DNA of 64,000 nucleotides from an uncultured Verrucomicrobiales bacterium (GTDB taxonomy: Bacteria; Verrucomicrobiota; Verrucomicrobiia; Verrucomicrobiales; Akkermansiaceae). Numbering within the stretch: position 1 is the first letter of the stretch; every line of letters begins with the position of its first letter. Positions 1-64,000 of the stretch are shown here, in pieces. The stretch covers positions 1 to 64,000 of the forward strand of contig CALFBI010000011.1 in NCBI GenBank assembly GCA_937951675.1, written 5' to 3'. Position numbers and translations under genes: made by a program. Below the pieces are notes generated by a model. That model was not told the DNA's origin. It made no database searches and worked only from the letters and a program-made list of their open reading frames with translations.

Positions 1-674
1 AGTGAATCATGGCTAGACTGGTAGATGAGATCAGTTTTGGAGTCTTGATTCACATCTTTGGCCTGGAGCCCGTAGCTGTTTTTCTGAGCTGGATAATATT
101 GAGGAGCTTGTAATAAGCCTTTATGATTAGAAAAAATCCCAATTGATTTTTGAGTTAAAAGAGCGATATCGAGTCCTTTTTTTTGATCAAATTCACCGAC
201 TTCTAGGATACTCCAATTATTATCAACGTCTTCAGTATCGTATTCTTGTGGTTCACCCCATTCCCGTTTCGCGGTTTGGGGGACGACAATGATTTGGTTT
301 CTTTCCGAAACATAAATCATATCATTTAAACCGTTTCCATTAAGGTCAGCAAAGGTGAGGTCATAGGCGGAAACAGCTGTCGTAAACCATGTTTTGGTGA
401 AAGAGGAGTTTTCTAAAATAGGTTCCCATCGATCTTGTTGGAGAGACTTTTGCTCTTCTTTACTGGCCTTGCCACCATAGTAGAAGGTAATTCTTGCCTT
501 ATCATTATCAATAATAGCAAAATCACTTTTACCATCACGGTCAATATCACCGGCATAGAGAGCTTGTGTATACCAACCTACTTTCAAGATGTGAGGCTCT
601 GAAAAAGAAAAAGACTCTCCCCCGAGCAGAAGGCTCGAAGAGAGAGTAAAGAAGAGAGTAGTCAGTCGATGCAT
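1..674 (-). CDS. FG-GAP/VCBS-repeat secreted protein, C-terminus cut by the window edge
   Basis: The reading frame is open from an ATG at 674 down to base 1, so only the first 224 residues or so are visible. The protein starts MHRLTTLFFTLSSSLLLGG, a plausible signal peptide. It then shows repeated calcium-loop-like segments typical of FG-GAP/VCBS propeller blades: DIDRDGKSDFAI near residue 47, DLNGNGLNDMIYV near residue 113, and DVNQDSKTDLIY at the visible end. Such proteins are exported and form beta-propellers; many bind carbohydrate or protein ligands, but the function here is unknown. The next gene upstream on the same strand starts about 1.8 kb away and ends 49 bases before this start, so co-transcription is possible. 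The family call is fairly sure; the role is not. Confidence 0.8.
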   Translation of the reverse strand, partial: MHRLTTLFFTLSSSLLLGGESFSFSEPHILKVGWYTQALYAGDIDRDGKSDFAIIDNDKARITFYYGGKASKEEQKSLQQDRWEPILENSSFTKTWFTTAVSAYDLTFADLNGNGLNDMIYVSERNQIIVVPQTAKREWGEPQEYDTEDVDNNWSILEVGEFDQKKGLDIALLTQKSIGIFSNHKGLLQAPQYYPAQKNSYGLQAKDVNQDSKTDLIYQSSHDS

Positions 675-687
675 GAGCTTCGAAGGC

Positions 688-706
688 TTTCATCATTAAG
701 ATGAAA
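688..706 (-). terminator. Weak hairpin between two minus-strand genes
   Basis: A perfect 7-bp stem (TTTCATC / GATGAAA) with a 5-base loop lies just after the 580-aa gene and before the VCBS gene. No clear T-run follows on the minus strand, so this is at best a weak terminator or an mRNA-stabilising hairpin. Confidence 0.3.
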
Positions 707-723
707 ACCGAAGGGTTATTTAT

Positions 724-2466
724 TTATTTTTCTTTAGGAAGAAAAGCTCCTTGAGAAGTAACAAACCCGTTTTTGTAGTAAGAAGCTCCGATCGTATCGT
801 TGAAAGGTAATTCGAGGTTAGAATAGTCGAAATCTTCTGCGTCGGCTCCGATCGCTTTCATTTGTTTGAAAGCACTATCGATTGTCTTTTGCAGACTTGC
901 ATATTCTAGCCCAATATAACCATTAGGAAGTGTGGACACATAGTTTTTAACAGACTCTTTCTCCCAGATAGTTGCTTGAGGGTTCTTGAGCTGTTTGATC
1001 ACTTCTTTCACCGCTCCATCAGTAATTCCTCCGATGATGAGTTGCTGATTAACAATCGCATAACCAATGCTTTGTTGGGCCCCCATTTGAGCTCCTAAGC
1101 CAAGTTCTGTGATGTCAACCTCGAGAAACTTTTCAACTTTAGCTTCCTGGCCGCTTATTCCATTAATCGTTGCGAGTGCTGCGGAGACTTTATTAGCATC
1201 TTTGACCTTCACCACATAGGCGGCTTTTTCTGGAATATCATCACCTTCAGGTTTATAGTTAATCACCTGGATTTCACCATCAAAGTGCTGAATGAGGTCT
1301 TCTTTAAGCTTTAAGCCAAGTCCTTTTTCCATTTGTTGAAGTTGACCAAGAACCATCATGGATGCCATCGGACTCACGGTCTGGACGGTTTCAATAAGAC
1401 GGTCATAAATACTGGTGAAATCATAAGAGAGCATCGAGGAAGAAAGCGCGTCTTTTCCGGCAAGGCTTGTCATTTCTTCAACAGATTTATTTGGGATAAG
1501 CGATCCCACTAAGCCTTCTTTACTAAAAGCGATTTTAGAAAAAATTTCATGAGTCGGCTGGCTCATATCTAAAATGTAAGAATACCCTCCGAGACCATCG
1601 AATCCAATTTTCTCCCAAGCGCCGTCGACATTGATCGCCATTTGTTGAAGGGATTCTTCCTCTGCAACCATCTCAGTGAGCATCTTTTTGAGCTCTCTAA
1701 GAGGCAAGGTCGTGTTTCCTAAGATTTCAATATCACAGACTCGGTTGACTCTAAAATCGGCATCTTGAATAGAATCCACTGCTCCATTTTTAATTCTTTT
1801 GGTAAGGATCGCTAAATCACCTCCGATAGAAATGATTCCCATTTGATCATGAACTCCGATACTGATTTTTGGACCTGTTGAGGCCTCTTCGTCCTTTTCT
1901 TTAGTAAGGGAAACTTCGATGAATTGGAAATCAATACCACTAAGGGTTACACTTTGGATTTTTTTTCCTTCGCTTAAACCTTGATTGAGAAGAGACGTAG
2001 AAAGTTTGAGGAATTCTTCACGTTTCTCTCCAAGTTCAACAAAAGCGTGAACTCCGAATTCATTGAAGAGGTCTGCTGATTCGGCATCGATCTTTTCAAA
2101 CAGATGCTGGTCAATTTTAGGGAGTGAGACTTCGATCAGAGCCTCTTCTTCCAAAAGGTCGATTAATGCTTCTAAAGTCTTTAAGAATTGAGCGTTTTTG
2201 GCCGAATCATCAGACTCATTTAAAGCCTTTGTTTTTGCTTTTTTGACAATTTTTTGAATTTCCTCGCTTTCCCAAAAAGCTTTGAGGGGAGACTTTTCCC
2301 AATTTTGTTCAAAAGTTTTAAGATTATTAAAGTGGATCGCGATTGGAGAACTTTCTTCGACGAGTTTAAGCAGTTCTTGGTCTTTCGCTGCGATCACAGG
2401 CGCTTTGGCGAAAACAGGCAGAGTCAGCAAAAGAGCTGAAGCCATGGTAAGTGTGGTTGTTGTCAT
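724..2466 (-). CDS. Secreted protein of unknown function (580 aa, DUF3352-like at best)
   Basis: It begins with a signal peptide (MTTTTLTMASALLLTLPVFA). The mature part is a long soluble alpha/beta sequence without cysteine clusters or a recognisable catalytic motif. Its general layout, with repeated segments on protein-protein comparison scale such as the GAQQSIGYAIVNQQLIIGG region near residue 470, recalls the poorly characterised DUF3352-type exported proteins of cyanobacteria and planctomycetes. I cannot confirm that without a profile search. Its ATG overlaps the TGA of the upstream protease gene (ATGA), so the two are probably translated together and may act together in the periplasm. 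It could be a protease substrate, inhibitor or adaptor, but nothing in the sequence decides this. Confidence 0.75.
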   Translation of the reverse strand: MTTTTLTMASALLLTLPVFAKAPVIAAKDQELLKLVEESSPIAIHFNNLKTFEQNWEKSPLKAFWESEEIQKIVKKAKTKALNESDDSAKNAQFLKTLEALIDLLEEEALIEVSLPKIDQHLFEKIDAESADLFNEFGVHAFVELGEKREEFLKLSTSLLNQGLSEGKKIQSVTLSGIDFQFIEVSLTKEKDEEASTGPKISIGVHDQMGIISIGGDLAILTKRIKNGAVDSIQDADFRVNRVCDIEILGNTTLPLRELKKMLTEMVAEEESLQQMAINVDGAWEKIGFDGLGGYSYILDMSQPTHEIFSKIAFSKEGLVGSLIPNKSVEEMTSLAGKDALSSSMLSYDFTSIYDRLIETVQTVSPMASMMVLGQLQQMEKGLGLKLKEDLIQHFDGEIQVINYKPEGDDIPEKAAYVVKVKDANKVSAALATINGISGQEAKVEKFLEVDITELGLGAQMGAQQSIGYAIVNQQLIIGGITDGAVKEVIKQLKNPQATIWEKESVKNYVSTLPNGYIGLEYASLQKTIDSAFKQMKAIGADAEDFDYSNLELPFNDTIGASYYKNGFVTSQGAFLPKEK

Positions 2467-3410
2467 TGTTTTTTAGATTTTTGAGGTTGTTTTGAAATCC
2501 ATTGTTCTCCAGGAGGAGTGAGATAGCGGTAACCCGCATTAGGGTTGCGAGGGTCAAAAGCGTAGGAATCCCGACTGTCAATAAAGTGAAGGAGGTGAGA
2601 GGTAGGAATGGCAAAGCCAATTCCTTCAATAGAGCTACTTGCAATCTTAAGGTTATTAACACCAACCACTTCACCTTTGAGGTTAAAAAGGGGTCCTCCT
2701 GAGTTTCCGGGGTTAATCTGAGAGGTGTGTTGGATTAACGTAATCCCATTATTCATGACTCGTCCTTTCACACTTACAATTCCCTTAGAAATGGAACGTT
2801 CTAATCCCAGAGGACTCCCTACTGCGAAAACAGTCTCTCCCTGTTCTAAAGAAAGGTTCTTTGCAATGGGAACAAAAGGGAATTCTCGGTCATCAATTAC
2901 TTTGAGTAGAGCCAAATCATAAAGTGGGCTTTGCGCAATGATTTCGACTTTTTTAAAATTGGTTTTGCGCAATTCATTCTTTCCCTGTTCGTAAAGAATT
3001 ACGGTGAGCTCATTTTCTCCTGAAATCACGTGATTATTAGTGATCACATACCCTTCCGGCGAAATAATAAAGCCGGAGCCAAGAGAGGTCGGAGCTTGAA
3101 TCTGCACTGTTGCTTTTCCAACAGTGCTTACTAAAGCCTCTATGGTGTTGGTTTGAGCGTTTTCTTTTTGAGAATAAAGACTTCCGCTTTCTTTTTGGTA
3201 AGTTAGTTGCTCTTTATTAGCGGTAGTGACTACTCTCTTAATGACATGAGAAGTTGGCACCTTGATGAGGTCAAAACCGAGGTCTACAAAGAGATGCTGC
3301 TCTGTTTCTTTAATAACATCACCAGTGAGCGCTTTTTGCTCAGTTAAATGGATTTCTTCTGCCGATAAGAATCCAACAGTAAGATAAAAGAGATAGAAGA
3401 ATTGTTTCAA
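2463..3410 (-). CDS. Trypsin-like (HtrA-type) serine protease lacking a PDZ domain
   Basis: An exported S1C-type serine protease. The chymotrypsin-fold triad is visible: His in ITNNHVISGEN, Asp in SPLYDLALLKV and Ser in INPGNSGGPL. About 45 residues between the signal peptide and the protease domain look like a small beta-barrel (ALTGDVIKETEQHLFVDLG), similar to Sm-like N-terminal domains. No PDZ domain follows; the protein ends soon after the protease fold, so it is shorter than DegP/DegS. I chose the TTG at 3410 because it gives a compact signal peptide (KQFFYLFYLTVGFLSAEE). A TTG at 3449 in the same frame adds 13 polar residues and is less likely. The stop overlaps the start of the next gene. 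Likely role: periplasmic protein quality control or processing of the neighbour. Confidence 0.85.
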   Translation of the reverse strand: MKQFFYLFYLTVGFLSAEEIHLTEQKALTGDVIKETEQHLFVDLGFDLIKVPTSHVIKRVVTTANKEQLTYQKESGSLYSQKENAQTNTIEALVSTVGKATVQIQAPTSLGSGFIISPEGYVITNNHVISGENELTVILYEQGKNELRKTNFKKVEIIAQSPLYDLALLKVIDDREFPFVPIAKNLSLEQGETVFAVGSPLGLERSISKGIVSVKGRVMNNGITLIQHTSQINPGNSGGPLFNLKGEVVGVNNLKIASSSIEGIGFAIPTSHLLHFIDSRDSYAFDPRNPNAGYRYLTPPGEQWISKQPQKSKKQ

Positions 3411-3534
3411 AACCGTCAAATCATTATCTGTTTCTTGAAAGCATGGCAAGCATCAGCGATGAGAAAAACGAAGGTTTTTTCTTTTCGTGATAAAGATTTT
3501 TTTTCCTGATTCATTGAGAGGCTCGTTTTATCAG

Positions 3535-3571
3535 AAAAAAGGCTCTTACGGGAGATCGTAAGAGCCTTTTT
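3535..3571 (-). terminator. Intrinsic terminator after the SDR gene
   Basis: A perfect 9-bp stem (GGCTCTTAC / GTAAGAGCC) with an 8-base loop is flanked by A6 on one side and T5 on the other, so it can work in both directions. It lies just downstream of the SDR gene and would end the long minus-strand run that starts with pyrD. It also insulates the protease gene that follows. Confidence 0.9.
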
Positions 3572-3594
3572 AAAGTGAAGTTTCACAAGGGGGT

Positions 3595-4377
3595 TCAGAT
3601 CGTCATGGACTGGAATCCACCATCCACAATGACTTCGGTGCCTGTAACAAAGCTCGAGGCTTTATTTGAAGCAAGGAAGACCGTTGATCCCACGAGCTCT
3701 TGTGATTCTCCAAACCGGTTGGCAGGAGTATGGCCCAGAATTTGAGCAACACGAGACTCGTTAAGAACTTTCCGGTTTTGTTCCGCAGGGAAAAATCCTG
3801 GAACAAGTGTATTAACGCGAATGTTTTGCTCTGCCCATTCACGAGCAAGGTTACGACTGAGGTTATGGACCGCCGCTTTACTCGCTGAGTAAGAAAAAAC
3901 GCGAGAGAGGGGATTTAAGCCAGAAATCGACCCAAGGTTAATGATAGAACCTTCGATGTTGTTTTTTAGGAAATAATCTCCGAAAACTTGGCAAGCCCGC
4001 ATTACGCCAGCGAGATTCACATTGAGGATGTTCATGAGCTCATCATCAGAGATTTCCAAGAATGGCGTAGGGGAATTCACTCCTGCTCCATTGACGAGAA
4101 TATCAATTTTTCCAGATTGAGCGACTGCCGCAGCTAAGAGGTTTTCTAAAGACTCCCGCTTGGTTGCTTCCGCGGTAACGAAGTAAGCTTTGCCTCCAAG
4201 AGATTCGATGAGCGCAATTTTTTCTTTCGCTTTCTCTTCACTTCGGCCTACGAGCACGACTTCGGCTCCCGCCTGAGCGAGGCCTATGGCCATTGCTCCG
4301 CAGAGTTCACCGGTGCCTCCGATCACGACCGCCGTTTTCCCTTCGAGGCTGTAGAGTTGGTTTAAAAAATCAGACAT
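3595..4377 (-). CDS. SDR-family oxidoreductase, probably a sugar-acid dehydrogenase
   Basis: A classical 260-residue short-chain dehydrogenase/reductase. The nucleotide-binding glycine motif is GGTGELCG (20-27), a variant of TGxxxGxG. The NNAG equivalent is NGAG (96-99), and the catalytic residues are Ser150, Tyr163 and Lys167 in YSASK. The C-terminus IVDGGF is typical of the family. It is the last gene of a cluster with gluconokinase and an Ldh2-type dehydrogenase, which points to oxidation or reduction of a keto-sugar acid, for instance a gluconate 5-dehydrogenase or mannonate/fructuronate reductase. Substrate and cofactor cannot be fixed from sequence alone. It follows the Ldh2 gene by 25 bases and is closed by a strong terminator. 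Confidence 0.88.
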
Positions 4378-4402
4378 ATGATAGATTAGAGTAAAAGGGT
4401 GT

Positions 4403-5494
4403 TTAAGCTTTTTTCAAATCGGCGAGGTTCCAATGAGTTTCGCCAATTTCGTCAGCAAGTTCATTAAATTCTCCAATTTCAGCAGCGGTGAAGAGAAGTC
4501 CATTTGCGGTATCAGACTTCTTACGCCCTTCTGCTTCGAGTTGTCCTGGAAGCATGCAGTTCTCATTCCCGTGTCCGAGAATGTCTTTAATCACTGCACC
4601 TAAGTTTTCCTGTTGGGTGCGACCTTTGGTGAAAGAGCCCGCCATCGCATCAGGGTGAATCACTTGGAAGTAGAAGGTTGGCGTTGTTTTCTCACCTTCA
4701 GGTGCTTGTTCAGCACGTCCACGAATAGTTGGAAGAGAGCCTCCGATTAACCCACCGACAAGTTCGTTCACGAGAGACATCCCGTAGCCTTTGTGGGCGC
4801 CGAATGGTAAAAGTGCCGCCACTTCTTTCGGGTCTTGAGTAGGGTTCCCATTTTTATCAACCGCCGCATTTGGAGGGAGTGTTTTTCCTTCGCGGAGGAA
4901 TTGTTGAACACGGCCCATTGCAACAGTGGAGGTAGCCCAATCAATGACGAGAGGGAAGCCAATGATATCTTGAGTGGGGAAGCCCCAAGAATGAGGATTT
5001 GTTCCAAGAGTCGGGTATTTCCCCATGAAAGGAACCACTTCAGCGAGAGCAGAAGTGCAATTAGTATAACCAATATAGCCTTTTTCAGCTGCTTGGATCA
5101 TGTAGCCACCACCCCAGAGGTAATGGAAAGCATTATCAACACAGACTTGTCCCACTCCATATTGGTCAGCAAGTTCCATGCAGCGATCAATGGCGCGCTT
5201 CGCAACAGATTGCCCCAGCTTTTTGTTGGCGTTCCAAACTTCACATGCCGCAAAGCGGTTTTCAACGACTTCAATTTCAGCGCCAGGCACACAACCTCCT
5301 GCTCCTGAACCGAAAAGATGGTCAAGGTGGAGAGCTTTTAAAGCTTGGTGAGTGCGAATTCCATGACGAGCAGCTTCTGCGCAGACGGCGGTCGCTTCTG
5401 CAGATTCATCAGGAAGGAAGCCACGAGCTTCGTAGGCTTTTTGAACAAGTCGGTCATGCGACTCCCGGGATACAACGTAATATTCGTCACTCAT
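4403..5494 (-). CDS. Ldh2/YlbC/YiaK-family NAD(P)-dependent 2-hydroxyacid dehydrogenase
   Basis: A 363-aa member of the malate/L-lactate dehydrogenase family that is unrelated to classical LDH/MDH (Pfam Ldh_2). The region [17 protein letters not shown] near residues 50-70 holds the family's conserved histidine, and [18 protein letters not shown] near 230-247 is the typical nucleotide-site motif. Known members reduce 2,3-diketo-L-gulonate (YiaK), oxidise ureidoglycolate (AllD), or oxidise sulfolactate or malate. The neighbouring gluconokinase (7 bases apart) and SDR argue for a sugar-acid substrate rather than purine breakdown. No export signal is present, so it is cytoplasmic. Family call firm, substrate open. 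Confidence 0.88.
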
Positions 5495-5500
5495 GATGAT

Positions 5501-6001
5501 TTAGATAAAGTTAAAGTGTTTGATGATAATAGAAAGAATTTCATCGACAGGTAGCGTCGAATCGACCTCTAAAACGTGGCCGGGAGCTTCTAAGGTTTCG
5601 AGCTGAGAGTCCAGCAAGTTTGCGGACATGAAGTGGCTATTTTCACTCAAACGGGTTTCAATTCGCTGTTTGAGGACTGATTTCTCGGCAAAAAGATGCC
5701 CAATCTCGATTTTGTAATCGGTTGGAGAAAGAAGCTGTGTGCGGTAAGACTCTTTTAAAGCGGAACAAGCGAGAACGGTCAAAGGTGACCGCGAGGCGAG
5801 GAGAGCCGCTTTAATATCTTTAAGCCAGGGCATTCGATCAAAATCTGTCAGGGGAATCCCTTTGCTCATTTTTGTTTGATTCTCAGCAGAATGGAAATCA
5901 TCTCCTTCAAGGAATTGGGCTTGTAGTTTTTGCGCAAGCATTCTCCCGATAGTGGTCTTGCCACTTCCTGAAACTCCCATGATGAGAATAACACGTTTCA
6001 T
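5501..6001 (-). CDS. gntK: Gluconokinase, GntK/IdnK type
   Basis: A 166-residue P-loop kinase with Walker A GVSGSGKTT at 9-17. The phrases LEGDDFHSAENQTKMSKG and GIPLTDFDRMPWL match the gluconate-binding signature of GntK/IdnK (consensus GDxxHP..N..KM..G.PL.D.DR..WL). It phosphorylates D-gluconate to 6-phosphogluconate using ATP. The length is usual for the family (about 165-180). It lies 6 bases upstream of the Ldh2 gene and 39 bases downstream of the M32 peptidase gene, so it is probably part of one transcript. With the SDR this resembles the idnK/idnO pairing for idonate or 5-ketogluconate use, but no transporter for these acids is in view. Confidence 0.9.
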   Translation of the reverse strand: MKRVILIMGVSGSGKTTIGRMLAQKLQAQFLEGDDFHSAENQTKMSKGIPLTDFDRMPWLKDIKAALLASRSPLTVLACSALKESYRTQLLSPTDYKIEIGHLFAEKSVLKQRIETRLSENSHFMSANLLDSQLETLEAPGHVLEVDSTLPVDEILSIIIKHFNFI

Positions 6002-6040
6002 GAATGATTTGAGTGTAAGGGGAGTTTGAGGTCTTTCTTC

Positions 6041-7513
6041 TTAAAGGAAGCGATTCTGAAGGTGTTCGAGATGAGCTTTAGCCTGCATCGTTTCTCCTGT
6101 GGCTCGCTGCATCAGATCCTGCGGGAGATAACGGCTGCCAGCTTGATGGACTTCTTGGCGGAGCCATTGAAGGAGGGGGTGGTATTCGGCTTGATCGAAA
6201 GCCGCTGAGATTTCGCTTTTTTTCATAGCCGCGTTGAAGAGCTGTGCCGCGCAGAGATTTCCAAGCGAATAAGTTGGAAAGTATCCTAATCCTCCCATTG
6301 ACCAGTGAATATCTTGTAAGCAACCTTCGGCATCGTTTTGAGGAGTCATCCCAAAAAGGTTTTCAAAGGTTTCATTCCAGCGTTGTGGAATGTCTTTCAC
6401 TTCGAGTTCCCCATTTAAGAGCTCTCGCTCGAGTTTGAATCTGAGTAAAATATGAAGATCATAGGTGGCTTCATCGGCCTCAACTCGGATCAAAGAGTAT
6501 TGCGCTCGATTGATACTCTGCATGAAAGCTTCGAAGTGGAGTTTTTTCAGATGAGGAAAAAGGTCACAAGCGCGCGGAAACCAGCGGCGCCAGAAGGCTT
6601 CCGAGCGACCAACATGATTTTCCCAAAGTCTTGATTGAGACTCGTGAATCCCTAGAGAAACAGCTGTTCCTGCAGGATGGCCGAATTCTTCAACCGGGAG
6701 GCCTTGTTCATAAAGCCCGTGCCCTACTTCATGAAGCACTCCAAAGAGGGAAGATGAAAAGTCCTGCTCATCGTATCGGGTAGTGAGTCGGATATCACGT
6801 GGCCCTAAGGTCGTGCAGAAGGGGTGTGCGGTGGTGTCGATGCGACCTGCAGAGAAATCGAAACCTAGGGATTCAGCAATTTCACGATTGAGTTGTTTTT
6901 GTTTTTCGAGAGGAGCTGGACCTTGTAAAGAAGGGGCATTGATCTCCGTGGAGCGTTTCGCGGCTTCTGCTGCTAGGTCGCGAAGCGCTGGCTGGAGCGT
7001 CTCAAAAAGTAGAGATACCTCTTTTGTAGTGGCCGCGCGTTCATAGCTTTCTAGTAAAGCGTCATAAGGCTCGTCTTGATAACCGAATAAGTCGGCCTTC
7101 TTTTTTGCTAAATCGACGAGAGTCTGAAGGTGAGGAGCAAAGAGAGAAAAGTCAGATTCGCTTCGAGCTTCTTCCCATGCGGCTTGGGAAAGAGCGCATG
7201 CTTTTGATTCTTTTTGAATAAAATCTACTGAAAGCTTGGTGTTTCTAGAGTGTTCAAAGCGCCACTCTCGAAGGTTTGCTTCTTGAGTGGGTGAGAGCGC
7301 GTTTTCGTGCCCTGCTTGCTCAAGAGTCTCTGCGTATTCAGAAGAAGTGAGGATTCCATGAGCTTTACCAGAAAGCATCGAAAGTTGTTGTGCTCGGTAA
7401 GGAACCGCGCTTTTAGGCAGGTAAGTTTCTTGATCCCAACTTAAAGTCGAGGCGGTGCTGGAGAGTAATGCAGCCTCCGAAATCAGGGTGGTGAGTTTTT
7501 GGTAATGAGACAT
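6041..7513 (-). CDS. Carboxypeptidase Taq, family M32 metallopeptidase
   Basis: A 490-aa cytoplasmic zinc carboxypeptidase. The HExxH motif is HEVGH at 261-265, and the third metal ligand is Glu291 in GIHESQSRLWEN, a signature of family M32. The sequence TTRYDEQDFSSSLFGVLHE just before the metal site is also family-typical. Length matches characterised members (about 500 aa). It removes C-terminal residues from peptides one at a time, with broad specificity, in peptide turnover. It sits 33 bases after the enzyme I gene in the same direction; no functional link to the PTS is obvious, so this is probably operon convenience. With the two peptide ABC transporters and the M24 aminopeptidase in this window it fits peptide nutrition. 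Confidence 0.93.
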   Translation of the reverse strand: MSHYQKLTTLISEAALLSSTASTLSWDQETYLPKSAVPYRAQQLSMLSGKAHGILTSSEYAETLEQAGHENALSPTQEANLREWRFEHSRNTKLSVDFIQKESKACALSQAAWEEARSESDFSLFAPHLQTLVDLAKKKADLFGYQDEPYDALLESYERAATTKEVSLLFETLQPALRDLAAEAAKRSTEINAPSLQGPAPLEKQKQLNREIAESLGFDFSAGRIDTTAHPFCTTLGPRDIRLTTRYDEQDFSSSLFGVLHEVGHGLYEQGLPVEEFGHPAGTAVSLGIHESQSRLWENHVGRSEAFWRRWFPRACDLFPHLKKLHFEAFMQSINRAQYSLIRVEADEATYDLHILLRFKLERELLNGELEVKDIPQRWNETFENLFGMTPQNDAEGCLQDIHWSMGGLGYFPTYSLGNLCAAQLFNAAMKKSEISAAFDQAEYHPLLQWLRQEVHQAGSRYLPQDLMQRATGETMQAKAHLEHLQNRFL

Positions 7514-7546
7514 CTTATCTCATTACTAACCTTTCGAGGAAAACCC

Positions 7547-9313
7547 TCAATTCAATAATTCGGAATAGGCATTCCATGCCATTTCACGGCTCAGTAAATA
7601 AATCTCGCGACTATTTGGGCAAGCGAGAGCTTCCCGAGCAAGTTCCCGGCATTCTTTTGCGTCGAGCGAACGGATCGCTTGTTTCACAATGGGGACCGTC
7701 ATTGACCCCACGGAAAGTTCATCAACTCCAATGCCTACCAAAAGAGGGAGTAAATTAAGGTCACCGGCCATTTCTCCACAAACGCCGGTCCAGATTTGGT
7801 TCTGCCGAGCGCCATCTACCGTTAGCTTCATCAGGCGGAGAACGGCAGGGTGAGTCGAGCGATAAAGATCTGCGACACGGTGGTTTACTCGATCGACTGC
7901 AATCGTGTATTGAATGAGGTCATTGGTGCCAATCGAAAGGAAGTCCACTTCAGCCGCGATATCATTTGCCATAATAGCTGCGGACGGAACTTCGATCATC
8001 GCTCCAATTTCAATCCCTAAATCAAAATCAACCCCGGCAATATGGAGCTCATTCATGCAAGCATTTACAATCGCTTTAGCCTCATGAATTTCATGTAATC
8101 CTGAAATAAGGGGGAACATGATACCTGCTTTGCCATGGGCACTTGCTCTTAGAATCGCACGGATCTGTGCTTTAAAAAGAGCGGGGCGAGCAAGGGAAAA
8201 ACGAATACCACGCCACCCAAGGAAAGGATTAGGTTCTGGTTCGGGAAGAGGTTCGCCAGGAAGTTTGTCTCCTCCAGCATCCAGAGTTCGGAAGATGACT
8301 TGTTCGCCATTTGCGGCTTCGATAATCTTAGTGTAGAGAGCCGTTTGCTCTTCCTCACTCGGGTATTCTTCGTTCTCAAGCAGAAAAAATTCAGTTCGGA
8401 AAAGACCTACTCCTTTGGCTCCTGAATCTTGGAAGCTTGGGATTTCATGATCAAACTCCATATTGGCAGAGAGCGTGATCTTGTGACCATCGAGCGTGAT
8501 GGCTTCTTGCTCTTTGAGAAGTTTGAGCTTTTCTCCAATTTCTTCGCGGTGTTTGAGGTGCCTTTGGTATTCTTTAAGGGTGTTCTCAGATGGGTTAAGG
8601 ATGAGCTTCCCACTGTAACCATCAAGAATACTCATCGTGAGGGCCTGCACATCCATCACGACATTATCGATTCCCATAATGGCGGGAATCCCCATGGATC
8701 TCGCTAAAATAGCGGTGTGTGAGTTAGGGCTTCCAATTTCGGTGACGATTCCGAGCACTTGTTCGCGGTCAATACTGGCCGTGTCAGAAGGAGAAAAATC
8801 GTAAGCAATGAGAAGGTGTTGCTGATCAGGCCGTTCATCGTCTTGGTGGTCGCCAAGATTAAAATTTCTTAACAAACGTTTCGAGACATCTTCGATATCG
8901 GCAGCTCTCTCTCTTAAATACGGGTCTTGAATCCGACGCATCGCTTCGAGATAGGTCTGCATGACGGCATAAAAACAATATTCAGCGTTTTGATTTCGCT
9001 CGTCGATGGCATCAGAAACTCGTTTGAGGAGTTTGTGATCTTCAAGGATCATGAGGTGAGCTTCGAAGATTTTACCTTCTTCTTCGCCACTGATTTGCTC
9101 GATTTGAGTTTGGAGAGAATCGAGTTGCTTGCGGGTTCGCTCGAGAGCGGTTTCGAATCGCCCCTTTTCCTTGGCGATGTAAGCGTTGGGAATGTGGTAA
9201 ACTTCAGGAGCTGAGAACCCACGAGCCGAAACATGTGCCGGAGCAATCACAATTCCACGAGACACGGGAGTGCCTTGAAGAATGATTTCTTGATTGCTAG
9301 GAAGTGAATGCAT
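7547..9313 (-). CDS. ptsI: Phosphoenolpyruvate-protein phosphotransferase (PTS enzyme I)
   Basis: Enzyme I takes the phosphoryl group from PEP and passes it to HPr. The 588-aa protein has the N-terminal HPr-binding/phosphohistidine domain with the active site GSPNSHTAILARSMG, putting the phosphorylated histidine at 199. The C-terminal PEP-binding barrel carries GAKGVGLFRTEFFLL, FRTLDAGGDK, FLSIGTNDLIQY and GVCGEMAGD. There is no GAF domain, so it is the sugar-type enzyme rather than PtsP(Ntr). The first ATG has no Shine-Dalgarno sequence; a terminator-like hairpin ends only 6-18 bases before it (separate entry). HPr lies upstream. No EIIA, EIIB or EIIC gene is in the window, so the chain may serve regulation or a transporter encoded elsewhere. 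Confidence 0.95.
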   Translation of the reverse strand: MHSLPSNQEIILQGTPVSRGIVIAPAHVSARGFSAPEVYHIPNAYIAKEKGRFETALERTRKQLDSLQTQIEQISGEEEGKIFEAHLMILEDHKLLKRVSDAIDERNQNAEYCFYAVMQTYLEAMRRIQDPYLRERAADIEDVSKRLLRNFNLGDHQDDERPDQQHLLIAYDFSPSDTASIDREQVLGIVTEIGSPNSHTAILARSMGIPAIMGIDNVVMDVQALTMSILDGYSGKLILNPSENTLKEYQRHLKHREEIGEKLKLLKEQEAITLDGHKITLSANMEFDHEIPSFQDSGAKGVGLFRTEFFLLENEEYPSEEEQTALYTKIIEAANGEQVIFRTLDAGGDKLPGEPLPEPEPNPFLGWRGIRFSLARPALFKAQIRAILRASAHGKAGIMFPLISGLHEIHEAKAIVNACMNELHIAGVDFDLGIEIGAMIEVPSAAIMANDIAAEVDFLSIGTNDLIQYTIAVDRVNHRVADLYRSTHPAVLRLMKLTVDGARQNQIWTGVCGEMAGDLNLLPLLVGIGVDELSVGSMTVPIVKQAIRSLDAKECRELAREALACPNSREIYLLSREMAWNAYSELLN

Positions 9314-9318
9314 GTTTG

Positions 9319-9361
9319 AAAAATAGAAAAAGGCTGCGATTGAGGTTCTTCAATGGCAGCC
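9319..9361 (-). terminator. Intrinsic terminator/attenuator between HPr and enzyme I genes
   Basis: Read on the minus strand, GGCTGC-C-ATTGA pairs with TCAAT-C-GCAGCC around a 6-base loop. This gives an 11-bp stem with one C-C mismatch, followed by TTTTTCTATTTTT. It has the form of an intrinsic terminator. It stands between the HPr stop and the enzyme I ATG, with the T-rich tract ending about 5 bases before that ATG. It should lower enzyme I expression relative to HPr, or could be regulated. No separate promoter between it and the enzyme I gene is possible in the space left. Confidence 0.75.
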
Positions 9362-9390
9362 TAAGAAAGTAGAGGGTTGCTGCAGTTCTT

Positions 9391-9654
9391 TCAGTCTTCG
9401 AAATCTCGTTTGACTAAAGAGGAAAGCTCTTTGAGTGCGTCATCAGCATCTGCGCCCTCTGCTTCAATGATTAATTCAGAGCCATGGCCTGCAGCAAGCA
9501 TCATTAACCCCATGATACTTTTACCATCAACTTCTTCATCGTCTTTATGAACTTTGATTTCAGATTCAAAGCGATTTGCAAGTTTCACAAATTGCGCGGC
9601 AGGTCGGGCGTGAATTCCGAGCTTGTTGGTAACAGTGACTTCGCAGGTAGACAT
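9391..9654 (-). CDS. ptsH: Phosphocarrier protein HPr
   Basis: An 87-residue HPr. The PTS phosphorylation site His15 lies in NKLGIHARPAA, and the regulatory serine Ser46 in DGKSIMGLMMLAAG, the site used by HPr kinase/phosphorylase. Both sites are intact, so it can take part in transfer from enzyme I and in ATP-dependent seryl regulation. Immediate neighbours fit: HPr kinase upstream, enzyme I downstream. The 117-base gap before it holds only a weak GGTC/GACC hairpin and no clear Shine-Dalgarno sequence; the start is preceded by AT-rich sequence. It belongs to the HPr/Crh class that works with HprK, as in Firmicutes and many Gram-negatives with a reduced PTS. Confidence 0.95.
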   Translation of the reverse strand: MSTCEVTVTNKLGIHARPAAQFVKLANRFESEIKVHKDDEEVDGKSIMGLMMLAAGHGSELIIEAEGADADDALKELSSLVKRDFED

Positions 9655-9771
9655 ATAAAATAACGTTAAAGGGAATTTAGAGGTCGAAAAAGACCGGGGG
9701 AAGAGAAAAATGATCGGGAAATAAGATTATTCCGTAAGAGGCACAGATCTTCAATAACTTAGAGCTTTTTA

Positions 9772-10743
9772 TTATTCGTAAGAGTCTGCTTCAGAAGAGC
9801 CCAAAGCCATTTTTTGTAAGAGTCTTTGATTGAATTCATCCGCCATATCATAGCCCAGCTTACGAAGTTGAAGGTCTAAAGCCGCAATGGTGACAAGTCT
9901 GGCGGTATCACGACCGGCCGCTACGGGGATCTCAACCATAGGAACATCGATGCCTAGCACTTCATAAGCTTTCCGCTGCATTCCGAGACGATCCACCTTA
10001 TTGAGGTCACTTTCTGGTTTAAGAAAAACTACGAGATCGAGTTTTTTCTCAGGTCGAATCGCAGAGAGCCCATAGATATTAGCGACATTAATGATCCCGA
10101 TGCCTCGCATTTCCATATACCCTTGAGAGAGTTCAGGAGCACTCGTGATGAGCGAAAGTCCAATTTTACGAACATGAACAAGATCATCGGCAACGAGAGA
10201 AGCACCTCGATCGAGAAGACCAATGGCGGTTTCACTTTTCCCTGCTCCACTTTTCCCCATCACCAATACCCCAATGCCCCGGATATCCACCATGCATCCG
10301 TGTAATGAAACGGAAGAAGCAAAGGAGCCCTGGAGAAGAATGGTTGCTGAATTCAGGAGATTGAGTGTTTTCTGAGGGGTTGAAAAAATGACGATATTTT
10401 CTTCTTCCGCAATTTTTAATAATTCGGGAGGAATCTCGAGGTCACGAGTCCAAATAAAACAAGGCACATCTTGTTGGCAAACTTGAGTAAAGATACTTTG
10501 TAATTTCTCAGTAGATAACTCAGCGAGGTAAGAAGCTTCCGCATTCCCGATTACCTGAATCCTTTTATGCGCAAAAGAATCGAAATATCCGGTCAGCGCG
10601 AGTCCTGGACGATAAAGAGCCGGCTCACTAATAGGGCGATCTAACCCTGCCTCAGAAGTCATCAATGAGAGCATTAATTTACTCCCGTGAGATTCAAAAA
10701 AATGGCGAACCGTAATGGATGAGATGGTGCGTATTTTAGCCAT
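9772..10743 (-). CDS. hprK: HPr kinase/phosphorylase
   Basis: A bifunctional enzyme that phosphorylates HPr at Ser46 with ATP and reverses it with phosphate. The Walker A motif GKSGAGKSETA begins near residue 163. The family signature EMRGIGIINVANIYG follows, as does the C-terminal helix region MVEIPVAAGRDTARLV. I start it at the ATG at 10743 (MAKIRTISSITVRHFF), which gives about 323 aa, the usual HprK length. An in-frame upstream start at 10794 would add 17 residues and run into the end of pyrD. The N-terminal half (about residues 1-130) corresponds to the regulatory HprK_N domain. It sets metabolic control through HPr phosphorylation; which regulator reads HPr-Ser-P here is unknown. Confidence 0.93.
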   Translation of the reverse strand: MAKIRTISSITVRHFFESHGSKLMLSLMTSEAGLDRPISEPALYRPGLALTGYFDSFAHKRIQVIGNAEASYLAELSTEKLQSIFTQVCQQDVPCFIWTRDLEIPPELLKIAEEENIVIFSTPQKTLNLLNSATILLQGSFASSVSLHGCMVDIRGIGVLVMGKSGAGKSETAIGLLDRGASLVADDLVHVRKIGLSLITSAPELSQGYMEMRGIGIINVANIYGLSAIRPEKKLDLVVFLKPESDLNKVDRLGMQRKAYEVLGIDVPMVEIPVAAGRDTARLVTIAALDLQLRKLGYDMADEFNQRLLQKMALGSSEADSYE

Positions 10744-10754
10744 AGCTAGAAAAG

Positions 10755-11819
10755 TTAAAGTGACGAGTGTTGGTGACAGCTCGCTTGAGCGCAAGTTTCT
10801 AAAATATCGCTAACGAGGGCAGGGCCTTTATAAATAAACCCTGAATAGACCTGAACGAGCGAGGCTCCTGCTTGGAGTTTATCCAAAGCATCTTGTCCGC
10901 TCATGATGCCACCTACTCCGATAATAGGAACCTTGCTCCCGAGATGAGAATGAAATGCGGCAATGATTTCGGTAGATTTTTGAGTCAGTGGGGCTCCTGA
11001 TAGGCCTCCTGCTTCTTCGCCGTATTTTTCGCCTTTGACGGCATCACGGGAAATAGTGGTATTGGTGGCGATGAGTCCCTCTAGGCCTGCGCGTAAAAAA
11101 CCTTTACTCAAGTCTTCAACTTCTTGCTCTGTCAGATCAGGAGCCACTTTAAGTGCGATCGGGACTTTCTTTCCATATTCTTTCTCAAGTTTCACTTGCT
11201 CTTCACGAAGTCGTGTCACGAGCTTTTCAGCGAGATCTGCAGACTGAAGATCTCGCAAGCCTGGAGTATTGGGAGAAGAAAGATTAACAGTGATATAATC
11301 GGCAACTGGAAAGGCGGCCTGGAGACACTTAAGGTAATCCTCCGTCGCCTCTGAATTAGGTGTGATCTTATTTTTGCCGATATTGAACCCGATGAGGCCT
11401 TCGAAATGCTTTGATTCTGAGACATTTTGAACGCCTCGTTCAATGCCTGGGTTATTGAAACCAAATCGATTAATGAGCGCTTCTTTCGGAGGGATTCGAA
11501 AAAGACGAGGTTTTGGATTACCAGGTTGAGCAATAGGAGTAATCGTTCCAATTTCGATGAATCCAAATCCCATTCTTCCTAAGGCATCAATGCACGAGCC
11601 TTCTTTATCTAAACCTGCCGCTAATCCAACTGGGTTAGGGAATTTCAGACCCATGCATTCAACCGGTTGCTCCCAGTGTGGAGGAAGAGAGAGTCCTGAA
11701 AAAAGCCCTGCTTTTTCTGAAACGGATAATCCATTCATCGTTAAATGATGGGCAACTTCAGGATCGAGCTTGAAGAGAATATTTTTGGCAAGAGGGTAAA
11801 GTGGCGACAAAAGGCTCAT
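10755..11819 (-). CDS. pyrD: Dihydroorotate dehydrogenase (quinone), class 2
   Basis: Catalyses dihydroorotate to orotate with a quinone as electron acceptor, the fourth step of pyrimidine synthesis. Class 2 (membrane-associated) features are the N-terminal helices YPLAKNILFKLDPEVAHHL and the catalytic serine region NLSSPNTPGLRDLQ. Other motifs are PVGLAAGLDKEG, INRFGFNNPG and the FMN phosphate site IIGVGGIMSGQDALDKL. Length 354 aa is normal. It is the first gene of the minus-strand run and ends 11 bases before the hprK start. The other pyrimidine genes seen here (pyrR, pyrB, pyrC) lie 27 kb away, so pyrD is regulated apart from them. A divergent promoter region of about 210 bases separates it from NAD kinase. 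Confidence 0.96.
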   Translation of the reverse strand: MSLLSPLYPLAKNILFKLDPEVAHHLTMNGLSVSEKAGLFSGLSLPPHWEQPVECMGLKFPNPVGLAAGLDKEGSCIDALGRMGFGFIEIGTITPIAQPGNPKPRLFRIPPKEALINRFGFNNPGIERGVQNVSESKHFEGLIGFNIGKNKITPNSEATEDYLKCLQAAFPVADYITVNLSSPNTPGLRDLQSADLAEKLVTRLREEQVKLEKEYGKKVPIALKVAPDLTEQEVEDLSKGFLRAGLEGLIATNTTISRDAVKGEKYGEEAGGLSGAPLTQKSTEIIAAFHSHLGSKVPIIGVGGIMSGQDALDKLQAGASLVQVYSGFIYKGPALVSDILETCAQASCHQHSSL

Positions 11820-11870
11820 AATGCTTCTTAGGTCGCGACGCTAATAGGTCACAGGAATCGAGGCGAGATA

Positions 11871-11930
11871 AAATATTTGAATGAGTGATATCGTTTTCTC
11901 ATGAATTCGTCTCTATAGAGGCAAATATTT
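11871..11930. repeat. Nested inverted repeat in the pyrD/NAD kinase divergent region
   Basis: AAATATTTG at 11871-11879 is the reverse complement of CAAATATTT at 11922-11930. Inside it, ATGAG (11881-11885) pairs with CTCAT (11898-11902). It lies in the roughly 210-base gap between divergent genes and could be an operator, but the AT-rich arms make chance plausible. Confidence 0.3.
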
Positions 11931-12029
11931 CAAACTAAGAGCAAAGAGATAAAGATCGTCTTTTGATAAGATTGAAGGAAAGAAGCGATTAGTTTTTGAC
12001 CAGATCCTTTTGGTCCCTAAAGTCTCAAT

Positions 12030-12875
12030 GTGACTGTTGGAATTTTCGCTAATCCTTTTAAAGAAAAATCACCTGAGGTGATTTTGAAACTCTTATCTCT
12101 TTTTAAAGAACGAGGGGTAAAAGTAAAACTTCATTCTCAAGGAGCGGCCTTAGTGGGGCTAGCTGGGGAAGAAGACTTTGCTGAAGGTGTCGACCTGGTA
12201 ATCGCACTAGGTGGTGACGGGACGATGCTTGAGGCCATTCACCGAGTGAATGGAGTTCTTCCTCCTATTGCAGGGATCAATATTGGAACTTTGGGTTTTT
12301 TGACGACGTGCCAAGATGATTCGATTGAAGCTTTCATTGATTGTTGGGCGAAGGGCGAACATCAAGTGGTGGAGCGGTCGATGCTCCAGGTCGAAATGAC
12401 GAGTGAAGATGGAAAAGAGCATACTTTTAATGCCTTGAATGAGGTCGTTTTGGTCCGGGGGGAGACCGGCCGCTTGGTTTCTCTAGAGGCTCGAGTTGAT
12501 GGCGAATTATTGAATCATTATCGTGCGGACGGTCTTATTTTATCTACGCCGACTGGTTCTACTGCTTATTCTCTTTCTGCAGGGGGACCACTCATTGGAC
12601 CTCGGGCGAAGGTCTTTGCTATTACTCCTATTTGTCCTCATAGTTTGAATAATCGTTCTCTCGTAGTAGATGATGATTCGATTGTTGAATTTCTCCCAAG
12701 TGCGGGGAAAGATGAGCCTCTTTTATTTAATGCGGATGGTAGAGAAATGCTTCGCTTAGATCAGCGCAGTATGATTCGTGTTCAGAAAGCAAAAAACTCT
12801 CTGCTTCTAGTTCGGATGCCCGAGCACTCTTTTTACGAAACTTTACGTAAAAAGCTTCATTGGCATCCAGGTTAA
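12030..12875 (+). CDS. nadK: NAD kinase
   Basis: Makes NADP from NAD using ATP or polyphosphate. The hallmark GGDGT motif is at 61-65 (ALGGDGTMLEA), followed by GINIGTLGFLTTCQ and the conserved LILSTPTGSTAYSLSAGGP region that binds NAD. The end FNADGREMLRLDQRS is also family-typical. The 281-aa length is normal. The start is GTG at 12030; the overlapping ATG at 12028 is out of frame, and no Shine-Dalgarno sequence is seen. The gene ends 30 bases before the peptidase start. Upstream is a small GACCA/TGGTC inverted repeat at about 11998-12015 of unknown meaning. Confidence 0.95.
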   Translation: MTVGIFANPFKEKSPEVILKLLSLFKERGVKVKLHSQGAALVGLAGEEDFAEGVDLVIALGGDGTMLEAIHRVNGVLPPIAGINIGTLGFLTTCQDDSIEAFIDCWAKGEHQVVERSMLQVEMTSEDGKEHTFNALNEVVLVRGETGRLVSLEARVDGELLNHYRADGLILSTPTGSTAYSLSAGGPLIGPRAKVFAITPICPHSLNNRSLVVDDDSIVEFLPSAGKDEPLLFNADGREMLRLDQRSMIRVQKAKNSLLLVRMPEHSFYETLRKKLHWHPG

Positions 12876-12904
12876 ACGATTCTTATTCTATACTCAAGCT
12901 ACTG

Positions 12905-14203
12905 ATGAAATACGACCCGATCGATCCTGACCTTTTTTGTGTCAATCGTGCTGCTCTTGCGGAACGAATGGCTCCCCGTAGTCTAGCAGTGGTTCATTCG
13001 AACGATGTGATGCCGACAAATGCAGACGGGGTGATGCCTTTTAAGCAGAATAGCGACTTCTTTTATCTGACCGGAATCGGTCAGGAAGAGAGCATCTTAC
13101 TTTTTTTTCCAGAAGCTCTGCATCCCGATGATCAGGCCATTCTTTTTTTGAAAGAGACGAATGCTCATATTGCCGTATGGGAAGGTCATAAATTAACAAA
13201 ACCAGAAGGGCGCGGGATTTCAGGAATCATTTCTGTGAAGTGGCTTTCTGAATTTGATACGATTTTGAGCCGAGTCATGATGCATGCCGAGTCTGTTTAC
13301 CTTTTGACTAATGAGCATCCTCGTGCGCAGCCGGGAGTAGCGACGCGTAATGATCGATTTATTGAAGAGTGCCGAAGCCGTTATCCTCTGCATCGCTATG
13401 AGAGACTAGCCCCTCTCCTAACAGAACTAAGAAGCCGTAAGCATCCCGAAGAAATCTCACAAATTCAGCAGGCAATTGATATTACGGAACAAGGATTTCG
13501 GCGAGTGTTGGAATTCATGGAGCCCGGAGTAGGGGAGTGGGAAGTCGAAGCGGAGTTTTTACATGAATTTATTTCTCGTCGTTCGCGCGGCTTTGCATAT
13601 CAACCCATTATTGCTTCTGGGGAGAATTCCTGTGTCTTACATTACGTTGAAAATAGTGCTACGTGTGAAAGTGGTGAGCTTGTATTGATGGATGTTGCGG
13701 CAGAGTGGGCGAATTGGAATGCTGATATGACCCGAACGATTCCGGTTAATGGCCGATTTACAGAGAGGCAGGCTGCGGTCTATCAGTCTGTTTTAAAGGT
13801 GCTCAAAGAAGCTCGTGAAATTCTTCGCCCCGGCGTCTTTCTAAAAGATTATCAGAGTGAAGTATTAAGAATGATGGAGGCTGAGCTCTTGAGGTTAGGA
13901 CTTTTCTCAAAGCGCGACCTTCAGCATCAACAACAGCCTTACGAGTTAACTCGACGTTATTTCATGCATGGAACTTCTCACCACCTCGGGCTTGATGTGC
14001 ATGATGTCACTCCTCCCGATGGTCTTGTGAAAGAGGGAATGGTCTTCACGATTGAGCCTGGTATTTATATTCCGGAAGAAGAGTTAGGAATTCGGCTTGA
14101 GAATAATGTCTTTATTGGCTCAGATTCGAACCAAGATCTCTTCGAAAATATACCAATCGAGATCGAAGAAATTGAGAGCTTGATGAATCCTCCGAGTTCA
14201 TAA
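12905..14203 (+). CDS. pepP: Xaa-Pro aminopeptidase, family M24B
   Basis: Removes N-terminal residues that precede proline. The N-terminal third is the AMP_N domain (MPTNADGVMPFKQNSDFFYL). The pita-bread catalytic domain carries the two-metal ligands: Asp residues in LMDVAAEWANWNADMTRTIPV (first and second metal), His in HGTSHHLGLDVHD, Glu in FTIEPGIYIPEE and Glu in GIRLENNVFI. I start at the ATG at 12905 (MKYDPIDPDLF), giving 432 aa, close to E. coli PepP (441). A start at 12860 would overlap the end of NAD kinase and adds an unlikely leader. Cytoplasmic, no signal peptide. It fits peptide turnover along with the M32 peptidase and peptide transporters here. Confidence 0.93.
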   Translation: MKYDPIDPDLFCVNRAALAERMAPRSLAVVHSNDVMPTNADGVMPFKQNSDFFYLTGIGQEESILLFFPEALHPDDQAILFLKETNAHIAVWEGHKLTKPEGRGISGIISVKWLSEFDTILSRVMMHAESVYLLTNEHPRAQPGVATRNDRFIEECRSRYPLHRYERLAPLLTELRSRKHPEEISQIQQAIDITEQGFRRVLEFMEPGVGEWEVEAEFLHEFISRRSRGFAYQPIIASGENSCVLHYVENSATCESGELVLMDVAAEWANWNADMTRTIPVNGRFTERQAAVYQSVLKVLKEAREILRPGVFLKDYQSEVLRMMEAELLRLGLFSKRDLQHQQQPYELTRRYFMHGTSHHLGLDVHDVTPPDGLVKEGMVFTIEPGIYIPEEELGIRLENNVFIGSDSNQDLFENIPIEIEEIESLMNPPSS

Positions 14204-14247
14204 GATTTAACTCTATTGGGTAAAGCAAATCTAACTACTTTCAAATA

Positions 14248-14949
14248 ATGTCTTTTTTATTAGCCGCTTCAAACCTCTCTTGGTCTTGGTTTCTAATTGT
14301 TGGAGGAGGCGGTCTACTCATTGGGTATCTTCTTTTCCGATTATTAGGGAGAGGCACTTCGGCGCTTAGAAAAGAATCCTTGTTAGAAATAGAGAGCTTT
14401 CGGGAGAAGCTGAAAGCATCCGAAGGAGCTCTCAAAAGAAAGCAACAAGAGCTAGAAATACTAAAGGCCGATCTTCCTTCTAAAATTTCTCGTCTTCGAG
14501 CGGAGAAAGAAGAAGGGGAAGGAAAATTAGGTAAAGTCAAAGCGGAGCTCACACAAGCCCGCGAAAAGGCGCTCGAACTGGAAGGTATAGTGGCTCAGTT
14601 GAAATCACAGCCTGCTAAAACGGTCGTTAAAGATACTGGCGTTTCAGTTCAGCTTGCAGAGGTGAAAGTGGAATTGGCGGGTATTTCTTCTCAACTCACA
14701 CAGACTAGAGTTCAACTGAAAGAGCTTGAAAAGAACTTATCTCTAGTCAAAGGAGAGCGAGATACGCTTCAAGTGGACTTATTGAAGCTACGTCAAAATA
14801 AAGCGGCTTCTGAGGAGGCTCAACAGCGAGTTGAAGAGCACTTAGCTACTTTACGGGGCCAACTAAGCGTTCTGCAAAGGGATAAAAAAGAGGCTCAGCA
14901 TCAAATGAAACGCCTTCAAGAAGAACTCGGAAAAGGTCCTGTGAGTTGA
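14248..14949 (+). CDS. Membrane-anchored coiled-coil protein of unknown function
   Basis: A 233-aa protein with one N-terminal membrane segment at about residues 10-31 (SWFLIVGGGGLLIGYLLFRLL). A nearly continuous charged heptad-rich coiled coil then runs to the C-terminus, rich in Glu, Lys, Leu and Gln. This is the layout of RmuC or YhcB/DUF1043-type proteins, but no RmuC nuclease domain follows and I do not see the motifs of any named family. The topology suggests a short periplasmic N-end with the coiled coil in the cytoplasm, or the reverse. It is preceded by a 44-base gap after the peptidase gene and ends shortly before a bidirectional terminator. Confidence 0.75.
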   Translation: MSFLLAASNLSWSWFLIVGGGGLLIGYLLFRLLGRGTSALRKESLLEIESFREKLKASEGALKRKQQELEILKADLPSKISRLRAEKEEGEGKLGKVKAELTQAREKALELEGIVAQLKSQPAKTVVKDTGVSVQLAEVKVELAGISSQLTQTRVQLKELEKNLSLVKGERDTLQVDLLKLRQNKAASEEAQQRVEEHLATLRGQLSVLQRDKKEAQHQMKRLQEELGKGPVS

Positions 14950-14963
14950 AGCTTTCAGATAGA

Positions 14964-15003
14964 GGTTCTTTCAAAAGAGAGGGTTCTTTCAAAAGAGAGG
15001 GTT
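14964..15003. repeat. 18-bp perfect tandem repeat, 2.2 copies
   Basis: The unit GGTTCTTTCAAAAGAGAG occurs at 14964-14981 and 14982-14999, and the first four bases begin again. It lies in the 3' untranslated region of the coiled-coil gene. It is probably a replication-slippage product and a possible variable-number site. Confidence 0.85.
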
Positions 15004-15024
15004 GATTTTTTAGAGGGTAGAAAT

Positions 15025-15060
15025 AAAAAAAGGCGACCCTTAGAAGGAGTCGCCTTTTAA
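15025..15060. terminator. Bidirectional intrinsic terminator
   Basis: AAAAGGCGAC pairs with GTCGCCTTTT around an 11-base loop, with further A/T on both sides. It lies between the convergent coiled-coil gene (+) and isocitrate dehydrogenase gene (-) and can serve both. Confidence 0.9.
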
Positions 15061-15086
15061 AAAAATCAAGATTTCAGGTGGTTTTT

Positions 15087-17351
<2,265 letters not shown>

Positions 17352-17382
17352 TCAAAGCGGAATCGTGTCTCACGGCGTTGCT

Positions 17383-18648
17383 TTATTTTCTTAACATCTT
17401 AATACGCTCGAGCATGGGAGGGTGAGAGTATTCTAAGAAGACCTTGAACGGATGGGGTGTGAGGTTGACAAGGTTATCGCTAGAGAGCTTCTTGAGAGCA
17501 GAAATGAGGTGCTCGGGGGTGCCTTGCACTTCCGCGGCGTAGGCATCAGCTTCGAACTCATGCTTCCGAGAAAGAATATTCATCGCGATCCCGGTAATGA
17601 AACTTATTGGCTTAAAGAGAATGACGAAAAAGACGAGTCCTGCAGCTACACTCATGGAGGTGGCGGGAAGGCCAAACGCAGCAAAGACTTGTTGCGAAAT
17701 TTCTCTATTAGGATCGATTAAGAGACCTAAGAGGTAGAAGACGATTCCGGTTTGCAAGATTGAGAGAACAAAGCGCTGAATAATATGTTTTTTCTTAAAG
17801 TGGCCAATTTCATGAGCCAAAATTCCGACGAGTTCTTCATGACTCTGTCCTTCCAGTAAAGTGTCGTAGAGAGCGATTTTTTTCCGCTTTCCAAACCCTG
17901 TAAAAAAGGCGTTCGACTTAGTGGATCGCTTAGATCCATCCATGACCGCAATTTCGGTGAGGGGGAATTCACATTTTTGTGCCATCACCTCGATTGATTT
18001 CTTCAAATCATCATCTTCCATAGGTGTGAATTTATTGAAAAGGGGGAGGATCAAAGAAGGCGCAAAGTAAGTGAGTAAGAGCGAAACCAAAGTAAAAGCA
18101 CCCCAGGCCCATAACCAAACAAATGGAATTTGGAGTTCGAAAATCCAGATGATTAAAAGTAAAATGGGTCCGCCTAATACAATGCTAAGTAGGAGGTTTT
18201 TGATTTGGTCCGTCCAGAAGGTTTTAGCGTCAGAACGATTGAATCCGAATTTTTCTTCAAGTTTAAAAGTGCTATAGAGTTCGAATGGAAGGCTGATAAG
18301 CAAACCTCCGATTGCGAGCATTCCAATGTAACTGATGCCACGTAAAAGGGAGGAATCACTCCATTCTCGTGTCCATTCATCTAAAAGCTGAAACCCTCCA
18401 AAAAGCCAAAACGCAAAAAAGAGAACGAGAGAAAAGCTCGCCTCACATAAATGAAAACGACTTGAGGCTCGCGTGTATTCTTGCGATTTGCTATATTTAT
18501 CAGAGTCGAAGACCGTTTCGAGTTCTTTAGGGGGTGCACTCTTGAGTGCTCCTAAATTCAAAATGGTGGAGATGAAGTCTATTTTCCATAGCGCTAACGA
18601 GGCTAAGAGAATGACAAATGAAATGAGATTCAGTTCAATTATGTTCAT
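17383..18648 (-). CDS. M48 integral-membrane metalloprotease, Ste24/CAAX protease type
   Basis: A 421-aa membrane zinc protease. The HExxH site is HEIGHFKKKH, with the third ligand in HEFEADAYAAE. Several hydrophobic segments surround it, including VILLASLALWKI at the N-terminus, LGGPILLLIIWIFEL and VLSILQTGIVFYLLGLLI, as in Ste24p, whose length it shares. The preceding segment EKFGFNRSDAKTFWTDQIK is also typical of the family. In bacteria these proteins act in membrane protein quality control; a CAAX-processing role is not expected. It is divergent from the downstream-facing lipoprotein gene at 18.7 kb. The GSKRSTKSNAFFTGFG motif fits M48 peptidases. Confidence 0.93.
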   Translation of the reverse strand: MNIIELNLISFVILLASLALWKIDFISTILNLGALKSAPPKELETVFDSDKYSKSQEYTRASSRFHLCEASFSLVLFFAFWLFGGFQLLDEWTREWSDSSLLRGISYIGMLAIGGLLISLPFELYSTFKLEEKFGFNRSDAKTFWTDQIKNLLLSIVLGGPILLLIIWIFELQIPFVWLWAWGAFTLVSLLLTYFAPSLILPLFNKFTPMEDDDLKKSIEVMAQKCEFPLTEIAVMDGSKRSTKSNAFFTGFGKRKKIALYDTLLEGQSHEELVGILAHEIGHFKKKHIIQRFVLSILQTGIVFYLLGLLIDPNREISQQVFAAFGLPATSMSVAAGLVFFVILFKPISFITGIAMNILSRKHEFEADAYAAEVQGTPEHLISALKKLSSDNLVNLTPHPFKVFLEYSHPPMLERIKMLRK

Positions 18649-18659
18649 TGATGTTTAAA

Positions 18660-18711
18660 TTCAGAAAGTAGAAAGAGCCTTGAGTCAATGCTAGGTGACT
18701 TTTTTTCTGAA
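18660..18711. repeat. Nested inverted repeat between divergent genes
   Basis: TTCAGAAA (18660-18667) pairs with TTTCTGAA (18704-18711), and within it AGTCA (18683-18687) pairs with TGACT (18696-18700). It occupies most of the 84-base gap between the M48 protease and lipoprotein genes, so it may be an operator or part of both leaders. Confidence 0.35.
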
Positions 18712-18732
18712 ATCAGTGTCTAAAAAAATGTT

Positions 18733-19344
18733 ATGCGCACAATCATGAAAAAACTTACAACCGTTATTCTAGCCTCAATGCTTTCCAGTTGTGGTCATTT
18801 TTACACTAAAAGTGATACGTATAAAATTGATAATACACAGGTGAAAGTGAATGGAGCCAACTTAAGCACTTCTCTCAAACCAATGGGTGGTAATGTAGGA
18901 ATGCAATTTTCAGCGATGATCTATATGGCAGGTGGAGCGAGTCTCAAAGGCCCCTTTCTCTGGCGAATCGAAGCCGAAGGAATAGAGGGAGTTCACCAAA
19001 GCCTTATTGTTCACCGTCTCAAGGTTGAAACAACGAAAACAAAGCGCTCCGAATGGTATCCGACCAAATATCTGGGAGTGGCAGCACCGTTTAAAAAGGT
19101 CCCAAAAGAAGAAGGCAAATCATTTGCTCAGTATCAAATTCCAGGGAAACTCGAAGTGTATCCTAAAAAAGACGGTCAAATCACAGTGCTTGTGGATGTT
19201 TCTGTCAAAGCTGAGGCAAAAACAGAACGTAAAATGATTCGTTTTAAAATGGTTCCCTCCACTGAAAAAGACGTGGATTTCGTATTTGTTCCCGCAGAGA
19301 TTGTTACGAGTCTACGTGGTAATCCAAAAGAGTGGAAATATTAA
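18733..19344 (+). CDS. Predicted lipoprotein of unknown function
   Basis: About 204 aa. The N-terminus has a lipoprotein signal peptide with lipobox LSSC (TVILASMLSSCGHF), so it is likely anchored in a membrane by a lipidated cysteine. The mature part is soluble, lysine-rich and beta-strand-like, with no motif that I recognise. The first ATG is at 18733, but the second (18745, MKKLTTVILASML) gives a more compact signal peptide and may be the true start. It stands alone: the next gene is convergent. An imperfect inverted repeat (AAGCAGG/CCTGCTT with an inner GGTATAAATACC) follows its stop at about 19342-19382 but lacks a T-run. Confidence 0.75.
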   Translation: MRTIMKKLTTVILASMLSSCGHFYTKSDTYKIDNTQVKVNGANLSTSLKPMGGNVGMQFSAMIYMAGGASLKGPFLWRIEAEGIEGVHQSLIVHRLKVETTKTKRSEWYPTKYLGVAAPFKKVPKEEGKSFAQYQIPGKLEVYPKKDGQITVLVDVSVKAEAKTERKMIRFKMVPSTEKDVDFVFVPAEIVTSLRGNPKEWKY

Positions 19345-19412
19345 GCAGGTTTTTTGATAGAGGGTATAAATACCACCTGCTTTAAAAAAAACTCTTAATG
19401 GGCTTTCTAGAT

Positions 19413-19580
19413 TTAGAGAAGCCCGCCGGTGGCGTTAGAGATAGCGACCTTAGATCCGATTCCTGCGGCGGTCTTCGCGGCCTCGGTTGCGGCGCCTATC
19501 GCTTTAAAGGGAAGGCTTAATAATGAACAGGAGCTTAAAAAAGGAATCATGGCCAAGAGGAGGAAGGTTTTTTTGAGCAT
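19413..19580 (-). CDS. Small lipoprotein, 55 aa
   Basis: A short gene whose product starts MLKKTFLLLAMIPFLSSCSL. That is a full lipoprotein signal peptide with lipobox LSSC, leaving a mature peptide of about 36 residues with a small alanine-rich helix (AAKTAAGIGSKVA). I use the ATG at 19580; a longer frame from 19616 would place 12 residues ahead of the signal peptide. It resembles entericidin-like small lipoproteins in size and shape only. A strong GAAA-loop terminator separates it from pgi, which lies downstream on the other side but in the same direction, so it is likely a separate transcript start. Confidence 0.65.
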   Translation of the reverse strand: MLKKTFLLLAMIPFLSSCSLLSLPFKAIGAATEAAKTAAGIGSKVAISNATGGLL

Positions 19581-19642
19581 GTATGGAAGTGTTGTTATCA
19601 TATCAAGAAGCAACAAGATGCGGATAAAATATTCATAAATTC

Positions 19643-19680
19643 AAAAAAGGCGAACAAGAGAAATCTTGTTCGCCTTTTGA
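19643..19680 (-). terminator. Intrinsic terminator downstream of pgi
   Basis: A long stem (AAAAGGCGAACAAGA with its exact complement) closes on a GAAA tetraloop, with AT-rich tracts at both sides. It lies 23 bases after the pgi stop on the minus strand and ends the pgi/apt-side transcription before the small lipoprotein gene. Confidence 0.92.
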
Positions 19681-19702
19681 ATAAATGAATTACCCTAGAA
19701 GT

Positions 19703-21256
19703 TTAAAGCTGAAAGGTGTCTTCAGCAGGGGAAGCTTCTTCATTCTGAGTGGCTGACCCATTATGAGCCAAGTGAACGAGGCAATGGTAAACTGCTTCAG
19801 TTTCGGCACCGATTTCTTCAGCAATCGCCTCAGCTGTTTTAGCATAAGCAGTTAAATGACCACGAACTTGGTTTAGAAGCTCGAGGAAAATACCAGCGGC
19901 TTTCTTCCCGGCCTCAACCCCTGGTTGATGATAAGCATTTACATTCACAAGAGAGGCATAGAAGGAAACGGACCGTTCAAAGAGCGCGATGAGAGCGCCA
20001 AGCGTGAAAGGGTTTACCTCAGGAATGGAGATTGTGATTGATTTACGAGCCGATTCGAAAAGAGCATTGCGAGTTCCACGGAGGAATCCTTGCAAATAGT
20101 CAGCGGAAGTTGTTTCAGGATCTACTTCGATCGATTCTCCATCACGCCCTTTACGCACTTCAATGAAGGTGGCAAAGAAGTTAGGCACTCCGTCACGGAG
20201 TTGTTGAACATAAGCATGTTGATCCGTAGATCCTTTGTTTCCATAAACAGCGATTCCTTGGAAGACCTCTTTGCCATCCAAATCATGACGCTTCCCGATC
20301 GATTCCATGACGAGCTGTTGGAGGTATTTGGAGAAGAGGACAAGAGAGTCTTTATAAGGAAGAACAACCATGTCTTTTTCACCTTTTCCGTTACCAGCAT
20401 GATACCAGGCAAGAGCGAGTTGGAGCCCTGCATTCGTTGCAAGTGACTCAGAACGAGTGAACTTATCCATTTCAGCGGCACCAGCGAGGAAGGCGTCGAT
20501 GTCGATGCCCTGAAGGGCGGCCGGGACAAGTCCAACTGTAGACATAATTGAAGTCCGGCCCCCGACCCAGTCTTCCATCGGGAATCGTGTGATCCAATTG
20601 TGTTCTACTGCAAAGTTGTCGAGTTTTGAGCCAGTTCCAGTAATGGCAACCGCATGCTTCGCAAAGTGAAGTCCCGCTGTTTCGAAAGCGGCTTTGGCTT
20701 CGAGCATGCCATTACGCGTTTCTGGAGTCCCTCCAGACTTAGAAACTACCAGGACAAGAGTTTCGGAGAGGCCTTCTCCAATACTGGCCAAAGTAGTATC
20801 AATTCCCGTGGGATCAGTGTTATCGAAAAAGTAAGTATTGAGAGGAGAGCTTGCACCTAACGCTTGATAGGTGAGCTGAGGACCAAGCGCCGAACCGCCA
20901 ATGCCCACAATGAGAAGGTTTCTGAAAACCTTGCCGTTCTCAGCCAGGATTTCACCTTGATGAACCTTTTTGGAGAATTTTTTAAGCTCTGCTAGAGGCT
21001 CGGTGATTTGAGCACGTAATTCATCATTGGGAGCTAATGCCGGATTGCGTAGCCAATAGTGCCCGACCATGCGGCCTTCGTCAGGGTTGGCGATTTCGCC
21101 CGCTTCGAGCGCTTTCATATCGCTGAGAGCCTTCGCCGTTTTACTCTTCATTTCGTCATAGAATGACGAGGGGATGTCCATCAAAGAGAGATCAAGAGAG
21201 AAACCTAAATCTGAATATCGAATAAGGTTGTTGGAGTAGTTTTTCCAGGATGACAT
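19703..21256 (-). CDS. pgi: Glucose-6-phosphate isomerase
   Basis: Interconverts glucose-6-phosphate and fructose-6-phosphate in glycolysis. The 517-aa protein has the sugar-phosphate sites [12 protein letters not shown] and [14 protein letters not shown]. It also has [31 protein letters not shown] (the family's His/Gln region) and [13 protein letters not shown] near the C-terminus, which carries the conserved lysine. The length is between the short archaeal-like and the 550-aa E. coli type. It follows apt by 25 bases in the same direction, so the two may be co-transcribed; an intrinsic terminator closes the unit. The start ATG is preceded by an AT-rich leader without a Shine-Dalgarno sequence. 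Confidence 0.96.
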
Positions 21257-21281
21257 AATAATATAGTTTTTTGGATTAATT

Positions 21282-21806
21282 TTAGAATTTTAGTAAAGAT
21301 TGCACCGGGTAAGGAGCGAGGCGCTCACGACCATGGAGGAAAGAAAGCTCAATAAAGAAAGAGGCCCCTATGATCTCGGCCCCAAGTTGATTAAGTAAGT
21401 GCAGAGAAGCAGTAGCAGTGCCACCCGTTCCAAGAAGGTCATCGATCAAGAGGATTTTCGTTCCAGGCGCGACAGCATCTTGGTGGATCTCGCAGGCGTC
21501 ACTTCCGTATTCAAGTTCGTAAGACTTTTCGAAAGTTTTCCATGGGAGTTTTCCCTTTTTGCGAATGGGGACGAAACCGCAGCCTAGTTGGAGAGCGACC
21601 GCTGCCCCAAAAATGAAACCTCGTGCGTCGATTCCGACCACTTTGTCAGGAGTGGCGCCCTCGAAAGATTGGCAAAGATGATCAATGGTGGCTTTGAAAA
21701 GGATGGGGTCACTCAAGACAGGGGTGATGTCCTTAAAGACGATCCCTGGCTTTGGGAAATCGGGCACATTACGAATGGCCGCAGTCAGGGTTTCAAGAGG
21801 AATCAT
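21282..21806 (-). CDS. apt: Adenine phosphoribosyltransferase
   Basis: Salvages adenine to AMP using PRPP. The 174-aa protein opens with [20 protein letters not shown], has the family's [12 protein letters not shown] segment, a [14 protein letters not shown] region and the PRPP-binding loop [16 protein letters not shown]. Size is normal (about 170-180). It is the first gene of a short unit with pgi. The 131-base region between it and the plus-strand heme operon contains a GGTTTTtggCAAAAACC-type hairpin directly upstream of the start (about 21812-21827), whose role is unknown. Confidence 0.95.
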
Positions 21807-21937
21807 AAGGTGGTTTTGGCAAAAACCAGACAGATTTCATAGCAGGAAGTCACATTTATGTCAGAAAAAACTGTTTTGTAGCCAGTATCAGAGAAGTTTG
21901 TCTTGAATGATACGGGTTCCAAATAGATTTTTTGTCT

Positions 21938-22702
21938 ATGGAAATAGAGATCATTATCATCGCGACTCTGCTCTCGTTATCGGGAGCGATATTTTCATTC
22001 TGGCAAATCAAAAAAGATCGACCTCATCAACGTGTGTTTTGGTTAATGCTGGCAGTCTTTGTTTTTCAAATTTGGTTTCTTTCGATTCGAGGGCAATCAC
22101 GAGAAGCTTGTCCTCTTGCAGATTGGGGAGAGCGATTAATGTTTCTGTCTTGGTCACTCACCTTTTTCTACTTAGCGGTGGGTTCGACGTATCGGGTTTC
22201 TCTACTTGGCCTATTTACAGCTCCAGTGATCACGGTGATGCAGGGCGGGGCGCTTTTACCCAATGTTTTAAATCGAAATCCGAAGGTGATCGGAGTGACC
22301 GATTATTGGCGTGAGGCGCATGCCGCACTCTCTGTATTAAGTTACGGAGCTTTGACTTTGGCTGCCGTCGCTGGAGTGATGTTTTTAGTGCTTAATTCTT
22401 TATTGAAAAAACAAAGCTTCACCACGGGGTTGTTTGGAAAGTTCCCGCCCTTAACAACCATTACGACTTCGATGGTTCGTTTGACCTGGGTAGGGGTGAC
22501 TATATTGACCTTTGGGGTGGGAGCTAGTTTTAAGATGGAAGGGATCGAAAGTAGTGTGCACCTCTGGGTCGCTCTCATGAGTTGGCTGAGTTATCTGGTC
22601 TTACTCATAGCGAAAGCAACCCGTGGGATGACGAATCTTCGTTTCAGTTGGAGCGTGATTTTATTGCTCGGGCTATCAATTGCTGCTTTTGTCTCGGTCT
22701 GA
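21938..22702 (+). CDS. HemX/CcsA-family integral membrane protein
   Basis: A polytopic protein of about 254 aa with roughly eight hydrophobic segments, matching the cytochrome c assembly (CcsA/HemX) family. The tryptophan-rich WWD haem-handling motif of true CcsA is not visible; the equivalent area reads KMEGIESSVHLWVALMSW. This and its place in front of hemA suggest HemX, a membrane protein that affects glutamyl-tRNA reductase levels in Bacillus, rather than a c-type cytochrome biogenesis factor. I use the ATG at 21938; an in-frame TTG at 21932 adds two residues. It ends 21 bases before hemA and begins the heme operon. Confidence 0.82.
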   Translation: MEIEIIIIATLLSLSGAIFSFWQIKKDRPHQRVFWLMLAVFVFQIWFLSIRGQSREACPLADWGERLMFLSWSLTFFYLAVGSTYRVSLLGLFTAPVITVMQGGALLPNVLNRNPKVIGVTDYWREAHAALSVLSYGALTLAAVAGVMFLVLNSLLKKQSFTTGLFGKFPPLTTITTSMVRLTWVGVTILTFGVGASFKMEGIESSVHLWVALMSWLSYLVLLIAKATRGMTNLRFSWSVILLLGLSIAAFVSV

Positions 22703-22723
22703 GAAAGAGTTAAAAGAAATTTT

Positions 22724-23740
22724 ATGCCGATTTATTGCTTGGGATTGAACTACCGTAGCGCCCCCGTCGAAGTGCGGGAGCGGTTTGCGATTCTAGATAG
22801 TAGGCAAGGAGAAGAAGCTAAGCAGATGGTTCTTCAAGCAGGAGTTTCTGAGGCTGTGGTCCTCTCGACTTGTAATCGGACCGAATACTACCTGGTGGGA
22901 AGTGAATCTGACTGGGCAGGGTTCAAGCATTTTATTATTAGGCACTTGAGCCTAGACTCTATCGCGCAAGAATGCTTTTACGATTATAAAGGGAGAGAAG
23001 CTGCAAAACATCTATGTCGAGTAATGAGTGGCATGGACTCCATGGTTTTAGGGGAAACAGAGATTTTTGGTCAGGTCAAAAAGGCTTACCAACTCGCTTT
23101 AGAAGTTCAGGCAACAAGGGGAAACTTGAATCAACTTTTTCAAAAAGCGATTAGTGTCGCGAAAAAAGTGCGAAATTCGACTCAAATCCAAATGGGGCAG
23201 ACTTCTATCGGAAATGTCGCAGTAGATTTGGCTGAAAAGATTTTTGGAGATTTAGGGAAAAGTCCAGTGATGATTATCGGGGCTGGTGAAATGAGCCGGG
23301 TTACGGGTCAGAGCCTTCTCTCGCGAGGAGCAAAAAGTATTTTTGTGGCGAACCGTTCCTTTGATAAAGCCGAATCATTGGCACAAGAGATGTCAGGGAA
23401 GGCTGTTCGATTCGATGATTGGGCAGACACTCTTTCACAGGTAGATGTCGTTATTTCATCAACAAGTGCCCCACATTATTTGATCGGACCTGATGATATC
23501 GAAGCCGTGCGCCGCAAGCGAAAATTCCGCCCTTTATTTCTAATTGATATTGCGGTTCCTCGCGATATTAATCCTGAGGTTACTTCGATTGAAGAGGTTT
23601 ATCTTTATGATATTGATGCGCTTGAACAAATCGCTGATAAAGCGCGTGACAAGCGGCAGGCACAACTCAAACTTTGCGAAGAAATCGTGAAAGAAGCTGT
23701 CGAAGGAATGAGTATATTTGGGGTCGTAGAATCATCATGA
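22724..23740 (+). CDS. hemA: Glutamyl-tRNA reductase, short form
   Basis: Reduces glutamyl-tRNA to glutamate-1-semialdehyde with NADPH, the committed step of C5 heme synthesis. The catalytic cysteine is Cys50 in VVLSTCNRTEYY. SGMDSMVLGETEIFGQVKKA is the substrate-site motif, and the NADPH domain begins VMIIGAGEMSRVTGQSLL. At 338 aa it is some 80 residues shorter than E. coli HemA (418): the C-terminal dimerisation domain is largely missing. Similar short forms (about 335 aa) are known in Chlamydiae, so this is likely a lineage trait and not a truncation. The stop overlaps the hemC start (ATGA). Confidence 0.94.
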   Translation: MPIYCLGLNYRSAPVEVRERFAILDSRQGEEAKQMVLQAGVSEAVVLSTCNRTEYYLVGSESDWAGFKHFIIRHLSLDSIAQECFYDYKGREAAKHLCRVMSGMDSMVLGETEIFGQVKKAYQLALEVQATRGNLNQLFQKAISVAKKVRNSTQIQMGQTSIGNVAVDLAEKIFGDLGKSPVMIIGAGEMSRVTGQSLLSRGAKSIFVANRSFDKAESLAQEMSGKAVRFDDWADTLSQVDVVISSTSAPHYLIGPDDIEAVRRKRKFRPLFLIDIAVPRDINPEVTSIEEVYLYDIDALEQIADKARDKRQAQLKLCEEIVKEAVEGMSIFGVVESS

Positions 23741-24672
23741 AAAAAATTCGATTAGGAACGAGAGGAAGCGCTTTAGCATTATGCCAATGTGAAATGGTGG
23801 AATCTCTTTTAATGGCTGCGCACCCGGATCTTAAGATCGAACGTTGTGTGATTAAGACCACTGGAGATCGTCGCACAGATATTCCTTTGATTGAAGTCGC
23901 GGCAAGTGAAGGGGTTCTCGATAAAGGCGTTTTCGTCAAAGAGCTTGAAGTGGCTCTTGAAAATCATGAAATTGATGCGGCGGTTCACAGTTTGAAAGAT
24001 GTTCCCACCGTGCTTCCTACAGGATTTAAAATTGAGGCAGTGCTCGAAAGAGCTCCTAGTGGAGATGTTCTGATTTCAAAAGTGCAAGGAGGTCTCGATT
24101 CTCTGGCCCAGGGCGCTGTTGTTGCGACAAGCTCGGTGCGAAGGCAGGCGCAATTGCTCCAGCTAAGGCCTGATTTAAAGCTTGTTGATATTAGAGGTAA
24201 TGTGCCGACCCGGTTAGAGAAACTAGCTGAAAATAATGAGATCGATGCGATTGTGTTAGCGGAAGCTGGTCTCGTTCGTCTTGGTTACCCGGTGAAAGGT
24301 GAATATTTGTTAGGTGAAATCTCTCTTCAAATGGCAGTGCTTGATCCCTCCGCTTATTATCCTGCTGCAGGACAGGGGATTGTAGGGATTGAGGTCCGTG
24401 AACAAGACGAGGAAGTTTCTAATTTGCTCGCGGCTATTAACCATGAGTCCAGCTTCTATCAAGCTGAAGCTGAACGGGAGTTTTTAAGGTTGTTAGAAGG
24501 AAGTTGTGATACTCCAGTTGGAGTTTGGAGCCGTAGTGATGCTCATGGTTTTAAAATGAGTGCGACCGTATTTCCTGAAGAGAAAAATGTAGCGATACAG
24601 CATGCTGAAGCAGAAGGACTTCTAGAGCAGCCGCTGCAGATTGCGCATGAGCTTTATCAAAATTTAAAATGA
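23737..24672 (+). CDS. hemC: Porphobilinogen deaminase (hydroxymethylbilane synthase)
   Basis: Polymerises four porphobilinogen units to hydroxymethylbilane. I start at the ATG at 23737 (MKKIRLGTRGSALALCQ), which overlaps the hemA stop by 4 bases; an upstream in-frame start would lie inside hemA. The product is 311 aa. The active-site parts are DAAVHSLKDVPTVLP, VATSSVRRQAQL and LVDIRGNVPTRL, and the dipyrromethane cofactor cysteine is in LLEGSCDTPVG. All family landmarks are intact. The end overlaps cobA-hemD by 4 bases, which indicates translational coupling of three consecutive steps. Confidence 0.96.
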   Translation: MKKIRLGTRGSALALCQCEMVESLLMAAHPDLKIERCVIKTTGDRRTDIPLIEVAASEGVLDKGVFVKELEVALENHEIDAAVHSLKDVPTVLPTGFKIEAVLERAPSGDVLISKVQGGLDSLAQGAVVATSSVRRQAQLLQLRPDLKLVDIRGNVPTRLEKLAENNEIDAIVLAEAGLVRLGYPVKGEYLLGEISLQMAVLDPSAYYPAAGQGIVGIEVREQDEEVSNLLAAINHESSFYQAEAEREFLRLLEGSCDTPVGVWSRSDAHGFKMSATVFPEEKNVAIQHAEAEGLLEQPLQIAHELYQNLK

Positions 24673-26165
24673 GTGGAATTTGTTATTTAGTGGGCGCAGG
24701 TCCTGGTGATTTGGGTTTGGTGACGTTGAAGGCCAAAGAATGTATTGAGAAGGCAGAGGTTTTAGTTTACGATGCACTCAGTAGTCCTGAATTGTTGGCT
24801 TGGGCTCCTGAGGGCTGCGAGAAGATTTACGCTGGGAAACGGGCTGCTGCACATGCCATTGCACAAGACCAAATTAATGACCTTATTGTTGAGAAAACTC
24901 AGGCCGGGAAAGTAGTAGTCCGCCTGAAGGGAGGCGATCCAATGATTTTTGGGAGGGGAGGCGAAGAAGCCGCTGAATTAGCACAGGAAGGGGTTCCTTT
25001 TGAAATTGTGCCAGGAATCTCTTCTACGATCGGTGGTCCTTGTTATGCCGGTATCCCAGTCACTCATCGCGATCATTGTTCTCAATTAACCATTTTCACA
25101 GGGCATGAAGACCCGACCAAACCAGGGAGCAGTATCGATTATGAGCAGATCGCTAAAGCACCAGGCACGAAGGTTTTTGTGATGGGGGTGGCTCGGATGC
25201 GAGAAATCACATCCGAACTTATAACTGCTGGAGCATTGCCTGATACTCCGATAGCTCTGACGCGCTGGGCCACGACGTCTCGCCAGAAAACATTAGTGGG
25301 CACTTTGAAGACGATTGCAGATTTGGTGGAGGAGACCGGCTTTAAGTCTCCTGCCGTGGCAGTGATAGGAGATGTAGTTAAGGAGCGAGAAGTGATTTCA
25401 TGGTTTGAGAAACGTCCTCTGTTTGGGAAAAGAGTGGTGGTCACTCGAACGCGTGAACAAGCTGGGGTTTTGAGCCAAAAATTGATGGCGCTTGGGGCTG
25501 ATGTGATTGAAATTCCGACTATTAAAATTGACCCTCCAAAAGATGTTTCTGAGTTCTGTGAATCAGTTCGTGCCGTGCATACTTATGATTGGTTAGTTTT
25601 CACGAGTCCTAATGGAGTCGAGAAATTCTTTGAGCAATTTTATAAAGAATATCGAGATGCCCGTAGTATTGGTGGAGTGAAGATCGCTGCAATTGGGCCG
25701 AGCACTGCCAAGAAAATTGCAGAGTATCGTTTTACGATTGATCTTCTACCTGAAAAATATGTCGCTGAAGGTTTGGTCTCCGCTTTTGAGAAATTACAAA
25801 TTGAAAATCAAACGGTGCTTTGGGTAAAGGCGGAGGAAAGTCGCTCGGTTGTCAGTGCTGGCTTAACTAAACTTGGTGCGATCGTAGATGAATGTGTCTC
25901 GTATCAAACGGTTCCCGCTACAGATGATCCTACCGGAGCTCAAGAGCGTTTGAAAGAGGAAGGGGCTGATTATATTACCTTCACAAGTGGCTCGACCGTA
26001 GAGAATTTCTTTGCGTTAGGTTTAGACTGGCCAGAGGGTTGCCAAGCAGTAAGTATTGGCCCGATCACCTCCAAGGAGCTTATGAAAAATCTAAAGCAAC
26101 CTTACCTTGAAGCAAAGCAGAGTGATATTGCTGGTCTTGTTGATGTGATACTTAACAACCAATAA
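24669..26165 (+). CDS. Fusion: uroporphyrinogen-III C-methyltransferase + uroporphyrinogen-III synthase
   Basis: A two-domain fusion of 498 aa. Residues 1 to about 245 are a SUMT/CobA methyltransferase: the N-terminus YLVGAGPGDLGLVTLKA, then VVRLKGGDPMIFGRGGEEA and EIVPGISSTIGGPCYAGIPV. Residues about 252 to 498 are HemD (KRVVVTRTREQAGVLSQKL, VFTSPNGVEKFF, ITFTSGSTVENFF). The HemD half closes hydroxymethylbilane to uroporphyrinogen III. The CobA half methylates it twice toward siroheme or cobalamin, so the fusion stands at a branch point. Such fusions are known in several phyla. It overlaps hemC by 4 bases; the GH43 gene follows 8 bases later with no obvious pathway link. Confidence 0.95.
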   Translation: MSGICYLVGAGPGDLGLVTLKAKECIEKAEVLVYDALSSPELLAWAPEGCEKIYAGKRAAAHAIAQDQINDLIVEKTQAGKVVVRLKGGDPMIFGRGGEEAAELAQEGVPFEIVPGISSTIGGPCYAGIPVTHRDHCSQLTIFTGHEDPTKPGSSIDYEQIAKAPGTKVFVMGVARMREITSELITAGALPDTPIALTRWATTSRQKTLVGTLKTIADLVEETGFKSPAVAVIGDVVKEREVISWFEKRPLFGKRVVVTRTREQAGVLSQKLMALGADVIEIPTIKIDPPKDVSEFCESVRAVHTYDWLVFTSPNGVEKFFEQFYKEYRDARSIGGVKIAAIGPSTAKKIAEYRFTIDLLPEKYVAEGLVSAFEKLQIENQTVLWVKAEESRSVVSAGLTKLGAIVDECVSYQTVPATDDPTGAQERLKEEGADYITFTSGSTVENFFALGLDWPEGCQAVSIGPITSKELMKNLKQPYLEAKQSDIAGLVDVILNNQ

Positions 26166-26173
26166 ATTTAGTT

Positions 26174-27793
26174 ATGATTTCAAATCCTATTCTTTCAGGC
26201 TTTAATCCAGACCCCTCGATCGTGCGAGTTGGTGACGATTACTATATTGCAACTTCAACTTTTGAATGGTTTCCGGGAGTGCAAATCCATCACTCCAAAG
26301 ATCTGAAGAACTGGAAAGTTCTTCCTCAACCACTAGATCGAGTAAGTCAGCTCGATATGAAAGGGGCTCAACATTCAGGTGGGGTTTGGGCACCATGTCT
26401 TACACATGCAGATGGCTTGTTTTGGTTGATCTACACCAATGTCAGATCTCATGGAGGCCCCGTGACGGACTCACCTAACTATTTGGTAACAGCAGAATCG
26501 GTAGAGGGTCCGTGGTCAGAACCGGTTTATCTCAATGCTTCAGGTTTTGATCCTTCTCTTTACCATCATTCTGACGGAAAAAAATACCTCTTGAACATGG
26601 TGATGGGAGGGCCTGGTCCAGAACAGTCCCGGTTCAACGGCATTGTTTTACAAGAATATGATCACGATCAGAAAAAGCTAGTGGGCCCGATTCATGATAT
26701 TTGGAAAGGAACCGAAAAAGGGATCACGGAAGGTCCTCATATTTATGAGCGTGATGACGCTTTTTATCTGCTTACGGCAGAAGGAGGCACCGCTCTTCGG
26801 CATGCCGTTTCTTTAGCACGTTCAGAAAGTCTTTTTGGTCCTTATGAAGGAATGGAAGCGAATCCGATGCTGACAGCGGAGGGTCACTCGGAGTTAGTCA
26901 TTCAGTCGTCAGGACACGGTGACCTTGTTCAGACTCAGGACGGGGAATGGTATCTGGTGCATCTTTGCCACCGCCCTATTTTACAGGACTCAGCGGAACA
27001 GAAAGAATTTGGTTATGACGGGTATTACGCTCCTCTTGGGCGAGAAACCGCGATTCAAAAAGTGATTTGGAATGAAGGAGAATGGCCTCGTCTTGCAAAT
27101 GGATCGAGCCAGCCCGAGGAGTCCATTGAAGGACCTAAACTTCCAGAATATCCTTGGCCAGTAGAGCCGACTTGTGATCATTTCGACGGAGACCGGCTCA
27201 GTCCTCATTTTCAATTTTTGCGTGAGCCTGCTCGTGAAGATTGGCTTTCACTCTCTCGGCGTTCGGGTTATTTAAGTTTGAAAGGGAGAGATTCTCTTAT
27301 GAGTCGTTTTGACCAGAGTCTAGTGGCTCGTCGTCGACAGCATTTTGTGGCGGAGGTAGAGACTTGTCTGAGCTTTGACCCTCAGAGTGATAAACAGATC
27401 GCTGGAATCATCGCTTACTATGATCGCGAACATTACGTTTATTTCTACCTAACTCGAGCTGATGAAGGGCATGTGAAGCTCTGTCGCCTGAGGCAGAATT
27501 TAGGGGGGGGAGAGACTCTAGACTATTCTGACGAATTGATCCTTGATCAAAAAGTCGCCGAAAACTGTCACCTCAAGCTGAGTCTTGATTATGAGAAAAT
27601 CGATTTAGCGTGGTCTGAAGACGGAGAAGTCTGGCATGAATTCGAAAATGATCTTAATGCGGGGTTCCTTGGTGACTGGTGCTCTCCGTTAAGTAATTTC
27701 ACAGGAAGCTTTGTCGGGATCTGCGCTCAGGATATGACTGGAGAGTTTATCTGGGCTGACTTCGATTACTTTAACTACCGTCCTTTGGACTGA
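26174..27793 (+). CDS. Glycoside hydrolase family 43, beta-xylosidase type
   Basis: A 539-aa cytoplasmic-looking enzyme (no signal peptide) with a five-bladed propeller followed by a C-terminal beta-sandwich (GH43_C2), the layout of subfamily XynB beta-xylosidases. The catalytic residues expected for GH43 are visible: the base Asp in SGFNPDPSIVRVGDDYYIA (Asp13), the pKa-modulating Asp in ASGFDPSLYHH, and the acid Glu in GITEGPHIYERD. It probably cleaves xylose or arabinose from short imported oligosaccharides. It follows the heme operon by 8 bases and is convergent with an ABC permease operon; that Opp-type system could import its substrate, but peptide transport is equally possible. Family firm, substrate inferred. 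Confidence 0.92.
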   Translation: MISNPILSGFNPDPSIVRVGDDYYIATSTFEWFPGVQIHHSKDLKNWKVLPQPLDRVSQLDMKGAQHSGGVWAPCLTHADGLFWLIYTNVRSHGGPVTDSPNYLVTAESVEGPWSEPVYLNASGFDPSLYHHSDGKKYLLNMVMGGPGPEQSRFNGIVLQEYDHDQKKLVGPIHDIWKGTEKGITEGPHIYERDDAFYLLTAEGGTALRHAVSLARSESLFGPYEGMEANPMLTAEGHSELVIQSSGHGDLVQTQDGEWYLVHLCHRPILQDSAEQKEFGYDGYYAPLGRETAIQKVIWNEGEWPRLANGSSQPEESIEGPKLPEYPWPVEPTCDHFDGDRLSPHFQFLREPAREDWLSLSRRSGYLSLKGRDSLMSRFDQSLVARRRQHFVAEVETCLSFDPQSDKQIAGIIAYYDREHYVYFYLTRADEGHVKLCRLRQNLGGGETLDYSDELILDQKVAENCHLKLSLDYEKIDLAWSEDGEVWHEFENDLNAGFLGDWCSPLSNFTGSFVGICAQDMTGEFIWADFDYFNYRPLD

Positions 27794-27800
27794 AAAGGAA

Positions 27801-28748
27801 TCAGTCTTTAGAAGACTTGGGATCTAATGCATCGCGTAATCCGTCCCCAAGGAAGTTAAAGGCAAAAAGAGTGACCGAGAAAAATGCGGCAGGGAAGAGG
27901 AGTAAACTTGGGCGAGTTTCCAAATAGTTTGCCCCTTCCTTAATTAGGGTTCCCCATGAAGCATTGGGCGGCTCAATGCCTAGCCCGATGAATGAGAGAG
28001 TCGCTTCATAGAGAATGAAAGTAGGGATCGTGAGGGTGGCGTAAATGATCACAGGCCCCATGATATTAGGGAGGATATGACGGAAGAGGATACGCCGGTG
28101 AGAGAGGCCTAAGCTTCTCGCCGCTTCGATAAATTCGAGTTTGGTGACGGCAGCTGCAGAGCTGCAAACAATTCGACCCATGGTGAGCCAGCCAAATGCT
28201 GCGATCGCGAGGATTAAAGGGATTAGGTTAGAGATTCGGCGCACCATTTCGATTTTCCAGCCAAGTGTTTGCACAAACCATTCTTCCGCATTTCCAAGTT
28301 GAGCAGAGATAAGCTCTCGGAATAAAATAACGATGATTAAAAAAGGCATGGCGAGAAGTCCGTCGACAATACGCATCATGACCGCATGAGTTCTCCCTCC
28401 GACATAACCTGCGATGCCACCATAAATGACTCCGACGGTGACGGTAAGAATGGTTGCTAAGATCGCAACTAAGAGAGAGATTTGCCCTCCATCAAGGATT
28501 CGGACAAAGAGGTCTCGTCCCAGCTGGTCCATTCCGAGCCAGTGTTCGGCGCTAGAGCTTTCGAATTTTTGATCGAGCTGTTGGTGCCGAGGGTCATGAG
28601 GGACTAACCATCTTCCGACGAAGCAGAGTAATATCATGATGACGATGACGACGAGCCCTGCCATCGAGAGTTTATTTTGTCGAAGTCGAAACCAGGCATC
28701 ATTCCAGAGAGATGAACCTTTATTGTTGGATGGAGTTTGGGTGCTCAT
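27801..28748 (-). CDS. oppC: Opp/Dpp-type ABC transporter inner-membrane permease (OppC-like)
   Basis: A 315-aa permease with an N-terminal OppC_N segment (NDAWFRLRQNKLSMAGLVVI) and about six membrane spans. The permease EAA loop is EAARSLGLSHRRILFRHILPN, followed by the C-terminal FLGDGLRDALDPK, typical of OppC/DppC. It overlaps the OppB gene by 4 bases at its start. It forms a heterodimer with OppB and imports peptides, or less often oligosaccharides, with the binding protein. No ATPase gene follows: the operon ends here, 7 bases from the convergent GH43 stop. The ATPase pair at 36.5-38.5 kb may serve it. Confidence 0.93.
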   Translation of the reverse strand: MSTQTPSNNKGSSLWNDAWFRLRQNKLSMAGLVVIVIMILLCFVGRWLVPHDPRHQQLDQKFESSSAEHWLGMDQLGRDLFVRILDGGQISLLVAILATILTVTVGVIYGGIAGYVGGRTHAVMMRIVDGLLAMPFLIIVILFRELISAQLGNAEEWFVQTLGWKIEMVRRISNLIPLILAIAAFGWLTMGRIVCSSAAAVTKLEFIEAARSLGLSHRRILFRHILPNIMGPVIIYATLTIPTFILYEATLSFIGLGIEPPNASWGTLIKEGANYLETRPSLLLFPAAFFSVTLFAFNFLGDGLRDALDPKSSKD

Positions 28749-29668
28749 GCGGTTTCTCTGAGGCGTGGGTTAAGAAAGGCGATCACGATGTCAACAATCA
28801 GATTAGCACCTCCCATAATGAGGCCATAAAAGAGAACAAGCCCTTGCAGAAGGAAAGGATCTTTAGAAATGACCGCATTGACGAAATGCTGCCCCATCCC
28901 TGGAACTTGGAAGATGATTTCGACCACAAAAGATCCTGTAATGATGGCCGCAAAAGCAGGGCCAAGGTAGGTGATGGCAGGGAGAAGGGAGGGTTTGAGA
29001 GCGTGCTTGAAAATAATCGTTTTAAGAGGAAGTCCCTTGGCGTGAGCGGTGCGAATAAAATCTTGTGAAAGGATATCTAACATTCCGCCACGGCTTAACC
29101 GGGCTAAATACGCAGCGACTCCAACGGAAAGTGTGATGGCAGGAAGAATCAGGTCTCCAGGCCGAGACCACCCGGCGGCGCTGATGCTATCAAATTGCCT
29201 CGCAACGGTGAGTTGTAAGACGGGCCCGAGGACAAAGGCAGGAACGCAGATCCCAGCCATAGCGAGAACCATAGAGAGGTAGTCAATCCACCCGTTTTTA
29301 TTCATCGCGGCAATCACCCCGAGCGGAATCCCAACAAAGACCCCGATGATCAAAGAGGTCAGGCCTAGCATGAGCGAGACCGGAAAGCTTGTGCTTATAA
29401 TTTCCGAGACAGAGCGCCCTAGTAAGGTGGTAGAAAGACCGAGATCCCCTTTAAAGAGTAAGTTCTTCCAATAAAGGAGGTATTGGGTGACATAAGGACG
29501 ATTAAAACCAAAGGGCTCAGCCATGCGCTTCATGACTTCAGAGCTCGTTGCTTTATCACTTTCAAGGGGATTTCCTGGGATCAGGCGAATCGCGATGAAG
29601 GTAAAGGTAACGAGTAAGAAGACGACAATGAGAGTCTGGAGAGTTCGTCGTGTAACGAGTGCAATCAT
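28745..29668 (-). CDS. oppB: Opp/Dpp-type ABC transporter inner-membrane permease (OppB-like)
   Basis: A 307-aa permease that opens ALVTRRTLQTLIVVFLLVTF and has the OppB signature IRLIPGNPLE just after the first membrane span. The EAA loop is RTAHAKGLPLKTIIFKHALK, and the family ending is IVIAFLNPRLRE. It partners OppC (4-base overlap downstream) and the binding protein (4-base overlap upstream), so the three are one translationally coupled unit. Length and number of spans (about six) match canonical OppB, unlike the enlarged YejB-like protein encoded divergently nearby. Confidence 0.93.
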   Translation of the reverse strand: MIALVTRRTLQTLIVVFLLVTFTFIAIRLIPGNPLESDKATSSEVMKRMAEPFGFNRPYVTQYLLYWKNLLFKGDLGLSTTLLGRSVSEIISTSFPVSLMLGLTSLIIGVFVGIPLGVIAAMNKNGWIDYLSMVLAMAGICVPAFVLGPVLQLTVARQFDSISAAGWSRPGDLILPAITLSVGVAAYLARLSRGGMLDILSQDFIRTAHAKGLPLKTIIFKHALKPSLLPAITYLGPAFAAIITGSFVVEIIFQVPGMGQHFVNAVISKDPFLLQGLVLFYGLIMGGANLIVDIVIAFLNPRLRETA

Positions 29669-31272
29669 GATTGAGGCGGAGGAACGAGATCGACAAATTT
29701 ATAGGGATGATTATTGAGGAGTAAAGGGTTCCATCCTTTAACCTCAGGTCTTTTGAGATAAATTTTAGTGCGCCAGTAAATGGGAAGCATGGGCTTAAAT
29801 TGAAGCAATTCGGTTTCCGCTTTTTGTAAGGTTTGAAGCCGTTGCGTGGGGTCGACAGTGAGAGAGGCTTTATTTAGAAGTTGATCATATTGCGGCAGCT
29901 GAAAACCACAGGTATTGTTAGGGTTATCCACTTTCCACAGGTCTAGAAAAGTGGTCGGGTCGAGAAAGTCTCCAATCCAGTTACAGAGCACCATATCGTA
30001 TTCTCCCTTTCGACGACGAGCGAGATAGGTTGTCCATTCCCGGATCTCGAGGCGGACATTGATTCCAAGAGTTTGTTGCCACATGCTTTGGAGTGCTTCT
30101 CCGATGGCTTTAGAGGCTTCACTATCAGTAATGAGAAGATGGAGTTCGCGTTGATCAAAGGTGGATTGAGCAAGTGATTTTTGGGCTTCATTAGGTTGGT
30201 AGGAAACAGCGCGAGGAGGGAGGTAATCTCCAAAAGCAGGAGTGAATCCATAAGCTGCTCTTTCTCCCCCCCGTAAGATGTTATCAATGATCGCTTGTTG
30301 ATTAATAGAGGCTGCGAGAGCTTCTCGTAAAGACGCTTGCTCAAAGGGGCTCCGTTTTAAATTACAAGTGACATAGGTTACCCCTACATAAGGTTCTTTG
30401 CGGACCATTTCAGGGAACTTCGTTTCCATCTGATCAATCATTTCAGCCGGCAGCTTGTCACTCACGTGAATGAGGTCATCGAGAAACATTCGAGCTTCGG
30501 TGAAGGCGTTCTTAATGGGGAGAAACTGAATTCCGTTGAGAAGGACGTTTTCATGATCCCAATAATGAGGGTTACGCTCGACTTCAACTTTGTGATTGAG
30601 GCGCCATGCCTTGAGCTGAAAAGGGCCGTTGCCAATCATATTTTCCTCTTTGGTCCAGGCGGTATGAGGTTCATTCATTTCCCCGTGGACCTCAATCAGA
30701 TGCCGAGGAACTGGGAACCAGGTCATGTGCTTGACGATTTCAGGAAGAAATGGAGTAGGCTTGGAAAGGGTGAGCTTCAAAGTCAGAGGGTCGACCGCTT
30801 GAGCTCCAATCGTTTCAGGGTCTTTCGTTTTTCCCTGATGGTAGGCTTGCGCTCCTTCTAAATAATAAAGCATATCTGTATAATTAGCCCCTAAAGCAGG
30901 ATCAAGAATACGGCGGAAGGAATAAACAAAGTCGGAAGCGGTGAGAGGCGTTCCGTCTGACCATTTCCCGTTGGGCTGAAGGTGGAAAGTCCATTCAGTC
31001 GCATCCGCATTACTTTCCCATCGAGCGGCAGCACCAGGGATCGCTTTCCCATCGAGAGAGGGGTGATCATTAGTAAGCCCTTCAAATACAGACCGAAGAA
31101 TATTTGACTCGACCACACCAGAAACAAGGTGAGGGTCTAGAGCTTTGGGCTCGTTCGAATTCCCAATAATAAGCACTTTTTCAGCCGTGGAGAGTTCCAC
31201 TGTCGACTTTCTTTCGCATTGGCAAAGAAGCACACAAAGAAGGAGGGCAAGAATGGAGGAGAGAAAACGCAT
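29665..31272 (-). CDS. oppA: Peptide/oligosaccharide ABC transporter substrate-binding protein (OppA-like)
   Basis: A 535-aa family 5 extracellular solute-binding protein. It begins MRFLSSILALLLCVLLCQC, which looks like a lipoprotein signal with Cys near position 19, although the lipobox (LLCQC) is not ideal. The mature start STAEKVLIIGNSNEPKALDP and the segment GKWSDGTPLTASDFVYSFRRI are the classical SBP_bac_5 signature. The protein binds its ligand in the periplasm and hands it to OppB/OppC. It is the first gene of the minus-strand set, and its start is 161 bases from the divergent yejB-like start; the two transporter sets may share that promoter region, which shows no sharp motif. Confidence 0.93.
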   Translation of the reverse strand: MRFLSSILALLLCVLLCQCERKSTVELSTAEKVLIIGNSNEPKALDPHLVSGVVESNILRSVFEGLTNDHPSLDGKAIPGAAARWESNADATEWTFHLQPNGKWSDGTPLTASDFVYSFRRILDPALGANYTDMLYYLEGAQAYHQGKTKDPETIGAQAVDPLTLKLTLSKPTPFLPEIVKHMTWFPVPRHLIEVHGEMNEPHTAWTKEENMIGNGPFQLKAWRLNHKVEVERNPHYWDHENVLLNGIQFLPIKNAFTEARMFLDDLIHVSDKLPAEMIDQMETKFPEMVRKEPYVGVTYVTCNLKRSPFEQASLREALAASINQQAIIDNILRGGERAAYGFTPAFGDYLPPRAVSYQPNEAQKSLAQSTFDQRELHLLITDSEASKAIGEALQSMWQQTLGINVRLEIREWTTYLARRRKGEYDMVLCNWIGDFLDPTTFLDLWKVDNPNNTCGFQLPQYDQLLNKASLTVDPTQRLQTLQKAETELLQFKPMLPIYWRTKIYLKRPEVKGWNPLLLNNHPYKFVDLVPPPQS

Positions 31273-31433
31273 GAATGAGGTGTTGCTATGCTAATGAGGC
31301 CGGATCAGATGACAAATAGAAAAGGGAGGAGAGGCGTGTGAAAGATGATTATGGGTTTTCTGAGAAAGAGCACGCTTCGCACTTGCTGATTGGATCGAGT
31401 TATTATTAGTTTATGAAACTTAATTAATTTCGG

Positions 31434-32792
31434 ATGCTTGCTTACCTCTTTCGCCGTCTTCTTCTCGTTCCTGTGACGATGTTGGGAGTGACGTTTTTGG
31501 TCTTTTTTGTATCTAGACTCGTGCCAGGTGGGCCGGTTGCTCAGGCGATGCAGGCTGCCATGTCTTCCGGGAACGAAGAGCAACAATCAGACCGTTCTAA
31601 AGAAGAGGGTGGAGGAGGACTCAATGATGACTCGGCAGAGGCTCTTGAGGAGCAATATGGATATGATAAATCGGTTGGTGTTGCTTATCTTCAGTGGCTT
31701 GGAGTTTGGGAAAGAGAAGTTGATTTGAGTAAAAGCGAATTTTCCGCAAAACGGCTTGATCAAGTCGGGTCGAGTCAAATCCAAGATTCGGAGAACGAAA
31801 CTCTGATCGTATTGAAAGGAGTCGGCACGCAAGCCAAAGTGGTGCGCGAAGGGAATCAAGTTCTATCCGCAACAATGTTGGAATCAGGAAAAAGTCTTGG
31901 TGAACAAGGATGGACGGTTCGAATCGAGTCCCCTCAAGAGCGCCAAAAACGCTGGGCAAAGCGGACACAACTTTCGGTAGAGAAGGCTCCTCAGAATTAT
32001 TCTTATCGAGCGGTTGCTTACCGCCCAAAGTTCCGAGGGCTCATACAGGGTGATCTAGGAGAGTCGCACCGCTTTGGTGATTCGGTCTGGAGCATGATTC
32101 GCCAGCGCATTCCAGTGGCTCTTTATTTTGGTTTGCTGACGGCGGTGATTACTTACCTCGTTTGCCTACCGCTCGGGGTCATGAAGGCGATCAAGCATCG
32201 CACTGCTTTAGATAACGTGACTTCTATTTTGATTTTTATTGGTTATTCAATTCCAGGTTTCGCCTTAGGAGCTATTTTACTTGTTTATCTCGGAGCGAGG
32301 ATGGATCTGTTTCCTCTTTTTGGAATGACGAGTTCGGAGTTTGACGGGTTTACGCCATGGGAGAAAGTGAAGGATATCGCGCATCATACCGTGCTTCCGC
32401 TTTCGGCTTATCTGGTGGGTGCTTTTGCGAGCACGACCATGATGATGAAAAATAATTTAATGGATCACCTTTCTGCTGATTACGTGCGGACGGCGGTTGC
32501 AAAGGGAGTGAGTTTTCCAAATGCGGTATGGAAACATGCTTTCCGTAATTCGTTTATTCCCATCGCAACGGGATTAGGAGGCCTCATTACGATCATTATT
32601 AGTGGCAGCATGTTGATCGAAAAGGTGTTTGATATCCAAGGCTTCGGGCTATTGCAATATCAGGCTATTCTTGATGTTGATGTCCCTGTTATCATGGGGA
32701 CTCTCACTATTTCAGCCTTCTTAATGCTTTTGGGAAACATCCTTTCTGATGTCATTGTGGCGATGGTGGACCCTCGCGTGAAATTTAAATAA
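31434..32792 (+). CDS. yejB: YejB-like ABC permease with a periplasmic insertion
   Basis: A 452-aa permease of the microcin C/peptide YejABEF type. The N-terminus LAYLFRRLLLVPVTMLGVTF with SRLVPGGPVAQAM, the segment EEQYGYDKSVGVAYLQWL, and the C-terminal core (GYSIPGFALGAILLVYLG, KGVSFPNAVWKHAFRNS, LSDVIVAMVDPRVKF) line up with E. coli YejB from memory. E. coli YejB is about 364 aa. Here about 110 extra residues (roughly 92-200) sit between the first span and the RGLIQGDLGESHRFGDSVW segment, where they should form a periplasmic domain with beta-like sequence (TLIVLKGVGTQAKVVREG). The next gene, YejE-like, follows by 13 bases. The start has no Shine-Dalgarno sequence. Confidence 0.9.
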   Translation: MLAYLFRRLLLVPVTMLGVTFLVFFVSRLVPGGPVAQAMQAAMSSGNEEQQSDRSKEEGGGGLNDDSAEALEEQYGYDKSVGVAYLQWLGVWEREVDLSKSEFSAKRLDQVGSSQIQDSENETLIVLKGVGTQAKVVREGNQVLSATMLESGKSLGEQGWTVRIESPQERQKRWAKRTQLSVEKAPQNYSYRAVAYRPKFRGLIQGDLGESHRFGDSVWSMIRQRIPVALYFGLLTAVITYLVCLPLGVMKAIKHRTALDNVTSILIFIGYSIPGFALGAILLVYLGARMDLFPLFGMTSSEFDGFTPWEKVKDIAHHTVLPLSAYLVGAFASTTMMMKNNLMDHLSADYVRTAVAKGVSFPNAVWKHAFRNSFIPIATGLGGLITIIISGSMLIEKVFDIQGFGLLQYQAILDVDVPVIMGTLTISAFLMLLGNILSDVIVAMVDPRVKFK

Positions 32793-32805
32793 TAATATAA
32801 GCTCT

Positions 32806-34401
32806 ATGTATCGATTCGCCGCTTGTCTTTGCTTTCTACTAGCCGTCCTAGGTGCGGTAGGAGAAGTCATGGCGCTTGAGTTTCCAACTGCAAGATGGGG
32901 CTTTACGGTGGGGCGTAGTATTTCATGGCTCAATTCAGAAGCAGGCGGAGTGACCTTTAATTGGTTTGGGTGGGGGTATGTTATGGTCCTGTTTTTATTA
33001 GGAGGCTGGCTTTTCTCTCGTGGGGGGAAGAAGCGCTTACGGAATCCTGTGACGGTGCGCCGCTGGGAGCGGTTTCGGAGTATTCGGAGAGGTTACATTT
33101 CGTTATGGATCCTAGGGTTGTTAGTTTTGTTAGCTTCATTAGATCATGTCCTAGTGGGGAAGGAAGCTCTTGTGGTGCAATATGAGGGGAAGATGACGTT
33201 TCCTGCTTTGACGCGAAAAGTTGAAAAAGGAAAAGACTACGGATTACAAGGGAATCTGGCGGATGCTCCGGCAGACTATCGTTTTTTGAAGAGGAAGCTT
33301 GAGGCAAGTGGAGAGGGTAAAGTTTTCATGCCACTGGTGCCTTACTCTCCAACGGATGATACGATTTCAGCGACTGCTGAGAAATTAATACTACAAGAGA
33401 ATGGCTTGTTGGTAGGGGCCATGACTCAGAAACCTTATTCCGGATTAGCAGCACGTATTTATGACCCTTATCAGCCTGAGAAAATACATTTACGCTACCG
33501 TTACCGAGCGGGTAAGAAAGACGGAAGAGCTGATGGTTGGGATGAAAATCGTCAGCGTCTTTACAGTGCTGAATATGAGAAGGGGAAATTATTGAAAGAG
33601 GATTGGTTTGGTAATGGGGATCAAAAGGCTTTTTTGGCAAATACAAAAGAGGAGTATTATATCGTTCATTTCCCTCCTTCACCTCCTCAGATCTATGATG
33701 AGCCAAGACATTTATTGGGAACAACTTCGCAAGGGTATGATGTAGTGGCTTATCTTTATGGAGGATTACAGGTGAATATTAAGGCCGTTTTGATTTATAT
33801 ACCGTGTGTTTATTTGATTGGGATTACAGTGGGTTTATTAATGGGCTTTTTCGGTGGGAGTTTTGACCTCATCGTGCAGCGCTTGATTGAGATTTTTTCA
33901 AATATTCCTTTTCTCTATGTCGTTATTATTATGAGCGCGGCCATTCCGGCTCAGTTGAAAGATTCGGCAGGTTTAGGAATGATTCTCTTTATTTTAATGC
34001 TCTTTGGCTGGATGGGGATGACGTATTTGATGCGGACTGCTGCTTTGAAAGAGAAAGCGCGTGATTATGTAGCAGCGAGTCGAGTCATTGGCGCGAATAC
34101 AGGGCGCATTTTAATGCGACACATTTTACCTAATACGGCCGCTATTTTAGTGACTCTTGTTCCGTTCTCCTTATCTGGAATTGTTCTCGCCTTGACTTCT
34201 CTTGATTATTTGGGATTTGGATTACCTCCACGCTATGCGACTTGGGGAAAGCTTTTACGCGATGGGTTAGATCATCTTTCTTCGCCTTGGTTGATCACAG
34301 CTTCCTTTGTAGTATTAGTCGGCCTTCTTGTTCTAGTGACCTTTATTGGCGAAGCGGTTCGGGAAGCCTTGGATCCTAAAAAACATAGTTATTACCGATG
34401 A
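32806..34401 (+). CDS. yejE: YejE-like ABC permease with extra N-terminal spans and a MORN-like insertion
   Basis: A 531-aa permease; E. coli YejE is 341 aa. Residues about 86-115 (RRWERFRSIRRGYISLWILG) start the region aligned with YejE. The core permease (about 300-531) holds LGTTSQGYDVVAYLYGG, ASRVIGANTGRILMRHILPN and IGEAVREALDPKK. Two things are extra. An N-terminal stretch of about 85 residues adds two membrane spans. A periplasmic insertion at about 187-285 contains YRAGKKDGRADGWDENRQ followed by LYSAEYEKGKLL, which read like MORN/YwqK repeats (YxxGkxdG...ngq...Yk.GkL). Its stop overlaps the next gene by 4 bases (ATGA). Confidence 0.9.
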   Translation: MYRFAACLCFLLAVLGAVGEVMALEFPTARWGFTVGRSISWLNSEAGGVTFNWFGWGYVMVLFLLGGWLFSRGGKKRLRNPVTVRRWERFRSIRRGYISLWILGLLVLLASLDHVLVGKEALVVQYEGKMTFPALTRKVEKGKDYGLQGNLADAPADYRFLKRKLEASGEGKVFMPLVPYSPTDDTISATAEKLILQENGLLVGAMTQKPYSGLAARIYDPYQPEKIHLRYRYRAGKKDGRADGWDENRQRLYSAEYEKGKLLKEDWFGNGDQKAFLANTKEEYYIVHFPPSPPQIYDEPRHLLGTTSQGYDVVAYLYGGLQVNIKAVLIYIPCVYLIGITVGLLMGFFGGSFDLIVQRLIEIFSNIPFLYVVIIMSAAIPAQLKDSAGLGMILFILMLFGWMGMTYLMRTAALKEKARDYVAASRVIGANTGRILMRHILPNTAAILVTLVPFSLSGIVLALTSLDYLGFGLPPRYATWGKLLRDGLDHLSSPWLITASFVVLVGLLVLVTFIGEAVREALDPKKHSYYR

Positions 34402-36530
34402 GAATTTTTTCCTACCTCCTCTATTCACCACTCTTGCTCTTATGGATGAGTGTAGGGGGAGTGTTGGCAAAAACATCAGAAGAAGAAACCGGAACTGGTT
34501 TTGAAGAATTTGCTCCTCAATATAATCAATATATCAAAAAATGGCTCTCGCAAGAGTATGCTCTGAAAGTAGAAGAAAGAGCCCAATTACTAAAAGAGTC
34601 ATCTGCACAAGATTCTCAAAAAGAGGAAGGTGCCAGCAAAGTCAATGAGGATGAACTTGCGGATCTGAACCGAGCGGTAGAGAGACTCCAGTTTCGCTTA
34701 GAGCTTGGAGATTATTTTGCACACTTTGAAGCCAGCGATCTTCCAAAAGATCTCATCTGGGAAAATGGAATGGATCAACCACTGATAGGTGACCCGAGGT
34801 CTAAAAAGGGTGGAGTGTATCGCACTTTTATGACGAGTTTTCCCCCGACATTGCGTCCTTTTGGCCCCAATTCGAATCATTCTTTTCGTGGGGATTTATA
34901 TGATAAGTTAGGAGTGAGTCTCATAGGGGTTCACCCTAAAACAAAAGCTCTGATTCCAGGGTTAGCAACAGAGTGGGCTCTGAGTAAAGATGGTCGCACG
35001 ATTTTCTACCGCTTGGATCCTGATGCCGCTTATAATGATGGAGTCAAAGTAAAAGCGCGCGATTTCCAAGTAGCGGCCTACCTTCGAGTTTCAGATCATG
35101 TTTTAGCTCCTTTTGCAAAGCAGTATTACCGTGAACAATTGGCTCAGATTGCGACATACGGAGAGGATGTCGTGGCGGTCAGCTTACCAGAGCCCAAGCC
35201 ACACGGGGCCTTAGATGGCAGTCTTTCACCTGCGCCCAGTCATTTTTATCAAGAATACGGTCCTGATTACGAGCAGCGTTATCAGTGGAAGGTCCCACCT
35301 ACGACAGGCGCCTACTATGTGAAGCCTGAAGATATTAAAAAAGGGGTTTCCATCACTCTGACCAGAGCGAAAGATTGGTGGGCCAAGGATAAGCGCTATT
35401 ATCAGTATGCTTATAATGTGGATAAAGTGCGCTACACTGTCATTCGTGACGAGAATAAAGCCTGGGAGCTTTTCCGTCTCGGCGAGCTTGATGCTTTTGG
35501 CCTGACTCGTCCCAATTATTGGTATGAAAAGTCCGAGATAAGAGAGGTATTCAAAGGGTATATCGAACGCTATTGTTTTTATAATCAATACCCACGTATT
35601 CCTCGGGGCCTTTACCTCAATCTCGCAGAGGAGGTTCTTAAAGATCTTAATACCCGCCAGGGGATCGGGTTTGCCATGAACTGGCAAAAGGTGATCGATG
35701 TGATTTATCAGGGAGACTATTCTCGTCTCCAAAGTTTCGCGCAAGGGTATGGCAAATACACCTTGTCAGGGTTGTCGGCTTCTCCCTATTCGATCCAAGA
35801 GGCACGCCAATCTTTTGCCAAAGCGGGTTATGTAAATGAGGGAGGTGATGGGATCTTGATTCAGGAGAATGGAAAACGCTTAGAGGTCGCTGTCTCGTAT
35901 CGAAGTCTTGATCCTACGGCTGTGGCGACGATGACGATTCTAAAGGAAGAGGCTAAAAAAGCGGGGCTCGACCTTATTCTTGACGGGCAGGAGAATTCAG
36001 TCTTTTTCGGTAAGGTCGTCAAGAAAGAGCATCAAATGGCTTTTCTTGGATGGGGTGTTGGTTCGATTTCTCCAAGCTTCTATCAATTTTTCTACGGGAA
36101 AAACGCCTACGATGAGAAGGGGAACCGTAAGGCTAATACTAATAATATTAATAGTTACTCGGACCCAAAGATGGATGTGCTATGCAAAGCTCACCGTAAT
36201 GCCAGGACCCAAGAAGAACTTCGTGAAGTGGGCTTAAAGATTCAAAAAATCATTCATGATGAAGCCATTTTTATTCCCTCCTATGCTAATGAATTTGTTC
36301 GGATTGGTTGTTGGCGTTGGATGCGTTGGCCCGATACTGAAGAGACCCGATTTTGTGCGCCACACTACTATTCACCTCTTGATTCCTATTTATTTTGGAT
36401 TGATGAGGAAGTGAAGCAGGACACGTTATCAGCGAAACGAGTAGGGAAGGCTTTTCCTGAAGTGCAAAAGGTGATCGAAGAATATCGCTTAAAGAAAATC
36501 ACCCCAACAAAGCAAACAGACCATGAGTGA
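34398..36530 (+). CDS. yejA: YejA-like substrate-binding protein with a long N-terminal extension
   Basis: A 710-aa exported family 5 binding protein; E. coli YejA is about 604 aa. After the signal peptide (YLLYSPLLLLWMSVGGVLA), residues about 25-110 form a charged, helix-forming stretch (EERAQLLKESSAQDSQKEE) not seen in ordinary OppA proteins. The binding fold then follows: GGVYRTFMTSFPPTLRPFGPN, LATEWALSKDGRTIFYRLDP and VKARDFQVAAYLRV are YejA-like. The overlap with the yejE-like stop (4 bases) and with the first ATPase gene (8 bases) ties it to this operon. It probably binds peptides or peptide-like compounds; the extension may contact the enlarged permease loops. Confidence 0.9.
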   Translation: MRIFSYLLYSPLLLLWMSVGGVLAKTSEEETGTGFEEFAPQYNQYIKKWLSQEYALKVEERAQLLKESSAQDSQKEEGASKVNEDELADLNRAVERLQFRLELGDYFAHFEASDLPKDLIWENGMDQPLIGDPRSKKGGVYRTFMTSFPPTLRPFGPNSNHSFRGDLYDKLGVSLIGVHPKTKALIPGLATEWALSKDGRTIFYRLDPDAAYNDGVKVKARDFQVAAYLRVSDHVLAPFAKQYYREQLAQIATYGEDVVAVSLPEPKPHGALDGSLSPAPSHFYQEYGPDYEQRYQWKVPPTTGAYYVKPEDIKKGVSITLTRAKDWWAKDKRYYQYAYNVDKVRYTVIRDENKAWELFRLGELDAFGLTRPNYWYEKSEIREVFKGYIERYCFYNQYPRIPRGLYLNLAEEVLKDLNTRQGIGFAMNWQKVIDVIYQGDYSRLQSFAQGYGKYTLSGLSASPYSIQEARQSFAKAGYVNEGGDGILIQENGKRLEVAVSYRSLDPTAVATMTILKEEAKKAGLDLILDGQENSVFFGKVVKKEHQMAFLGWGVGSISPSFYQFFYGKNAYDEKGNRKANTNNINSYSDPKMDVLCKAHRNARTQEELREVGLKIQKIIHDEAIFIPSYANEFVRIGCWRWMRWPDTEETRFCAPHYYSPLDSYLFWIDEEVKQDTLSAKRVGKAFPEVQKVIEEYRLKKITPTKQTDHE

Positions 36531-37539
36531 GAGTTTACTGGAGATTCATAACTTGGTGACAAGTTTCCAAACTGATCGAGGTTGGGTTAGGGCCGTGGAC
36601 CGAGTGAGTTTTGATATTCCTGTAGGTAAAACGGTCGGTCTTGTTGGGGAGTCAGGTTGTGGGAAAAGTGTGACTGCAATGTCGATTGTGGATTTACTTC
36701 CGAAACCTGCAGGTCAAGTGCTGGAGGGGGAGATTTTATTCGAAGGAAAAGATTTACGACAAGTCAGTGACCGAGAGCTTCAAAAAGTGCGCGGAGGGCA
36801 AATTGGAATTATTTTTCAGGAGCCAATGGCAGCTTTGAACCCTGTTCACCGGATTGGCAAACAGCTCGTCGAAGCGATTCGTCTGCACCAAAAAATTTCT
36901 CACCGGAACGCTTTAAAGAAAGCGTTAAGCCTTCTCACCGAAGTCGGAATACCGGCTCCCGAAGAACGCCTCTCAGCTTATCCGCATCAGTTGTCAGGAG
37001 GAATGCGACAAAGAGTGATGATCGCGATCGCCTTGAGTTGTGACCCGAAGCTTCTCATCGCAGATGAACCCACGACCGCTTTAGATGTTACGGTCCAGTC
37101 TCAGATTCTAGATCTGATTCAAAAGCTGCAAAAAGAAAGAGGGATGTCGACTTTACTCATTACTCATGATCTTGGAGTTGTTGCTCAATGCACCGATGAG
37201 GTGGTGGTGATGTATGCGGGCCGAATAGTCGAGCGAGCCAGAACGACAGAGCTTTTCGCTCATCCCCGACATGCTTATACGCAGGGTTTATTAGCTTCGA
37301 TTCCTCGCTTAGACCGAGAGCCCCAAACAGAGCTCCCGACGATTCCAGGGCAAGTTGCCTCTATTACTGATTTTGTGCATGGGTGTCGGTTTTGTCAGCG
37401 TTTAGAACGTGAAGATGCAGATCCTGATGAACGTCCCACGATAAAAAATATCGCGCCAATGCATAGTGTCGAGAACTGCCCGCTTTGTGTTACCTTAACT
37501 CCTCAATATGATGTCCCAAGACCTGTTACACATCTCTGA
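36523..37539 (+). CDS. oppD: Peptide ABC transporter ATPase, OppD/DppD type
   Basis: A 338-aa ATPase with Walker A GESGCGKS, signature [15 protein letters not shown], Walker [13 protein letters not shown] and the H-loop in [12 protein letters not shown]. The C-terminal extension is the oligopeptide-type tail and contains two CxxC pairs ([10 protein letters not shown] and NCPLC), which in the related DppD subunit bind an iron-sulfur cluster. In E. coli Yej the two ATPase halves are fused in YejF; here they are separate genes. It overlaps the binding-protein gene by 8 bases and the next ATPase gene by about 30. Confidence 0.94.
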
Positions 37540-38515
37540 TCTTAAAGTTCACTTTCCAGTGCGAGGAGGGATTTTATCTCGCACTCGAGGTTCGGTGAAA
37601 GCAGTTGATGGAGTCTCCCTGCAAATAAAGGAGGGCGAGACACTTGGGCTCGTTGGAGAATCAGGTTGCGGGAAATCAACTCTAGGGAAAGCGATTCTAA
37701 GACTGGTTGATCCGACTTCAGGGGTGATTCAATACGCTGGTCGTAATATAACACAATTGAAACCGCGTCAGATGCTTCCAATTCGAGAACGAGTGCAGAT
37801 GGTTTTTCAGGACCCTTCCGAGTCCTTGGATCCTCGGATGTCTGTTGGGGAATTGCTCATGGAGCCTCTCGTGATTTACGGAAAGGGAAATGCCGTGGAG
37901 CGGAAGCAATGGGTTGCTGCTTTGTTAGATCGAGTCGGTTTACCGGCAAAATCGATCGACAAATTTCCGCATGAGTTCTCAGGGGGGCAACGGCAACGAG
38001 TTGGAATTGCAAGGGCCTTGGCTCTCAATCCGAAGTTAATTGTCTTAGATGAGCCCGTTTCGGCGCTCGATGTCTCGGTGCAGTCACAAGTGCTCAACCT
38101 GCTTCGTGAGTTACAGGTTGAACTCGGCTTAAGTTATCTTTTCATTGCACATGACCTGGCGGTGGTAAAACACCTCTCGGATCGAGTTGCCGTGATGTAT
38201 TTAGGTAAGATTGTCGAGACGGCGCACGCACAGGATTTGTATAAAGACCCTCGTCATGCTTATACCAAGGCGTTGATCGATTCTATTCCCGTTCCTGACC
38301 CGACTCAGAAACGGGAGAGTGTGATCGTGCCAGGAGAGGTTCCTTCCCCACTCAATCCTCCTGCCGGAAGCGCGTTTGGTCATCGCATGAATCATCCCAA
38401 ATATGAAGAGACGATTGGGATGGAGATGATGATGGGGGAAATAGCCCCAGACCATTTCGTCGTTGCGGACCCCTGTTGCGTGAGCGAGGAAGATTATAAA
38501 GCGATTGTTTTTTAG
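37508..38515 (+). CDS. oppF: Peptide ABC transporter ATPase, OppF/DppF type
   Basis: A 335-aa ATPase (two ATG codons in a row at 37508 and 37511). It has Walker [16 protein letters not shown], signature FSGGQRQRVGIARAL, Walker B LIVLDEPVSALD and H-loop FIAHDLAVVKH, with the OppF-type start FPVRGGILSRTRGSVKAVDG. It pairs with the OppD-like protein to power the permeases. The gene begins inside the end of oppD, about 30 bases before its stop, so translation is coupled. The C-terminal 40 residues (HPKYEETIGMEMMMGEIAPD) are rich in methionine and differ from usual OppF tails. It is the last gene of the operon; a roughly 130-base gap follows before purD. Confidence 0.94.
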   Translation: MMSQDLLHISDLKVHFPVRGGILSRTRGSVKAVDGVSLQIKEGETLGLVGESGCGKSTLGKAILRLVDPTSGVIQYAGRNITQLKPRQMLPIRERVQMVFQDPSESLDPRMSVGELLMEPLVIYGKGNAVERKQWVAALLDRVGLPAKSIDKFPHEFSGGQRQRVGIARALALNPKLIVLDEPVSALDVSVQSQVLNLLRELQVELGLSYLFIAHDLAVVKHLSDRVAVMYLGKIVETAHAQDLYKDPRHAYTKALIDSIPVPDPTQKRESVIVPGEVPSPLNPPAGSAFGHRMNHPKYEETIGMEMMMGEIAPDHFVVADPCCVSEEDYKAIVF

Positions 38516-38645
38516 AAAGGTTGAGGCCTTATTTTGAACTCTATGAGATGAAAGAGGGGGCTTGAGGCTCTTTTGAAGTCTTTTTTCTCAGATATTACCC
38601 TTTCCCGCTTGTCTGAGTGGTTCCTTTTTCAGAGAAACTCCCCTG

Positions 38646-39911
38646 ATGAACATTCTTGTAGTTGGTAAAGGTGGTCGCGAGCACGCGCTTCTCAAAGCAT
38701 TATCGGAGTCTCCCTCGTCTCCGCGTCTCTACAGTTTCCCTGGAAGTGATGCAATCGAGTCTCTCGCGACTCTTGTTGAGGCTGATGGCTTGGCGAGTTT
38801 GATTGCTAAAATGAAAGAGCTTTCGATCGATCTTTGTGTCGCAGGAGAGGAAAGCTATTTGGTAAAGGACGAAGGTCTTGCTAATGCTTGTGCGGCAGCA
38901 GGGATTCCTTGTTGGGGCCCACCGAAAGAAGGCGCTCAACTCGAAGCGAGTAAAGAGTTCGCGAAGGAATTTATGAACCGCCAAGGCATCCCGACTGGGA
39001 AGGCGACAGGTTGTGCCACGGCTGATGAGGCCCGCGCCGCAATTGCGGGAGTTTATCCGACCGTTTTAAAGTTCGACGGACTGGCGGCCGGAAAAGGTGT
39101 CGCGGTTTGTTTCACGGAGGCGGAAGCGGAAGACTTTCTCAAAGAAGTCATGGAAGAACGCCGCTTTGGTGCAGGTCGTCTTTTAGTAGAAGAATGCCTC
39201 ATCGGGCCCGAGGTTTCAGTTTTTGCCGCAGTGAGCGGAGATCAGTATCAGATTTTCACCCCAGCACGTGACTATAAGCGCGCTCTCGACGGTGATAAAG
39301 GACCCAATACAGGAGGAATGGGAGCCGTAGCGAGCTTGAGCCTCGTCACAAAAGAGGAGCTTGCTCAAATCGAGGAAACGATTGTGAAGCCAACTGTAGC
39401 AGGTCTAGTGAAAGAGAAGCTTGGTTATAAAGGCTTTATTTACTTTGGATTGATGATGACGAAGGAAGGTCCTAAAATTATCGAATACAATTGCCGCTTT
39501 GGAGATCCTGAATGCCAAGCCGTGATGCCTCTTATGGAGGGAGATCTGGCCACTTATTGTTTGAAAGGAGCACAGGGCGAACTTGATCGGAGTTTGATTC
39601 GTTTTAAGCAAGGGTGGAGCGTTTGTTTAATCCTCGCCTCTGCAGGTTATCCTGTGACTTCACGTTCGGGAGATGTGATTACCGGTTTTGAACAGGTGGA
39701 AGGAGCTTCAGTCTATCATGCTGGCACAAAGAAAAATGCAGCAGGCCAGTGGGAGACTAATGGAGGCCGTGTTCTTGCCGTCGTCGCTCAAAGCGAGGAT
39801 CGAGGCAGCGCGGTGAAACAGGCCTACGAGCAGGTTTCACATCTGCAATTTGAGGGAGCGCAAAGACGTAACGACATCGGCATTATGAACTTTGCTCCTT
39901 TAAAATCATGA
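38646..39911 (+). CDS. purD: Phosphoribosylamine-glycine ligase
   Basis: ATP-dependent GAR synthetase, the second step of purine synthesis. The N-terminus MNILVVGKGGREHALLKAL, the ATP-grasp segments LKFDGLAAGKGVAVC and LLVEECLIGPEVSVFA, GPNTGGMGAVAS, and FGDPECQAVMPLM all match PurD. The 421-aa length is normal. It heads a run of pyrimidine genes, overlapping pyrR by 4 bases (ATGA), an uncommon mix of purine and pyrimidine steps in one operon. The 130-base leader 38516-38645 contains an imperfect AAAGAG/CTCTTT hairpin followed a little later by a T-run (about 38549-38587); I do not see a clear PyrR-binding loop in it. Confidence 0.95.
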   Translation: MNILVVGKGGREHALLKALSESPSSPRLYSFPGSDAIESLATLVEADGLASLIAKMKELSIDLCVAGEESYLVKDEGLANACAAAGIPCWGPPKEGAQLEASKEFAKEFMNRQGIPTGKATGCATADEARAAIAGVYPTVLKFDGLAAGKGVAVCFTEAEAEDFLKEVMEERRFGAGRLLVEECLIGPEVSVFAAVSGDQYQIFTPARDYKRALDGDKGPNTGGMGAVASLSLVTKEELAQIEETIVKPTVAGLVKEKLGYKGFIYFGLMMTKEGPKIIEYNCRFGDPECQAVMPLMEGDLATYCLKGAQGELDRSLIRFKQGWSVCLILASAGYPVTSRSGDVITGFEQVEGASVYHAGTKKNAAGQWETNGGRVLAVVAQSEDRGSAVKQAYEQVSHLQFEGAQRRNDIGIMNFAPLKS

Positions 39912-40426
39912 TGGGCCCAGACGAGCTTTATCAAGGAGTTCAGACGCTGGCTTCTTTGATTCGAGAGAACCTATCAGACGCTCCCGTGGCGATTGTTGGT
40001 ATCCGGAGTCGCGGCGATGAGGTTGCCGAGCGCCTTTGCCATGAGCTCGCTTCAGAAGAAGACCGTGAGGTGGACTTCGGAGTGCTGGATATTTCTCTCT
40101 ACCGTGATGATTACGGGCATCTCACCTCAAACCCAAAGCTAGAAGGCAGTGATCTGTCTTTCGACGTGGAAGGCGCTCACATCATTCTGGTGGATGACGT
40201 GCTTTTCACAGGCCGCACCATTCGGGCCGCACTCGATGCTTTGGCCGATTATGGCCGCCCAGGGAAAGTCGAATTGGCGGTTTTAATTGACCGCGGGCAT
40301 CGCGAGCTACCAATTCAGCCTGATTACGTCGGAATCAAGTTAGAAACAGAGCGAAAAGACCATGTGCTTGTGAAACTTGAAAATACCGATGGCGAAGATT
40401 CCGTAGAAATTGTAAAAGCTTCTTGA
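39908..40426 (+). CDS. pyrR: PyrR: pyr operon regulator / uracil phosphoribosyltransferase
   Basis: A 172-aa PyrR protein, which in Firmicutes binds pyr mRNA in the presence of UMP to promote termination and has weak UPRTase activity. The PRPP loop is IILVDDVLFTGRTIRAALDAL, and VAIVGIRSRGDEVAERL and the segment YRDDYGHLTSNPKL are typical of PyrR. It starts with MMGP at the ATGA overlap with purD and ends 3 bases before pyrB, so it is in the operon it would regulate. Whether it acts by attenuation here is unproved because no evident binding site was seen. Confidence 0.93.
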   Translation: MMGPDELYQGVQTLASLIRENLSDAPVAIVGIRSRGDEVAERLCHELASEEDREVDFGVLDISLYRDDYGHLTSNPKLEGSDLSFDVEGAHIILVDDVLFTGRTIRAALDALADYGRPGKVELAVLIDRGHRELPIQPDYVGIKLETERKDHVLVKLENTDGEDSVEIVKAS

Positions 40427-40429
40427 AGA

Positions 40430-41365
40430 ATGAGTGTAGCACGTAAAGACCTCTTAGATATCGAGTCACTGAGTCGAGAAGATATCGATTCCATTTTAGA
40501 GCAAGCAAGTCCTTTTAAAGAGCTTTTTACCCGTTCTGTGAAGAAGGTGCCTGCTCTGAAGGGAAAATCTGTTTTGATGCTTTTCTATGAACCAAGCACC
40601 CGCACGCTCTCTTCTTTTGAGGTCGCGGCCAAGAGGCTTTCCGCGGATGTGACGAATTTCGACGTGCCCCATTCTTCTGTCGTTAAAGGCGAATCGATTC
40701 AGGATACGATCGCAACCTTGCAGGCAATGCGCACCGATTACATCGTGGTGCGACATCAGATGCCGGGACTTCCTGCGATGCTTTCTCGCATGACACAGGC
40801 TTCGGTGATTAATGCTGGAGACGGCGCCCATGCTCATCCTACGCAAGCTTTACTCGACGCCTTTACGCTCAAGGAAGTGTTTCCCGATCAGGTGAATAAG
40901 AGAGTCCTCATTGTCGGTGATGTTCTCCATAGTAGGGTTGCACGCTCGACGAGCACTTTGTTTAAGAAATTAGGAGTCGAGGTTGCCTTCTTAGGTCCTG
41001 GGTCTCTTGTTCCTGAATATTGTGCGCCCGAAATCCCTCGTTTCACCAGTTATGAAGACGCGATGAAGTGGAAGCCAGATGTGGTCTACTTACTTCGCGT
41101 CCAGATGGAGCGTCAAAAAGCTCAGTTCTTCCCAAGCCTTCGCGAATATCATCAACTTTTTGGAATCACTTCCGAACGGCTCAAACAACTTTCCGACGCG
41201 GGAGTTTACATCATGCACCCTGGTCCTGTGAACCGAGGAGTAGAGCTCTGTCATGAGGTAATGGAATATGAGAGATCTCTCATTAACCAACAAGTGGAGA
41301 ACGGCATCGCGGCGCGAATGGCAGCTCTGTATTACTTGAAGCCTCAAACAGGCACCCTTACTTAA
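40430..41365 (+). CDS. pyrB: Aspartate carbamoyltransferase catalytic subunit
   Basis: Condenses carbamoyl phosphate with aspartate in pyrimidine synthesis. The 311-aa protein has the carbamoyl phosphate loop FYEPSTRTLSSFEVAAKRL, the segment DYIVVRHQMPGLPA, the HAHPTQALLDAFTL motif, and the aspartate-domain LRVQMERQK and IMHPGPVNRGVEL. The STRTRxSFE consensus has Leu in place of the second Arg (STRTLSSFE); the phosphate-binding Ser-Thr-Arg-Thr is intact. No pyrI gene follows, so this is the unregulated or Bacillus-like class controlled at the RNA level. PyrC follows by 14 bases. Confidence 0.95.
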   Translation: MSVARKDLLDIESLSREDIDSILEQASPFKELFTRSVKKVPALKGKSVLMLFYEPSTRTLSSFEVAAKRLSADVTNFDVPHSSVVKGESIQDTIATLQAMRTDYIVVRHQMPGLPAMLSRMTQASVINAGDGAHAHPTQALLDAFTLKEVFPDQVNKRVLIVGDVLHSRVARSTSTLFKKLGVEVAFLGPGSLVPEYCAPEIPRFTSYEDAMKWKPDVVYLLRVQMERQKAQFFPSLREYHQLFGITSERLKQLSDAGVYIMHPGPVNRGVELCHEVMEYERSLINQQVENGIAARMAALYYLKPQTGTLT

Positions 41366-41379
41366 TTTTATCTATTTTT

Positions 41380-42666
41380 ATGTCTGATTTACTTTTCCGC
41401 AATGTCCGGATCGCTTCTGAAGAAGCGGCTGTGACTGAATCTCAAGATGTTCTCATTCAAGAGGGCGTCATCCAGCGCATTGGCCAGAATCTCGTCGCTC
41501 CTGAAGGAGTTAAGGTTGTTGAAGGGGCCGGCCGCCTTCTCATGCCAGCGATGTTCGACACTCATGTTCATTTCCGCGAGCCTGGAGGGGAGCATAAAGA
41601 GACGATTCAGTCTGGATCAGAAGCGGCTATTAATGGAGGAATCACCGGGGTGGTGATGATGCCGAACACGACTCCTGCGATTGATTCAGGAGCGGTGGTA
41701 AAACAAGTCTTGGCAAAAGCGAAAGAAGTGAGCCGAATCCCAGTGCTGACTTCGGGGTGTATTACAAAAGGTCGGGAAGGGAAAGAATTAGCAGCGATGA
41801 GCGGAATGCGTGATCAAGGCGTTGTTATGATCACCGATGATGGTGATGCGGTTCCTGAGTCGAGCACTTTATTACGTGCTATGCAGTATGCTGAGAATTT
41901 TGATTGTTTTTTTGCGAGTCATTGCGAAGTCGAAGATCTCGCTGGGCCTCGGGCCATGAATGAGGGAGCGATGAGTTATAAACTCGGGATTCAAGGGAGT
42001 CCTGCTATTGCAGAAGAAATCTGCTTAGACCGTGATATTAGGATCGCTCATGCCGCAGGAGCTCATGTTCATATTCAGCATGTTTCTTCCGCGCTAGGAA
42101 TGGAAACGATTCGCTGGTGGAAGACGATGGGAGCTAAGGTTACGGCTGAAGTTTCTCCTCACCACCTCTTATTCTGTGATGAAGATATTGGTGACTACGA
42201 TACTCACTATAAGATGAACCCTCCTTTGCGGACAAAGAAAGATAATGAGCTTCTCTTACAGGGATTTAAAGAGGGTGTCTTTGATATTCTTGCGACGGAT
42301 CATGCGCCTCATGCAGAGTTCGAAAAGCAACAAGATTTCGTCAATGCACCCAATGGGATCACTGGGTTAGAAACAGCTCTCATTTCGATGTATCATTATT
42401 TCGTAAAAGAAGAGAAGTTAACTTGGCAGGATCTCGTCCTTCGTTATTCAGCTGAACCTCGCCGAATGATGCGTTTAGCCCCTGTTCCGATTTCAGAAGG
42501 AGCTCGAGTTGATTTGCTTCTTTTTAATGAGGAAGGAGAGACTACTTTTACAAAGGATTATATGAAGTCTCTTAGCTCAAATACCCCATTTCTTGATAAA
42601 ACGCTTACTGGGAGTATTGACATGGTTGTCTTAGGAGATCGGGTATTACTGGAGCGAAATATTTAA
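41380..42666 (+). CDS. pyrC: Dihydroorotase, class I
   Basis: Cyclises carbamoyl aspartate to dihydroorotate. The 428-aa amidohydrolase has the metal-binding DTHVHFREPG near residue 60, plus MPNTTPAI, FASHCEVEDL, VHIQHVSSALG and LATDHAPHAEFEK, so all metal ligands seem present and the enzyme should be active rather than a structural paralogue. It completes a pyrR-pyrB-pyrC order like that of Bacillus. The start lies in an AT-rich leader without a Shine-Dalgarno sequence, and the small secreted protein gene follows after 6 bases. Confidence 0.95.
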   Translation: MSDLLFRNVRIASEEAAVTESQDVLIQEGVIQRIGQNLVAPEGVKVVEGAGRLLMPAMFDTHVHFREPGGEHKETIQSGSEAAINGGITGVVMMPNTTPAIDSGAVVKQVLAKAKEVSRIPVLTSGCITKGREGKELAAMSGMRDQGVVMITDDGDAVPESSTLLRAMQYAENFDCFFASHCEVEDLAGPRAMNEGAMSYKLGIQGSPAIAEEICLDRDIRIAHAAGAHVHIQHVSSALGMETIRWWKTMGAKVTAEVSPHHLLFCDEDIGDYDTHYKMNPPLRTKKDNELLLQGFKEGVFDILATDHAPHAEFEKQQDFVNAPNGITGLETALISMYHYFVKEEKLTWQDLVLRYSAEPRRMMRLAPVPISEGARVDLLLFNEEGETTFTKDYMKSLSSNTPFLDKTLTGSIDMVVLGDRVLLERNI

Positions 42667-42672
42667 AATAAA

Positions 42673-43053
42673 ATGAAACGACAATTTCTTATTCTTTTTT
42701 TCTTAGGAGTTTTTTCCATGGTTTCACGAGCTGGTGAGGCTCCTGAAACAGTAGAAACGACCCTTAAAGTTCTTTTAAAGGCGGTAAAGGAAGCAAACCT
42801 AGCTCAATTTGAATCGGTCTGTGATGACAGGATGAAAGAGACCATGACCGAGAAGATTTTCACAAAGGTTTCAGATGATCTCTCCAAGGTGATGAAAGAA
42901 GGATACCGCAAAGAATATTTAGGCGTCATTGATAAGCATCAAGCAAAAGTTTATCTTTGGAAGGTCGACTTTCAACGTGGTGGGTATCCTGATATGCTAG
43001 CCGAGATGACGGTCATTCCTTCAGGCCAAGTCGCTGGTTTTTTCATTCGTTAA
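42673..43053 (+). CDS. Small secreted protein, NTF2-like fold suspected
   Basis: 126 aa with a clear signal peptide (KRQFLILFFLGVFSMVSRAGEA). The mature part reads as two or three helices followed by beta strands (ETTLKVLLKAVKEANLAQFES, then KVYLWKVDFQRGGYPDMLAEMTV). This is the pattern of small exported NTF2-like or DUF3887/DUF4878-type proteins. I cannot name a function. It starts 6 bases after the pyrC stop and is probably transcribed with the pyr operon, although nothing connects it with nucleotide synthesis. After it comes about 205 bases with no gene, in which I see only weak hairpins before the topoisomerase start. Confidence 0.75.
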   Translation: MKRQFLILFFLGVFSMVSRAGEAPETVETTLKVLLKAVKEANLAQFESVCDDRMKETMTEKIFTKVSDDLSKVMKEGYRKEYLGVIDKHQAKVYLWKVDFQRGGYPDMLAEMTVIPSGQVAGFFIR

Positions 43054-43258
43054 ATGAGATGAGAAAGTGGGGTGTTTGGATCCCAGCTGCTACAGACTTA
43101 CGTTCTGCTTGATTGTGGAGTAGTCTCTTTGTTTTTAGAGCAAAGTTTATTTCGGAGCGGCTGATACTCTGAGAATGTTTTACTGACACCGCCAAGCTCT
43201 GTTCTGTAGAATCGAGACTTGCTCAATTATTTAAGATTTCTTAATAATCTCAGGCATC

Positions 43259-45217
43259 ATGCAAGAGATTCCTGAACACGAACATGCAAGCCTTGGCGGG
43301 ATGTATTCGGATTACTTTCTCGATTATGCGAGTTATGTGATTCTGGAGCGTGCGGTGCCTCATTTAAATGATGGCTTGAAGCCTGTGCAACGCCGGATTC
43401 TTCATTCGATGAAGGAGCTTGATGATGGGCGTTATAACAAGGTCGCAAATGTGGTCGGGAATACAATGAAGTATCATCCTCATGGCGACGCTTCGATTGG
43501 TGATGCAATGGTTAATATCGGCCAGAAAGATCTGCTCATTGATACGCAAGGAAACTGGGGAAATACTCTTACCGGAGATCGAGCAGCGGCATCTCGTTAT
43601 ATTGAGGCGCGATTAACGCCCTTTGCACTCGAGGTCGTTTTTAATCCTAAGACGACAGATTGGCTCGCAAGTTATGATGGTCGGAACAAAGAGCCCCAGA
43701 CTCTTCCCGTGAAGTTTCCACTCCTTCTTGCCCAAGGGGTAGAAGGGATTGCAGTGGGGCTTGCGTGTAAGATCCTTCCTCATAATTTTATTGAGTTAAT
43801 CGATGCTTCTATTGCGACGCTTAGAAAACAGCCGTTTGAGCTTTTTCCTGATTTTCCAACCGGAGGTATTATGGATGCTTCTGATTATAAAGAGGGCCTG
43901 AAAGGGGGCAGGCTTCGGGTTCGGGCTCTAATCGAGATCGAAAAATCAAAGCTTTTAAGAATTGTGGAACTTCCATTCGGAGTGACGACAAGCTCTTTGA
44001 TGGATTCCATTGTTTCTGCTAATGAAAAGGGAAAGATCAAGATTGCTAAAATAGAAGATAATACGGCGGCAACAGCGGATATTTTAGTGCACTTACCTGC
44101 TGGGGTTGATGCGCAACAATGTCGAGATGCTCTTTATGCCTTTACGGATTGCGAGGTCTCGATTTCTCCTAATGCCGGTGTGATTTTAAATGGGCGCCCA
44201 GAATTTCTGCCAGTTTCTGAGATTTTGACAATCTCAGCCTTAAGAACAAAAGAGTTACTTGGAAAAGAACTCGAAATTAAATTAGGGGAGCTTAACGACA
44301 AATGGCACTTTAGTTCTTTAGAGCGAATCTTTATCGAGAACCGAATTTATCACGATATTGAAGAATGTGAAACTTGGGAGGCCGTTCTCAAAGCCATTGA
44401 TGATGGATTAAAACCATTTAAGAAATTATTGAAACGAGAGGTGAGTGAAGAAGACCTGGTTCGATTAACCGAGATCCGAATTAAGCGTATTTCTAAATTT
44501 GATTCCTTTAAGGCGAACGAAGCCATCAACCTTCTTGAAGAGACGATCGCTGAAACGGAGAAAAATTTGCGCAATCTGACTCGTTTCACGATTAAGTTCT
44601 ATGAACACCTGAAAAAGACGTATGGAAAAGGTCGAGAACGTCGAACTAAAATTTCGAGTTTTGAACGGGTAGATCGGAGCCAAGTAGTCATGGCGACAGA
44701 GACTCTCTATGTTGATCGGAAAAATGGATTTGCGGGTTGGGCGCTGAAAAAAGAAGAGTCTCTTTGCAAGTGCTCGAAATTAGATGACGTGGTTTCCTTC
44801 ACTGCGGATGGTGCGGTAAGAGTGATGAAAGTGGCGGATAAAGTCTTTATTGGGAAACGCCCTATTCACATTGCACTTTTAAAGAAGGACGAAGAGAAAA
44901 TCTATTCTCTCATTTATCGTGACGGAAAAAATGGAAATACCTTGGCAAAAAGATTCCGCCTTGGAGGAGTCACTCGTGACAAAGAATACATGTTAACGAA
45001 AGGGACTCCAGGTTCTCGAATTTTATATTTTGCAGTTCATGATAGTGAAGAGGCGAGTGGCGACAATGTGGTCACAGTTCATCTTAAAGAAGAGTTGAAA
45101 TTACGCAATTTAGCTCGTGAATTTCATTTTGGTGAAATCGCAGTAAAAAGCCGGGGAGCGAATGGTAACATCGTGACGAAACATACGGTTGATCGGATTC
45201 TGCGTAGTGCTAAATAG
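43259..45217 (+). CDS. parC: Type II DNA topoisomerase subunit A (ParC/GyrA family, ParC-like)
   Basis: A 652-aa A subunit, shorter than GyrA (about 870) and of ParC-like or chlamydial/Bacteroidetes second-topoisomerase size. The breakage-reunion domain starts YSDYFLDYASYVILERAVPH, followed by LKPVQRRILHSM and the helix YHPHGDASIGDAMVNI, the quinolone-site region. The catalytic tyrosine is Tyr114 in ASRYIEARLT. The C-terminal domain from about residue 490 has beta-pinwheel-like repeats (FTADGAVRVMKVADKVFIG) but no GyrA-box is evident. The partner ParE/GyrB gene is not in the window. The gene is isolated: 205 bases before it, and an RNA-structure element begins 2 bases after its stop. Whether it is ParC or a divergent GyrA cannot be settled without a tree. 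Confidence 0.85.
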   Translation: MQEIPEHEHASLGGMYSDYFLDYASYVILERAVPHLNDGLKPVQRRILHSMKELDDGRYNKVANVVGNTMKYHPHGDASIGDAMVNIGQKDLLIDTQGNWGNTLTGDRAAASRYIEARLTPFALEVVFNPKTTDWLASYDGRNKEPQTLPVKFPLLLAQGVEGIAVGLACKILPHNFIELIDASIATLRKQPFELFPDFPTGGIMDASDYKEGLKGGRLRVRALIEIEKSKLLRIVELPFGVTTSSLMDSIVSANEKGKIKIAKIEDNTAATADILVHLPAGVDAQQCRDALYAFTDCEVSISPNAGVILNGRPEFLPVSEILTISALRTKELLGKELEIKLGELNDKWHFSSLERIFIENRIYHDIEECETWEAVLKAIDDGLKPFKKLLKREVSEEDLVRLTEIRIKRISKFDSFKANEAINLLEETIAETEKNLRNLTRFTIKFYEHLKKTYGKGRERRTKISSFERVDRSQVVMATETLYVDRKNGFAGWALKKEESLCKCSKLDDVVSFTADGAVRVMKVADKVFIGKRPIHIALLKKDEEKIYSLIYRDGKNGNTLAKRFRLGGVTRDKEYMLTKGTPGSRILYFAVHDSEEASGDNVVTVHLKEELKLRNLAREFHFGEIAVKSRGANGNIVTKHTVDRILRSAK

Positions 45218-45218
45218 A

Positions 45219-45282
45219 ATGGTGTTCAAAAAAACACTTTACAGAGAGGGTTATCATCTTAAGGTGTCTTTATGAACACCAT
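45219..45282 (+). promoter_or_regulatory. Possible RNA switch over the start of a small ORF
   Basis: ATGGTGTTCA (45219-45228) is an exact inverted repeat of TGAACACCAT (45273-45282). The second arm starts on the T of the ATG of the 48-codon ORF, so pairing would hide the start codon. Two other hairpins exclude this one. GTGTT (45222-45226) pairs with AACAC (45233-45237) followed by TTT, and GGTGT (45263-45267) pairs with ACACC (45276-45280), which hides the ribosome site and leaves the ATG in the loop. The repeats are exact in the sequence; a regulatory role is inference. Confidence 0.5.
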
Positions 45283-45418
45283 AATCCGCTCGCAGTCTTA
45301 CCTGATCCTTAAGTCTCGCCTTTTGATGCAAAAACATGAGCTCGCTCGTGAAGTAAAAAAAGTTCAACGCCTTGAAAGGCAGCTTTATTGGCAACAAATG
45401 GACTTATTATTAAAATAA
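45272..45418 (+). CDS. Small ORF, 48 aa, basic amphipathic helix; unnamed
   Basis: ATG at 45272 preceded by AAGGTG at 45261-45266 (a usable Shine-Dalgarno sequence at correct spacing) and a frame of 48 codons ending in TAA at 45416-45418. The product, MNTIIRSQSYLILKSRLLMQ followed by a Lys/Glu/Arg/Leu/Gln-rich second half, is likely one long amphipathic helix. It lies in the roughly 250-base gap between the topoisomerase and secretin genes. It may be a leader peptide controlling the secretin or a genuine small protein. It is unknown to me, and it could be chance, but the strong ribosome site in a window where such sites are rare supports translation. Confidence 0.45.
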   Translation: MNTIIRSQSYLILKSRLLMQKHELAREVKKVQRLERQLYWQQMDLLLK

Positions 45419-45462
45419 ATGAAAGAAATACGTATTTTTTGCTGACGGAGGTGGTTTTCACT

Positions 45463-47892
45463 TTGTATATAACCCCTCTGTTTATGTTGCTTTTCCTGAA
45501 ACAAACATCAAAATTACGGACTTTCATTAGAGTCCTTCTGTTTAGCTTATGCTTTTCAGGATTGGTTCCGGCTGAATCATTATTTCAGCGCGAGCAAGAA
45601 AAACGGTTACAAGACCAAGCAACCGCTCAACAAGCTCTACTCGCTGGAGATCGATTTTATGAAGCGCAGTCTTATGGAGAGGCTCTGAAAGAGTATGAAA
45701 AAGCGATATCAGGCTTAGGTGAAAACGCTCTTTCGGTGAAAGCTTTGCGTAGCGCTGCAACCGAACGCTATGCAACGGCGGCTGTTGAACACGCTAAGAA
45801 GCTTGTTCGACAAGGGAAACAATCAAAGGCAAAAGCAGTGCTGGAAACGGCTTTGCGAAAAGAAATTGCGCCAAATCATTTGGGAGCGCAAACGTATCTT
45901 AATCAAATTGATGACCCTATTCGAACGAATCCTGCGGTAACTTCGCAACATGTTAAAGAGGTCGATCAAGTCCGCCGCTTATTATATCTCGCTCAAGGAG
46001 CTCATGACTTAGGTCAATTCGATCAGGCTGATGCACACTATGAGCAGGTGCTTCGTTTAGATCCTTATAATAAAGCAGCACGTCGAGGTTTAGAAAGAAG
46101 CAATCAGGAGAACGCTAATTACTTCAAAACAGCCTATGATCATTCGAGAGCTAAATTCTTGGAGGAATTAGACGCTTCTTGGGAAGATAAAAGAAAATCC
46201 AACATTATCGATGATCAGTTACTCAATGCGGTGCCTTTAGGTGAGGTGGGAAGTCAAAGTGCGATTACGGCTCGAAATAGAATTAACAAAATTGTGATTC
46301 CTGAAATTAATTTAGAACAGGTTTCTCTACGAGAAGCCGTCGATTTTTTACAGCAACTTTCGGTCCAAAATGATTTAAGCCCTCCTGGAACACCTCAATC
46401 AGGAATCAATTTTGTTATTGATATTGGAGATGGTTCAGGAGAAAAAACCAAACAAATTGAGGGGATTCGGTTTGATTTGAAACTCACTAACGTGCCGCTC
46501 AGGCAGGCTGTTACTTACATGTGTGAAGTGACACAAACCCAGGCTAAGTATGATGAGTTTGCCGTGATCATTCAGCCGGTTGGTTCAGTGACAGATACGC
46601 TGTATGTGAGAAGTTTCCGTGTCCCACCAGATTTTTTGAGTAGAGAAGCGATTAATCGCCAAGTGAAAGAACGAGACCCTTTTGCTAATGAAGTTGAAGA
46701 AAGAGCTCTTTTAGTAGAAAAACTTTCACCAAAAGACTTTTTTGAGAGGCGAGGGGTTTCTTTTCCTGATGGCTCGTATGCATTTGCAAGTTTTGATCCT
46801 CAAGGGAGTGTGCTTACAGTAAAAAACACACGTCTTAATTTGGATTTAGTGAGTCAAATTGTAGAAGCCATTATTTCGGAAGATCCAGTTGCTATCACAG
46901 TTGAAACAAAATTCATTGAGGTGAATGAAAATATTGTAGAGGAGCTAGGTTATGATTGGCTCATTAGTGGGTTTTCGGTAGGCGGAGATCTAACGCTAGG
47001 TGGTGGAACTGTTGGGAATCAGAATCCTGATGTGACTTCTCCATTTTCTACTTCTGGATTTAGCCCAGTGACTAATGGGAACCGAAGTGGAGATGAAGCT
47101 TCGGGAGCGGTTACAGCTACTGACGCGATTGATTTGTTAAATGTATTTAATCGCTCGTCGAATAAAGCTCCAGGGGTATTAAGTGCTAATGCTTTGATAA
47201 GAGAAGGAGGGCTGCAGGCCATTTTAAGAGGTTTATCACAAGCCAAAGGCACCGATGCGTTAGCGGGTTCTAATGTGGTGCTACGTCCAGGGCAGGTCGC
47301 CACGGTAGAGGCCGTGCGTGAATTGATTTATCCTGAAGAATATGAACCACCTACCATTTCGACCGGTGGCTCAGGAGAAGATGAAGAAGATCGTATTACA
47401 ATTGGTGATGGGATCACGGAAGCTTCTGCGATTGTTGGTGCTCCAGCGACACCGACGTCCTTTACGATGCAAAAGGTGGGCGTGCTTTTAGAGGTTGAAG
47501 CAAATGTTGACCGTCAGACTAATATTATTAGTTTACGCCTTGCTCCAGTGCGCAGAGATCTGGAAGGCTTTTTAAATTGGGGGACACCCTTTTTATTAGC
47601 GGATGATCAAGGAGTGCCACGTCCTTTCGGAGGAATATCGAATCGTATTTTACAGCCGCTGTTCAGAACTGTTAAAACCAATACTTCAGTAGATATTTAT
47701 TCGGGAACTACCATTGCGTTAGGAGGAATCCTTACTGAATCAGTGCAAAACGTAGAAGATAAGACTCCAATTTTAGGAGATCTTCCTGGTGTGGGGAGGT
47801 TTTTTCAACGAAAAAGCCAAGAACCTAATCGCACCGCCTTTATCGTCTTTGTCACTGCGAGAGTGACAGATGCAGGAGGTAACCCGCTTTAA
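45463..47892 (+). CDS. TPR-containing secretin, outer-membrane channel (Amuc_1098-like)
   Basis: About 809 aa. I chose the TTG at 45463 because GGAGGT (45448-45452 region) stands 10 bases before it; an ATG at 45484 is the alternative. A longer frame from 45388 would overlap the small ORF. A signal peptide (TFIRVLLFSLCFSGLVPAES) is followed by TPR-like helical repeats (about 45.6-46.2 kb), a ring-forming domain (INLEQVSLREAVDFLQQLS), and then the secretin core. Core marks are ITVETKFIEVNENIVEELGY near 46.9 kb and SGTTIALGGILTE with DKTPILGDLPGVGRFFQRK at the end. It should form a gated outer-membrane ring for type IV pili or type II secretion. The family layout resembles Akkermansia Amuc_1098, but the pilM/pilO-like partners are not here. 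Confidence 0.88.
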   Translation: MYITPLFMLLFLKQTSKLRTFIRVLLFSLCFSGLVPAESLFQREQEKRLQDQATAQQALLAGDRFYEAQSYGEALKEYEKAISGLGENALSVKALRSAATERYATAAVEHAKKLVRQGKQSKAKAVLETALRKEIAPNHLGAQTYLNQIDDPIRTNPAVTSQHVKEVDQVRRLLYLAQGAHDLGQFDQADAHYEQVLRLDPYNKAARRGLERSNQENANYFKTAYDHSRAKFLEELDASWEDKRKSNIIDDQLLNAVPLGEVGSQSAITARNRINKIVIPEINLEQVSLREAVDFLQQLSVQNDLSPPGTPQSGINFVIDIGDGSGEKTKQIEGIRFDLKLTNVPLRQAVTYMCEVTQTQAKYDEFAVIIQPVGSVTDTLYVRSFRVPPDFLSREAINRQVKERDPFANEVEERALLVEKLSPKDFFERRGVSFPDGSYAFASFDPQGSVLTVKNTRLNLDLVSQIVEAIISEDPVAITVETKFIEVNENIVEELGYDWLISGFSVGGDLTLGGGTVGNQNPDVTSPFSTSGFSPVTNGNRSGDEASGAVTATDAIDLLNVFNRSSNKAPGVLSANALIREGGLQAILRGLSQAKGTDALAGSNVVLRPGQVATVEAVRELIYPEEYEPPTISTGGSGEDEEDRITIGDGITEASAIVGAPATPTSFTMQKVGVLLEVEANVDRQTNIISLRLAPVRRDLEGFLNWGTPFLLADDQGVPRPFGGISNRILQPLFRTVKTNTSVDIYSGTTIALGGILTESVQNVEDKTPILGDLPGVGRFFQRKSQEPNRTAFIVFVTARVTDAGGNPL

Positions 47893-47925
47893 AGAAAAGG
47901 CTTAATATTATCCCCCTAATAGAAG

Positions 47926-49431
47926 GTGAGTAATTTCAATAAAGAAAATCCCCAAAAGTATTCTGTAGACGAGATGATGGAACGTCTTCGTCAAAATGAT
48001 GAAAGAAATGATGAAGGACAGCTAGTGGTTCGAAAAGACGGGAGCACAGCTATCAAAAAAAGAGTGCGTCGTCGTCGCTCCGATCAGCCTGATAAAGAAC
48101 AAAGTAATAAAGGGCGCAAATGGAGAGTTGTCCAGTTATTGTTATTTACTGGTGTCTTGGTAAGTTCTCTTGTGTTTGTTTTGGGTGTCCTGTTTTATCA
48201 TAACAGTAAAGCTTTTGACCTTAAGCTTGAAGAAGGTATTGAAGAGTGGGCAGGGGTAAAAGTGAAGATTGATAAGCTTCGGGTTTTGCCATCGAAGGTG
48301 AAGGCCTCGTCAGTGCACCTCAGCGGGGAACCAGGTTCTCTTCTAAAAGAGATGAAGATCAAAGGAGTCAATGGTGATAATAATCCTCTAAATTTGATTC
48401 GTAAAACATGGAATTCAAACTACTTACGAGCGAAAGAAGCAAAGCTTCTTTTCCAAACTCCAAGCAGTGAAGCTTCGGTCTCTTCAAAGTCTTCATTACT
48501 TGGTCAAGCTGAAAATCTCTATCACTATAAGTCATATAATATCGATCAGCTTGATATTTCGAGTAAGAAAGTAAGAGGCGCGAAGCCAGTCTTTACGATT
48601 CAAAATACGACTTTTTCGTTAAAGCCAAAGTTAGAGGAGCCTTCTCAAGTTCTCCTTTCTAGAGGTCATTTAGAGTTTCTTCATTCAGGGCGTCTCACTC
48701 TTGAACGAGGAGTTTTTGATATAGAAAAAGAAGAGATTGAAATTAAGAGCCTTTACCTTTCTGATGCGCAAGGAATCGGCGAAATTAAAGTTTCCGGATC
48801 TCTTCCTCTTTCTGCAGAGGCGCAACCTATTCTGGATTTAGAAATTAAGCGGATTGGCACGGAATCTATTTTAGGAGCATTAATTTCAGAGCTTTTCATT
48901 GGAGACTTTTCAGGGGAAGGCGAGTTAGAGCTTTCTTACCAAGACAGAAATGAAACCGAAATGAATTTCAATTGGAAAAGTTCCAATTTGGAATTAATGA
49001 ATTTTTCTTTTTTAAGAGGTTTACAAGAATTGACAGGAGATTCGACTTATTCAAAACCCTATATGGGAACTAAAGCATCCGGTGTTTTGAAATTTCAAAA
49101 AGGAGTCTATTCATTAGAAAATTTAGAATTAGAACGTAAAGGGGTTCTTAAAATTTTAGGAAGAGTCGAGTATCGAGCAGACCAAAGACTTTCAGGACAA
49201 TTACGAGTTGGGATTCCTGAAGTAAGAGCATTTTTGCCTCAAAGTAAGAAAGCTCACCCGGCATTTTCACCACCTAAAAATGGTTATGTTTGGGTTGGTA
49301 TTACCCTTTCGGGAACGCCTACTTCCCCCAAAGATAATTTTAGAGATGTAATGGCTTCTCCTTACCATGAAAGCTCTGACTACCAGTCAGAAACTTTTAC
49401 AGAAGATGCTTTTGAGTTACTGACTGAATAA
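47926..49431 (+). CDS. Single-span inner-membrane protein with an AsmA-like periplasmic domain
   Basis: A 501-aa protein. Residues 1-67 are cytoplasmic and charged, with YSVDEMMERLRQNDE and a basic patch KKRVRRRRS. The membrane segment is at 68-91. The remaining 410 residues are beta-rich with AsmA/DUF748-like sequence (KVKIDKLRVLPSKVKASSVH, LDLEIKRIGTESILGALI, GVLKFQKGVYSLENLELERK). AsmA-like proteins form periplasmic lipid-transfer bridges or assist outer-membrane assembly. The listed start is GTG at 47926, only a few bases after GAAGG; ATG at 47974 (MMERL) is an alternative that would drop 16 residues. The gene follows the secretin by 33 bases and precedes the ATPase gene by 54, in the same direction. 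Confidence 0.8.
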   Translation: MSNFNKENPQKYSVDEMMERLRQNDERNDEGQLVVRKDGSTAIKKRVRRRRSDQPDKEQSNKGRKWRVVQLLLFTGVLVSSLVFVLGVLFYHNSKAFDLKLEEGIEEWAGVKVKIDKLRVLPSKVKASSVHLSGEPGSLLKEMKIKGVNGDNNPLNLIRKTWNSNYLRAKEAKLLFQTPSSEASVSSKSSLLGQAENLYHYKSYNIDQLDISSKKVRGAKPVFTIQNTTFSLKPKLEEPSQVLLSRGHLEFLHSGRLTLERGVFDIEKEEIEIKSLYLSDAQGIGEIKVSGSLPLSAEAQPILDLEIKRIGTESILGALISELFIGDFSGEGELELSYQDRNETEMNFNWKSSNLELMNFSFLRGLQELTGDSTYSKPYMGTKASGVLKFQKGVYSLENLELERKGVLKILGRVEYRADQRLSGQLRVGIPEVRAFLPQSKKAHPAFSPPKNGYVWVGITLSGTPTSPKDNFRDVMASPYHESSDYQSETFTEDAFELLTE

Positions 49432-49485
49432 GAGACCATTTTATCTTTCTTTATAGGGGAGAATCAGGGTAAAATTTTTATTGGA

Positions 49486-50826
49486 ATGATGAACTCCTTA
49501 TCAAATCAACAAAAATGCGGTTTGTTTGCCCCTCTTAGGCAAGATTTAGTTCGGACGATTCGAGAACAAATCATTAAGCATCCTAACACCTATTTTTTAC
49601 TCTCCAATTCAGGAGGAGAGGGGAAAACGTCTTTGATCAATGATCTTGTTCAGGTTGCAGATAGTAAATTAATCAATCTTCACTTTCCGGCATTAGAGTT
49701 GAGAGATGATTTTTCAAGGGGTCTTGATCGTTTATTAGGGTATTTATCAGAACCTTTACCGCACTCATCCGAAAAGGAACCTCAAAAATCTTATTTTGAG
49801 CAATTGTATGTGAGGCTTTTTGCTAGTGCTCTGATTGCTCTGATTGAAGAAGGAAAAATCCCTTCAAATGGAGATCAAAATCATGCCGTTTTTTTATTAA
49901 AAAAAGACCCCGAGCAACTTCTTAATTTTACGACGGCTCCCACCGCAATGTCAGCTTGGTTAATGAGGTATTTTAAGCAAGTAGAACCCCTGATTGTTGA
50001 GAAAATTTCAAAGCAGACTGGGGTGAAGGTAAGAGAGCTCAACCAAATTTTTGATCTATGGTCACAGTATGTCTTTAGTAGTCAGGAGGATTTAAATAGA
50101 GAGGGAGACTTTTATCATGGGCTGATTTCATTGACTCATGTTAAAGAGCTTCATTTACCAGCTGAAAAAATGTTTTTTCTCTTTTTGAATTTATGGTCTT
50201 CTCAATTTGCTTTATCGTTAGTTTTTGATCATTGTGAAATGGAACTTTTCAAAGTTCCTGCAATCCAAAGCTTTTTTCTACAACTCATGGAAATGAGGCG
50301 TAAAGCTCCTCAAACCAGTCTTATTGTTGCCTTAAATAAAGATTATTTAACTTCTTTTGGAGAAGGCTTTTGTTTCGACACCCTTTCGAGTCGTATGAAT
50401 GCAGAAGTGGTTTGGTTGAAGCCAATAGATCAAAAAGATCGTTTGTTGCTTTTGAGTTATGTAACGAGCCCGAGAGAATACGCTTACTTACAAGCTAGGG
50501 TTCCTCAAACTATTCAGAGCCCTCGTCAGGTGATACAATGGGTGAAATCCGAGTTGGAGGATTACCAGGAGGAAGTTGTAGAGGTAAAGGAACGGCCTTT
50601 AACAATAGATCAGCAACAGCTTAAGCCAGTGACAGTTGATTCTTCTTTGCGACAGGTTTTATCAACTCAGAGTATTCAGCCTCGAGTTGAGTTGCCCCAA
50701 AAAGCAAGCTTTCATAAAACCGAATCTCTGCCGGTGAGCCCTTTCGAGGCCATGGAAAGTGGAGAGAAAAAACCGGAAAAACCGGAAGCGAAAAAAGGTG
50801 TTTTTTCAGTCTTTGACGAAGAGTAA
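49486..50826 (+). CDS. P-loop NTPase (STAND/AAA-like) of unknown function
   Basis: A 446-aa cytoplasmic protein with a Walker A motif GGEGKTSL in residues 43-50. A Walker B motif lies at about 244-251 (LSLVFDHCE), with the acidic Asp248 and Glu251. After it, KAPQTSLIVALNKDYL resembles a sensor 1 strand. The C-terminal 100 residues are acidic and probably disordered (SPFEAMESGEKKPEKPEAKK). The fold is of the AAA/STAND type, but I do not see helicase, PilT, GspE or MoxR motifs. It could supply energy to the neighbouring secretin/AsmA-like proteins, yet its N-terminal membrane contact is not visible. Family unrecognised. The tRNA gene lies 71 bases downstream. Confidence 0.75.
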   Translation: MMNSLSNQQKCGLFAPLRQDLVRTIREQIIKHPNTYFLLSNSGGEGKTSLINDLVQVADSKLINLHFPALELRDDFSRGLDRLLGYLSEPLPHSSEKEPQKSYFEQLYVRLFASALIALIEEGKIPSNGDQNHAVFLLKKDPEQLLNFTTAPTAMSAWLMRYFKQVEPLIVEKISKQTGVKVRELNQIFDLWSQYVFSSQEDLNREGDFYHGLISLTHVKELHLPAEKMFFLFLNLWSSQFALSLVFDHCEMELFKVPAIQSFFLQLMEMRRKAPQTSLIVALNKDYLTSFGEGFCFDTLSSRMNAEVVWLKPIDQKDRLLLLSYVTSPREYAYLQARVPQTIQSPRQVIQWVKSELEDYQEEVVEVKERPLTIDQQQLKPVTVDSSLRQVLSTQSIQPRVELPQKASFHKTESLPVSPFEAMESGEKKPEKPEAKKGVFSVFDEE

Positions 50827-50897
50827 AAAAAATAGGTTTTTGATAAATTTAACTTGCGCCAAGTGTAAGATATCTGCATCTTTGCGCCTCGATCAAT

Positions 50898-50972
50898 TCC
50901 GGCATAGCTCAGCGGTAGAGCGGGTGACTGTTAATCACTAGGTCCAAGGTTCGAATCCTTGTGCCGGAGCCA
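50898..50972 (+). tRNA. tRNA-Asn(GTT)
   Basis: A full cloverleaf: acceptor TCCGGCA / TGCCGGA, D-arm GCTC...GAGC, anticodon arm GGTGA-CTGTTAA-TCACT, T-arm CAAGG-TTCGAAT-CCTTG, discriminator G and encoded CCA (50970-50972). The anticodon GTT is at 50930-50932 and reads AAC/AAU. It stands alone, with the stop of the convergent TPR gene only 4 bases past the CCA. No integrase or att duplication is visible. Confidence 0.97.
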
Positions 50973-50976
50973 TTTT

Positions 50977-53109
50977 TTAACTAGATGGAATATTGATTCC
51001 TAATTTTTTCTCTAAAGAGGAATCAGGAGAAGCTCCATTTTCGAGAGCATTAAGATAGCATTCTTTTGATTTTTTTTGATCTCCCGAACTCTGGTAAAGA
51101 ACGGCGAGATTATAGTAAGGGTCGCTTAAAGTGGGATTGATTTTAAGAGCTTTTTGAAACGATTGGATGGCTAAATCATAGTCACCTGTTTCTCCAGCAA
51201 CACTACCAAGATATACATGCGAACTAGCTAATTGCGGCGCATGTAAGATGCTTGTTTGGAGCTCTGTTAGCGAAGATTGAAAATCTCGCAATTTATAATA
51301 AGTAACCCCGAGTAAATAATGGGCATATGGAAGAGGGTGCTCTCCCCGAATCGCAATGGCATTGTTCAAGCTTTTTTCAGCATCACCAAGTTGATTCGTA
51401 TGGAGTTGCACGACCCCCAGGTTTACCAAGCTCGGAATATGTCCAGGATGGTCATCGAGTATTGTTTCAAAGATTTCCTGAGCAACGAAAAAGCGTTCAG
51501 TGGTATAAGCTTTACGAGCTAAGTTTTCATAGGTGGAAATACGAGCTTGAAGAACCCTGGCCGCTTTTTCTCGCTGCGAAGCACTTGCTCGGTGCGAAGA
51601 ATGAAATTCGTTATCTGCGGGGCGTTCCGCTAGAAGCATTGTTTCTTTTTTACTCAGTGTGATCCCTTCGCCAACAGTGGCTTCTAGAAGTTCTTGGTGT
51701 TCGGGATTCAACTCGCCTAATCGCTGAAGACCTTTTTTGAGAGCTTCGAGAGATTGCTCTCTTCGTTCCTGTGCGATGAGCTGCCGTTTAATGATTTGTT
51801 TGAGGGTGTCAATTTCCTCTTTAGAGGCTAGGCTGAGGTCAGGTTGCTCAGCTTCTACTAGTAGGTCTGCTTCTGCTCTTTCTAGCTTTTGTTTGATCGC
51901 TTGGAGGTGTTTTTCTTTGGTCTTATTTTCATGACGAAGCGCGATCATTTTTTGCTTTATTAAGGCCAGTTGATGCTGAGCCTCGATGAGGGTTTCTTTA
52001 CTGCTATTAGAATCGTTTGAAATTTGGGTAGTGATTTCGCGAGCTTCGCGGAGCTCTTTAGCAAGCTCCATATTTTGCTCGATGATCGTTTCATAGCGTT
52101 TGCTTTGATTCATTTTTAAGAGACTCGCCATTTCGTCTCGTTCTTGAAGTAAGGCCGTTTTTTCTTTACTAATTTCAACGACTTGAGCATTTGCTTGTCT
52201 GTTGGTTTCTTCAAGATGAGCTATTTTAAGGTATGATTTGGTCAGGAGCTCATCCTTGGTTTGGAGTTCACTTTTAAGTTGTCGAACTTGTTGTTGGAGC
52301 CCTCGAATAACATCGTTATTTGAATTTCTTTCGTTACTTAAACTGGCTGTTAAGTCTTTATTTTTCTGAGTGAGTTTTTCTTGTTCTGTCTGAAGTTGAG
52401 CAATGGTGCCAAGCGCCGCATTGTATTCTTTGCGACTGCGGCTAAGAGCCGCTTTCATGACATCTTTTTCCCGTGTGATTTTATCGAGCTGCTCAGTGAG
52501 GCGCTTCATCTGTGCCTGAACAGGAGCCCCTGCAATCTGATGACGCTGTTGTCTGAGTTCTTTGATTTGCCTACGGAGCCGCGATGATTCAAGATTACGG
52601 TCGTTTTGGGTTTCTTTGAGCTGATTGCGCAGCTGAATGATTTCCTCATTGAGAGATTTAAGACGCTTATTATCAGATGTATTAATGCGAGGTCTTACTG
52701 GTAATGATTTTTTCGGAGTTTCCGCATTAGGAACTTCAGAGGGGGTGAATTCGACTAATTCTTCAAGTCCTTTATCATTATCAGCGTATTTCTTTTCAGC
52801 TAAGGGCTTTACTTTAGCGATGGCTTTTTCAGTGAACTCTCGTCGCATGTTGACAATATCAACCTTCCATTGAGGGTGATAAATAGCCACGGCTTCTAGA
52901 AGTTCTCTCGCCTTTTCGTAAGTCTGGAATGACTCAATATAATTTTTTGAGGCGTATTTTTTTTCAGCATCTTTAGCTTTAAGGTAAGCCTGCATGTAAA
53001 GATCATCTGGCTCTAAACGGTCATAAACAGGCTCCTGCTGAGCTGAAATGCTTACTGAGAGGATCAAAGCATAGAAAAGCAGAGTGACGAAGCGATGAGC
53101 GAAGTGCAT
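50977..53109 (-). CDS. Secreted TPR/coiled-coil protein of unknown function
   Basis: 710 aa with a signal peptide (RFVTLLFYALILSVSISAQ). Residues about 30-110 hold a TPR-like pair (KKYASKNYIESFQTYEKAREL). Residues about 140-480 are a long coiled coil rich in Lys, Glu, Gln and Leu. The C-terminal 180 residues are tetratricopeptide repeats, with clear units such as LVNLGVVQLHTNQLGDAEKS and YYNLAVLYQSSGDQKKSKEC. It is probably a periplasmic scaffold. It is the last gene of a minus-strand group, converging on the tRNA, 57 bases after polX. A role with the secretin, which also carries TPRs, is possible but unsupported. Confidence 0.8.
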   Translation of the reverse strand: MHFAHRFVTLLFYALILSVSISAQQEPVYDRLEPDDLYMQAYLKAKDAEKKYASKNYIESFQTYEKARELLEAVAIYHPQWKVDIVNMRREFTEKAIAKVKPLAEKKYADNDKGLEELVEFTPSEVPNAETPKKSLPVRPRINTSDNKRLKSLNEEIIQLRNQLKETQNDRNLESSRLRRQIKELRQQRHQIAGAPVQAQMKRLTEQLDKITREKDVMKAALSRSRKEYNAALGTIAQLQTEQEKLTQKNKDLTASLSNERNSNNDVIRGLQQQVRQLKSELQTKDELLTKSYLKIAHLEETNRQANAQVVEISKEKTALLQERDEMASLLKMNQSKRYETIIEQNMELAKELREAREITTQISNDSNSSKETLIEAQHQLALIKQKMIALRHENKTKEKHLQAIKQKLERAEADLLVEAEQPDLSLASKEEIDTLKQIIKRQLIAQERREQSLEALKKGLQRLGELNPEHQELLEATVGEGITLSKKETMLLAERPADNEFHSSHRASASQREKAARVLQARISTYENLARKAYTTERFFVAQEIFETILDDHPGHIPSLVNLGVVQLHTNQLGDAEKSLNNAIAIRGEHPLPYAHYLLGVTYYKLRDFQSSLTELQTSILHAPQLASSHVYLGSVAGETGDYDLAIQSFQKALKINPTLSDPYYNLAVLYQSSGDQKKSKECYLNALENGASPDSSLEKKLGINIPSS

Positions 53110-53135
53110 GAATGCTGGAAAGTAGAGAAATCATG

Positions 53136-53151
53136 GGGCTTGGTGAAGCCC
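53136..53151 (-). terminator. Hairpin downstream of polX, weak terminator candidate
   Basis: A perfect 6-bp GC-rich stem, GGGCTT / AAGCCC, with a 4-base loop lies 15 bases after the PolX stop. The following minus-strand sequence (CATGATTTCT) has no good T-run, so it may pause or stabilise rather than terminate. Confidence 0.4.
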
Positions 53152-53166
53152 TAATTTATTCTATTT

Positions 53167-54909
53167 TCAATGAAAACGCTTCTCTTTAGGAAGAGAAAGG
53201 AAATCTTTGATTTCGTTAAGGTTTAAAGAGTTTAAAATATCCTTTTTTTCGAGCCAACCTTTACGAGCGACACGGACTCCAAGCGCAAGAAATTGGAAAT
53301 GATCTCGATGATGGGCATCAGGGTTAATACTGCATTGAACTCCTTTATCTTTAGCGGTTTTCCACCAACGCCAGTCCATATCTAATCTACGAGGGTTACA
53401 ATTGAGCTCGATGACAGTATGGGTCTCGGCCGCACAATCGATGATTTTAGGGATATTAAGTGCATAGGGCTCTCGCTTAAGAAGAAGTCGGCCCGTTAAG
53501 TGACCGATCATCGTGACGTGGGGGTTTTCCATTGCTTTGATGATACGAGCCGTCATCTCTTTTTCGCTGAGAGAAAAGGCCTGGTGAACTGAAGCTACAC
53601 AGTAATCTAGTTGCGATAAAAGTTCGTCATTATAATCTAAGCTCCCATTTTTTAGAATATCAACTTCCGACCCAGCAAAGAGGTGGCATCCATCATGTGA
53701 ATGATTGAAATGTTGAATTTCTTCGATCTGGGACTGAAGTCGTTCAGCGTTTAAGCCATTGGCCTGAAAAGAGGAGTGAGAATGGTCCGAAATACCAAGG
53801 TATTCCATGCCGAGTGATTCAGCTTCCTCATACATTTCTTCGAGGCTGTGTTGACCATCAGAGGCTGTTGTATGATTATGGAAACAACCTCGGAGGTGAT
53901 CGAGTTGAATGAGGTGGGGAAGGGTTCCTTCTTCGGCGGCTTCATACTCGCCACGATTCTCTCGAAGTTCAGGAGGAATCCAAGGGAGGCGAAGAGCCCG
54001 GTAAATATCAGCTTCTGTTTCGACGATTGGAAGAGCTCCGGAATGAGCTTCTTGAGCAGAAAAGCCATATTCATTGAGGCTTAGGCCTTGTTTTAGGGCT
54101 CTATGGCGGAGTTCGACATTGTGCTCTTTACTTCCACTGAAGTATTGCAGGGCAAAGGGGTATTCTTTCACCGAGACAGCTCGTAAATCGATCTGTAAGC
54201 CATTCTCAAGAATGACAGAGGCTTTCGTTTCACCACATGATAAGACTTGGTCGACTTCTTCGAAGCGGCTGAGAAAATCAGTCATTTCGGATGGTGCACG
54301 GGTCGCTACTAAGAAGTCCAAATCGTGTAAGATCTCTTTATTTCGTCGATAAGATCCTGCAATCTCAGCCATCAGGCAAGAGGGGTGTGATCGAAGCCGT
54401 TCCAAAAGCGTCTGAGCAAGGGCCATGACATCTCCCGTTCGGAAAAGACCCAAGAAAGATTTTTTATACTCAATCGCTTTTAGAATCTTTTCCGCACTTT
54501 TAGAACCAAACCCTTTGAGTTCAGCAACAGATCCGTTGTGACAAGCCGTTTCGAGTTGTGCAATCGATGAAACTTTGAGCTCGTCATAAAGTGCTTTGAT
54601 TTTTTTTGGGCCGAGCCCACTGAGGGTAAAGAGCTCAAAAAGAGAAGGAGGAAACTCTCCCTTCAGTTCTTTGAGATAGGGCAGCTCTCCTGTCTGGGCA
54701 AGAGTGGTGAGTTTCTCTTGAAGGGCTTTACCAATTCCTTTGATCCCGTCTAGCTCTTCCGCTTGAGCAAGCGAGAGGATGTCGCCATCATAGTTTCGGA
54801 TGATTTCAGCGCCTGTTTTATAGGCTCGTGTTTTAAAAGGGTTTTCACCTTTAAGCTCTAGTAGAAGAGCGATATCATCTAGGGATTGAGCTAGTTTTTC
54901 CCGGTTCAT
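53167..54909 (-). CDS. polX: DNA polymerase/3'-5' exonuclease PolX (family X + PHP)
   Basis: A 580-aa repair polymerase. The N-terminal half has helix-hairpin-helix DNA-binding motifs (DGIKGIGKALQEKL, TLSGLGPKKIKALYDEL, LKGFGSKSAEKIL) and the nucleotidyltransferase site EIAGSYRRNKEILHDLDFLV, with the Asp pair in the LHDLDF segment. The sugar-site FSGSKEHNVELRH follows. The C-terminal PHP domain keeps metal ligands: HNHTTASDGQHS, GISDHSHSS, GSEVDIL, MIGHLTGRL and SINPDAHHRDH. It acts in base-excision or gap-filling repair. It overlaps gpsA by 4 bases (stop/start ATGA) and ends the plsY-gpsA-polX unit. Confidence 0.94.
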   Translation of the reverse strand: MNREKLAQSLDDIALLLELKGENPFKTRAYKTGAEIIRNYDGDILSLAQAEELDGIKGIGKALQEKLTTLAQTGELPYLKELKGEFPPSLFELFTLSGLGPKKIKALYDELKVSSIAQLETACHNGSVAELKGFGSKSAEKILKAIEYKKSFLGLFRTGDVMALAQTLLERLRSHPSCLMAEIAGSYRRNKEILHDLDFLVATRAPSEMTDFLSRFEEVDQVLSCGETKASVILENGLQIDLRAVSVKEYPFALQYFSGSKEHNVELRHRALKQGLSLNEYGFSAQEAHSGALPIVETEADIYRALRLPWIPPELRENRGEYEAAEEGTLPHLIQLDHLRGCFHNHTTASDGQHSLEEMYEEAESLGMEYLGISDHSHSSFQANGLNAERLQSQIEEIQHFNHSHDGCHLFAGSEVDILKNGSLDYNDELLSQLDYCVASVHQAFSLSEKEMTARIIKAMENPHVTMIGHLTGRLLLKREPYALNIPKIIDCAAETHTVIELNCNPRRLDMDWRWWKTAKDKGVQCSINPDAHHRDHFQFLALGVRVARKGWLEKKDILNSLNLNEIKDFLSLPKEKRFH

Positions 54910-55910
54910 AAAGCTTGATCTGTTTCAGGGCGGAGGTCTCTAGCAAAAAGCTCCTTGAGGGCTTCTTGAGCAGGTTTGCCTTCGTAAAGGATATGGTAAA
55001 CGGCATCGATGAGAGGGGTGCGCACGCCGGCATTTTGCGCGGCTTCGTAGATGGAGAGAGTGTTAGGAACTCCTTCGACGACCATGCCTACTTTTTTGAC
55101 AGCTTCATCGAGGCTCTGGCCTTCTCCTAGCGCTCTTCCAAGTTGATTATTTCGAGAGTGTTTTGAGAAACAAGTCACGATCAAATCACCTACACCGGAG
55201 AGTCCGGTGAAGGTTTCAGGTCTCCCTCCAAGAGCGCTGCCGAGCCGAGTCATCTCAGCGAGACCTCGTGTCACCAAAGCAGCGATACTATTATCGCCTA
55301 ATCCCAGGCCTGCCGCAATCCCTGCTGCGATCGCAAAGACATTTTTGATGGCTCCCCCTAGTTCGATCCCAGCGAGGTCGTCATGGCTATAGCAACGGAA
55401 GTTTGGGGCATTAAAGACGGTTTGTAATTCGGCACTTAAAGTCGCGCATTCAGATCCAATGACGACGCAAGAGGGTAAGGATTGAGCGACCTCTTCTGCA
55501 TGGTTTGGGCCGGATAAGACCGCGACTTGATGTTGAGGAAAAAAGCGAGAAACGACTTCTGACATTCGACTTCCAGTTTTACGATCAATTCCTTTTGAGC
55601 AAGAAACCCAGACGGCATTAGGGGCAATGATGTGAGAAGTAAGTTCGGTTAAAACGGACTCAATTGCCACAGTAGGAAGAACGAGAAGGATGACTTCGGC
55701 TGTCGCCAGAGACTTGTAATCAGCGCGTGCGATGAGGCTGTCGGAAAGCTGGGTAGAGCTAAGATACTTAGGATGACGATGATTTTCGTTAATGGCTTCA
55801 GCTGTCTTTTGATCACGACAGATAAGGGTCACAGCATGACCTTTGATTGATAAAATATGGGCAAGAGCTGTGCCCCAAGAGCCGGCTCCTAGAATGGAAA
55901 TTTTTTTCAT
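54906..55910 (-). CDS. gpsA: Glycerol-3-phosphate dehydrogenase [NAD(P)+]
   Basis: Reduces dihydroxyacetone phosphate to glycerol-3-phosphate for phospholipid synthesis. The 334-aa protein starts KKISILGAGSWGTALAHIL, has VSCSKGIDRKTG, VLSGPNHAEEVAQ and LGGAIKNVFAIAAGIAAGLGLG, and ends with the substrate-site GLSGVGDLIVTCFSKHSRNN. The nucleotide glycine motif GAGSWG is intact. It overlaps plsY upstream and polX downstream by 4 bases each. The plsY-gpsA pairing makes sense: GpsA supplies the glycerol-3-phosphate that PlsY acylates. Confidence 0.96.
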   Translation of the reverse strand: MKKISILGAGSWGTALAHILSIKGHAVTLICRDQKTAEAINENHRHPKYLSSTQLSDSLIARADYKSLATAEVILLVLPTVAIESVLTELTSHIIAPNAVWVSCSKGIDRKTGSRMSEVVSRFFPQHQVAVLSGPNHAEEVAQSLPSCVVIGSECATLSAELQTVFNAPNFRCYSHDDLAGIELGGAIKNVFAIAAGIAAGLGLGDNSIAALVTRGLAEMTRLGSALGGRPETFTGLSGVGDLIVTCFSKHSRNNQLGRALGEGQSLDEAVKKVGMVVEGVPNTLSIYEAAQNAGVRTPLIDAVYHILYEGKPAQEALKELFARDLRPETDQAL

Positions 55911-56641
55911 GCTTTCTTTTTACGTGTGAAACGGTTTTCGGTGCCATTAAGCAACTTTTTCAAGTTGCTGCGATGTTTCCAAATGGCGAGTGCAGAGATG
56001 ACAACACTAAAAATGAAGAGAGGCTTATTCCAAGTTCCCGCTTCCCAAAGAGAAGGGGCATCAATTTCATCACTAATATGATGAAAGCGTGCTCCCAAAT
56101 GAGTTAAAATAGGAAGAGAGATCGCAGCGCCAATACTAGCCACCGAGACATAACGGGTCGTAATAAAAAGGATGCCCCAGATTAGAATGAGAATAAAGAG
56201 CGCCATCGGCATCAAAGCAACAAGCACTCCCGCAGAGGTCGCGATGCCTTTACCTCCTTTAAAGCCAATCCAAGGGCTATAATTGTGCCCTAAAATGGCA
56301 AGTAGGGCGATGAAGATATGAACAGCTTGCACAAAGGTTTGGCGTTCTGAGCTTAAGGTCTGAACCCAATCGGAAGGAAGGGGGAGAGCCATTTGAGAAA
56401 CACGTCCTTCGATTTGGAGTAAACTAATTCCTAAAATTACAGGGATGAGCCCTTTAAGAAAATCGAGGAAAAGACAGGAGAGCCCAAACTTTTTGCCCAT
56501 CACACGTAGCACATTAGTGGCTCCAATATTTCCTGAGCCATGTTGCCGGATATCGACTCCTTTCGATTTGGCAATAAAAAGGCCAAAAGGAATGGACCCG
56601 CAAAGAAACGCAAAGAGACAAAGCAAAACCACAATCGTCAT
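55907..56641 (-). CDS. plsY: Glycerol-3-phosphate acyltransferase PlsY
   Basis: An integral-membrane acyl-phosphate:glycerol-3-phosphate acyltransferase. The motif GSIPFGLFIAKSKGVDIRQH with GSGNIGATNVLRVMG, and the later GHNYSPWIGFKGGKGIATSAGV, are the three conserved PlsY blocks. I start at the ATG at 56641 (MTIVVLLCLFAFLCGSIP), giving about 244 aa; an upstream frame from 56677 adds 12 residues. The typical length is about 200, so a loop near residues 95-120 (QIEGRVSQMALPLPSDWV) is somewhat longer. It overlaps gpsA by 4 bases. The cyclase-like gene ahead of it ends at a terminator, so plsY begins a new transcript. Confidence 0.93.
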   Translation of the reverse strand: MTIVVLLCLFAFLCGSIPFGLFIAKSKGVDIRQHGSGNIGATNVLRVMGKKFGLSCLFLDFLKGLIPVILGISLLQIEGRVSQMALPLPSDWVQTLSSERQTFVQAVHIFIALLAILGHNYSPWIGFKGGKGIATSAGVLVALMPMALFILILIWGILFITTRYVSVASIGAAISLPILTHLGARFHHISDEIDAPSLWEAGTWNKPLFIFSVVISALAIWKHRSNLKKLLNGTENRFTRKKKA

Positions 56642-56700
56642 GAGATTGATTCTGCGCAAAGCGTGAGTAAATGTCACCCGCTTTCATTGAAGAATATCAT

Positions 56701-56733
56701 AAAAAAAGAGCTTCTCATAACGAGAAGCTCTTT
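56701..56733 (-). terminator. Intrinsic terminator after the cyclase-like gene
   Basis: AAAGAGCTTCTC and its complement form a 12-bp stem with a 5-base loop, followed on the minus strand by TTTTTTT. It lies 22 bases beyond the 516-aa gene and separates it from plsY. Confidence 0.93.
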
Positions 56734-56755
56734 AACAAACAGAGTCTGGAAAAAA

Positions 56756-58306
56756 TTAACGAGTCGAGTTTTTTCCGGTTCCAGGAAGGAAGCGGTAGTA
56801 AACTTCTAAAGTTAAAGTTGCGAGGCAGGTGCGGTAAATTTCTTGCCAGTTACCATTTCCTCCCGCAAAAGCGGCGTTTCCTGTATTGAGGCAAGTGCCT
56901 TTTGTTCCCATTGGAGGGAATGCTCCCGTAGAAGATTGGTTTTCAAGAAGCTCATTCATGAATCGGTCATTAAAATCGGTCCAGATGTCACCACCCTTAT
57001 TGATCACAGCTTGGGCATCGTAATACAGGGCGTAGAGATCTGCATTATGATTGTGATAATTGAAGTAGTCATTATCCATGATGAATTTGAGTCCTTGGCG
57101 AACAGAATCACTACGCCCTTTCCCGAACATTTGTTGGCCGAGCACGACAGCTCCCGTTAAAGAACTGAAATGTGTTTTATTAATTTGTTTATCATCTGGG
57201 TCAGAACATCTGACTGGGCGAATGGCTTTACTTCCTACGCCATAAGCACCACCACCATCAGGTGATTGAGAGATGGAAAAGGCTTCCACGGCTTTTTGCC
57301 CCGCTTTTTTCAATCCATCGAATTCAATTCCAGTATGCTTACATGCTTTGAGTGCCTGCACATTCCAAGCCGCAATGGAGGTGTCTCCTGGACGAGTCCC
57401 TTTGGCATAATAGTAATCCCAAGATCCTGAAGGGTGCTGGTTATCAATAATATATTGCCCGGCTTTTTGAACAACTTCCTTAAGGTTTGGAATGTTAGTT
57501 TTCTCGGCAGAGGTGAAGGTGTAAGATTCGGCTAAGGCATAAGCTGCAATCGCATGGTTATAGGACCAGTGCTTATCTTTCAGATTATTAGCAATTTTTC
57601 CCTCTTGAGCTAAACCAAGATTGGTAAGGTAAGTGATTCCATTGAGAACCGTGCTTCCGAATTCTTTAGACTGAGGCGTTTCGCAGTGACCAAGGAAAGC
57701 TAAAACTGCAAGGCCTGTCATCGCATCGTGTTTATCATTCCCCCAGCTGCCATCGGCGTTTTGGGTTTCTTTAAGATAACGAAGCGCCGCAACCACGGCT
57801 TCTTCACATTTTTCACTTCCTCCATTTTGCTCAAGACGTGAAAGACGGTCTTTTTTCGAACAACGTTTTCTCATGAGAGAAGGAATTCCCTGAGCTCCAG
57901 CAAAGCCTTGACCACCGCCACTACCAAATCCGGCTCCAAAGTCAGAACCATCTCCAAAGTCAGCAGAGACATCAGGAACGTCGACATCAGGAACTGGAAC
58001 AGAAACAGGAGATGAGGTCGCTGCCGCAATTACCTTTGCCATTGAGGAAGAAGGTGCTGAGGTCTGACGTTGAATTTGTTGGTTGACGACCTTTTCTTGA
58101 ATTTCAGTATCCTCTTGCGTTGGTGCTGTGTAAGTAACGATAGGCTCAGGTTTAGGAATATTGAATTTCAATAAGATAATCGTCATAATAATCCCGATCA
58201 GAACGATCGAGAGAATGGCAATTAGTAAGCTTGAGATGGTGGAATTACGTCGCTGCTGTGCAAGGCGAGCGAGCGCTTCGGGGCTCATTTGGGCGTGAAT
58301 GCTCAT
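56756..58306 (-). CDS. Membrane-anchored protein with terpene-cyclase/prenyltransferase-like repeats
   Basis: 516 aa. The N-terminus is cytoplasmic (MSPEALARLAQQRRNS) with one membrane span at about residues 26-47, then a linker rich in Pro, Ser and Gly. Residues about 160-510 form an alpha-alpha barrel of QW-type repeats: QNADGSWGNDKHDAMTGLAV, QHPSGSWDYYYA, QSPDGGGAYGVG and QSSTGAFPP. The DxDD acid of squalene-hopene cyclase and the zinc site of prenyltransferases are not visible, so it is likely a binding rather than a cyclising protein. Such proteins are common in Planctomycetes and Verrucomicrobia. It is a single-gene transcript with its own terminator. Twelve or so cysteines in the barrel suggest disulfides outside the cytoplasm. 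Confidence 0.82.
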   Translation of the reverse strand: MSIHAQMSPEALARLAQQRRNSTISSLLIAILSIVLIGIIMTIILLKFNIPKPEPIVTYTAPTQEDTEIQEKVVNQQIQRQTSAPSSSMAKVIAAATSSPVSVPVPDVDVPDVSADFGDGSDFGAGFGSGGGQGFAGAQGIPSLMRKRCSKKDRLSRLEQNGGSEKCEEAVVAALRYLKETQNADGSWGNDKHDAMTGLAVLAFLGHCETPQSKEFGSTVLNGITYLTNLGLAQEGKIANNLKDKHWSYNHAIAAYALAESYTFTSAEKTNIPNLKEVVQKAGQYIIDNQHPSGSWDYYYAKGTRPGDTSIAAWNVQALKACKHTGIEFDGLKKAGQKAVEAFSISQSPDGGGAYGVGSKAIRPVRCSDPDDKQINKTHFSSLTGAVVLGQQMFGKGRSDSVRQGLKFIMDNDYFNYHNHNADLYALYYDAQAVINKGGDIWTDFNDRFMNELLENQSSTGAFPPMGTKGTCLNTGNAAFAGGNGNWQEIYRTCLATLTLEVYYRFLPGTGKNSTR

Positions 58307-58539
58307 AGGTAATGGTTAATGTAACTAAACAAATAACGATATGGATCTAGTCTTCTTAGACGTAATGATCGATTTCGGGAAACTTTTTTTCAGAAAGCGG
58401 TCTTTTTTTTGAGAAAAAAGAGTGTTTTTCGATTTTCTTTATCAGCAAGTAACTCGTGCTAAGTTGGTTGTGTGATTTCCCTCTGAAAGGCGGGCTTGAT
58501 TCGAAAAAGGAATTTTTTTAAGCGAATAGAGGAGTTGAA

Positions 58540-59154
58540 ATGAGATCCTCTCGACAAGCTGGAAGATCTTCTCGTAGAGTCTTCGCAATGAAATGCCTCC
58601 TGTTTATATGTCTCAGCATTGTTTTCTGTGCTTGTTCCTCACAAGAGCAAACCGTGCAGACAAAACAGGTTCGAAAAGGACTGGAGAAATTCAATGGTGG
58701 GTATGAGGTTTCAAAATCAGGTGAAGCAGGCCAAGTGATGAGTTCTGATAAAAGAAGCCACTTTGAAAATAAGGTGAAAGGAAGTCAGTATCAAAAGCCT
58801 TTCCAAAATAAAGGGTTTAAGAAATCAGAGTTTGAATCCACTTCTTTCGCTGGAGCAGATAGAGAGGCGCGGAAGAAAACGTTCGGGAGAAAAGAGTCTC
58901 AAACTTATAAAGCTCCTCATTTCGCCACAAAAAAAGCTCAATTGAGGCAACAGACTCAATTAAACAAAAAATATCAAAAGGCGACTTATAAGAGTCATCA
59001 AGCTCGGGAGGCAGGTCGCCATTCTCTTTCAAGAAAATCTGATGAGCGAGTCGCGAAGAGAAGGCAAGTTTATCGGCCTCCTTCGATGAATTTATCTCCC
59101 GTTCAAGGCAGCCAGCTTTCAGTGCAAGATACCAATAGTTTATTAGGGCGCTGA
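58540..59154 (+). CDS. Lysine/arginine-rich lipoprotein of unknown function
   Basis: 204 aa from the ATG at 58540, which has AGAGGAG six bases upstream (one of the few clear ribosome sites in the window). The signal region contains KCLLFICLSIVFCACSS, a lipobox-like FCAC with the lipidated Cys near residue 32; a start at 58588 would give a shorter signal peptide. The mature part is very basic and low in hydrophobic residues, with recurring aromatic-basic pieces (SHFENKVKG, QKPFQNKGF, KKSEFESTSF, RKKTFGRKES). It is probably intrinsically disordered on a membrane surface. It may bind an anionic polymer such as peptidoglycan or LPS, an inference from charge only. The channel gene follows at 65 bases. 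Confidence 0.7.
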   Translation: MRSSRQAGRSSRRVFAMKCLLFICLSIVFCACSSQEQTVQTKQVRKGLEKFNGGYEVSKSGEAGQVMSSDKRSHFENKVKGSQYQKPFQNKGFKKSEFESTSFAGADREARKKTFGRKESQTYKAPHFATKKAQLRQQTQLNKKYQKATYKSHQAREAGRHSLSRKSDERVAKRRQVYRPPSMNLSPVQGSQLSVQDTNSLLGR

Positions 59155-59219
59155 AGAGCTTTTTTACATTTGAAAGATTAACACTTAACGAGTCTTTTGT
59201 TTAGGTTTCACCAATAACC

Positions 59220-60035
59220 ATGGCACATAAACGTTCATTAAAGCGCAAAATCTGGGAGGTGATTTTCGAAGCCGAAACTCCATCCGGTAAATTTTACGAC
59301 CTGGCTCTAATGGTGACGATCATCATGAGCGTCTTGGTGGTGATGTTAGAAAGTGTTGATCATGTCGCGGAGCAATACCAAGAAATCTTCACTCCTTTAG
59401 AATGGGTTTTCACGATTTTGTTTTCGCTCGACTATCTTTGTAGGCTTTGGGTGATTAAAAAACCTCTCAAATATGCCTTAAGTTTTTTTGGGATGGTCGA
59501 CCTTCTTTCCTGTTTACCGACCTATCTCATGATCTTTTTCCCGGGAGCACAAAGTTTACTGGTGATTCGGGTGTTACGCTTACTACGTGTTTTTCGGGTA
59601 TTGAGAATGGTTCGTCATGTCAATGGGGCTGAATTGATTCTAAAAGCTTTACATAAGAGTAGAGCAAAGGTGTTAGTTTTTTTCTTTGCGGTATTTCTTT
59701 TCAATGTCGTGGCAGGAACGTTGCTTTATGTGGCGGAAGGGCATTTAGAGGACTCTCTTTTTACTAATATCCCTATTTCGATTTATTGGTCGATTGTGAC
59801 CGTGAGCACAGTGGGTTATGGAGATATTACACCGGTGACTGGCTTAGGTCGCTTTCTGACTTCAATTTGCATTTTGATTGGTTATGCCATCATCGCGGTG
59901 CCTACCGGAATCGTGACCGCAGATATTATCAAAACTGACGGAGATGACACTTCCGATGCTTGTCCAGGATGTGGTGTGCACGGGCACCTGGATGACGCCG
60001 TTTATTGTCGCCGGTGCGGGGAAGAGATTGACTAG
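59220..60035 (+). CDS. Voltage-gated potassium-type ion channel with a C-terminal zinc ribbon
   Basis: A 271-aa six-span channel of the VIC superfamily. S1-S3 occupy residues about 27-108. S4 is SLLVIRVLRLLRVFRVLRMV, with arginine at every third position, so a voltage sensor is present. The pore has the selectivity filter TVGYGD at 197-202, a potassium-type signature, and S6 follows. The C-terminal tail after S6 has four cysteines at 248, 251, 263 and 266 (CPGCGVHGHLDDAVYCRRCG), a zinc ribbon. It would sit in the cytoplasmic membrane with the ribbon in the cytoplasm. It is shorter than eukaryotic Kv but typical of bacterial ones. The stop overlaps the convergent 99-aa gene by 4 bases. Confidence 0.93.
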   Translation: MAHKRSLKRKIWEVIFEAETPSGKFYDLALMVTIIMSVLVVMLESVDHVAEQYQEIFTPLEWVFTILFSLDYLCRLWVIKKPLKYALSFFGMVDLLSCLPTYLMIFFPGAQSLLVIRVLRLLRVFRVLRMVRHVNGAELILKALHKSRAKVLVFFFAVFLFNVVAGTLLYVAEGHLEDSLFTNIPISIYWSIVTVSTVGYGDITPVTGLGRFLTSICILIGYAIIAVPTGIVTADIIKTDGDDTSDACPGCGVHGHLDDAVYCRRCGEEID

Positions 60036-60331
60036 AGAGATTTTTGTGAAGGGTCTTCCTTCTCGGTTTCATCGGGGAACTCAATCGAAACATAGTCTGG
60101 TCCTTCTCGGTTTTTTCTCATTCCATTAATAAAGGTAAGGAGAAGGCAGCCGATAAAAAAGAGGGAGAGCTCTAAGATAACAGGGGACCAAAACATTCCA
60201 GAGACTTGAGTGCATAACTCTCCAGGGAATCCCGGAAGATAAGAGCCAATCCACAATAAAGTGATAAAGAGCGCCACTGATCCGATTAAGATCGCTCCAA
60301 TCAAGAATTGTTTTTTCGGTGACTCATCCAT
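60032..60331 (-). CDS. Small two-span membrane protein, unknown
   Basis: A 99-aa protein with hydrophobic stretches at about 10-29 (IGAILIGSVALFITLLWIGS) and 48-70 (SPVILELSLFFIGCLLLTFI). The tail is acidic (PDETEKEDPSQ). I recognise no family. Its 3' end overlaps the 3' end of the channel gene by 4 bases on the other strand, and it is divergent from cysS across about 90 bases. The overlap may limit simultaneous transcription of the two genes. It could modulate membrane function, but there is no evidence. Confidence 0.6.
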   Translation of the reverse strand: MDESPKKQFLIGAILIGSVALFITLLWIGSYLPGFPGELCTQVSGMFWSPVILELSLFFIGCLLLTFINGMRKNREGPDYVSIEFPDETEKEDPSQKSL

Positions 60332-60420
60332 GACATGAACATGGAGCCTCTTATATCAGGAGGCAACGACTTTTTCGGTCTGTGCTTGCGGCTCGTTGGG
60401 AAGGGCGGTAAGGCATAGAG

Positions 60421-61827
60421 ATGCAGCTTTTCGATACTCAAACACGCCGGCTTAAGACGGTGGAGCCTCGTGATGGTAAAGTTTACGGTTTCTATTGCTG
60501 TGGGCCGACAGTTTATGGACCGGCTCATATTGGCAACTTTAGAACCTTTGTTTTACAAGATGTTTTCCGCCGAACTCTCGAGATGGATGGAGTGAAGACG
60601 ATGCACGTGCGTAACATTACAGATGTCGATGATAAGACCATTCGTGGCTCTTTAGCTGCGGGTCAAACTTTGAAGGACTTTACCGAGGGGTGGAAGGTGA
60701 AATTCCATCATGATTGTGATGCTTTAGGCTGTTTAGCTCCTCATGTTGAACCAAGTGCGGTAGAGCATATTCCCCATCAGATCAAAATGATCGAGGAACT
60801 CGTCGCAAAAGAGCATGCTTATCAATCGGACGATCAGTCAGTGTATTTCAAAATCAGTTCTGATTCTGAATATGGAAAGCTTTCTCGGCTTGATGAACGT
60901 GAATTAAACTTGGGCGCTACTCAGAATCAACGGGCCGATTCTGATGAGTATGAAAAAGATAGTATTGCCGATTTTGTTCTCTGGAAAACGCGTCGAGAAG
61001 AAGATGGCGATAATTTTTGGGAGAGCCCATGGGGGCAAGGCCGTCCTGGCTGGCATTTAGAATGTTCTGCGATGATTCGCGAATATTTAGGAGAAACCTT
61101 TGATCTACATAGTGGTGGGGTCGACTTGGTCTTTCCGCATCATGAAAATGAAATGGCCCAGAGCCGCTGTGCTTGTGGTGGAGAATTTGCAGGGCATTGG
61201 TTTCACATCACACACCTGATGGTTGATGGCGGGAAAATGTCGAAATCTTTGGGGAATCTTTATACCTTAAATGACCTAGAGAAGAAGGGATACACGCCCG
61301 CCGAAGTGCGTTACGTGCTCATTGGGGCTCATTACCGTAAGCAATTAAATTTCACTTTGGACAGTTTGCATGCGGCTCGTGAGGCGCTCCATAAGCTTTC
61401 GCAGTTAGAGTTGAAGCTCAAAGAACAAGCGGGAGGAATCGAAGTTCTGAAAGCGGAAGAATTATCTCAAGTAGAAGAACTGGGAGTCTTTACGAAAGCT
61501 TTTGAGAAATTGAAACATGACCTCAACACTCAAGCCGCGATTGGAGAACTCTTTACTCAACTCCGAACGGTTTCAAAATTGAGTCTAGAAGACGCAAAAT
61601 TGAGCTATCAAGGCTTACACGTTCTTTTATATGCGCTCGGGTTGGATTTACCGAAGCCTGAGCTCGTCCCTGATGCTCCTGAAGAAGTCTTGTTACTTGC
61701 TCAGAAACGTTGGGAGGCAAAACAGGCTCAAGACTGGGCAGCGGCAGATGATTTGCGAAATCAAATTTTAAGTGTAGGGTGGATAGTCAAAGATTCTAAA
61801 GAAGGGTTTGATTTGATCCCTCAGTAA
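60421..61827 (+). CDS. cysS: Cysteinyl-tRNA synthetase
   Basis: Charges tRNA-Cys. The class I motifs are visible: CGPTVYGPAHIGNFRTFV (HIGH-type) near residue 30, with the first zinc cysteine, and GGKMSKSLGN (KMSKS) near 270. FDLHSGGVDLVFPHHENE and WHLECSAMIREY hold further zinc ligands. The 468-aa length equals E. coli CysS (461). The C-terminal anticodon-binding domain ends with GWIVKDSKEGFDLIPQ. Upstream, AAGG at about -14 gives a weak ribosome site. It is followed by hemB after 6 bases, so the two are one operon. Confidence 0.97.
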   Translation: MQLFDTQTRRLKTVEPRDGKVYGFYCCGPTVYGPAHIGNFRTFVLQDVFRRTLEMDGVKTMHVRNITDVDDKTIRGSLAAGQTLKDFTEGWKVKFHHDCDALGCLAPHVEPSAVEHIPHQIKMIEELVAKEHAYQSDDQSVYFKISSDSEYGKLSRLDERELNLGATQNQRADSDEYEKDSIADFVLWKTRREEDGDNFWESPWGQGRPGWHLECSAMIREYLGETFDLHSGGVDLVFPHHENEMAQSRCACGGEFAGHWFHITHLMVDGGKMSKSLGNLYTLNDLEKKGYTPAEVRYVLIGAHYRKQLNFTLDSLHAAREALHKLSQLELKLKEQAGGIEVLKAEELSQVEELGVFTKAFEKLKHDLNTQAAIGELFTQLRTVSKLSLEDAKLSYQGLHVLLYALGLDLPKPELVPDAPEEVLLLAQKRWEAKQAQDWAAADDLRNQILSVGWIVKDSKEGFDLIPQ

Positions 61828-61833
61828 AAGCTT

Positions 61834-62808
61834 ATGAACTTACCACAGCGCCCAAGACGTAATCGTAAATCGGTTGGAATTCGTCAGTTGTCTCAAGAGA
61901 CGACTCTCACTCCTGGTGATTTTATTTATCCACTTTTTATTCATGCTGGTGACGATGATCAGAAAATTGAATCCATGCCAGGCTGCCAACGATGGTCTCT
62001 CGGAGGGCTATTGCAAGAGGCCCGCGAAGCTTATGAATTAGGAGTTCCTGCGATTGTTCTTTTTCCTGCTATTGCTACAGAACTCAAATCATTAGACGCG
62101 AAGGAAGCTTATAATATTAACGGAATTGTTCCTGCGGCAGTGCGCGCTTTAAAAGCAGAGCTTCCTGATTTGATTGTTATTACTGATGTAGCTCTAGACC
62201 CCTATCATTCGGAAGGTCACGACGGCTTAATTGAAGAAGGAGAGATTATCAATGATGAGACGGTAAAGGTTTTGGTGAAGCAAGCTCTCTGCCAGGCCCA
62301 AGCGGGTGCTGATATCATTTCACCAAGTGATATGATGGACGGAAGAGTGGGCGCGATTCGCACCGCTTTAGATCATCATGGGTATACCCGAGTGAGCATT
62401 ATGAGTTACACTGCAAAATATGCGTCTGCGTATTATGGGCCTTTTCGTGGTGCTTTGGATTCGGCTCCGAAATCAGGTGATAAAAAAACTTATCAGATGG
62501 ATCCGGCAAATACCCGAGAAGCGGTTCGCGAGCTTTTATTAGATGAAGAAGAAGGGGCGGACATCGTGATGGTGAAGCCAGCAGGTCCTTATCTCGATAT
62601 TGTTTGCCAGTTGCGCATGGAGACTTGCTTGCCCATCGCTGCTTATCAAGTGAGCGGGGAATACCTGATGATTAAATCGGCCTCACAAGCTGGCTGGCTT
62701 GACGAAGACAAGGTGATCCTAGAAAGTCTGCTCGGAATTAAGAGAGCCGGGGCGAATATGATTCTGACCTATTTTGCCAAAGACGCTGCAAAACTTCTTC
62801 AGAGCTGA
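61834..62808 (+). CDS. hemB: Delta-aminolevulinic acid dehydratase (porphobilinogen synthase)
   Basis: Condenses two 5-aminolevulinates to porphobilinogen, the step before HemC. The 324-aa protein begins RPRRNRKSVGIRQLSQETTL. It has the active-site lysines in MSYTAKYASAYYGPFRGALD and MVKPAGPYLDIV. The metal region reads DVALDPYHSEGHDG: the cysteines of zinc-type HemB are absent and aspartates take their place, so it is of the magnesium/potassium-type class. It lies 6 bases after cysS, 38 kb from the hemA-hemC-hemD operon. hemL, hemE and later steps are outside the window. Confidence 0.96.
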   Translation: MNLPQRPRRNRKSVGIRQLSQETTLTPGDFIYPLFIHAGDDDQKIESMPGCQRWSLGGLLQEAREAYELGVPAIVLFPAIATELKSLDAKEAYNINGIVPAAVRALKAELPDLIVITDVALDPYHSEGHDGLIEEGEIINDETVKVLVKQALCQAQAGADIISPSDMMDGRVGAIRTALDHHGYTRVSIMSYTAKYASAYYGPFRGALDSAPKSGDKKTYQMDPANTREAVRELLLDEEEGADIVMVKPAGPYLDIVCQLRMETCLPIAAYQVSGEYLMIKSASQAGWLDEDKVILESLLGIKRAGANMILTYFAKDAAKLLQS

Positions 62809-62844
62809 TTCTCTTTGCTCGGCGTTCGCCTTGGGAATTGAGTT

Positions 62845-64000
62845 TTATTCATGGCTCAATCTCTTAAGGCGATAGAACACGGAAGGGTCACTCAAAGGCG
62901 CGGGGTCAGTCCATGAATCCGAACTCGTAGTCGCATTAAATCGGTGTAATTCACTCCAGTTCTCCAGGTCGCTTGATCGCTCGATGAAGTATTGATTTCC
63001 GTTGATAAGATTGACAAGTTCGAGTTCAAAAGAGCTAGAGATGCCGACTAGACTAGGCTCTTGGTCATAAGAAAGGGTATTTCGCCATGCGATTGCAAAG
63101 TCGCGGTTAGGAGTATCTGTGGTGACTCTAAGTTTATAAGTTCCAGGGGCGAGCTCTTTTAAATAGATATGCTCGAGGTTGTAAATACTGCTGTTACTAA
63201 TTTGAACTTGTGCTCCGGTAGAATCAAGAAGTTCAAGATCCAAATTTGCGAGAGGATCACGAGTAAAATCAATAGATTCGGAGACCGTTCGAGTAACATT
63301 ACTATTCCAAGTAATGAAAGCTGATAATTCAGAAGTAGCTGCCGCTGGAACGGTGAACTCATAATCAAAGGTTGTTAGAGTAGGGTCAAAAAGTGACTTT
63401 GTCGAATTGTAGTCATTCCAGTCCCATCCGATTGTGTTGACGGGTGCTGTGTATGATTGTTCGCCTTCTGCTAGCATCATATAAGAATAGAACACATTAA
63501 TTTCTCCAGCACCATAGGTGTCATCGATAGGGTCTGAGCTTGTTTTATTCCATGAAGGAAATCTATTTTTAGTCGCCCCAGCGAGGATAAGGGCTTTAAC
63601 GATTTCAGGATGATCAGAGACAGCCGTGACGCTTAATGTTTCGGCGGTATCGTAGAGAAATCCAGCGACGCTTGCCGCGGTGGCTGTCGACCAGCTTGTT
63701 GCTTGTGATCCGGCTGGGGATTGACAGACAATTTCAGGTTTTCGCCTCCCGTCTCCGTCGACTCCGCTGGGAACGGTGCCGGCTGAATGAGCTCCATCAG
63801 CTCTTCCCACCGACAGAGTGTTATACCCATTAATGAATAAAGTAGGATAAGCTGAACTCGATCCATTATTCATCCCCGCAAACTGTAAAACATTCTCTTG
63901 GTCAGCAGTCCAATCTAAAACTCTCGTGAAAAAATTAACATTTGGTAAGTTAGAGGTGAGGGAAATGAGAGCCATTGAGACGGTTTTAACATCATCATCG
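62845..64000 (-). CDS. Subtilase-like exported protein, N-terminal part outside the window
   Basis: The frame is open from the right edge (the sequence continues upstream of the internal ATG at 63975 with DDDVKTVS in frame), so only the C-terminal 385 residues or so are seen. The region TSWSTATAASVAGFL near residue 87 of the visible part looks like the S8 serine-active-site block (GTSxAxPxxAG) but lacks the glycine and the proline, so catalysis is uncertain. The His and Asp blocks would lie outside. The C-terminal 230 residues are beta-rich (FDYEFTVPAAATSELSAFITW, LDLELLDSTGAQVQISNSS), a P-domain or PPC-like domain, and then NGNQYFIERSSDLENWSELHRF, a motif common in Verrucomicrobia secreted proteins. 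It is convergent with hemB. Confidence 0.7.
   Translation of the reverse strand, partial: DDDVKTVSMALISLTSNLPNVNFFTRVLDWTADQENVLQFAGMNNGSSSAYPTLFINGYNTLSVGRADGAHSAGTVPSGVDGDGRRKPEIVCQSPAGSQATSWSTATAASVAGFLYDTAETLSVTAVSDHPEIVKALILAGATKNRFPSWNKTSSDPIDDTYGAGEINVFYSYMMLAEGEQSYTAPVNTIGWDWNDYNSTKSLFDPTLTTFDYEFTVPAAATSELSAFITWNSNVTRTVSESIDFTRDPLANLDLELLDSTGAQVQISNSSIYNLEHIYLKELAPGTYKLRVTTDTPNRDFAIAWRNTLSYDQEPSLVGISSSFELELVNLINGNQYFIERSSDLENWSELHRFNATTSSDSWTDPAPLSDPSVFYRLKRLSHE

Follow-up and report, generated by a model that had tools for sequence, protein, structure and literature searches.

How is enzyme I (EI) of the PTS produced when a terminator-like structure stands directly before its start codon? 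The question is raised by a locus in a window of 64,000 nt, the whole stretch of DNA that was analysed, in which HPr and EI are co-directional genes of one pathway with a terminator between them (Table 1). EI is the entry point of PEP phosphate into the organism's PTS chain, and profile searches of the genome returned only one HPr gene and a single EI match; EI must therefore get expressed somehow. The same genome has one PTS EIIA_2 domain (G000:C9:89622-90053). As profile searches found neither EIIC (PF02378) nor EIIA-man (PF03610) in the genome, the PTS, with one HPr, one EIIA_2-type protein and HprK, looks regulatory, with no predicted sugar permease of the EIIC/EIIA-man families. If EI is indeed held at a fixed low ratio to HPr, this would determine how far HPr is phosphorylated.

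A preliminary description of this DNA had proposed that the hairpin and T-tract have the form of an intrinsic terminator, and sequence and folding confirm it: a stable, GC-rich stem-loop is followed immediately on its 3' side by the T-tract. On the minus strand, the lower stem pairs AGGCTGC (9362-9356) with GCAGCCT (9337-9331), seven pairs of which five are G-C, and the upper stem pairs ATTGA (9354-9350) with TCAAT (9343-9339) over five pairs. The only mismatch in the stem, C9355 opposite C9338, lies between the two parts, and the loop is AGAACC (9349-9344, 6 nt). Over 43 nt the MFE is -16.8 kcal/mol, whereas shuffled sequences average -5.96 (sd 2.3), which gives z -4.71; 0 of 200 shuffles fold as well. 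With flanking sequence the full terminator folds at -18.3 kcal/mol. The hairpin begins 28 nt after the HPr stop, and the spacer CAAAC (9318-9314, minus strand) separates the T-tract from ATG 9313, the only in-frame ATG, GTG or TTG nearby. The distance to the start, first put at about 5 bases, is thus exactly 5; the initial limits of the element (9319-9361) were right at the tract end, and the stem starts one base further out, at 9362. For this genome the terminator is ordinary and of mid-strength: among 95 post-stop terminator-like sites sampled, 64% have a stem energy at least as strong, and 51% score as high as its tail (4.71). A simple terminator scan of the window did not list this hairpin, we think because the scan rule excludes an internal mismatch. 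Likewise, a stem test over EI leaders gave it 0 pairs because that test permits no mismatch within the stem. No tRNA was found near the locus.

Table 1. Features of the HPr-EI locus and other gene starts that follow a strong terminator (positions refer to the window unless a locus is named).
Feature	Position	Strand	Basis or remark
HPr kinase/phosphorylase gene	9772..10794	-	TIGR00679, E 3.5e-100; upstream of HPr; start uncertain
HPr gene	9391..9654	-	TIGR01003, E 1.5e-30; upstream of terminator
Terminator-type hairpin, 12 pairs (7 + 5)	9331..9362	-	sequence and fold
TTGAAG	9348..9353	-	register of relatives' -35 (5' T at -40), within upper stem and loop
T-tract TTTTCTATTTTT	9330..9319	-	sequence; begins at the base directly after the stem
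TATTTT	9325-9320	-	only weak -10 candidate; inside T-tract, ends 6 nt before ATG
Enzyme I gene	7547..9313	-	TIGR01417, E 1.3e-164; downstream of terminator
CoaE start	L138 12653	-	after strong terminator
Riboflavin synthase start	L128 14955	-	after strong terminator
YacP-like start	L148 8820	+	after strong terminator
SpoU-like start	L153 5252	+	after strong terminator

The sequence before ATG 9313 has no Shine-Dalgarno (SD) site, as had been pointed out; this is true and uninformative as an argument, since SD matches are at about control level in this genome. Genes were called with a simple custom codon-usage caller, so that their starts carry some error, and gave two sets: 327 genes from the window and 20 stretches (320 with enough upstream sequence) and 301 genes from a second 20 stretches. 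SD 4-mers at -17..-4 had a frequency of 0.069 in the 320 genes (controls 0.087/0.116) and of 0.113 in the 301 genes (controls 0.100/0.116), with no enrichment over controls in either set. In a genome with no SD signal, a missing ribosome site before EI is therefore the rule. A 16S rRNA from which to read the anti-SD was not found in the 28-contig assembly, probably because of an assembly gap.

As for promoters, a two-block model trained on 428 genes of the same genome with an upstream gap of at least 50 nt, EI being left out, recovered the signal TTG-17-nAnnnT, mostly ending 6-9 nt before the start. TANNNT ends at this distance in 27 of 219 genes, with about 12 expected from positions further up, and in 30 of 210 genes of a second set, with about 14 expected. 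Over the whole genome (G000), TTG-17-nAnnnT lies close to many starts, and no SD signal is present. The sequence suggests that leaderless or near-leaderless mRNAs are widespread in this organism. The window EI has no recognisable promoter of this kind: its near-start LLR is -0.70, a value that 53% of shifted control stretches reach. The best placement in the model is TTGAAG-17-TTTTCT, with its -35 in the register used by relatives and a -10 without its A, the T-tract filling the -10 position. No nAnnnT occurs at 16-18 nt from TTGAAG before the window EI, and the near-leaderless sigma-70-type pattern is thus missing there.

The picture is different in related bacteria. We defined a promoter pattern as TTGnnn (at least 4 of 6), 16-18 nt, nAnnnT, 3-15 nt and the start, and searched 112 EI loci (30 + 25 + 18 + 40, less L053, in which no EI start was found); not counted were L001, which duplicates the window, and L032-L035, the four distant loci that were all a scan for named relatives yielded. 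The pattern precedes EI in 63 of the 112 loci, against 2.3 expected from shuffles. EI was found in 233 of 244 genomes of the family, and among the 94 family loci examined, the window included, 60 have the pattern near the start. It occurs both next to HPr (41/61 HPr-adjacent loci) and where no HPr was found upstream (19/28). Genera differ: all sampled EI loci have it in g16 (14), g13 (13), g11 (7) and g8 (2), part of them in g7 (10/15), g9 (7/13) and g14 (4/6), and none in g10 (0/10), g12 (0/3), g6 (0/3), g3 (0/2) and g4 (0/1). In these relatives the first base of the -35 lies 36 to 44 nt upstream of the EI start, and 86% of the 93 other family EI starts score above the -0.70 of the window. 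The argument that the gap leaves no room for a second promoter was therefore wrong in principle, as most family loci hold a promoter pressed against the EI start, and one can fit the HPr-EI gap with almost no leader. With the EI promoter unrecognisable in the window species, the conclusion behind that argument may still hold. Judged by sequence, the window terminator occupies the site of what is, in most relatives, EI's own predicted promoter.

The likeliest explanation, to which we give roughly even chances, is that EI is made by constitutive read-through of the terminator, at a level below that of HPr. The intrinsic terminator would stop most transcripts carrying HPr, and EI would be translated from the minority that pass it, so that HPr mRNA would constitutively exceed EI mRNA. 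Translation of EI would begin without an SD site, on the U/A-rich unpaired stretch 3' of the hairpin. That transcription terminates here, with what efficiency, and that no other transcript carries EI are what we infer from the sequence. Read-through, already put forward in the preliminary description, thus keeps the support of the sequence, in the strong hairpin and T-tract after the HPr stop and the background score of the EI promoter, and loses the two arguments from lack of room and lack of a ribosome site. Against it stand the lack of conservation of the hairpin at this position and the fact that TTGAAG and TATTTT could still form a weak promoter.

The latter leads to a second explanation, possible though not probable in our view, according to which transcription of HPr stops at the terminator and EI is served by its own leaderless or near-leaderless promoter inside it, a degenerate version of the one common in the family, with TTGAAG as -35 and TTTTCT or TATTTT of the T-tract as -10. 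The prevalence of such promoters before EI in the family speaks for it, as do the register of TTGAAG, a hexamer found identically in genus g7 (L082, L018, L083, L017), and the enrichment of near-start -10 signals in the genome itself. However, the -10 at 17-nt spacing reads TTTTCT, with no A at position 2, and pairing TTGAAG with TATTTT would require a spacer of 22 nt. The register match may moreover be due to chance, given that TTGA is found at -44..-36 in 47 of 621 genes of the genome, compared with 32 in a control stretch. With the EI score at background level, we demoted a leaderless promoter in the T-tract from main answer to this secondary place.

Alternatively, the hairpin might stop little transcription and instead shield processed HPr mRNA at its 3' end, with unequal levels of the two messages arising from RNA decay. 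This we regard as unlikely: a GC-rich stem running straight into a long T-tract is what a terminator looks like, and many post-stop sites of this genome are built in this way. Regulated antitermination of EI, also raised in the preliminary description, is very improbable and was rejected: GCAGC (9383-9379), just 3' of the HPr stop, can pair with GCUGC (9360-9356) of the 5' arm, and truncated leader folds do form this 5-bp alternative (-6.1 kcal/mol) before the 3' arm exists, but the full terminator fold wins easily, a 5-bp match is estimated to arise by chance in a few per cent of cases, most relatives have no such terminator and no conserved alternative fold is present, the genome has no CAT_RBD (PF03123, LicT/BglG-type) antiterminator (the control search was positive in 4/14 named genomes), and no Rfam element was found at E up to 1.

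Read-through from a start-abutting terminator might not be confined to EI. In 42% of the genome, 6 of 51 post-stop terminators with a co-directional next gene end at most 15 nt before its start (4/27 and 2/24 in the two sets). Besides EI, the abutted genes encode CoaE (PF01121), riboflavin synthase (PF00677, two matches), a YacP-like NYN protein (PF05991) and a SpoU methylase (PF00588), and the GTG start of the sixth is itself doubtful. The CoaE, YacP and SpoU starts are supported by best Pfam matches that begin at residues 5, 6 and 2, respectively, only the first 100 codons of the YacP-like and SpoU-like genes having been scanned against Pfam. For riboflavin synthase, the better of the two PF00677 repeats begins at residue 99, and the alignments of the relatives begin at residue 1. 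None of the six starts, EI included, scores well for a near-start promoter; the other five have LLR values from -0.21 to -3.18, and terminator-abutting starts thus seem to depend on read-through.

We then looked for coaE and riboflavin synthase in 34 genomes each, examining the best 30 of 34 and 33 matches, respectively. Among these best 30, a terminator-like site lies within 110 nt of coaE in 17 loci, that of this genome included, and the tract is at most 25 nt from the start in 6, which come from five genera within the family and from one further family. A T-tract ending at or near the coaE start was seen in other genera at L183, L173, L176, L171 and L184, and that of L183 runs into the ATG. 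As for riboflavin synthase, any terminator-like site was found in only 2 of the best 30 loci, and close to the start only in the locus of this genome. It is tempting to speculate that in this SD-less lineage start-abutting terminators are a general device that would both cut transcription to a fixed fraction and supply a U-rich unpaired stretch on which the ribosome could land. EI, CoaE, riboflavin synthase and the YacP-like and SpoU-like genes would be examples, the coaE case recurring in relatives; the idea is a doubtful one. Arrangements of this kind are already known, and what our analysis adds is that several unrelated genes of one genome share it. Operon prediction that ends a transcription unit at each terminator would go wrong at such starts.

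How old the arrangement is before EI can be approached through the relatives. The hairpin is not conserved at the window position among 69 other HPr-adjacent loci, in which only L016, L074 and L090 show a hairpin with a tract 10-18 nt from the start, in each case a weak one (-7.4 to -9.6 kcal/mol). HPr-EI hairpins of -13 kcal/mol or lower occur at L007, L047, L083, L085 and L099, where 47-164 nt separate the T-tract from the EI start and so leave room for a promoter. As the hairpin is not conserved, selection for a fixed HPr:EI ratio is not apparent from these sequences. The window species is the only one of its genus available for comparison, and in a tree of 48 EI proteins it branches off close to the base of the family as sampled, its long branch standing beside other long ones. 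Loss of an ancestral EI promoter, overwritten by the terminator, would fit the register of TTGAAG.

We also considered a family-wide leader hairpin at a fixed distance from EI, which found no support, the mean z over 94 loci being -0.48 at -50..-1 and hardly different, -0.33, at -100..-51. A clear excess of leader hairpins is found only in genus g9 (9/13 loci against 1.8 expected). There, a short inverted repeat (for example ACGAG..CTCGT, ACGGG..CTCGT or CGGG..CCCG) is located at about -40 to -18 before EI in L014, L016, L024, L090, L096, L098, L105, L108 and L112. It sits some 17 nt ahead of the start codon, and several loci have it between the -35 and the -10. This repeat is possibly an operator.

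Transcripts carrying ptsH only have reportedly been described in older work on E. coli and streptococci, and our literature search found no paper on them. In Bacillus subtilis, ptsG resembles the HPr-EI case in that an intrinsic terminator is present in a pts locus, the RAT/terminator controlled by GlcT; that element, however, lies before ptsG rather than ptsI and needs a CAT/PRD antiterminator (PMC12445079), which is absent here. Akkermansia muciniphila resembles this genome in having promoters pressed against start codons and few SD sites: leaderless transcripts represent 10% of its start sites in the Cappable-seq data cited (PMC4782308), and it is listed among SD-scarce species (PMC10783764). 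Unlike the leaderless cases described there (PMC4782308), the window EI has no recognisable promoter. A precedent is offered by the ABC importers of cellulolytic Clostridia, in which internal intrinsic terminators set SBP:translocator ratios (PMC9045158). The internal terminators there are poorer in U than canonical ones and have longer GC-rich stems (PMC9045158), whereas the tail and stem energy of the HPr-EI terminator are ordinary; the latter is not a member of this low-U, long-stem subclass. What both have in common is a stem-loop between the gene needed in excess and its downstream partner, an arrangement in which partial termination is proposed to set the ratio of the two (PMC9045158).

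Follow-up and report, generated by a model that had tools for sequence, protein, structure and literature searches.

To our knowledge, and within the portions of the sources available, the sole described secretin system of Akkermansia is Amuc_1098 with MUL2, which is tied to mucin handling. GspN is a single-helix, AsmA-like beta-taco protein that is needed for lipoprotein export through the secretin GspD in Acinetobacter, and PulN has the same role in Klebsiella (PMC12802150). GspN is one studied parallel for the pairing of a secretin with a single-helix beta-taco protein that is described here. GspB/OutB anchors the secretin to the inner membrane and to the cell wall, according to the available part of PMC9239104.

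The window, which is the whole 64,000-nucleotide stretch of DNA that was analysed, comes from an uncultured bacterium of the Akkermansiaceae and carries a secretin gene (SEC2) followed by a gene for an AsmA-like protein (ASM) and one for an AAA+ ATPase (NTP). Almost every sampled member of the Akkermansiaceae has such a second secretin gene in addition to the known pilus secretin locus, and in most of them ASM lies directly downstream. The secretin-ASM module may move a cargo across the cell envelope, and this cargo could carry lipid.

Layout of the locus and its proteins

The cluster is built by three successive ORFs of the plus strand, separated by intergenic gaps of 33 and 54 bases: SEC2 (45484..47892), ASM (47926..49431, 501 aa) and the accessory NTP (49486..50826, 446 aa). 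An earlier note on this DNA described four genes; three of them stand, and the fourth, a 48-aa ORF at 45272-45418, was dropped as no relative of it occurs in any of the loci compared, the window itself excepted, and as it overlaps the mechanical secretin ORF. This mechanical ORF (45388-47892, 834 aa) opens at a TTG at 45388, while the ATG at 45484, just ahead of a plausible signal peptide MLLFLKQTSKLRTFIRVLLFSLCFSGLVPA, is the likelier start to judge by the sequence. Promoter and terminator scans returned signals at chance level only. A parC-like topoisomerase gene (43259..45217, plus strand; NF009397, 1033.9 bits) is regarded as a syntenic neighbour that does not belong to the module; among 63 named loci, 12 have it immediately 5' of the secretin. 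Directly 3' of the ATPase gene lies a tRNA-Asn gene (GTT, 50898-50972), the sole tRNA of the window. A minus-strand gene at 50977-53109 points towards the cluster, and its 710-aa product combines coiled-coil with C-terminal TPR regions. In the loci of relatives that were compared first, the profile of this protein has almost no matches near the secretin.

SEC2 has a signal peptide, a TPR region, N-domains and a C-terminal secretin domain. It matches NF042912, the Amuc_1098 family, with 795.7 bits (cut-off 750) over residues 62-834, which is a full-length match, and PF00263 with 70 bits; the TPR secretin proposed in the earlier note is thereby confirmed, as are its single-span protein with an AsmA-like periplasmic part and its P-loop NTPase, on the evidence given below.

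ASM has one hydrophobic helix at about residues 66-94 (48121..48207, plus strand), where its hydropathy peaks at 2.6 over 19 residues. Its predicted model, with a mean pLDDT of 85, has a long helix (55-92) and a run of long strands. The best solved-structure matches are LPD-3 (Z 9.1), Vps13 (8.0), TamB (7.6, 7.3, 6.8) and Atg2 (6.3), Z-scores that are moderate (6-9) and come from a predicted model, but most of the leading matches are of one type, lipid-groove proteins. ASM is predicted to consist of a cytoplasmic N-terminus, one membrane helix and a periplasmic groove of the beta-taco (TamB/Vps13) type.

The best-conserved part of ASM is cytoplasmic. In an alignment of 51 relatives, Y12, M17, L21, L33, V34, R36, D38, G39, V45, K47, R48, K49, R50, and R51 are invariant or at least 90% conserved, and the stretch that contains them (residues 12-51, YSVDEMMERL...GQLVVRKDGS...KKRVRRRR) is encoded at 47959..48078 of the plus strand. 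This conservation implies a cytoplasmic partner for ASM, which is probably not the ATPase alone, because Akkermansia retains part of the stretch and has no ATPase.

Taken alone, ASM and NTP of the window have no meaningful match to any Pfam or NCBIfam model. Models of the AsmA clan match some of the 51 relatives weakly (DUF748 in 14, best 4.6e-4; YhdP in 2) and the window ASM not at all. Membership of ASM in the GspN family was rejected: PF01203 finds nothing anywhere in the genome of the window, and TIGR04411 reaches 21.2 bits in one relative, where the cut-off is 50. A second family of AsmA-like proteins, seen at L254:6067-7626 and L253:6772-8388, could be the source of ASM; its members have about 520 residues, lack the cytoplasmic motif and are encoded away from any secretin.

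NTP is identified by its sequence and predicted structure as a P-loop AAA+ ATPase with an ORC/Cdc6-like fold and intact Walker motifs. G44, G46 and K47 of the Walker A motif GGEGKTS (49612..49632, plus strand) and D248 and E251 of the Walker B-type motif DHCE (residues 248-251; 50227..50238, plus strand) are invariant in 21 relatives, of which 17-18 match AAA_22, NACHT and AAA_16. The model (pLDDT 80) resembles ORC/Cdc6 and RuvBL-type AAA+ modules, with Z up to 13.0. NTP has no clear membrane span, its hydropathy peak of 1.61 lying within the ATPase core, and no peptidoglycan-binding domain match in Pfam. Its assignment to known anti-phage defence ATPases was rejected, as none of the 21 relatives matches a PADLOC model at E 0.01.

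The relatives of NTP have a core and then a long variable proline-rich tail; at the end of many of these tails is a conserved DDLLRQFRERYG-like peptide, which is missing from the window NTP. In L182, L184, L189, L193, L209 and others, the C-terminus is formed by a conserved DELLRQFRERYG-like peptide past the long proline-rich linker, and this peptide weakly resembles DEMMERLK at the ASM head. A docking motif shared by the ASM head (DEMMxRLK) and the NTP tail (DDLLRQFRER) was set aside as a weak lead; it was first seen with a pattern built after viewing both sequences, and the tail of the window NTP lacks it. A strict ASM-only score matrix does not single out the NTP tails, and with a substitution-smoothed ASM matrix 25 of 36 NTP tails exceed the 99th percentile of other tails.

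Two secretin loci and their partners in the family

Four genes with a secretin domain are present in the genome of the window, which is 97% complete and comprises 2.05 Mb in 28 contigs. On contig C21, a canonical Amuc_1098-type gene is followed by relatives of Amuc_1099, 1100, 1101, and 1102, with coaE/rho on one side of the locus and a dehydroquinase-like gene on the other, and this order matches the surroundings of MUL2 in the available part of the published description (PMC13174399). The Amuc_1101 relative is the only PilM of the genome. SEC2 is 41% identical to the canonical secretin of C21, and relatives of Amuc_1099-1102 are absent from the window, being present with the C21 paralogue.

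In a tree of 71 secretins made by a quick method, SEC2, on a long branch, groups with secretins that precede ASM (support 98). Within the family, the ASM-linked secretins are apart from those adjoining Amuc_1099, and SEC2 lies outside the MUL2 branch, while outside the family the ASM-linked and MUL2-type labels mix. The second secretins of Akkermansia form their own branch. One genome has MUL2 at 1.29 Mb and the SEC2-ASM pair at 1.92 Mb, and thus both loci; it is recognised as Akkermansia by its Amuc_1102, which is nearly identical to PDB 7DSZ, the match extending almost throughout. The window secretin is, on the strength of its sequence, a second paralogue of the Amuc_1098-type (type IV pilus) secretin. 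An uncharacterised envelope-spanning module separate from Amuc_1099-1102, as the earlier note had suspected, is upheld by the presence of both loci in the genome, by the family-wide retention of the pair and by the split in the tree. Literature searches for its locus tags did not identify the second secretin of Akkermansia, and no experiments on the SEC2, ASM or NTP proteins were found in the part of the literature that was covered. With a second secretin locus across the family, studies that credit secretin functions to one locus may miss half.

An alignment of 25 diverse ASM rows gave no conserved stretch usable for a scan, so a closer ASM set was used. Seeded on ASM alone, the scan of named genomes returned 80 loci, mostly from Akkermansiaceae, Luteolibacter, Haloferula and Roseibacillus, and a secretin lies immediately upstream on the same strand in 73 of the 75 loci with a scored ASM gene. 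The pair is also found in two genomes of another family of the order. The ASM profile matches 154 of the 155 family genomes, many of which are fragmented, and its weak matches in small genomes are the other AsmA-like protein, which lacks the cytoplasmic motif and has no secretin in the flanks examined. Wherever the upstream sequence was sufficient, ASM was not seen apart from a secretin.

NTP as the sole query had no matches in the genome contigs, being too divergent. Its profile finds the ATPase in 87 of the 155 family genomes, in a single copy in nearly all, and it is absent from the other 68. It adjoins ASM in about 50 of the 87 (48 by script and 2, which are contig- or frame-broken, by eye) and lies apart in about 35, and it is almost confined to genomes with ASM, the two exceptions being fragmented genomes. 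The gene order, whose conservation the earlier note had proposed to check, is kept for the secretin and ASM and not for the ATPase. Of the observations that the note named as refuting its idea, about half are borne out: relatives carry the ATPase gene, but not ASM, apart from the secretin, and a PilMNO-type set exists elsewhere, but next to the other secretin paralogue.

In Akkermansia, the pair is followed by genes for a DUF374-like acyltransferase and folD. In several genomes of this genus (G002, G113, G129, G136, G176, and G182), the acyltransferase and folD genes come immediately after the second secretin, and since they come after ASM in other Akkermansia, ASM has dropped out. In genus g5 (L293, L294; G004, G016), the second secretin stands after parE-parC without ASM, has lost its TPR region and measures 711-722 aa. 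Because ASM was lost and the secretin kept in several lineages, the secretin is regarded as the core, ASM as its usual partner and the ATPase as an accessory. By sequence comparison, the dependence is nested: secretin, then ASM, then the ATPase, which occurs almost only with ASM. The recurrent neighbours of the SEC2-ASM pair include no pilin, PilM, gsp or Lol genes and no conserved lipoprotein cargo, and a LolD-like ABC gene was rejected as a conserved neighbour as it is inconsistent across loci.

Possible motors and functions of the module

No PilM/N/O, gspE/F or pilT genes adjoin the cluster, as the earlier note had stated, yet all are present elsewhere in the genome, where PilM/N/O, ATPase and platform genes lie on C2, C10, C12, C14, C21, and C26. 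Its description of the cluster as without known partners was too strong, because these pilus and type II motor parts could serve SEC2; a PilMNO-type set is beside the other secretin paralogue. C12 (22786-28053; L257:8786-14053) has a pilin-like gene, a platform gene and two genes for GspE/PilB ATPases, with no secretin alongside, and this set is a possible motor for an orphan secretin. C26 has a further ATPase-platform pair and C14 has two pilT genes. Motors shared with SEC2 are possible, since the motor parts of C12 and C26 adjoin no secretin and pilT is found on C14.

The preferred reading, to which a probability of about 0.4 is given, is that a pilus-type secretin has become specialised in export, together with a groove protein whose role would be, by analogy, that of GspN in type II secretion; the second secretin of Akkermansiaceae would owe this specialisation to a beta-taco protein anchored in the membrane, joined in many lineages by a cytoplasmic AAA+ ATPase. 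SEC2 would form the outer-membrane channel, and ASM, anchored in the inner membrane, would project into the periplasm below this channel and offer a hydrophobic groove. For the cargo, we infer from the GspN analogy that acylated or otherwise lipid-bearing molecules, most likely surface lipoproteins, would exit through SEC2. Filament motors could be shared with the pilus and type II machines whose genes lie elsewhere. ASM would bind a cytoplasmic factor through its conserved cytoplasmic stretch, and NTP may help in assembly or loading. Against this reading, ASM is outside the GspN families by sequence, neither a Lol gene nor a conserved gene for lipoprotein cargo lies beside the pair, and the structural evidence comes from predicted models with moderate Z-scores. 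The secretin must also have some function without ASM, because part of Akkermansia and genus g5 keep the first and lose the second. AsmA-like proteins, moreover, are able to act in phospholipid transport without a secretin. It is rather unlikely that the pilus-derived secretin has become a pilus-independent exporter of lipid-bearing cargo across Akkermansiaceae, with ASM feeding the channel and recruiting a cytoplasmic partner by its conserved peptide and with a dedicated AAA+ ATPase assisting.

SEC2 could also serve an alternative filament through pilB/pilC/pilT encoded elsewhere, forming a second type IV pilus in which ASM replaces the PilNOP-type bridge and has no lipid role. Such a pilus is somewhat unlikely: it agrees with the full-length match of SEC2 to the Amuc_1098 family of pilus secretins, with the secretin-less set on C12, the pair on C26 and the two pilT genes on C14, and with the PilN-like layout of ASM (a conserved cytoplasmic peptide, one helix and a periplasmic domain), but the predicted fold of ASM is a lipid-type beta-taco instead of a ferredoxin-like PilN/PilO domain, pilin and PilM are missing from the recurrent neighbours of the pair, and the use of C12 parts by SEC2 is conjectural. 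The fold that speaks against a pilus is shared with lipid-groove proteins and would suit outer-membrane lipid homeostasis, with ASM as a YhdP/TamB-like lipid-transfer bridge for which the secretin would be a docking and anchor point and, in this pairing, no export channel. The ASM-like paralogue without the cytoplasmic motif, which occurs in the same genomes and has no secretin in the flank examined, and the acyltransferase and folD genes of Akkermansia point in the same direction. This role is nevertheless improbable, as ASM pairs strictly with the secretin and not with an outer-membrane lipid partner such as a TamA-like protein, and the acyltransferase is a neighbour only in Akkermansia, where it adjoins the secretin even after loss of ASM.

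The ATPase and ASM could, without handling cargo, form a system for secretin assembly or targeting with a role comparable to GspA/GspB. The best Pfam matches of the ATPase relatives include AAA_22, the occurrence of both genes is nested on the secretin, and GspB/OutB offers a precedent as secretin anchor in the available part of PMC9239104; the ATPase, however, has neither a clear membrane helix nor a Pfam peptidoglycan-binding domain and is missing in 68 of 155 family genomes, and this role is improbable. A transfer system, the other function raised in the earlier note, finds no direct support for either DNA or protein transfer. If export with a GspN-like groove protein is true, it would be a second, independent pairing of a secretin with a lipid groove besides the 2025 GspN finding, and surface placement of proteins or lipids in such bacteria would be open to gene deletion tests.

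Comparison with described systems

SEC2 shares with MUL2/Amuc_1098 the NF042912 family and the TPR and secretin layout, and both loci are found in the genome of the window and in one Akkermansia genome. SEC2 differs in having no Amuc_1099-1102 neighbours, in its separate branch within the family and in its pairing with an AsmA-like protein. GspA/GspB is similar in that an AAA+ ATPase and a single-span periplasmic protein are linked to a secretin, whereas NTP is apparently soluble with no detected peptidoglycan-binding domain and ASM is a predicted beta-taco protein. Compared with GspA/ExeA, NTP has no clear membrane span and no match to a periplasmic peptidoglycan-binding domain. ASM resembles TamB, YhdP, DUF748 proteins and Vps13 in its predicted fold and N-terminal membrane anchor, and it is distinguished from them by its size of about 500 residues, its position one gene from a secretin and its conserved cytoplasmic motif.

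The GspD-GspN system, which exports InvL in Acinetobacter and PulA in Klebsiella, likewise combines a secretin with a single-helix inner-membrane AsmA-like beta-taco protein. In the window, by contrast, ASM has no PF01203 match, the pair has no type II core genes alongside and the secretin is of the pilus type. The system of the window also adds a conserved cytoplasmic stretch in ASM and a linked AAA+ ATPase.
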